Source: Betaproteobacteria bacterium (GTDB lineage Bacteria > Pseudomonadota > Gammaproteobacteria > Burkholderiales > SG8-41). From it: DNA of 15,290 nucleotides. The stretch spans positions 1 to 15,290 of the forward strand of contig JANXSE010000232.1 of NCBI GenBank assembly GCA_025356695.1. Direction: 5' to 3'. This document shows positions 1 to 15,290 of this stretch, one piece after another. The first letter of the stretch is position 1; the number at the start of each line of letters is the position of its first letter. Below the pieces are notes generated by a model, which saw nothing but the letters and a program-made list of their open reading frames with translations, had not been told where the DNA came from and ran no database searches. The translations under genes and the position numbers were made by a program.

Positions 1-84
1 ATTGCCCTGACCGCAGCGCAGCGCGCCGAACTCAATCGTCTGTTTCCGCCGCCGGCGGGGCCGCGGCCGCTGGAAATGCTCTAG
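1..84 (+). CDS. Aldo/keto reductase, C-terminal end only (partial)
   Basis: An open frame enters from the left edge and stops at TAG 82-84, leaving 27 residues. The tail has a helix of the type LTAAQRAELNRLF followed by a proline-rich stretch and the terminal tetrapeptide LEML. Many bacterial aldo/keto reductases (NADPH-dependent oxidoreductases of the AKR superfamily) end this way, typically with PPP...PLEML. The catalytic Asp-Tyr-Lys-His residues lie outside the window, so the reaction and substrate cannot be judged. It converges on the Bug receptor gene, with nine bases between the two stop codons. The family call rests on one short motif and is moderate. Confidence 0.55.
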   Translation: MALTAAQRAELNRLFPPPAGPRPLEML

Positions 85-93
85 GTCGCGGCG

Positions 94-1083
94 CTATTCC
101 GGTTTGATGCCGGCCTGGCGCGCCAGCTTGATGGTCATCGCGACTTGCTCCGCAATCAGCTTGTCGAATTCAGCCGGCGTGGTCGGTGCCGCTTCGGCGC
201 CCATCGACAACAGACGTTGCTGTATATCCGGTTGCGACAGTGCGCGTGTGATTTCGCGGTTGAGTTTGTCAACGATTGCCCGCGGGGTTTTTGCCGGCGC
301 CAGCAGGCCCGACCACGAGTCCCATTGATAACCGGGCAGGCCCGATTCGGCAAGTGTGGGCACGTCGGCATAGACGGCGACGCGTTTTTTTGCGGTGACG
401 GCGAGCGCGCGGATCTTGCCGTCGCGCACCAGCGAAACCGCGCTCGCCAGCGGCGACATGAAAAACTGCAATCGCCCGCTGATGAGATCGGTGATGCCTT
501 CGGGAATGCCGCGATAGGGTACGTGCACAGCGTCGATGCCGGTCGTGTGCTTGAACATCTCGGCGGCGAAGTGAGCGCCGCTACCGGTGCCGCCGGAACC
601 GTAGTTGAGTTGCCCCGGTTTTGCTTTCGCCAGTGCGATCAGTTCCTGCGCGTTTTTCACATTCAGTGTGGCGGGCACCACCAGCACATAACAGGCGGTC
701 GAGGTCAGCGTGATGCCGGCGAAGTCGCGGATGGTGTCGTAAGGAAGTTTGGTGTGCACCGCCGGAATGGCGACGTGCGATGAAGAAACGAACAGCAGCG
801 TATGGCCGTCGGCTGCGGCATCGGCAACGATCTTGGCGGCGACCACGCCCCCGGCGCCGGCCCGGTTGTCGACGATCACCTGCTGGCCGAGCGATTCATA
901 GAGTTTGGGCGCCAGCATGCGCGCCGTGATGTCGGGTTGCCCGCCTGGCGTGAAGCCGACCACCATGCGAATCGGCCTGACGGGAAATGCGCCGGCTGAC
1001 GGTTGCGCCAGCAACGGCATCGCAGCGATCAGCAGCAGGCCGGCTGATGCGCTGCGGATGGATTTGAGATTGATGGCAACCAT
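94..1083 (-). CDS. Bug/TctC-family tripartite tricarboxylate transporter substrate-binding protein
   Basis: A periplasmic solute-binding protein of the Bug family, 329 residues from the chosen start. The signal peptide occupies about residues 1-32: basic start, hydrophobic core GLLLIAAMPLLA, then AGA. The mature part opens with FPVRPIRMVV and the family loop GFTPGGQPDITAR (residues 43-55), followed by the second ligand-loop motif VDNRAGAGG and the fold hallmarks YGSGGTGSGAHFAAEMF and VPYRG. It ends in IKPE. Bug proteins normally bind carboxylates for a TctAB permease, but none is encoded nearby, so it is an orphan receptor. The frame stays open upstream to 1176, but the extra 31 residues are Arg-rich and precede the signal peptide, so ATG at 1083 is preferred. 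The Shine-Dalgarno sequence is weak. It is divergent from the prepilin gene. The ligand is unknown. Confidence 0.9.
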   Translation of the reverse strand: MVAINLKSIRSASAGLLLIAAMPLLAQPSAGAFPVRPIRMVVGFTPGGQPDITARMLAPKLYESLGQQVIVDNRAGAGGVVAAKIVADAAADGHTLLFVSSSHVAIPAVHTKLPYDTIRDFAGITLTSTACYVLVVPATLNVKNAQELIALAKAKPGQLNYGSGGTGSGAHFAAEMFKHTTGIDAVHVPYRGIPEGITDLISGRLQFFMSPLASAVSLVRDGKIRALAVTAKKRVAVYADVPTLAESGLPGYQWDSWSGLLAPAKTPRAIVDKLNREITRALSQPDIQQRLLSMGAEAAPTTPAEFDKLIAEQVAMTIKLARQAGIKPE

Positions 1084-1128
1084 GTTGTTCGTCGCAAAGT
1101 TTCGGGGCGACGTGATTTTGCCCCAATT

Positions 1129-1147
1129 CCGGAAAGATGATTTCCGG
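1129..1147. promoter_or_regulatory. Perfect inverted repeat, candidate operator
   Basis: CCGGAAA (1129-1135) and TTTCCGG (1141-1147) form perfect 7-bp arms around a 5-bp spacer. The repeat lies in the 132-bp region between the divergent Bug receptor and prepilin genes, 33 bp upstream of a possible prepilin -10 box (TATCAT, 1181-1186). Arm length and spacing suit a dimeric repressor or activator. No T-run follows, so a terminator is less likely. No regulator is encoded in the window. Confidence 0.4.
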
Positions 1148-1215
1148 CGCGGTCGGCGGGCGCGCCCGCGGCGCATCGGCTATCATGCCGCGTATTGGCA
1201 AAGCGGAGCATGGTG

Positions 1216-1719
1216 ATGGCAGGTGGGGGACGTTGCAGCGGCTTTTCGCTGATGGAAATGATGGTGGTGATCGCGATCATCGGCATACTGGCGTTGATGG
1301 CGGCGCCGAATTTTCAGGACACCATCGTGCGCAACGAAATCAAGGAGGCGTTGCCGCTCGCCGACATCGCCAAGCAGCCGGTGGCGTTCACTTGGGCGGC
1401 GACACAGGTGTTTCCCAAAGACAACAGCGAGGTGCTGCTGCCGGTGCCGGAAAAAATCGTCAGCAACCTGATTAAATCGGTGGCGATCAAGGACGGCGCG
1501 ATCAACATCACCTTTGGCAACCGCGCCAACGGCATCATCAACGGCAAGATACTGACCCTGCGCCCGGCGGTGGTTGAGGACACGCCCGTTGTGCCGGTGG
1601 CTTGGGTCTGCGGCAGTGCCGAGGCGCCGGAAAAAATGGTCGCCAAGGGCAAGAACGAGACCAATATTCCCGACGCTTTCCTGCCCTTCAACTGCCGCGC
1701 CCGCGCAGCCAAAAAATAG
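1216..1719 (+). CDS. Type IV prepilin (PilA-like pilin)
   Basis: A class III (PilD-processed) prepilin of 167 residues. The leader is nine residues ending in Gly9. The mature protein starts FSLME, with the conserved Phe at +1 and Glu at +5, and continues into the hydrophobic assembly helix MMVVIAIIGILALMAAP. The C-terminal third has two Cys (VAWVCG and FNCR) bracketing a segment with NETNIPDAFLP, the classic disulfide-closed D-loop of PilA-type major pilins. ATG 1216 is chosen because GGAG (1205-1208) lies seven bases upstream; TTG 1195 and ATG 1210 are in-frame alternatives. No pilus assembly gene lies within the window, so this is either a detached major pilin or an accessory pilin. A strong terminator follows directly. 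Confidence 0.85.
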   Translation: MAGGGRCSGFSLMEMMVVIAIIGILALMAAPNFQDTIVRNEIKEALPLADIAKQPVAFTWAATQVFPKDNSEVLLPVPEKIVSNLIKSVAIKDGAINITFGNRANGIINGKILTLRPAVVEDTPVVPVAWVCGSAEAPEKMVAKGKNETNIPDAFLPFNCRARAAKK

Positions 1720-1728
1720 ACGAGCGAA

Positions 1729-1758
1729 AAAAACGCGCCCCCGGTGGGGCGCGTTTTT
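1729..1758. terminator. Bidirectional intrinsic terminator
   Basis: A 13-bp perfect stem (AAAAACGCGCCCC at 1729-1741, GGGGCGCGTTTTT at 1746-1758) closes a four-base loop. There is a T-run on the + side and a run of seven A on the left (1727-1733), which acts as a T-run on the other strand. It lies between the converging prepilin and lipoprotein genes and should terminate both. Confidence 0.85.
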
Positions 1759-1779
1759 GAAGATTGCGACTGCGGCGGA

Positions 1780-2451
1780 TTATTTTTCGGCGAAGCAGTA
1801 GAACAGGCCGGCGCCGCCGGTGCTCACCAGTGCGGGCTGGCTGCAGCCGCCGCGCGAGGCGTGCGATGAATTCCACGAGCGCGCGATCGCATCGTCGCTG
1901 AGGCCCTCGCGGTCGGTATGCCCCATCTGGATCGCACCGTCTGTGCCGCTTTTCGTGTAGTTGCCGCAGGTCATGTCGCTGCTTGCGGGGTAGGCGCGGC
2001 CGTACCAGTCGGAGCCGGTCAGCGCATCATGCGTATTGGGTTTCTCGGCGCGGCCGTTGACGATGGCGCCTTTTTCCGTCAGCAGGGTCTGCTTGGTCAG
2101 ATTGGCGGTGACATTGTGCAGCTCGTCGACGTTATAGGCGACGACTGCGCCTTTGGCATTGGTCCACGGGCCGCTGCCGATGCGGTCGCGCGCGTTGATC
2201 ACCGGCATACCGTTGATCGCCTGCTGGCTCAGATAGGCGCGCCAGGTGCGGTTGCCGGCACCTGCGGCGGCGGCAAGTTTCTGGCAATGCGCATCGGCGC
2301 CGGCCAGACCGCCCAGATCGGCGCCTTTGCCGCTGCCGACGCTGGTGACGAAGAACGTCATGTTGTTTTCAGGCGTGGTGGCGCAGCCGGCGATGCCGCC
2401 GATGGCGAGCGCAACGGCGCCGGCCAGGGCCAGCTTATGAGTCGTTTTCAT
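1780..2451 (-). CDS. Lipoprotein with an endostatin/C-type-lectin-like domain
   Basis: A 223-residue predicted lipoprotein. The signal peptide runs from MKTTHKLALAGA and ends in the lipobox IAGC, with Cys23 as lipidation site and Ala at +2, which favours the outer membrane. The body starts MTFFVTSVGSGKGADLGG and carries HCQKL, WRAYLS, an ARDRIGSGPW segment, TCGNYT, SWNSSH and GGCSQ, ending in GAGLFYCF. The four mature Cys besides Cys23 could form two disulfides. This layout resembles the endostatin-like / C-type-lectin-fold domains of bacterial secreted proteins (DUF1554-like); I recall the family only loosely and assign no ligand. ATG 2451 has GGGGGGA just upstream; an in-frame start at 2496 would precede the signal peptide and is rejected. 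It appears to be transcribed alone. Confidence 0.7.
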   Translation of the reverse strand: MKTTHKLALAGAVALAIGGIAGCATTPENNMTFFVTSVGSGKGADLGGLAGADAHCQKLAAAAGAGNRTWRAYLSQQAINGMPVINARDRIGSGPWTNAKGAVVAYNVDELHNVTANLTKQTLLTEKGAIVNGRAEKPNTHDALTGSDWYGRAYPASSDMTCGNYTKSGTDGAIQMGHTDREGLSDDAIARSWNSSHASRGGCSQPALVSTGGAGLFYCFAEK

Positions 2452-2486
2452 GTTGTTTCCCCCCGTGGTTGATTTGCGGAACCGCG

Positions 2487-2515
2487 ACGCTAACACAGGC
2501 CGCGCCGTGTTTCAA
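2487..2515 (-). promoter_or_regulatory. Candidate sigma70 promoter of the lipoprotein gene
   Basis: On the minus strand, a -35-like TTGAAA (2510-2515) and a -10-like TAGCGT (2487-2492) are separated by exactly 17 bp. They lie about 35 bases upstream of the lipoprotein ATG. The -10 matches the consensus poorly, so this is a weak call. Confidence 0.3.
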
Positions 2516-2545
2516 ACAAGCCCGCTACGGAGAAATGCTTCGCTG

Positions 2546-3331
2546 CTACTTGAAGCGATAACTCAGGGAAATAAATGCGGTGTCCATGTTCTTGCGGCCG
2601 ACGATCGGGCTGTCGCTAACGGCGCCGGCCAGCCATTTGTGGCGCAGGTAGAAATTGAGGTGGTAATCCTTCGTCAGCGTGGTATCGACGAGAACGGCAA
2701 GAAAGGGGTTGAAAGCGCCGCCCGACTGGTAGGCGGCGTAGCGGCTGGCCGCCGACTCGGCGGCGGACACGCCGTAGTAATAGCTGACATATTGTCCGGA
2801 CAGATATTCGGCGCCGGCCTGCGGATAAAACACAAAGCGGGAGCTTTTCAGTTCGCCGACGTAAATTGCCTCGAACAGGTTACCGCGCGATTTGTTGACG
2901 TCGTGGAACGCGTTGACAAAAAAACCGCCGATCGGTGTTTCCTGAAAGGTGCCAATGCCGAGCGGAATCGAATCCTTGCGGTCGGTCAGGCCCTGCAGGC
3001 TGGCAGTGTCGGCCTTGAAGCCGTCGAGCGTGACGCGGCCGACCAGTTCCAGATGGCCGTAGCCCATCGGCACGGTCTTGATGCCGAAGGTATCGATGCG
3101 GACGAAGGCGCGGCCGTAATCGAAATAGCCGTAGGGCAGAACCGCCGCCGGTTCGCTTTTGCCGCGCAGGATGCTGCGCGTGTAATAACCGCCGAGCCCG
3201 ATGTCGCCGTCGATCCGCAACGGAAATTCGGCGGCTGCCGGTGTTGTCTGCGCGCAGACGGTGGCGCTGCACAATAGCAGGGCGGCCAGCGCGGGGAAAA
3301 AACGGCATTCAACGATACGGAAAAATGGCAT
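2546..3331 (-). CDS. MipA/OmpV-family outer membrane protein
   Basis: A 261-residue outer-membrane beta-barrel. After a signal peptide ending near CSATVCAQ, the mature part has alternating strands rich in aromatics. These include a first strand IDGDIGLGGYYTRS, the LPYGYFDYGRAFVRIDTFGIK region, the AGAEYLSGQYVSYYYGVS segment, where family members carry a periplasm-facing loop, and a C-terminal DTAFISLSYRFK strand. These features fit the MipA/OmpV family, whose E. coli member MipA scaffolds the murein polymerase PBP1B and hydrolase MltA. Other members are porin-like and stress- or antibiotic-induced. The C-terminus ends FK instead of a bare aromatic, slightly unusual for a BAM substrate. ATG 3331 is preceded by a modest GGA. 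The gene is divergent from the PAS sensor-like gene, a neighbour that may be regulatory. Confidence 0.8.
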   Translation of the reverse strand: MPFFRIVECRFFPALAALLLCSATVCAQTTPAAAEFPLRIDGDIGLGGYYTRSILRGKSEPAAVLPYGYFDYGRAFVRIDTFGIKTVPMGYGHLELVGRVTLDGFKADTASLQGLTDRKDSIPLGIGTFQETPIGGFFVNAFHDVNKSRGNLFEAIYVGELKSSRFVFYPQAGAEYLSGQYVSYYYGVSAAESAASRYAAYQSGGAFNPFLAVLVDTTLTKDYHLNFYLRHKWLAGAVSDSPIVGRKNMDTAFISLSYRFK

Positions 3332-3564
3332 GGCGGGTTCCAGGACGCGGGCTTCAGGCGGACGTTAGACGGAAAAGCCGAGTGTAACCGAACCCCATGC
3401 GCGGACGCAGACAAAAATGCTGTCACATCAAGCCAGGACGCGTCTGCGTGGCAGGTGAGGCGCGAGTGCGGGCACCGGTTGCGCCTTCTCTTTGCATGAG
3501 TCCTCCGCTAAGATGCAGGCGGTTCCATTCGATTCCTGGTCTTTGGCCTGCCGGCGCCGTCTTC

Positions 3565-4398
3565 ATGAATATCCCGAATGCAAAAGAGAACGCGTTTCCC
3601 GTCCGGAATGCGCGTCGATGGTCGCCCGGCGGATGGCGGCCGTACGCCGGTGCGCTTGCCGCGGTGAGTCTTGCGTTCCTGATCCGGTTTGAGCTGCATC
3701 CGGTGCTGCAGTCCGATTATCCCTTCCTGTTGTTCACGGTGGCGTCCCTGCTGGTCGAGTTTTTCCTCGGCCTTGGTCCCGCGCTGATGGTGGTCGCCAT
3801 CGGCCTGTTGCTGGGGACGTATTTTTTTGTGCCGCCGTACGACTCGATCTTTGTGCCGGAACCGCTGGATATTTTCTTTGTCGGCGGCTATCTCCTCATC
3901 GCCCTTCTCGCGATATTTCTGATCGAAGACCTGCAGCGTTCGAAATATGCGTTGAGCCTGATGAAAGACGTCCTGCAATCGCGTCTGGAGATGCTCGAAC
4001 GCAGTAACACGGAACGCACTCTTGCCGAGCGCGCGGCGCAGGAGAATTCCGAGCGCTTTCGTTCGCTGGCGGCGAGTTTTCCGCAGATACTCTACATGCG
4101 GCGGGTTGACGGTGAGTTCGAATACCTCAACGAGCAGTTCTATCGTTACACCGGACTTGCACCGGGGGCGCTCGGCGACGCGGGGTGGATGCTCGCAATG
4201 CATCCGGAAGACACGGCGGTGGTGACGGAATTGTGCGATCGCGTCGGCAGCAGCGGCGTTGCGGAGGCATTGAAATTCCGCCTGCGCATGGTCGACGGAT
4301 CATACGAAGAGTTTGCAGGGCCGCTTACCCGTCTTGAAGGCAAATACGGCAAGGACATCAAATGGGTCGGCAGCATCGTCAAGCCGCGCGTTTCCTAG
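3565..4398 (+). CDS. DUF4118 membrane-anchored PAS-domain protein without an output domain
   Basis: A 277-residue sensor-like protein. Four membrane helices lie at about residues 24-41, 52-69, 72-89 and 102-120, with the TYFFVPP signature after the third, as in the DUF4118 (KdpD-type) membrane module. Residues 121-160 form a charged, probably coiled-coil linker rich in Glu/Arg. A PAS fold follows from about 161 to the end (FRSLAASFPQILYMRR..., GLAPGALGDAGWMLAMHPED, FRLRMVDGSYEEF). In known proteins DUF4118 plus PAS normally leads into a histidine kinase or GGDEF domain. Here the frame stops straight after the PAS domain. ATG 3565 is chosen because the upstream in-frame extension to 3397 is Cys/Arg/Pro-rich and unlike a protein N-terminus. 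Its output may be protein-protein contact or the acyltransferase encoded next. Confidence 0.75.
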   Translation: MNIPNAKENAFPVRNARRWSPGGWRPYAGALAAVSLAFLIRFELHPVLQSDYPFLLFTVASLLVEFFLGLGPALMVVAIGLLLGTYFFVPPYDSIFVPEPLDIFFVGGYLLIALLAIFLIEDLQRSKYALSLMKDVLQSRLEMLERSNTERTLAERAAQENSERFRSLAASFPQILYMRRVDGEFEYLNEQFYRYTGLAPGALGDAGWMLAMHPEDTAVVTELCDRVGSSGVAEALKFRLRMVDGSYEEFAGPLTRLEGKYGKDIKWVGSIVKPRVS

Positions 4399-4444
4399 CG
4401 CCGCGGCTGCGCAACGCAGACGCGCTGCAGAACAGGCAGGCGCC

Positions 4445-5455
4445 TTGAACGGGCGCGGTGCGATCCGGATTGTTGACACGGATGCCTGTCCCGAGGACTT
4501 TGCCGCCGCGGAGCCGGAAGATCACCGCTTCCTGCAGGCATTTCAGCGCGCCGGCATTGGTGATTTTCGCTGCGGATATCTTCTCGCCTATCGCGGCAAA
4601 ACGCGGGTCAGTGTGGTGCCGTACTTCACCACGGATTACCGCCTGAACACCCTCGTCACCAATCCATTGCTCAAGTGGTTGCTGGCGCCGTTGGGGTTCA
4701 AAGTGGCCTGCATCGGCCACCCGTCAACCGATGTCGGCAGAATCGAGGGAGAGATTTCCGCGGATATTCTGCAGGCGGTGAACGCCGTCCTGCGCAGAAA
4801 AGCGGCGGCCATCGCCTACAAATGGTTTGCCGTGGCGCTGCCGCTCGATGATTTTGTCGAGGCCGCCGGCCTGCCGGTCAACGTATTGAAAGCAGACGGC
4901 GCCTATCCCGCGTCGCTCGACCGCAACCGGCGCAAAAATATCCGCAGGAAAATCAAAAAAAGCGCCGCGCTGGAGTTCCGGGAACATACCCCCGAAAATC
5001 CGCTGCCCGACGCGCTGATTGGCGAAGTGCACCATTTATACGAGGCAACCGCGGCCCGCGCCGATCTGCATTTTGAACGGCTCAACGAGGAATATTTCCG
5101 GCTGACCGCACCGATCAGCACTTACATGCTTGCGTATGAGGACGGGCGCCTGATCGGTTTTGTGCAATGGTTGCGCAAAGGCAGCAGAATGTCGGGCAAA
5201 TACGTCGGCATGGATTACGCGCGTAACCGGCAATATGACTTGTACTTCGGCATCGTCCTGCAATCGGTGGTGCGCGGCATTCGCGACGGTGTGCGCGAAT
5301 TCGATCTGGGGGTTGGCAGCTACTACTCGAAGCGCATGATCGGCGCTGGTCTGCTGCCGACGCGGCTGTACTTCCGGCACCGCCAACCAGTGGTGCAGTG
5401 GTTGCTCGCACGCTGCAAATTCCTGCTCGAACCGTCGGCGGAGGAACTCGCCTAG
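4445..5455 (+). CDS. GNAT-family acyltransferase (BioF2/FemAB-like, Acetyltransf_6)
   Basis: A roughly 336-residue cytoplasmic protein of the tandem-GNAT type found in FemAB/BioF2-like acyltransferases. The N-terminal half contains PYFTTDYRLNTLV and a KACIGHPSTD-like stretch (VACIGHPSTDVG). A basic segment, SLDRNRRKNIRRKIKKS, is typical just before the second lobe. The C-terminal lobe shows YMLAYEDGRLIGFVQW, a GNAT core strand pair, then KYVGMDY...DLYFGIVLQ and FDLGVGSYYSKRMIG. Family members transfer acyl or aminoacyl groups, for instance to cell-wall or surface polysaccharide precursors; the acceptor is not deducible here. The start is uncertain. TTG 4445 has AGG four bases upstream, whereas ATG 4313 would overlap the PAS gene and add 44 low-complexity residues. 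It lies 46 bases behind the PAS gene, so one transcript is likely. Confidence 0.75.
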   Translation: MNGRGAIRIVDTDACPEDFAAAEPEDHRFLQAFQRAGIGDFRCGYLLAYRGKTRVSVVPYFTTDYRLNTLVTNPLLKWLLAPLGFKVACIGHPSTDVGRIEGEISADILQAVNAVLRRKAAAIAYKWFAVALPLDDFVEAAGLPVNVLKADGAYPASLDRNRRKNIRRKIKKSAALEFREHTPENPLPDALIGEVHHLYEATAARADLHFERLNEEYFRLTAPISTYMLAYEDGRLIGFVQWLRKGSRMSGKYVGMDYARNRQYDLYFGIVLQSVVRGIRDGVREFDLGVGSYYSKRMIGAGLLPTRLYFRHRQPVVQWLLARCKFLLEPSAEELA

Positions 5456-5476
5456 GCGATCCCGCCGTTCCACAAC

Positions 5477-6343
5477 TCAGCGCCGTGCGGCGACTGCGGT
5501 TTTTTTGTCGTCGCCGGCCATGGCGGCGTGTTGCGGTAGACCGCTCTGCAGGCCGCCGATGCTGGCCTGGAAAAAATTGTTCGTCTCCCAGGCCACCGCC
5601 TCGCGTTCGTTGTCGATGGTGATCATGTGGTAGCTGTCACCGAGCAGGACCTTGCGCCGGATCGGCGAGCCGATGCGCTTCATGACGTATTCCGCGCTCT
5701 TCGGGCTGGCGGTTTCGTCGTCGATGGCGTGGATCACCAGCGCGGGCGCAGTGACATGATGCAGATTGCGCATGACATGGCGGCCCAGCAGTGTCGCCTG
5801 ATAGACATGGTCCATCGTGATGCGCGCTGCGCCGGCTTCGGAAAAGCCCCGTCGCATCGCGCGCGCAATGCGCTGGCGGATCTGGACGTTCTTGATGCCG
5901 TAGGGTTCCTGTTCGGTGAACGAGTACAGATGGCGCACCGGCGTGTGGAACCACAGCGGCATGAGAAAACGGTACCAGGGGATCGACCAGCCGTCGTAAA
6001 AAAGCGTCGTCGACAGCAATGACAGTGCGGCGATTTCGCGCTGGCGTTCTGCCGCCAGCGAAAGGGCCAGCACCGCGCCACTGCAAAGGCCGCCCACGCA
6101 AACGCTGCGATACTCGCGCTTCAGGCGGTCGAACACCGTCAGTGCCTGTGCCTGCCAGTCGCGAAAATCGCCGGCGTCCGTGCCAAAGCCGAAACCGCGT
6201 ATGTGGGGAACTTCGACACTGAAGCCGCGCTGGCGCAATGCCATCGCCATCGAACGCATTTCCAGCGGACTGCTGGCAAGGCCGTGCAAAAGAAGCACTG
6301 CATCGGCGCCTGCGGCAAACTTGCTCGGTTGAAGCTGGGACAT
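5477..6343 (-). CDS. Alpha/beta hydrolase, carboxylesterase/lipase type, with Cys nucleophile
   Basis: A 288-residue cytoplasmic alpha/beta hydrolase similar in plan to Est30/monoacylglycerol-lipase-type carboxylesterases. Visible elements are the oxyanion motif LLLHGLASSPLEMR (H20-G21), IRGFGFGTDAGDFRDW, the nucleophile elbow GLCSGA (residues 86-90 are LCSGA), an acid loop HAIDDETASP (Asp208/209) and the catalytic His in DSYHMITID (His239). The expected Ser of the G-x-S-x-G elbow is Cys87, as in dienelactone hydrolases, so a Cys-His-Asp triad is suggested. ATG 6343 is chosen for its AAAGG six bases upstream; an in-frame ATG at 6385 adds 14 residues. It converges with the acyltransferase gene, 21 bases separating the stops. 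The substrate is unknown; a short ester or lactone is plausible. Confidence 0.8.
   Translation of the reverse strand: MSQLQPSKFAAGADAVLLLHGLASSPLEMRSMAMALRQRGFSVEVPHIRGFGFGTDAGDFRDWQAQALTVFDRLKREYRSVCVGGLCSGAVLALSLAAERQREIAALSLLSTTLFYDGWSIPWYRFLMPLWFHTPVRHLYSFTEQEPYGIKNVQIRQRIARAMRRGFSEAGAARITMDHVYQATLLGRHVMRNLHHVTAPALVIHAIDDETASPKSAEYVMKRIGSPIRRKVLLGDSYHMITIDNEREAVAWETNNFFQASIGGLQSGLPQHAAMAGDDKKTAVAARR
5478..5506 (+). terminator. Probable intrinsic terminator for the PAS/acyltransferase transcript
   Basis: A stem CAGCGCC (5478-5484) and GGCG-A-CTG (5489-5496, one bulged A) closes the loop GTGC. CGG and seven T (5500-5506) follow. It lies 22 bases past the acyltransferase stop and inside the end of the opposite-strand hydrolase gene, where the T-run encodes Lys-Lys. 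Confidence 0.45.
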
Positions 6344-6425
6344 GCTGCCTTTGCTTATGCGCCCGGCATGGCCGGAATGGATCAATTGCGGTAAAAAACA
6401 TTCGCAAGAGGTTGAATTGCGACGA

Positions 6426-6454
6426 AGAATACCAACACCGGCCCAATTTCACAA
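6426..6454 (-). promoter_or_regulatory. Candidate promoter of the alpha/beta hydrolase gene
   Basis: Minus-strand TTGTGA (6449-6454) and TATTCT (6426-6431) are spaced by 17 bp, each matching four of six consensus bases. They sit in the otherwise featureless 239-bp region 6344-6582, about 80 bases upstream of the hydrolase ATG. I see no other gene or repeat in that region. Confidence 0.3.
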
Positions 6455-6582
6455 TACGTATCCAGGCATTTTTTGAGGGCGATCAAGGATTTCTGTGGCG
6501 TGGCCGTGCGCCGCAAGAAGCGAATTTTGCGATTTGGCAGTTTTGCCTTGGTGCAGCGACGAATGCCGTTGCTACAGTGCGT

Positions 6583-7806
6583 TCAGTTGCCGGGTGTCGA
6601 TTCGTGCAGGCGGTTGGTTTTCCACAGCGCTGGAAACCATTGGATCCACAGTGCAGCCACCAGCAGCGTGCCGGCACCGCCGATCACCACCGATGCGACT
6701 GTGCCCAGCCACGCAGCGAGCAGACCCGATTCGAACTGGCCGAGATGATTCGAGGTGCCGGTAAAAATCGAGCTCACCGCGGCGACGCGACCGCGCATGC
6801 CGTCGGGCGTTTGCAGTTGAACGAGCGAAGTGCGGATCACCACGCTCACCATGTCTGCCGCGCCCAGCACCATCAGGGCTGCGAAGGAAAGTGCAAACGT
6901 TTCCGATAACCCGAAGACGACGGTCGCCGCGCCGAAGGTTGCCACCGAGGCAAACATCACGCGCCCGACATGGCGGTCGAGCGGCAGTCGCAGCATTACC
7001 AGCGAGATCAGCACCGCACCGAGGGCGGGCGCGGCGCGCAGCAGGCCCAGGCCGGTGGGGCCGGCGTTGAGGATGTCGCGCGCGTAAACCGGCAGCAGGG
7101 CGGTGGCGCCGCCGAGCAGGATCGCGAAAAGATCGAGCGAGATTGCACCAAGTATCACGCGCTGGCTGCGGATGTAGGCGACGCCGCCGAACAGCGATTG
7201 CAGCGTCATCGGCTCGCGCGACGGCAGCGCGCTGGTCGCGAGTTTGATGCTGGCGAGCATGAGGCCGGCGCACAGAAAACACAGTGCGCTTGCCGCATAC
7301 GCCGGCACCGGTCCGACCATATAGATCAGGCCACCCAAGGCAGGCCCGGCGATGATAGCCGCCTTGCGCACGCCGGAATTCCAGGCGATGCACTGCGGCA
7401 GTATGCTGCGCTCGACCAGTGTCGGCATCAGCGCGCGCAGCGCCGGCTGCTGGAAAACGTGCGAGCAGCCGAAGGCGAAGACCGCCGCGTAAATGATCGT
7501 GCTGGTCAGCACGCCGAGAAAACTGAGAACGGCAATCAGCGCGATCGCGCTGAATTTGACCAGCTGGCAGAAGAAGGTGATGCGCCGGCGGTCGAAGCTG
7601 TCGGCAACGTGGCCGGCGACGAGTGCGAGCACGAACTGCGGCAGGAACTGCGCGAGCCCGACGAGGCCGAGGGCGAGCGCGCTGTTGGTGATATCGTAAA
7701 TCTGCCAGCCGACCGCGACGAGAAAAATTTCCTGGCCGAGGGCGAGCAGGGTCTCGGCGATCCAGTAGCGCGTGAACGCGGCATTGCCCGGCGGCGTAAT
7801 GCCCAA
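6583..7806 (-). CDS. MFS permease (EntS/MFS_3-like)
   Basis: A 407-residue integral membrane protein of the major facilitator superfamily with about twelve hydrophobic segments. The inter-helix 2-3 motif appears as GHVADSFDRRRI, matching the G-x3-D-x-x-x-R-R pattern. A cytoplasmic central loop follows around SALPSREPMTLQSLFGGVAYIRSQR. The spacing and the PDGMRGRVAAVSSIF segment in the second half (the family's RGR-motif before helix 11) resemble the enterobactin exporter EntS/MFS_3 branch, so export or uptake of an organic acid-like molecule is possible. The start is TTG 7806, one base after the stop of the binding-protein gene (TGA, then C, then TTG), which implies translational coupling. 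There is no good Shine-Dalgarno sequence, so the exact start is uncertain. It is the last gene of the dehydroquinase-like/binding-protein operon. Confidence 0.85.
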   Translation of the reverse strand: MGITPPGNAAFTRYWIAETLLALGQEIFLVAVGWQIYDITNSALALGLVGLAQFLPQFVLALVAGHVADSFDRRRITFFCQLVKFSAIALIAVLSFLGVLTSTIIYAAVFAFGCSHVFQQPALRALMPTLVERSILPQCIAWNSGVRKAAIIAGPALGGLIYMVGPVPAYAASALCFLCAGLMLASIKLATSALPSREPMTLQSLFGGVAYIRSQRVILGAISLDLFAILLGGATALLPVYARDILNAGPTGLGLLRAAPALGAVLISLVMLRLPLDRHVGRVMFASVATFGAATVVFGLSETFALSFAALMVLGAADMVSVVIRTSLVQLQTPDGMRGRVAAVSSIFTGTSNHLGQFESGLLAAWLGTVASVVIGGAGTLLVAALWIQWFPALWKTNRLHESTPGN

Positions 7807-7807
7807 G

Positions 7808-8728
7808 TCAGGACTTCAGGGCCGCGAACGCATCGGGAAAACGCGCGCGTGCTTCGTCGTGCAGCGGCTTGACTGCTGCAACGAACGCAGAGCGTTCAAC
7901 GGCGCTGAGCCTGACCACTTCGCCACCGGCGTTCTTGATCGACTGTTCGGCAATCTCTTCTTCGCGCACCGCGAGATCGCGCTGCACCAGCACGGCCTCG
8001 CGCACGGCCGCCATCATCGCGTCCTGCAATGCCTTGGGCCAGCTTTCAAACGCGGCGCGGTGACAATAGATGCCGCGCGACAGGTAGCTATGGCCGGTCA
8101 GCGTGTGGAACCTGTGGAATTTGTGTACGCCGTAATCGACGGTGTTGGCGAGCGGGTTTTCCTGCGCGTCGAGTTGGCCGGCGGTGATTTGCGCGATTGC
8201 CGGTTTCAGATCCATGATCATCGGCGTGGCGCCGAGCAGCTCATAGGTACGCGCGTGCATCCGGCTCGGCAGTGAACGGATCGACATGCCCTGCATGTCG
8301 GCCGGCAGATGGATGGCACGCAGGCGGTTCGAGACGTGGCGGTAACCGTTCTCGAAGTAACCGAGCATTTTGTAACCGGGCACGCGCTGTTCGATCACGC
8401 GCGTCATATAAGCGCCGAATGCGCCGTCCATCGCCGCGCGCGCCTCTTTAAGGCTGGCGAAGAGAAAAGGCAGATCGGCGAATTCGAGTTCGGGCACGCG
8501 TTCGGTCAAATAACTCGTCGACTGATAGGCCAGGGTCAAGAGGCCGCGCTCGCTCATCCACAGGACTTCCTCGCCCTTGTAGCCGAAATCCATGATGTTC
8601 CACACGTACTTCACGTCGACGTCGCCGCCGAACTGTTTAAGCAGCCGCTCGCCGATGATTTTCAGCGCGCGGCTGTGCGTGGTGGTGGACGGGCCGTAGC
8701 CGCCCATGACAATTTGCGTGGTCATCAT
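7808..8728 (-). CDS. DctP-type TRAP substrate-binding protein lacking a signal peptide
   Basis: A 306-residue protein with the DctP (TRAP transporter solute receptor) fold. It has an N-terminal lobe GPSTTTHSRALKIIGERL, the LPFLFASLKEARAAM region, YFENGYRHVSN, the PADMQGMSIRSLPS stretch containing the conserved ligand-carboxylate Arg, and LDAQENPLAN, matching the family's DGQENP motif. Family members are normally secreted to the periplasm. This one begins MMTTQIVMGGYG directly at strand 1, and no start codon exists further upstream in frame to provide a signal. AGGA sits six bases before ATG 8728, supporting the start. No dctQ or dctM membrane gene is present. It follows the dehydroquinase-like gene by 23 bases and is coupled to the MFS gene. 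It may be a cytoplasmic ligand-binding protein; its function is unknown. Confidence 0.8.
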   Translation of the reverse strand: MMTTQIVMGGYGPSTTTHSRALKIIGERLLKQFGGDVDVKYVWNIMDFGYKGEEVLWMSERGLLTLAYQSTSYLTERVPELEFADLPFLFASLKEARAAMDGAFGAYMTRVIEQRVPGYKMLGYFENGYRHVSNRLRAIHLPADMQGMSIRSLPSRMHARTYELLGATPMIMDLKPAIAQITAGQLDAQENPLANTVDYGVHKFHRFHTLTGHSYLSRGIYCHRAAFESWPKALQDAMMAAVREAVLVQRDLAVREEEIAEQSIKNAGGEVVRLSAVERSAFVAAVKPLHDEARARFPDAFAALKS

Positions 8729-8751
8729 TGTTCCTGCATCAGGAGTTGTTG

Positions 8752-9189
8752 TTAAGCAGCCGCCATGATTTCTTTGAGGCCGCGCATGGCAAGGTAATAA
8801 CCGTAAATGCCGAAGCCGGTGACGACGCCGCGTGCTGCACGCGCGACCTCCGAGTCGCGGCCGCGCCGCGCCGGATTCGAGATGTGCAATTCGATCACCG
8901 GGAATTTTACCTGCGCAATTGCCGCCACCAGCGCCGGATAGCCCGTGGTGTAACCGGCCGGGTTGATGATCGCCGCGGCGACATTGTCGGCATCGAAGGC
9001 GGCGTAGAACTTGTTGATGACCTCGCCCTCGATGTTGGAGTGAAAGATCTCGACCTCGAAACCGGTTTCGCCGGCGTAGCGGCGGATGTGCTCGTCGTAT
9101 TCCGGCAGCAGCATCTTGCCGAAGACTTCGATCTGCGATTTGCCGCGCATATTCATGCCGGCGCCGTGAACAACGAGTAATTTGGCCAT
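8752..9189 (-). CDS. Type II 3-dehydroquinate dehydratase-like protein, catalytic residues altered
   Basis: A 145-residue protein with the length and flavodoxin-like plan of AroQ: a first strand and loop LLVVHGAGMNMRG, FEVEIFHSNIEGEVIN, AAIINPAGYT, VIELHISN, and the closing TGFGIYGYYLAMRGL. Against the family pattern NGPNLNLLGxREPxxYG, the loop reads HGAGMNMRGKSQIEVFG. The catalytic Arg of REP is Ser18, the catalytic Tyr is Phe23 and the GPN Asn is Gly11. The His of GAYTHTS is Thr82, and the HAREEFR region is shortened and rewritten. Asn76, Glu100 and His102 remain. Dehydroquinate dehydration is therefore doubtful. ATG 9189 is preceded by GGGA six bases upstream; the open extension to 9285 is not protein-like. 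It is first in a three-gene operon and divergent from the dehydrogenase gene. Confidence 0.8.
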   Translation of the reverse strand: MAKLLVVHGAGMNMRGKSQIEVFGKMLLPEYDEHIRRYAGETGFEVEIFHSNIEGEVINKFYAAFDADNVAAAIINPAGYTTGYPALVAAIAQVKFPVIELHISNPARRGRDSEVARAARGVVTGFGIYGYYLAMRGLKEIMAAA

Positions 9190-9221
9190 GTTTTTCCCGA
9201 AGGTTGCGATTGATGGATCTA

Positions 9222-9236
9222 CCGGTTTGCGACCGG
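9222..9236. promoter_or_regulatory. Small perfect inverted repeat in the shared promoter region
   Basis: CCGGT (9222-9226) and ACCGG (9232-9236) flank a 5-bp spacer, 32 bp upstream of the dehydroquinase-like ATG, in the 177-bp region shared with the divergent dehydrogenase. It could be an operator or a leader hairpin. The arms are short and chance is possible. Confidence 0.25.
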
Positions 9237-9323
9237 AGTTTTCCGAGGCGGCTAGATTAACGCACTTTGCATTGTTTGCGCGCATGGCGTCCGCTGCGAT
9301 GCACGCGTCGCGGTGCTTGGCAT

Positions 9324-9329
9324 TAGAAT
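9324..9329 (+). promoter_or_regulatory. Candidate -10 box of the dehydrogenase gene
   Basis: TAGAAT lies 37 bases upstream of ATG 9367, leaving room for a leader carrying the strong Shine-Dalgarno sequence AGGGGAGAAGG. No convincing -35 box is visible at the expected spacing, so an activator may be needed. Confidence 0.35.
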
Positions 9330-9366
9330 ACCAACAGCAAATTCAAAATACCCAGGGGAGAAGGCA

Positions 9367-10248
9367 ATGAAACAGCGCATTGGTTTCGTCGGCGTCGGTT
9401 TGATGGGCGGCTGGCTGGCGCGCCATCTGCTGGCGGCGGGTTATCCGGTGATCGCGCACGATCTCGACCCGGCCAAGGTCGATGCGATCGTCGCGGTCGG
9501 AGGCAAAAAATTCGCCTCGCCCGCGCAGATCGCCGCCGAGGTTGACGTCATCATCCTGTCGCTGCCGAATTCGAAAATCGTCGATGACGTGGTGCGCAAT
9601 TCGTTGAAGCTCTTCGAGACCGGGCGCAAGGGCCTGATCCTGCTTGATGCCTCGACCGCCGACCCCGTGATGTCGAAGGCACTGGCGGCCGAACTCGCCG
9701 CCGGCGGCATCGAGATGGCGGATTGCACCATCAGCGGCACCAGCGAGATGGCGCGCGTGAAAGACACCGTCTTCATGTTCGGCGGCAAAAAAGAAATTTA
9801 CGAGCAGTGCATTCCGCTGTTCCAGGCGATGGGGCGCGAATGGGTCTACATGGGCGCGCACGGCAACGGTGCGACGATCAAGCTGGTGGTCAACCTCGTG
9901 CTGGCGTTGAACCGCATGGCGATGGCCGAGGGCCTGACGCTGGCGAAGAAGGCCGGGCTCGATGCGGCGCAGACGCTCGAAGTGCTGAAGAAATCCGCCG
10001 CCGGCTCGAAGTGCATGGATCAGAAGGGCAAGTATATGGTCGAGGAAAACTACCTGCCGCCGATCGGCCACCTTCACATTCACTACAAGGACGTGCGCGC
10101 AATGCTCGCACTCGGCGCCAGCCTCGACTGCCCGCTGCCGCTGCTGGCGATCAACGCGCAGGCGCTGGCTTCGCAGATGGCGAAGGGGCGCGGCGACTGG
10201 GACAGTTCGGCGGTGATGCAGTTCTACAAGGAGCTCGCCAACATCTGA
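9367..10248 (+). CDS. 3-hydroxyisobutyrate dehydrogenase-family (beta-hydroxyacid) oxidoreductase
   Basis: A 293-residue NAD(P)-dependent dehydrogenase of the HIBADH/GLYR family. The N-terminal Rossmann motif GFVGVGLMGG (residues 6-15) is followed by Asp32 after strand 2 (HDLDP), which suggests NAD over NADP. The substrate-side segment DCTISGTSEMA (119-129) replaces the usual D-x-P-V-S-G-G. The catalytic Lys172 sits in GNGATIKLVVN with Asn176, and the C-terminal helix domain has HYKDVRAMLALG. Family enzymes oxidise beta-hydroxyacids to semialdehydes or reduce tartronate semialdehyde. ATG 9367 has AGGGGAGAAGG upstream; the in-frame ATG-like start at 9313 would skip it. It is divergent from the dehydroquinase-like operon and ends just before a palindromic element. 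The changed substrate motif means the substrate should not be assumed to be 3-hydroxyisobutyrate. Confidence 0.85.
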   Translation: MKQRIGFVGVGLMGGWLARHLLAAGYPVIAHDLDPAKVDAIVAVGGKKFASPAQIAAEVDVIILSLPNSKIVDDVVRNSLKLFETGRKGLILLDASTADPVMSKALAAELAAGGIEMADCTISGTSEMARVKDTVFMFGGKKEIYEQCIPLFQAMGREWVYMGAHGNGATIKLVVNLVLALNRMAMAEGLTLAKKAGLDAAQTLEVLKKSAAGSKCMDQKGKYMVEENYLPPIGHLHIHYKDVRAMLALGASLDCPLPLLAINAQALASQMAKGRGDWDSSAVMQFYKELANI

Positions 10249-10254
10249 CGCAAG

Positions 10255-10345
10255 CGTAGGGCGGAGAAGCGCAGCGCCTTCCGCCGTATGTTCGGCCTTA
10301 GAAAAACCGCATCTGGCGGATTATGCTTCGCTAATCCGCCCTACG
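10255..10345. repeat. REP/MITE-like palindromic element
   Basis: A 91-bp element between two converging genes. The outer ends CGTAGGGCGGA (10255-10265) and TCCGCCCTACG (10335-10345) are perfect 11-bp inverted repeats. Each half is itself palindromic: the right half is GGCGGATTA, 8-nt loop, TAATCCGCC (perfect, 10315-10340). The left half, GGCGGA...TCCGCC (10260-10285), is imperfect. The GTAGGGCGGATT...AATCCGCC type of sequence recurs as an intergenic repeat in many proteobacteria. The hairpins may also stop transcription from both sides. No other copy is seen in the window. Confidence 0.7.
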
Positions 10346-10354
10346 GGTTGGTTG

Positions 10355-11338
10355 TTACTCAACTTTGATGTTCGCTTTCTCGATCACGTCTTTCCACATC
10401 GGCACTTCGCGCGCAATGCGCGCGCGCAGCGACGCCGGGCCGCCGGCGATGACGCCGAAGCCCAGGGTCTTCAGCTGGTCGCGTACTTCCTGACGTTTGA
10501 GGATCGTCGTCGTCTCGGCGGCGAGGCGATCGATGATTTCCTGCGGCGTGCCGGCCGGTGCGAGCATGGCGACGAAGGTTTCCGATTCGGTGCCCGGGAA
10601 TCCCGCTTCGGCGAGCGTCGGTACATTGGGCAGTTCCGACCAGCGTTCCGTGCCGGTCTGCACGAGAACACGGATCGCACCCGAGTTCACGTGCTGCATG
10701 AGACCGAGAATGTTCACCGAGCCCACGTGCGTCGCATTGCTCAAGATGGCGAGGATCGCTGGCCCACCGCCCGGATAGGGCACGTGCGTGACGTTGATTT
10801 TGGCGCGCGTTTTGAACAACTCCATGCCCAGATGCGGGGTGACGCCGATGCCGCCGCTCGAATAATTGAGGTAATCGGGTTTGCTGCGCGCCAGCGCCAG
10901 CATTTCATTGAGGCTGTTGATGCCGGAGTCGGCACGTGTGGCGATGACATTCGGCGAGGCGCCCGAATCCGAAATCGGTGCGAAGTCCTTGATCGGGTCG
11001 AAGCCGGCGTTCTTGTAAAGGCTGCTGTTGACGACGATCACGCTTGACGTTAGCAGCAAGGTGTAGCCGTCGGGCCTGGCGCGCGCCACCGCGCCGATGC
11101 CGATGTTGCCGCCGGCACCCGGGCGGTTTTCGATCACCACTGTTTTGCCGAGTGCCTCGGTCAGCGGCTTGATCAGCACTCGGCCGAGTGAATCGCTGGC
11201 ACCTCCGGGTTGAAAGGGCACGATGATGGTAATCGGGCGCTCGGGCCAGGCCGCGGCGAATAACTGCAGCGGGCAGGTCAGCACCGCCAGTAAAAATGCC
11301 AAAGTGGCGCCGTGCCCTGCCTTCATGAATTGCGACAT
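10355..11338 (-). CDS. Bug/TctC-family substrate-binding protein (second)
   Basis: A 327-residue periplasmic Bug receptor. The signal peptide is about residues 1-29 (hydrophobic core LAFLLAVLTCPLQLFAAA). The mature protein starts WPERPITIIVPFQPGGASDSLGR, followed by IENRPGAGGNIG, DGYTLLLTSS, a GASPNVIATRADS stretch, NYSSGGIGVTPHLGMELF and VPYPGGGPA, ending with RARIAREVPMWKDVI. ATG 11338 has GGAGGGG just upstream, so this start is firm. No TctA or TctB gene is near. The gene is divergent from an MFS permease across 184 bp, which may be the functional partner in regulation though not as a classical Bug partner. It is closely related to the third Bug receptor, and both end RARIAREVPMWK-x-VI. 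Confidence 0.92.
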   Translation of the reverse strand: MSQFMKAGHGATLAFLLAVLTCPLQLFAAAWPERPITIIVPFQPGGASDSLGRVLIKPLTEALGKTVVIENRPGAGGNIGIGAVARARPDGYTLLLTSSVIVVNSSLYKNAGFDPIKDFAPISDSGASPNVIATRADSGINSLNEMLALARSKPDYLNYSSGGIGVTPHLGMELFKTRAKINVTHVPYPGGGPAILAILSNATHVGSVNILGLMQHVNSGAIRVLVQTGTERWSELPNVPTLAEAGFPGTESETFVAMLAPAGTPQEIIDRLAAETTTILKRQEVRDQLKTLGFGVIAGGPASLRARIAREVPMWKDVIEKANIKVE

Positions 11339-11364
11339 TTCCCCTCCGGGTGTTGTTTGTCTGA

Positions 11365-11370
11365 TTTATA
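11365..11370 (-). promoter_or_regulatory. Candidate -10 box of the second Bug receptor gene
   Basis: Minus-strand TATAAA lies 26 bases upstream of the ATG, leaving a short leader that carries GGAGGGG. No good -35 box is seen at 16-18 bp. Confidence 0.4.
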
Positions 11371-11437
11371 GCTGAAGGTTACTGCATGCGCCCCGCAAGT
11401 TCAAAGCGCAGCGGCGGGTGGCCGGCGGGCGGCGATA

Positions 11438-11477
11438 TGACATGCGTCAAATCCGGCGCAGGCGCATTTGCTAATAT
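11438..11477 (+). promoter_or_regulatory. Candidate operator and -10 box upstream of the MFS gene
   Basis: TGACATGCGTCA (11438-11449) is an inverted repeat TGAC-N4-GTCA, and TAATAT (11472-11477) is a plausible -10 box. The dyad covers the place where a -35 contact would lie, which would suit an activator or repressor. The expected start of transcription is close to the ATG at 11488. Confidence 0.35.
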
Positions 11478-11487
11478 CGACGCGAAC

Positions 11488-11526
11488 ATGTTCCCGACCC
11501 CACGCATCCGCCGGCAGCCGCGATGA
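11488..11526 (+). CDS. Candidate 12-codon leader ORF coupled to the MFS gene
   Basis: ATG 11488 opens a 12-residue frame, MFPTPRIRRQPR, whose TGA stop (11524-11526) overlaps the MFS start codon as ATGA. It begins 10 bases after a TAATAT -10 box, so its mRNA would be nearly leaderless. The MFS gene itself has no clear Shine-Dalgarno sequence, so reinitiation from this leader is a plausible way to start it. The peptide has four Arg, including a pair. There is no homology evidence; the case is purely positional. Confidence 0.35.
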   Translation: MFPTPRIRRQPR

Positions 11527-12749
11527 GTGCGGCGCCCGCTTTGCCGGTCGCCGGACTGTCGCGCGACGCGGCGACCACGGTGTCGCTGGTGTTCCTTTGT
11601 AATTGCGTCAATGCGCTCTCCGTCGGCGGCATCGCGCTGTTTTTGCCGCTGATCCGTGAAGACCTGCACATCACGTTCACACAGGCGGGCATGCTGTCGG
11701 TGGCGGCCACCGCGACCTATGCGCTCGGCCAGATCCCGGCGGGCTTTCTGACCGACCGCTTCGGGCCGAAGCGCCTCTTCTTTCTCGGTGTGACCGGTTC
11801 CACGTTGTTCATGCTGCAGTTCGGTTTCGTCGGCAGCTACGAACACGCGCTGGTCAATCAGATGCTGACCGGCACCTTCCGCGCGTTTTTGTTCGCGCCG
11901 GGGCTGACGCTGTTATCGTCGTGGTTTCCGCCCGAGCGCCGCGCCACCGCCATGGGCCTCTATATCGCCGGCAATTTCACCGGCAACATCATCCTCTCGC
12001 TGATCGGGCCGTTGATGGTGGCCTCACACAGCTGGCGTTTTCCATTCATTGTGTTCGCGCTGCTCGGTGTCGCGGTAGCAGTGGTGTTTCTGTTGTTCGC
12101 AAAAGAGAAAACGCGCCGCGCCGCGCGCGACCCGCTCAAACTCAGCGATATTGCGCAGCTTGCGCGTTATCGCATCGTCTGGGTGGCCAGCGCGCTGCAG
12201 ATCATCCGCATGGGGCCGGTGGTCGGCATCAGTTTCTGGCTGCCATCGTTTCTCGTCGCCGACCGCGGCTTGACGCTGACGACCGCCGGGCTGGTGACGG
12301 CGATGGGCGCGGCGTTGAGCGCGCCGTCGAATGCGATCGGCGGTTACGTTTCAGATCGCCTGAACAATCCGCCGCTGGTGATCGGCGGCGCGCTGACGAT
12401 ACTCGCCACCACTGCGTTTCTGCTGGTGCAGATCGAGTCCTTGCCGCTGCTCCTGCTGGTGATTGCGGTGAATTCGATTTTCGCGCAGTTTTATTTCGGC
12501 CCGCTGTTTCTGGTGCCGGTCGAAGTGCTCGGTCAGCGCACCGCCGGCATTGTGACCGGCTTCTGCAATTTGTTCGCCAATGCGGGGTCGGTGGCTTTTG
12601 CTTTTTCGCTCGGCGTGATCAAGGACCGTACCGGATCGTTTGCGTGGGGCTTCGGCGTGATTGGCGTGGCCTGCGTCACCGGCGTGCTTTTGAGCTTCGT
12701 GCTGGCGCGCATGCGCAGCCACGCGCTGGCGGCGCAGACGCAGGCCTAG
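11523..12749 (+). CDS. MFS permease (organic anion transporter type)
   Basis: A 408-residue twelve-helix major facilitator. The signature loop between helices 2 and 3 is GFLTDRFGPKRLF, an exact G-x-L-x-D-R-x-G-x-x-R match. Helix 4-5 has FLFAPGLTLLSSWFPPERRATAMGLY, characteristic of the ACS/nitrate-nitrite and sialate-like MFS branches that take up organic anions. A Lys/Arg-rich central loop (KEKTRRAARDPLKLSDIAQ) separates the halves, and the second half repeats a GGYVSDRLNNP motif. It is divergent from the second Bug receptor gene, which suggests shared control and a carboxylate-like substrate. No Shine-Dalgarno sequence is evident, and the start overlaps the stop of a short leader ORF. It converges on the cupin gene. 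Confidence 0.88.
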   Translation: MSAAPALPVAGLSRDAATTVSLVFLCNCVNALSVGGIALFLPLIREDLHITFTQAGMLSVAATATYALGQIPAGFLTDRFGPKRLFFLGVTGSTLFMLQFGFVGSYEHALVNQMLTGTFRAFLFAPGLTLLSSWFPPERRATAMGLYIAGNFTGNIILSLIGPLMVASHSWRFPFIVFALLGVAVAVVFLLFAKEKTRRAARDPLKLSDIAQLARYRIVWVASALQIIRMGPVVGISFWLPSFLVADRGLTLTTAGLVTAMGAALSAPSNAIGGYVSDRLNNPPLVIGGALTILATTAFLLVQIESLPLLLLVIAVNSIFAQFYFGPLFLVPVEVLGQRTAGIVTGFCNLFANAGSVAFAFSLGVIKDRTGSFAWGFGVIGVACVTGVLLSFVLARMRSHALAAQTQA

Positions 12750-12753
12750 TCTG

Positions 12754-12776
12754 CGCCGCCGTTGCACGCGGCGGTG
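12754..12776. terminator. GC hairpin between converging genes, possible terminator
   Basis: CGCCGCCG (12754-12761) pairs with CGGCGGTG (12769-12776), including one G-T pair, around a 7-nt loop, five bases after the MFS stop. No T-run follows, so it is at best a weak or factor-assisted terminator. Confidence 0.3.
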
Positions 12777-12780
12777 ACGG

Positions 12781-13239
12781 CTATTTGTTCGCCTCGTCCT
12801 TTTCGAGCGGCGTATTGCCGCTGGGGCCGATTGCATAGAAATACAGCACCGCGCCTTCGCCCCGGGTCATGCCGAAGTGCGGCTGGTTGGCCGGTTCGGT
12901 AAAGAAAGTGCCGGCCGGATGCGCATGCAGTTTCTTTTCGTCGTATTTGTCGCCGTAGCCGATGTAATGCACGCCGGATACCACCATGCCGTAGCGCTGG
13001 TCCGGGTGCTTATGGGCGAGCGCCTTCGCATTCGGCGGCCATTTGACGAGATACAGATAAGGGCCGGCCTTGCCCGGGTGGCCGAGCAGATAGGCGTTTT
13101 CGCGGCCGCTGGCGGATTTCTCCCATTTCATTGCCTCGGGTTTGACCAGCGTCACGCCGGGCGGCAGTTCGTCGGCGGCGCGTGCGGTGAAGGCGGCAAG
13201 GCACAGCAATGCGGCAGCGGCAATCATGAAGTGCTTCAT
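12781..13239 (-). CDS. Secreted small cupin protein
   Basis: A 152-residue exported protein: signal peptide MKHFMIAAAALLCLAAFTARA, then a single cupin barrel. Cupin motif 1 is represented by AHKHPDQRYGMVVSG (His76, His78) and motif 2 by HPAGTFFTEPANQPHF, giving a three-His metal site without the usual motif 1 Glu. Similar periplasmic cupins (DUF4437-like and related) bind a divalent metal; no reaction is assigned for this branch. ATG 13239 is preceded by GGGGAG. An in-frame start at 13323 would place an Arg-rich tail before the signal peptide and is rejected. It is transcribed divergently from the DUF3301 gene from an unusual symmetric promoter. Confidence 0.75.
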   Translation of the reverse strand: MKHFMIAAAALLCLAAFTARAADELPPGVTLVKPEAMKWEKSASGRENAYLLGHPGKAGPYLYLVKWPPNAKALAHKHPDQRYGMVVSGVHYIGYGDKYDEKKLHAHPAGTFFTEPANQPHFGMTRGEGAVLYFYAIGPSGNTPLEKDEANK

Positions 13240-13285
13240 GGTTCTCCCCTCGTCTTGATTTGCGACGCGAACGCGCCGTCGCCGC

Positions 13286-13320
13286 CATTCTAGTCCGCGT
13301 GGTGGCGGCGCGCTAGAATG
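13286..13320. promoter_or_regulatory. Symmetric divergent promoter pair
   Basis: CATTCTAG (13286-13293) and CTAGAATG (13313-13320) form a perfect 8-bp inverted repeat with a 19-bp spacer. Each arm contains a TAGAAT -10 box pointing outward, one for the cupin gene (-) and one for the DUF3301 gene (+). On the + side only nine bases separate the box from ATG 13329. The -35 zone of each overlaps the -10 of the other, so the two promoters probably exclude each other or share a protein. Confidence 0.5.
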
Positions 13321-13328
13321 CACGCGCG

Positions 13329-13661
13329 ATGTCGATATTCGAAATTTCCGTGCTGGTGATTCTGGCGGCGCTGGGCTGGTTGTGGTTCGACAGCCTGCAG
13401 GCGCGCGAGGCCGCGCTGCGCGCTGCGCGCAACGCCTGCACCGCCGACGGGTTCATGCTGCTCGACGATACGGTGGCGATCGCTTCGCTGAAACCCGCGC
13501 GCAACGAGGACGGTCGTCTCATGTTGCAGCGTAGCTATGATTTTGAATACAGCGACACTGGCAACAACCGTCTGACCGGCGGCATTGTGTTGCTGGGCCA
13601 TCGTGTGATCATGCTGAATGTCGGATCGCGCGAGGGCGGCAACGTTTATACGTTGCATTGA
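13329..13661 (+). CDS. DUF3301 family membrane-anchored protein
   Basis: A 110-residue protein. The first 20 residues form one membrane helix (SIFEISVLVILAALGWLWF), followed by DSLQAREAALRAARNAC and then a small soluble domain with LLDDTVAIASL, QRSYDFEYSDTGNNRLTGGIVLLG and a short C-terminus. This arrangement, especially the DFEYSDTG and LLDDTVA motifs, matches DUF3301, a betaproteobacterial/gammaproteobacterial family of unknown function with an N-out or N-in single helix. The start is firm although there is no Shine-Dalgarno sequence, because the -10 box TAGAAT lies nine bases upstream and the mRNA is probably leaderless. The Bug receptor gene follows after a short gap and may be co-transcribed. 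Confidence 0.8.
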   Translation: MSIFEISVLVILAALGWLWFDSLQAREAALRAARNACTADGFMLLDDTVAIASLKPARNEDGRLMLQRSYDFEYSDTGNNRLTGGIVLLGHRVIMLNVGSREGGNVYTLH

Positions 13662-13686
13662 CGAACGAAATAACATGGGTGCGACA

Positions 13687-14640
13687 ATGAAATTGAAATC
13701 AATTTTTGCAGCTGCACTGTTTCTGATTGCGACGGCGGCTGGCGCGGCGTATCCGGAACGCCCCGTCACCATCATCGTGCCGTTCGCCGCCGGCGGCGGC
13801 AGCGACATCGTCGCCCGCATCATTGCCAAATATCTGACCGAGTCGCTCGGCCGTGCGGTGCTGGTCGAGAACAAACCGGGCGCGGGCGGCAACATCGGCA
13901 TCATTGCCACGGCACGCGCCAAACCCGATGGTTATACCTTTCTGGTGGTGTCGAGCGTGCTGGTGGTGAACCCCAGCCTCTATAAACAACCGTTCGATCC
14001 GTTCAAGGATTTCATGCCGGTGGTGGACATCGGCGCCTCGCCCAATGTCATCGTCACGCGCGCCGATTCAAATATAAAAACGGTGGCCGAACTGATTGCG
14101 CTGGCGAAAAAAAGCCCCGACCTGCTGAATTACTCGAGTCCGGGCAGCGGCACCTCGCCGCATCTGGCGACCGAACTGTTCAAGTTCCGCGCCAAAATCA
14201 ACCTCACGCACATTCCGTACGGCGGCGCCGGCCCCTCGCTGCAGGCGGTGTTGAGTGGCGCGACGCAACTGGGCGCTTTCAGCCTTGGCAGCGCGGCCAC
14301 GCACATGAGTGCCGGCACCCTGCGCGCGCTGGTGCATACCGGCGCCGGCCGTATGGCGGATTTCCCGGCGGTGCCGAACATGACCGAGGCGGGTTTCCCG
14401 AATTCGGATTCCGAAACCTTCCAGGTGCTGGTCGCACCCGTCGGCACACCGCAGGACATCATCGACCGCGTGTCGAAGGAAGTGATCGCCATCGTCAAAC
14501 GACCGGACGTGCGCGAAACGTTGCGTCAGACCGGCTTCGGTGTGATCGGCGGTGATGCCGAAACTTTGCGCGCGCGCATCGCGCGCGAAGTGCCGATGTG
14601 GAAGGAAGTGATCGACCGTGCGGGGATCAAGCCGGAATAG
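13687..14640 (+). CDS. Bug/TctC-family substrate-binding protein (third)
   Basis: A 317-residue periplasmic receptor with signal peptide MKLKSIFAAALFLIATAAGA, then AYPERPVTIIVPFAAGGGSDIVAR, VENKPGAGGNIG, DGYTFLVVSS, GASPNVIVTRADS, NYSSPGSGTSPHLATELF and IPYGGAGPS, ending in RARIAREVPMWKEVIDRAGIKPE. More than half of the positions look identical to the second Bug receptor, including long matching stretches in both lobes, so the two probably arose by duplication and bind related carboxylates. ATG 13687 is preferred because it directly opens a canonical signal peptide; ATG 13675 is four codons earlier and equally close to the DUF3301 stop. No TctAB genes are present. Confidence 0.92.
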   Translation: MKLKSIFAAALFLIATAAGAAYPERPVTIIVPFAAGGGSDIVARIIAKYLTESLGRAVLVENKPGAGGNIGIIATARAKPDGYTFLVVSSVLVVNPSLYKQPFDPFKDFMPVVDIGASPNVIVTRADSNIKTVAELIALAKKSPDLLNYSSPGSGTSPHLATELFKFRAKINLTHIPYGGAGPSLQAVLSGATQLGAFSLGSAATHMSAGTLRALVHTGAGRMADFPAVPNMTEAGFPNSDSETFQVLVAPVGTPQDIIDRVSKEVIAIVKRPDVRETLRQTGFGVIGGDAETLRARIAREVPMWKEVIDRAGIKPE

Positions 14641-14658
14641 GCCGGCGTCGCGCGAACG

Positions 14659-15174
14659 TCAGTGCATCAGTTTGTGGTCGCCGCCGGCATCTGCCGGCGG
14701 TGTCGTTTCCGTCACCCCTGCCGGCGCGATCATCCACTTGGCATCGTTCTGCAAACGGTCGAGCAGCACACCGACCTGTTGCGCGAGCTGATGCGCGAAT
14801 TTCAGATTGACGTTGGCACCGGTGGGTGTGCCGAGATCGAGCGAGACGCCGTGTTCGATCGGCGTCAGGTTTAGTTTGACAACGAGTACCGGCGCCTCGC
14901 CGAGCGGAAAGTTGGTGCCCGGCACGAATTCATCGTTGAGTTTGGTCTGTTGCTGAACAGCCTGTTGCTCGAATTCGGTGACCGCCTGCGCGACCTGCGG
15001 CGGAAACTTTTTGGCGACGGTGCGCGCGGCGATGGTGCGGTTGGCGGCGAGCAGGTGCGCGGTGACCGGGCGCGTCAGCCAGAAACGGAATTCCTCACCT
15101 TCATCGGTGCTGACGCGCAGCAGGATGCGGTCTTCCGCCGGAACGTAACCGCCGTTGAGTTGTTTGATGCCCAT
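14659..15174 (-). CDS. Uncharacterised soluble protein
   Basis: I do not recognise this 171-residue protein. It has no signal peptide or membrane helix. It begins MGIKQLNGGYVPAEDRILLRVSTDEGEEFRFWLTRPVTAHLL, a beta-rich start, then a helical, Gln-rich middle (FEQQAVQQQTKL), a strand pair VLVVKLNLTPIEHGVSLDLG, an amphipathic helix FAHQLAQQVGVLLDRLQ, and an Ala/Pro/Gly-rich tail. The codon pattern and lack of low-complexity stretches support a real gene. ATG 15174 is preceded at nine bases by a TAAAAT -10 box on its strand, with no Shine-Dalgarno sequence, suggesting a leaderless mRNA. It converges with the third Bug gene (18 bases between stops) and lies downstream of the globin-like gene on the same strand. 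Confidence 0.7.
   Translation of the reverse strand: MGIKQLNGGYVPAEDRILLRVSTDEGEEFRFWLTRPVTAHLLAANRTIAARTVAKKFPPQVAQAVTEFEQQAVQQQTKLNDEFVPGTNFPLGEAPVLVVKLNLTPIEHGVSLDLGTPTGANVNLKFAHQLAQQVGVLLDRLQNDAKWMIAPAGVTETTPPADAGGDHKLMH
14681..14700. other. Perfect GC hairpin near converging gene ends
   Basis: CCGCCGGC (14681-14688) and GCCGGCGG (14693-14700) form a perfect 8-bp stem around ATCT, 40 bases past the third Bug stop and inside the end of the opposite-strand gene (coding for PPADAGG). There is no T-run, so termination is uncertain. Confidence 0.3.
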
Positions 15175-15183
15175 GGTGCGCCT

Positions 15184-15189
15184 ATTTTA
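15184..15189 (-). promoter_or_regulatory. -10 box nine bases before the ATG of the uncharacterised gene
   Basis: Minus-strand TAAAAT (15184-15189) is followed by nine bases and then ATG (15174-15172), the same geometry as the DUF3301 promoter. A good -35 box is not evident. Confidence 0.4.
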
Positions 15190-15212
15190 ACCCGCACCGG
15201 AGCGGTTCTGCT

Positions 15213-15290
15213 TCAGGTCATGTGGGCGGCCATGAAGTCGTAGGCTTCCTGCCAGGCCTGCCTGACTTCCGGCGTGAACTCGCGGCCGAG
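15213..15290 (-). CDS. Globin-like protein, C-terminal end only (partial)
   Basis: The reverse strand is open from the right edge to TGA 15215-15213, giving 25 residues: LGREFTPEVRQAWQEAYDF followed by MAAHMT. The LGxEFTPEVxxAWxxAY pattern is the last helix of bacterial globins and of the globin domain in flavohaemoproteins and globin-coupled proteins. The haem-binding His lies outside the window. The fragment ends with the stop, so a flavohaemoprotein is unlikely and a single-domain globin is favoured. It is upstream of, and on the same strand as, the uncharacterised gene. Confidence 0.5.
   Translation of the reverse strand, partial: LGREFTPEVRQAWQEAYDFMAAHMT

Follow-up and report, generated by a model that had tools for sequence, protein, structure and literature searches.

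The DNA analysed in this study, hereafter the window, is a stretch of 15,290 nucleotides from a betaproteobacterial genome. It carries, in this order, an AroQ-like gene, a DctP-like gene that starts 23 bases further on, and an MFS_3 gene, together with a reductase gene on the opposite strand (Table 1). The product of the AroQ-like gene matches the PF01220 (DHquinase_II) profile over residues 3-137 at 108 bits against a cut-off of 23.3, and PF01220 is the sole Pfam domain detected in it. The AF2 model (pLDDT 93) and the PDB matches are also those of a type II dehydroquinase (AroQ) fold, so that the fold and length given in a preliminary description of this DNA are borne out.

Table 1. Features of the window and of related loci, with coordinates as numbered in each stretch
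Feature	Position	Strand	Remark
AroQ-fold protein, converted active site	8752..9189	-	145 aa and stop
Codons 11-12 of the AroQ-like gene	9154..9159	-	codon 11 is Gly where AroQ has Asn12 (enolate-water site)
Lid loop, codons 18-23	9121..9138	-	Ser18 for Arg19, Phe23 for catalytic Tyr24
Codons 100-113	8851..8892	-	Glu100-x-His102 and the altered loop SNPARRGRDS, which has Arg109 but not the Arg112 segment
DctP-family (PF03480) protein	7808..8728	-	signal peptide absent by eye; starts 23 bases past the AroQ-like stop
MFS_3/EntS-like transporter	6583..7806	-
Divergent beta-hydroxyacid dehydrogenase	9367..10248	+	tartronate-semialdehyde-reductase-like, below NCBIfam cut-offs
TctC/Bug-like receptor genes around the operon	94-1176, 10355-11338, 13618-14640		10355-11338 by Pfam, the others by eye
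DctP-like homologue, L001	10986-11903
DctP-like homologue, L003	10464-11381
DctP-like homologue, L004	11439-12365
NHL-repeat propeller gene, L046 (cluster c3)	4413-5366
Third PF01220 copy of Reyranella, L110	4194-4628

With reference to the literature, Arg19 of DHQ2 positions Tyr24, which is deprotonated by Asp88' from the adjacent subunit. The C2 proton is abstracted by Tyr24, and His101 supplies a proton to the departing C1 hydroxyl; Asn12 holds a water at the C3 carbonyl, the carboxylate is bound by Asn75, Ser103 and backbone, and the ring hydroxyls are bound by His81, Arg112 and Asp88' (PMC6011038). We compared residues, in M. tuberculosis numbering, by alignment with solved AroQ proteins and 36 canonical sequences. 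The substitutions claimed earlier, namely Gly11 for Asn12, Ser18 for Arg19, Phe23 for Tyr24 and Thr82 for His81, were all seen in this alignment. So were the kept Asn76, Glu100 and His102 (Asn75, Glu99 and His101 of AroQ) and the rewriting of the HAREEFR loop, which retains Arg108 (as Arg109) but is shorter by three residues, Arg112 among them. A further loss, absent from the preliminary description, is that of Asp88, which is Ala89 in the window protein; Ser104 (Ser103 of AroQ) is retained. The lid and base residues of a functional AroQ (Arg19, Tyr24, Asp88') and both ring-hydroxyl binders are thus missing, and the carboxylate site and the acid pair are present. Neither His81 nor Arg112 is decisive alone, as they are absent from 7 and 4 of the 36 canonical sequences, respectively. 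Because Gly11, Ser18, Phe23, Thr82, Ala89 and the absent Arg112 segment stand against the kept Asn76, Glu100, His102, Ser104 and Arg109, the base half of the site is gone and its acid and carboxylate half remains. In published work, changing N12, R19, Y24, N75, E99, H101 or R108 to Ala left hardly any activity, and none was detectable in H81A or R112A; the Arg19 and Tyr24 replacements in that work are Ala, whereas the window protein has Ser and Phe (PMC10772564).

We observed that these changes are not confined to the window. The homologue search gave 4891 proteins at E <= 0.001, canonical AroQ perhaps among them, of which the best 120 were examined. In the window protein and these best 120 listed homologues, Gly11 and Phe23 are invariant, Asn76, Glu100, His102 and Arg109 are kept (121/121 in each case), and position 18 holds Ala, Ser or Thr. 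When GTDB genome contigs were scanned and 80 of 102 confirmed places retained, L001-L074 fell in the family and L075-L080 outside it; L074 breaks off ahead of the lid loop, L002 and L047 duplicate other rows, and the variant L072 (HGLGMNMRG, with Gly, Val, Phe and Val at the places of Asn12, Arg19, Tyr24 and Asp88) was set apart. All 71 distinct family sequences have Phe for Tyr24, lack Arg19 and Asp88 and show the three-residue deletion, whereas Arg19, Tyr24 and Asp88 are present in 36/36 canonical sequences; the two groups were drawn by N-terminal motif (HGAG/AGMN versus GPN), so the change of Asn12 to Gly is largely by construction and the other columns are not. Near-invariant new positions in the family include Ala10, Gly11, Arg15, Phe23, His50, Tyr62, Ala89, Pro106 and Gly110. 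By record title, L001-L074 come from betaproteobacterial MAGs, Reyranella, Acetobacteraceae/Rhodospirillales, Plastoroseomonas, Granulosicoccaceae and SAR202/Dehalococcoidia. In Reyranella soli the family gene occupies 10001-10432 of L034. Judging by isolate labels and gene content, the MAG titles of L001, L003, L015, L017, L047, L054 and L057 (Bordetella parapertussis, Chitinophaga pinensis and Asaia bogorensis among them) seem to be wrong names for environmental bins.

The family and L072 share a single branch (length 1.13, SH-aLRT 99) in a tree of every second family sequence (75 rows, quick method), a tree flagged for its small number of columns and for long branches meeting. Nine family pairs gave dN/dS of 0.02-0.20, indicating purifying selection; these values, together with the 71 family sequences, rule out a single-genome oddity or decay and, together with the 121 aligned sequences, chance or sequencing error. 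In the order to which G004 belongs, the exact DNA motif was present in at least 7 of 300 genomes, a lower bound, since 46 of the 71 family sequences have the matching protein motif and the gene-bearing G004 itself was missed. A close plasmid relative of the window protein was not found by tblastn among 242 PLSDB records, all being below 60% identity and the listed best at 38%. Compared with type II AroQ/DHQ2 (PF01220, TIGR01088), the family shares the fold, length and order of secondary structures, the carboxylate pocket (Asn75/Ser103), the acid His101/Glu99, Arg108, and the SN-x-EG and G-x-G-x-x-x-Y cores. It differs in the loss of Arg19, Tyr24, Asp88, Asn12, His81 and the Arg112 segment, in the new motifs GAGMNMRG and SNPxRRG, and in forming a separate clade that, in 33 of 37 genomes, coexists with a canonical-type gene. 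A second divergent PF01220 clade was also noticed, consisting of the third copies of Reyranella (L110 and L111) and plasmid genes of Cupriavidus (L118), Antarctobacter (L119) and Ponticoccus (L120). Like the family it has an altered Arg112 loop, with the three-residue deletion in L110, L111 and L118 and a different rewriting in L119 and L120; unlike the family it retains Asn12, Arg19, Tyr24 and Asp88. L110, whose neighbours in Reyranella are housekeeping-like by eye, passes one of the five NCBIfam AroQ cut-offs (NF003807), and the three plasmid copies lie among genes of catabolic type (SDR, ThDP enzyme, TTT transporter and CoA transferase).

A family gene was found in 37 of the 38 genomes searched. 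A second PF01220 gene, scoring 164.8-210.9 bits, accompanies it in 33 of the 37, and in one further genome (G030) the other dehydroquinase is a type I gene, bringing the total to 34 of 37 by profile score. In 26 of the 33 genomes the other type II copy retains Arg19, Tyr24 and Asp88, the remaining seven copies being known by score only. The preliminary description had stated that its reading would fail if the gene were the genome's only dehydroquinase. Such a situation was not seen in those 34 relatives' genomes, but no other dehydroquinase gene, type I or II, was found in G009, G026 and G029 (3/37). For G009, genome incompleteness is the likely cause, because the near-identical G010 has a second dehydroquinase gene. 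Some family-bearing genomes carry third PF01220 genes. A biotin motif follows 9 of the 10 betaproteobacterial canonical copies, as in aroQ-accB, with the tenth ending at a contig end; none of the pattern used was found in the 21 other canonical loci of the 31 checked, all nine positives being betaproteobacterial.

Annotation profiles separate the two groups as well. The window protein scores 105.0 bits with TIGR01088 against a cut-off of 169.85 and lies below all five NCBIfam AroQ cut-offs, as do five of five other family members. Each of four canonical controls, taken from genomes of the tested family genes, passes at least two of these cut-offs; three of the four pass TIGR01088, and L104, which falls short by 2.5 bits, passes two subfamily models. 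Among the best-listed family homologues that carry names, most are called '3-dehydroquinate dehydratase' in the sources. In a Dehalococcoidia genome survey, the type II gene is counted as a shikimate gene in marine cluster II, which may or may not include the converted-site family (PMC7506110).

These data bear on two alternatives. The family might still be a dehydroquinase that relies on a different base, serving for instance in quinate catabolism, as the retained fold and acid side, the third PF01220 genes, the three genomes with no other dehydroquinase found and the source names of the listed matches would allow. Against this, Arg19, Tyr24, Asp88, Asn12, His81 and Arg112 are lost together, single Ala mutants of N12, R19 and Y24 are nearly inactive and H81A and R112A inactive (PMC10772564), another dehydroquinase gene is present in 34/37 genomes, and all NCBIfam cut-offs are failed; we therefore give this reading very little probability. 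Because the tyrosinate machinery is lost, dehydroquinase activity in the family is very unlikely, judging from the alignment. Alternatively, the protein could be a non-catalytic subunit that mixes into the canonical AroQ dodecamer and tunes it. Both genes occur together in 33/37 genomes, and true dehydroquinases draw Asp88 from the neighbouring subunit (PMC6011038), but the family has neither the Tyr nor the Asp88' on which a mixed site would depend, and in the genomes searched the two genes lie at separate places, the family gene often with catabolic neighbours, which makes such mixing highly improbable. The claim of a repurposed fold, on the other hand, is well supported by the coherent clade, the converted site, the purifying selection and the second dehydroquinase gene in most genomes.

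The neighbours of the gene in the window were then considered for its possible role. The DctP-like protein matches PF03480 at 152 bits, which establishes homology to TRAP solute receptors, but it begins MMTTQIVMGGYGP, with no export signal peptide seen by eye, and in this respect does not qualify as a TRAP receptor. A similar signal-less start was noticed, again by eye, in the DctP-like proteins of L001, L003 and L004. This suggests that the DctP-fold protein beside the AroQ-like gene may be cytosolic, and because no signal peptide was seen, the window cluster would not be an ordinary TRAP uptake operon. The adjoining permease is also MFS_3/EntS-like and not a TRAP permease. The operon with a binding protein and a permease of the preliminary description is in these respects not supported as it stands, the DctP-like protein not being, as judged by eye, a normal periplasmic receptor. 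DctP-family proteins with no visible signal peptide are conserved at these loci and share their operon with MFS_3. The best solved relatives of this DctP-like protein are 4p9k/4pak and 4xeq, which we take to be D-erythronate/pantoate binders. A review names pantoate and D-erythronate among TRAP ligands, with none of the structure codes 4p9k, 4pak or 4xeq beside them (PMC5812351). The best solved relative of the divergently placed reductase is 1vpd, tartronate semialdehyde reductase. The gene order of the window is identical in L003; an Amidohydro_2-type gene lies in between in L001 and L004, and L002 has the Amidohydro_2-type gene and lacks the DctP-like gene. The expected tie of homologues to DctP/MFS genes holds for the DctP-like gene in the window, L001, L003 and L004, but neighbours differ elsewhere, and as a general rule it was rejected, the DctP-like gene being restricted to the nearest relatives.

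Neighbour genes were counted in 66 of 81 neighbourhoods, nine having been dropped where ORF picking missed the family gene and six being non-family; each neighbour cluster is named from one representative, and the counts are phylogenetically non-independent. They comprise SDR (19), HpcH/HpaI aldolase (14), Hyi/OtnI, that is hydroxypyruvate/2-oxo-tetronate isomerase (11), NHL propeller (10), ThDP E1-like (9), TauD-like (8), CoA transferase (6) and the window-type reductase (5), and no neighbour gene was universal among the 66. In L025, L030, L073 and L074 the place of the gene was marked by another ORF overlying it. An apparent fusion with a CoA transferase in L025 and L030 was rejected, since the overlap is out of frame and precedes a CoA transferase gene that stands by itself, and one with MFS_3 in L073 was rejected as its transporter frame is garbled; that MFS_3 copy looks frameshifted. 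Partner sets vary from clade to clade, with HpaI in Betaproteobacteria, Hyi and a ThDP enzyme in SAR202, and accD-folC-like genes (by eye) in Acetobacteraceae. In L014 a CoA transferase, a sugar-acid-dehydratase-like enolase, the AroQ-like gene and HpaI run in a single direction, and several SAR202/Dehalococcoidia loci have in a row Hyi/OtnI (the representative being over its NCBIfam cut-off), a ThDP enzyme, the AroQ-like gene and a cyclophilin. By eye in 16 hand-picked genomes, whose kinship inflates the contrasts, HpaI is no more than 3 kb away from the family gene in at least 5 genomes versus 0.24 expected, and NHL in 5 versus 0.12 expected; in the 15 genomes that have a canonical gene, neither comes this close to it, HpaI being taken from the matches listed. 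NHL-repeat propeller genes (that of L046 and its relatives) turn up close to family members in both Alpha- and Betaproteobacteria, as well as in Chloroflexota. The acid-sugar catabolic enzymes among the recurrent neighbours (OtnI/Hyi, GarR/GlxR and HpaI/GarL) have unrelated folds and are proposed as partners, not relatives.

MFS_3 adjoins the family gene downstream in Betaproteobacteria, as in the window, and upstream in Chloroflexota (L065-L069, L073), the proteins of the window and L067 being 27% identical. An enzyme that makes a metabolite for export through MFS_3, and does not degrade one, would equally fit this recurrence in two phyla, and MFS_3 lies within 2 kb in 8 of 12 genomes, although those 8 were chosen since MFS_3 had already been seen there and the other 4 have none near. 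The two MFS_3 clusters occur in at least 9 of 66 neighbourhoods, and genes for aldolase, isomerase and TctC-type receptors are commoner or about as common, so that we regard production and export as quite unlikely.

Taken together, the neighbours point to a role in small hydroxy- and oxo-acid metabolism, and we consider it somewhat more probable than otherwise that the window protein is a non-dehydroquinase enzyme acting on a small hydroxy- or oxo-carboxylate. From sequence we infer its lack of dehydroquinase activity, its catalysis and its substrate class. It would be a type II dehydroquinase paralogue that has lost 3-dehydroquinate dehydration. Its retained half (Asn76, Ile103-Ser104, His102 with Glu100 as acid, plus Arg109) would grip a carboxylate with an alpha-hydroxyl, and the replaced half would be the one that makes and uses the tyrosinate (Arg19, Tyr24, Asp88', Asn12) and binds the ring hydroxyls (His81, Arg112, Asp88'). 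Citrate, in its usual binding mode, occupies the dehydroquinase pocket with its 3-carboxyl and 3-hydroxyl much like C1 of dehydroquinate (PMC10772564), so an alpha-hydroxy or related carboxylate would be the expected ligand. As a cytosolic enzyme of small-acid catabolism, the protein may use its former carboxylate pocket to hold a 2-hydroxy- or 2-oxo-carboxylate, and His102/Glu100 as acid/base for dehydration, hydration or isomerisation, with HpcH/HpaI aldolase, hydroxypyruvate/2-oxo-tetronate isomerase or tartronate-semialdehyde-type reductases as its partners. A tetronate or tartronate step is our boldest guess, because of Hyi/OtnI, the reductase, HpaI and the presumed DctP ligands.

The converted site contains no obvious replacement for the tyrosinate base, and this counts against an enzyme and fits a non-catalytic binder too. 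A pseudoenzyme that senses a small carboxylate and controls the adjoining genes or enzymes would account for the lost base machinery with the retained carboxylate pocket, for citrate binding to that pocket (PMC10772564), and for neighbours that vary as expected of a sensor. But the His102/Glu100 dyad and Arg109 are kept throughout, though maybe needless for binding alone, PF01220 is the only domain found, and Arg15, His50 and Tyr62, which are near-invariant and new, suggest that the site has been rebuilt; a sensor is accordingly unlikely, though far from negligible. We favour a new reaction over mere binding because the conserved acid dyad and the new near-invariant residues would suit catalysis. 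The variable, non-universal neighbours and the three genomes in which no other dehydroquinase was found also count against the enzyme that we prefer.

A description of the converted-site family was not found among the titles and abstracts obtained from the open-access PMC literature searched, where mostly unrelated returns to several queries make this weak evidence of absence. The fold is old; it is the active-site conversion, its spread and its context that would be new. The type II dehydroquinase is a drug target, and to our knowledge it has been a single-function fold. More tentatively, at somewhat less than an even chance, we propose an enzyme family on this fold, so far hidden as aroQ in Proteobacteria and SAR202/Dehalococcoidia, that catalyses a new step, for example one in which a hydroxy- or oxo-acid of three or four carbons, such as a tetronate, is dehydrated or isomerised. 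If true, this would be a large conserved second-function family whose site splits into a kept acid and carboxylate half and a replaced base half, and whose function the neighbour genes make testable. It would also correct the automatic aroQ annotation in environmental genomes, including SAR202, where the presence of the gene is used to infer the shikimate pathway.
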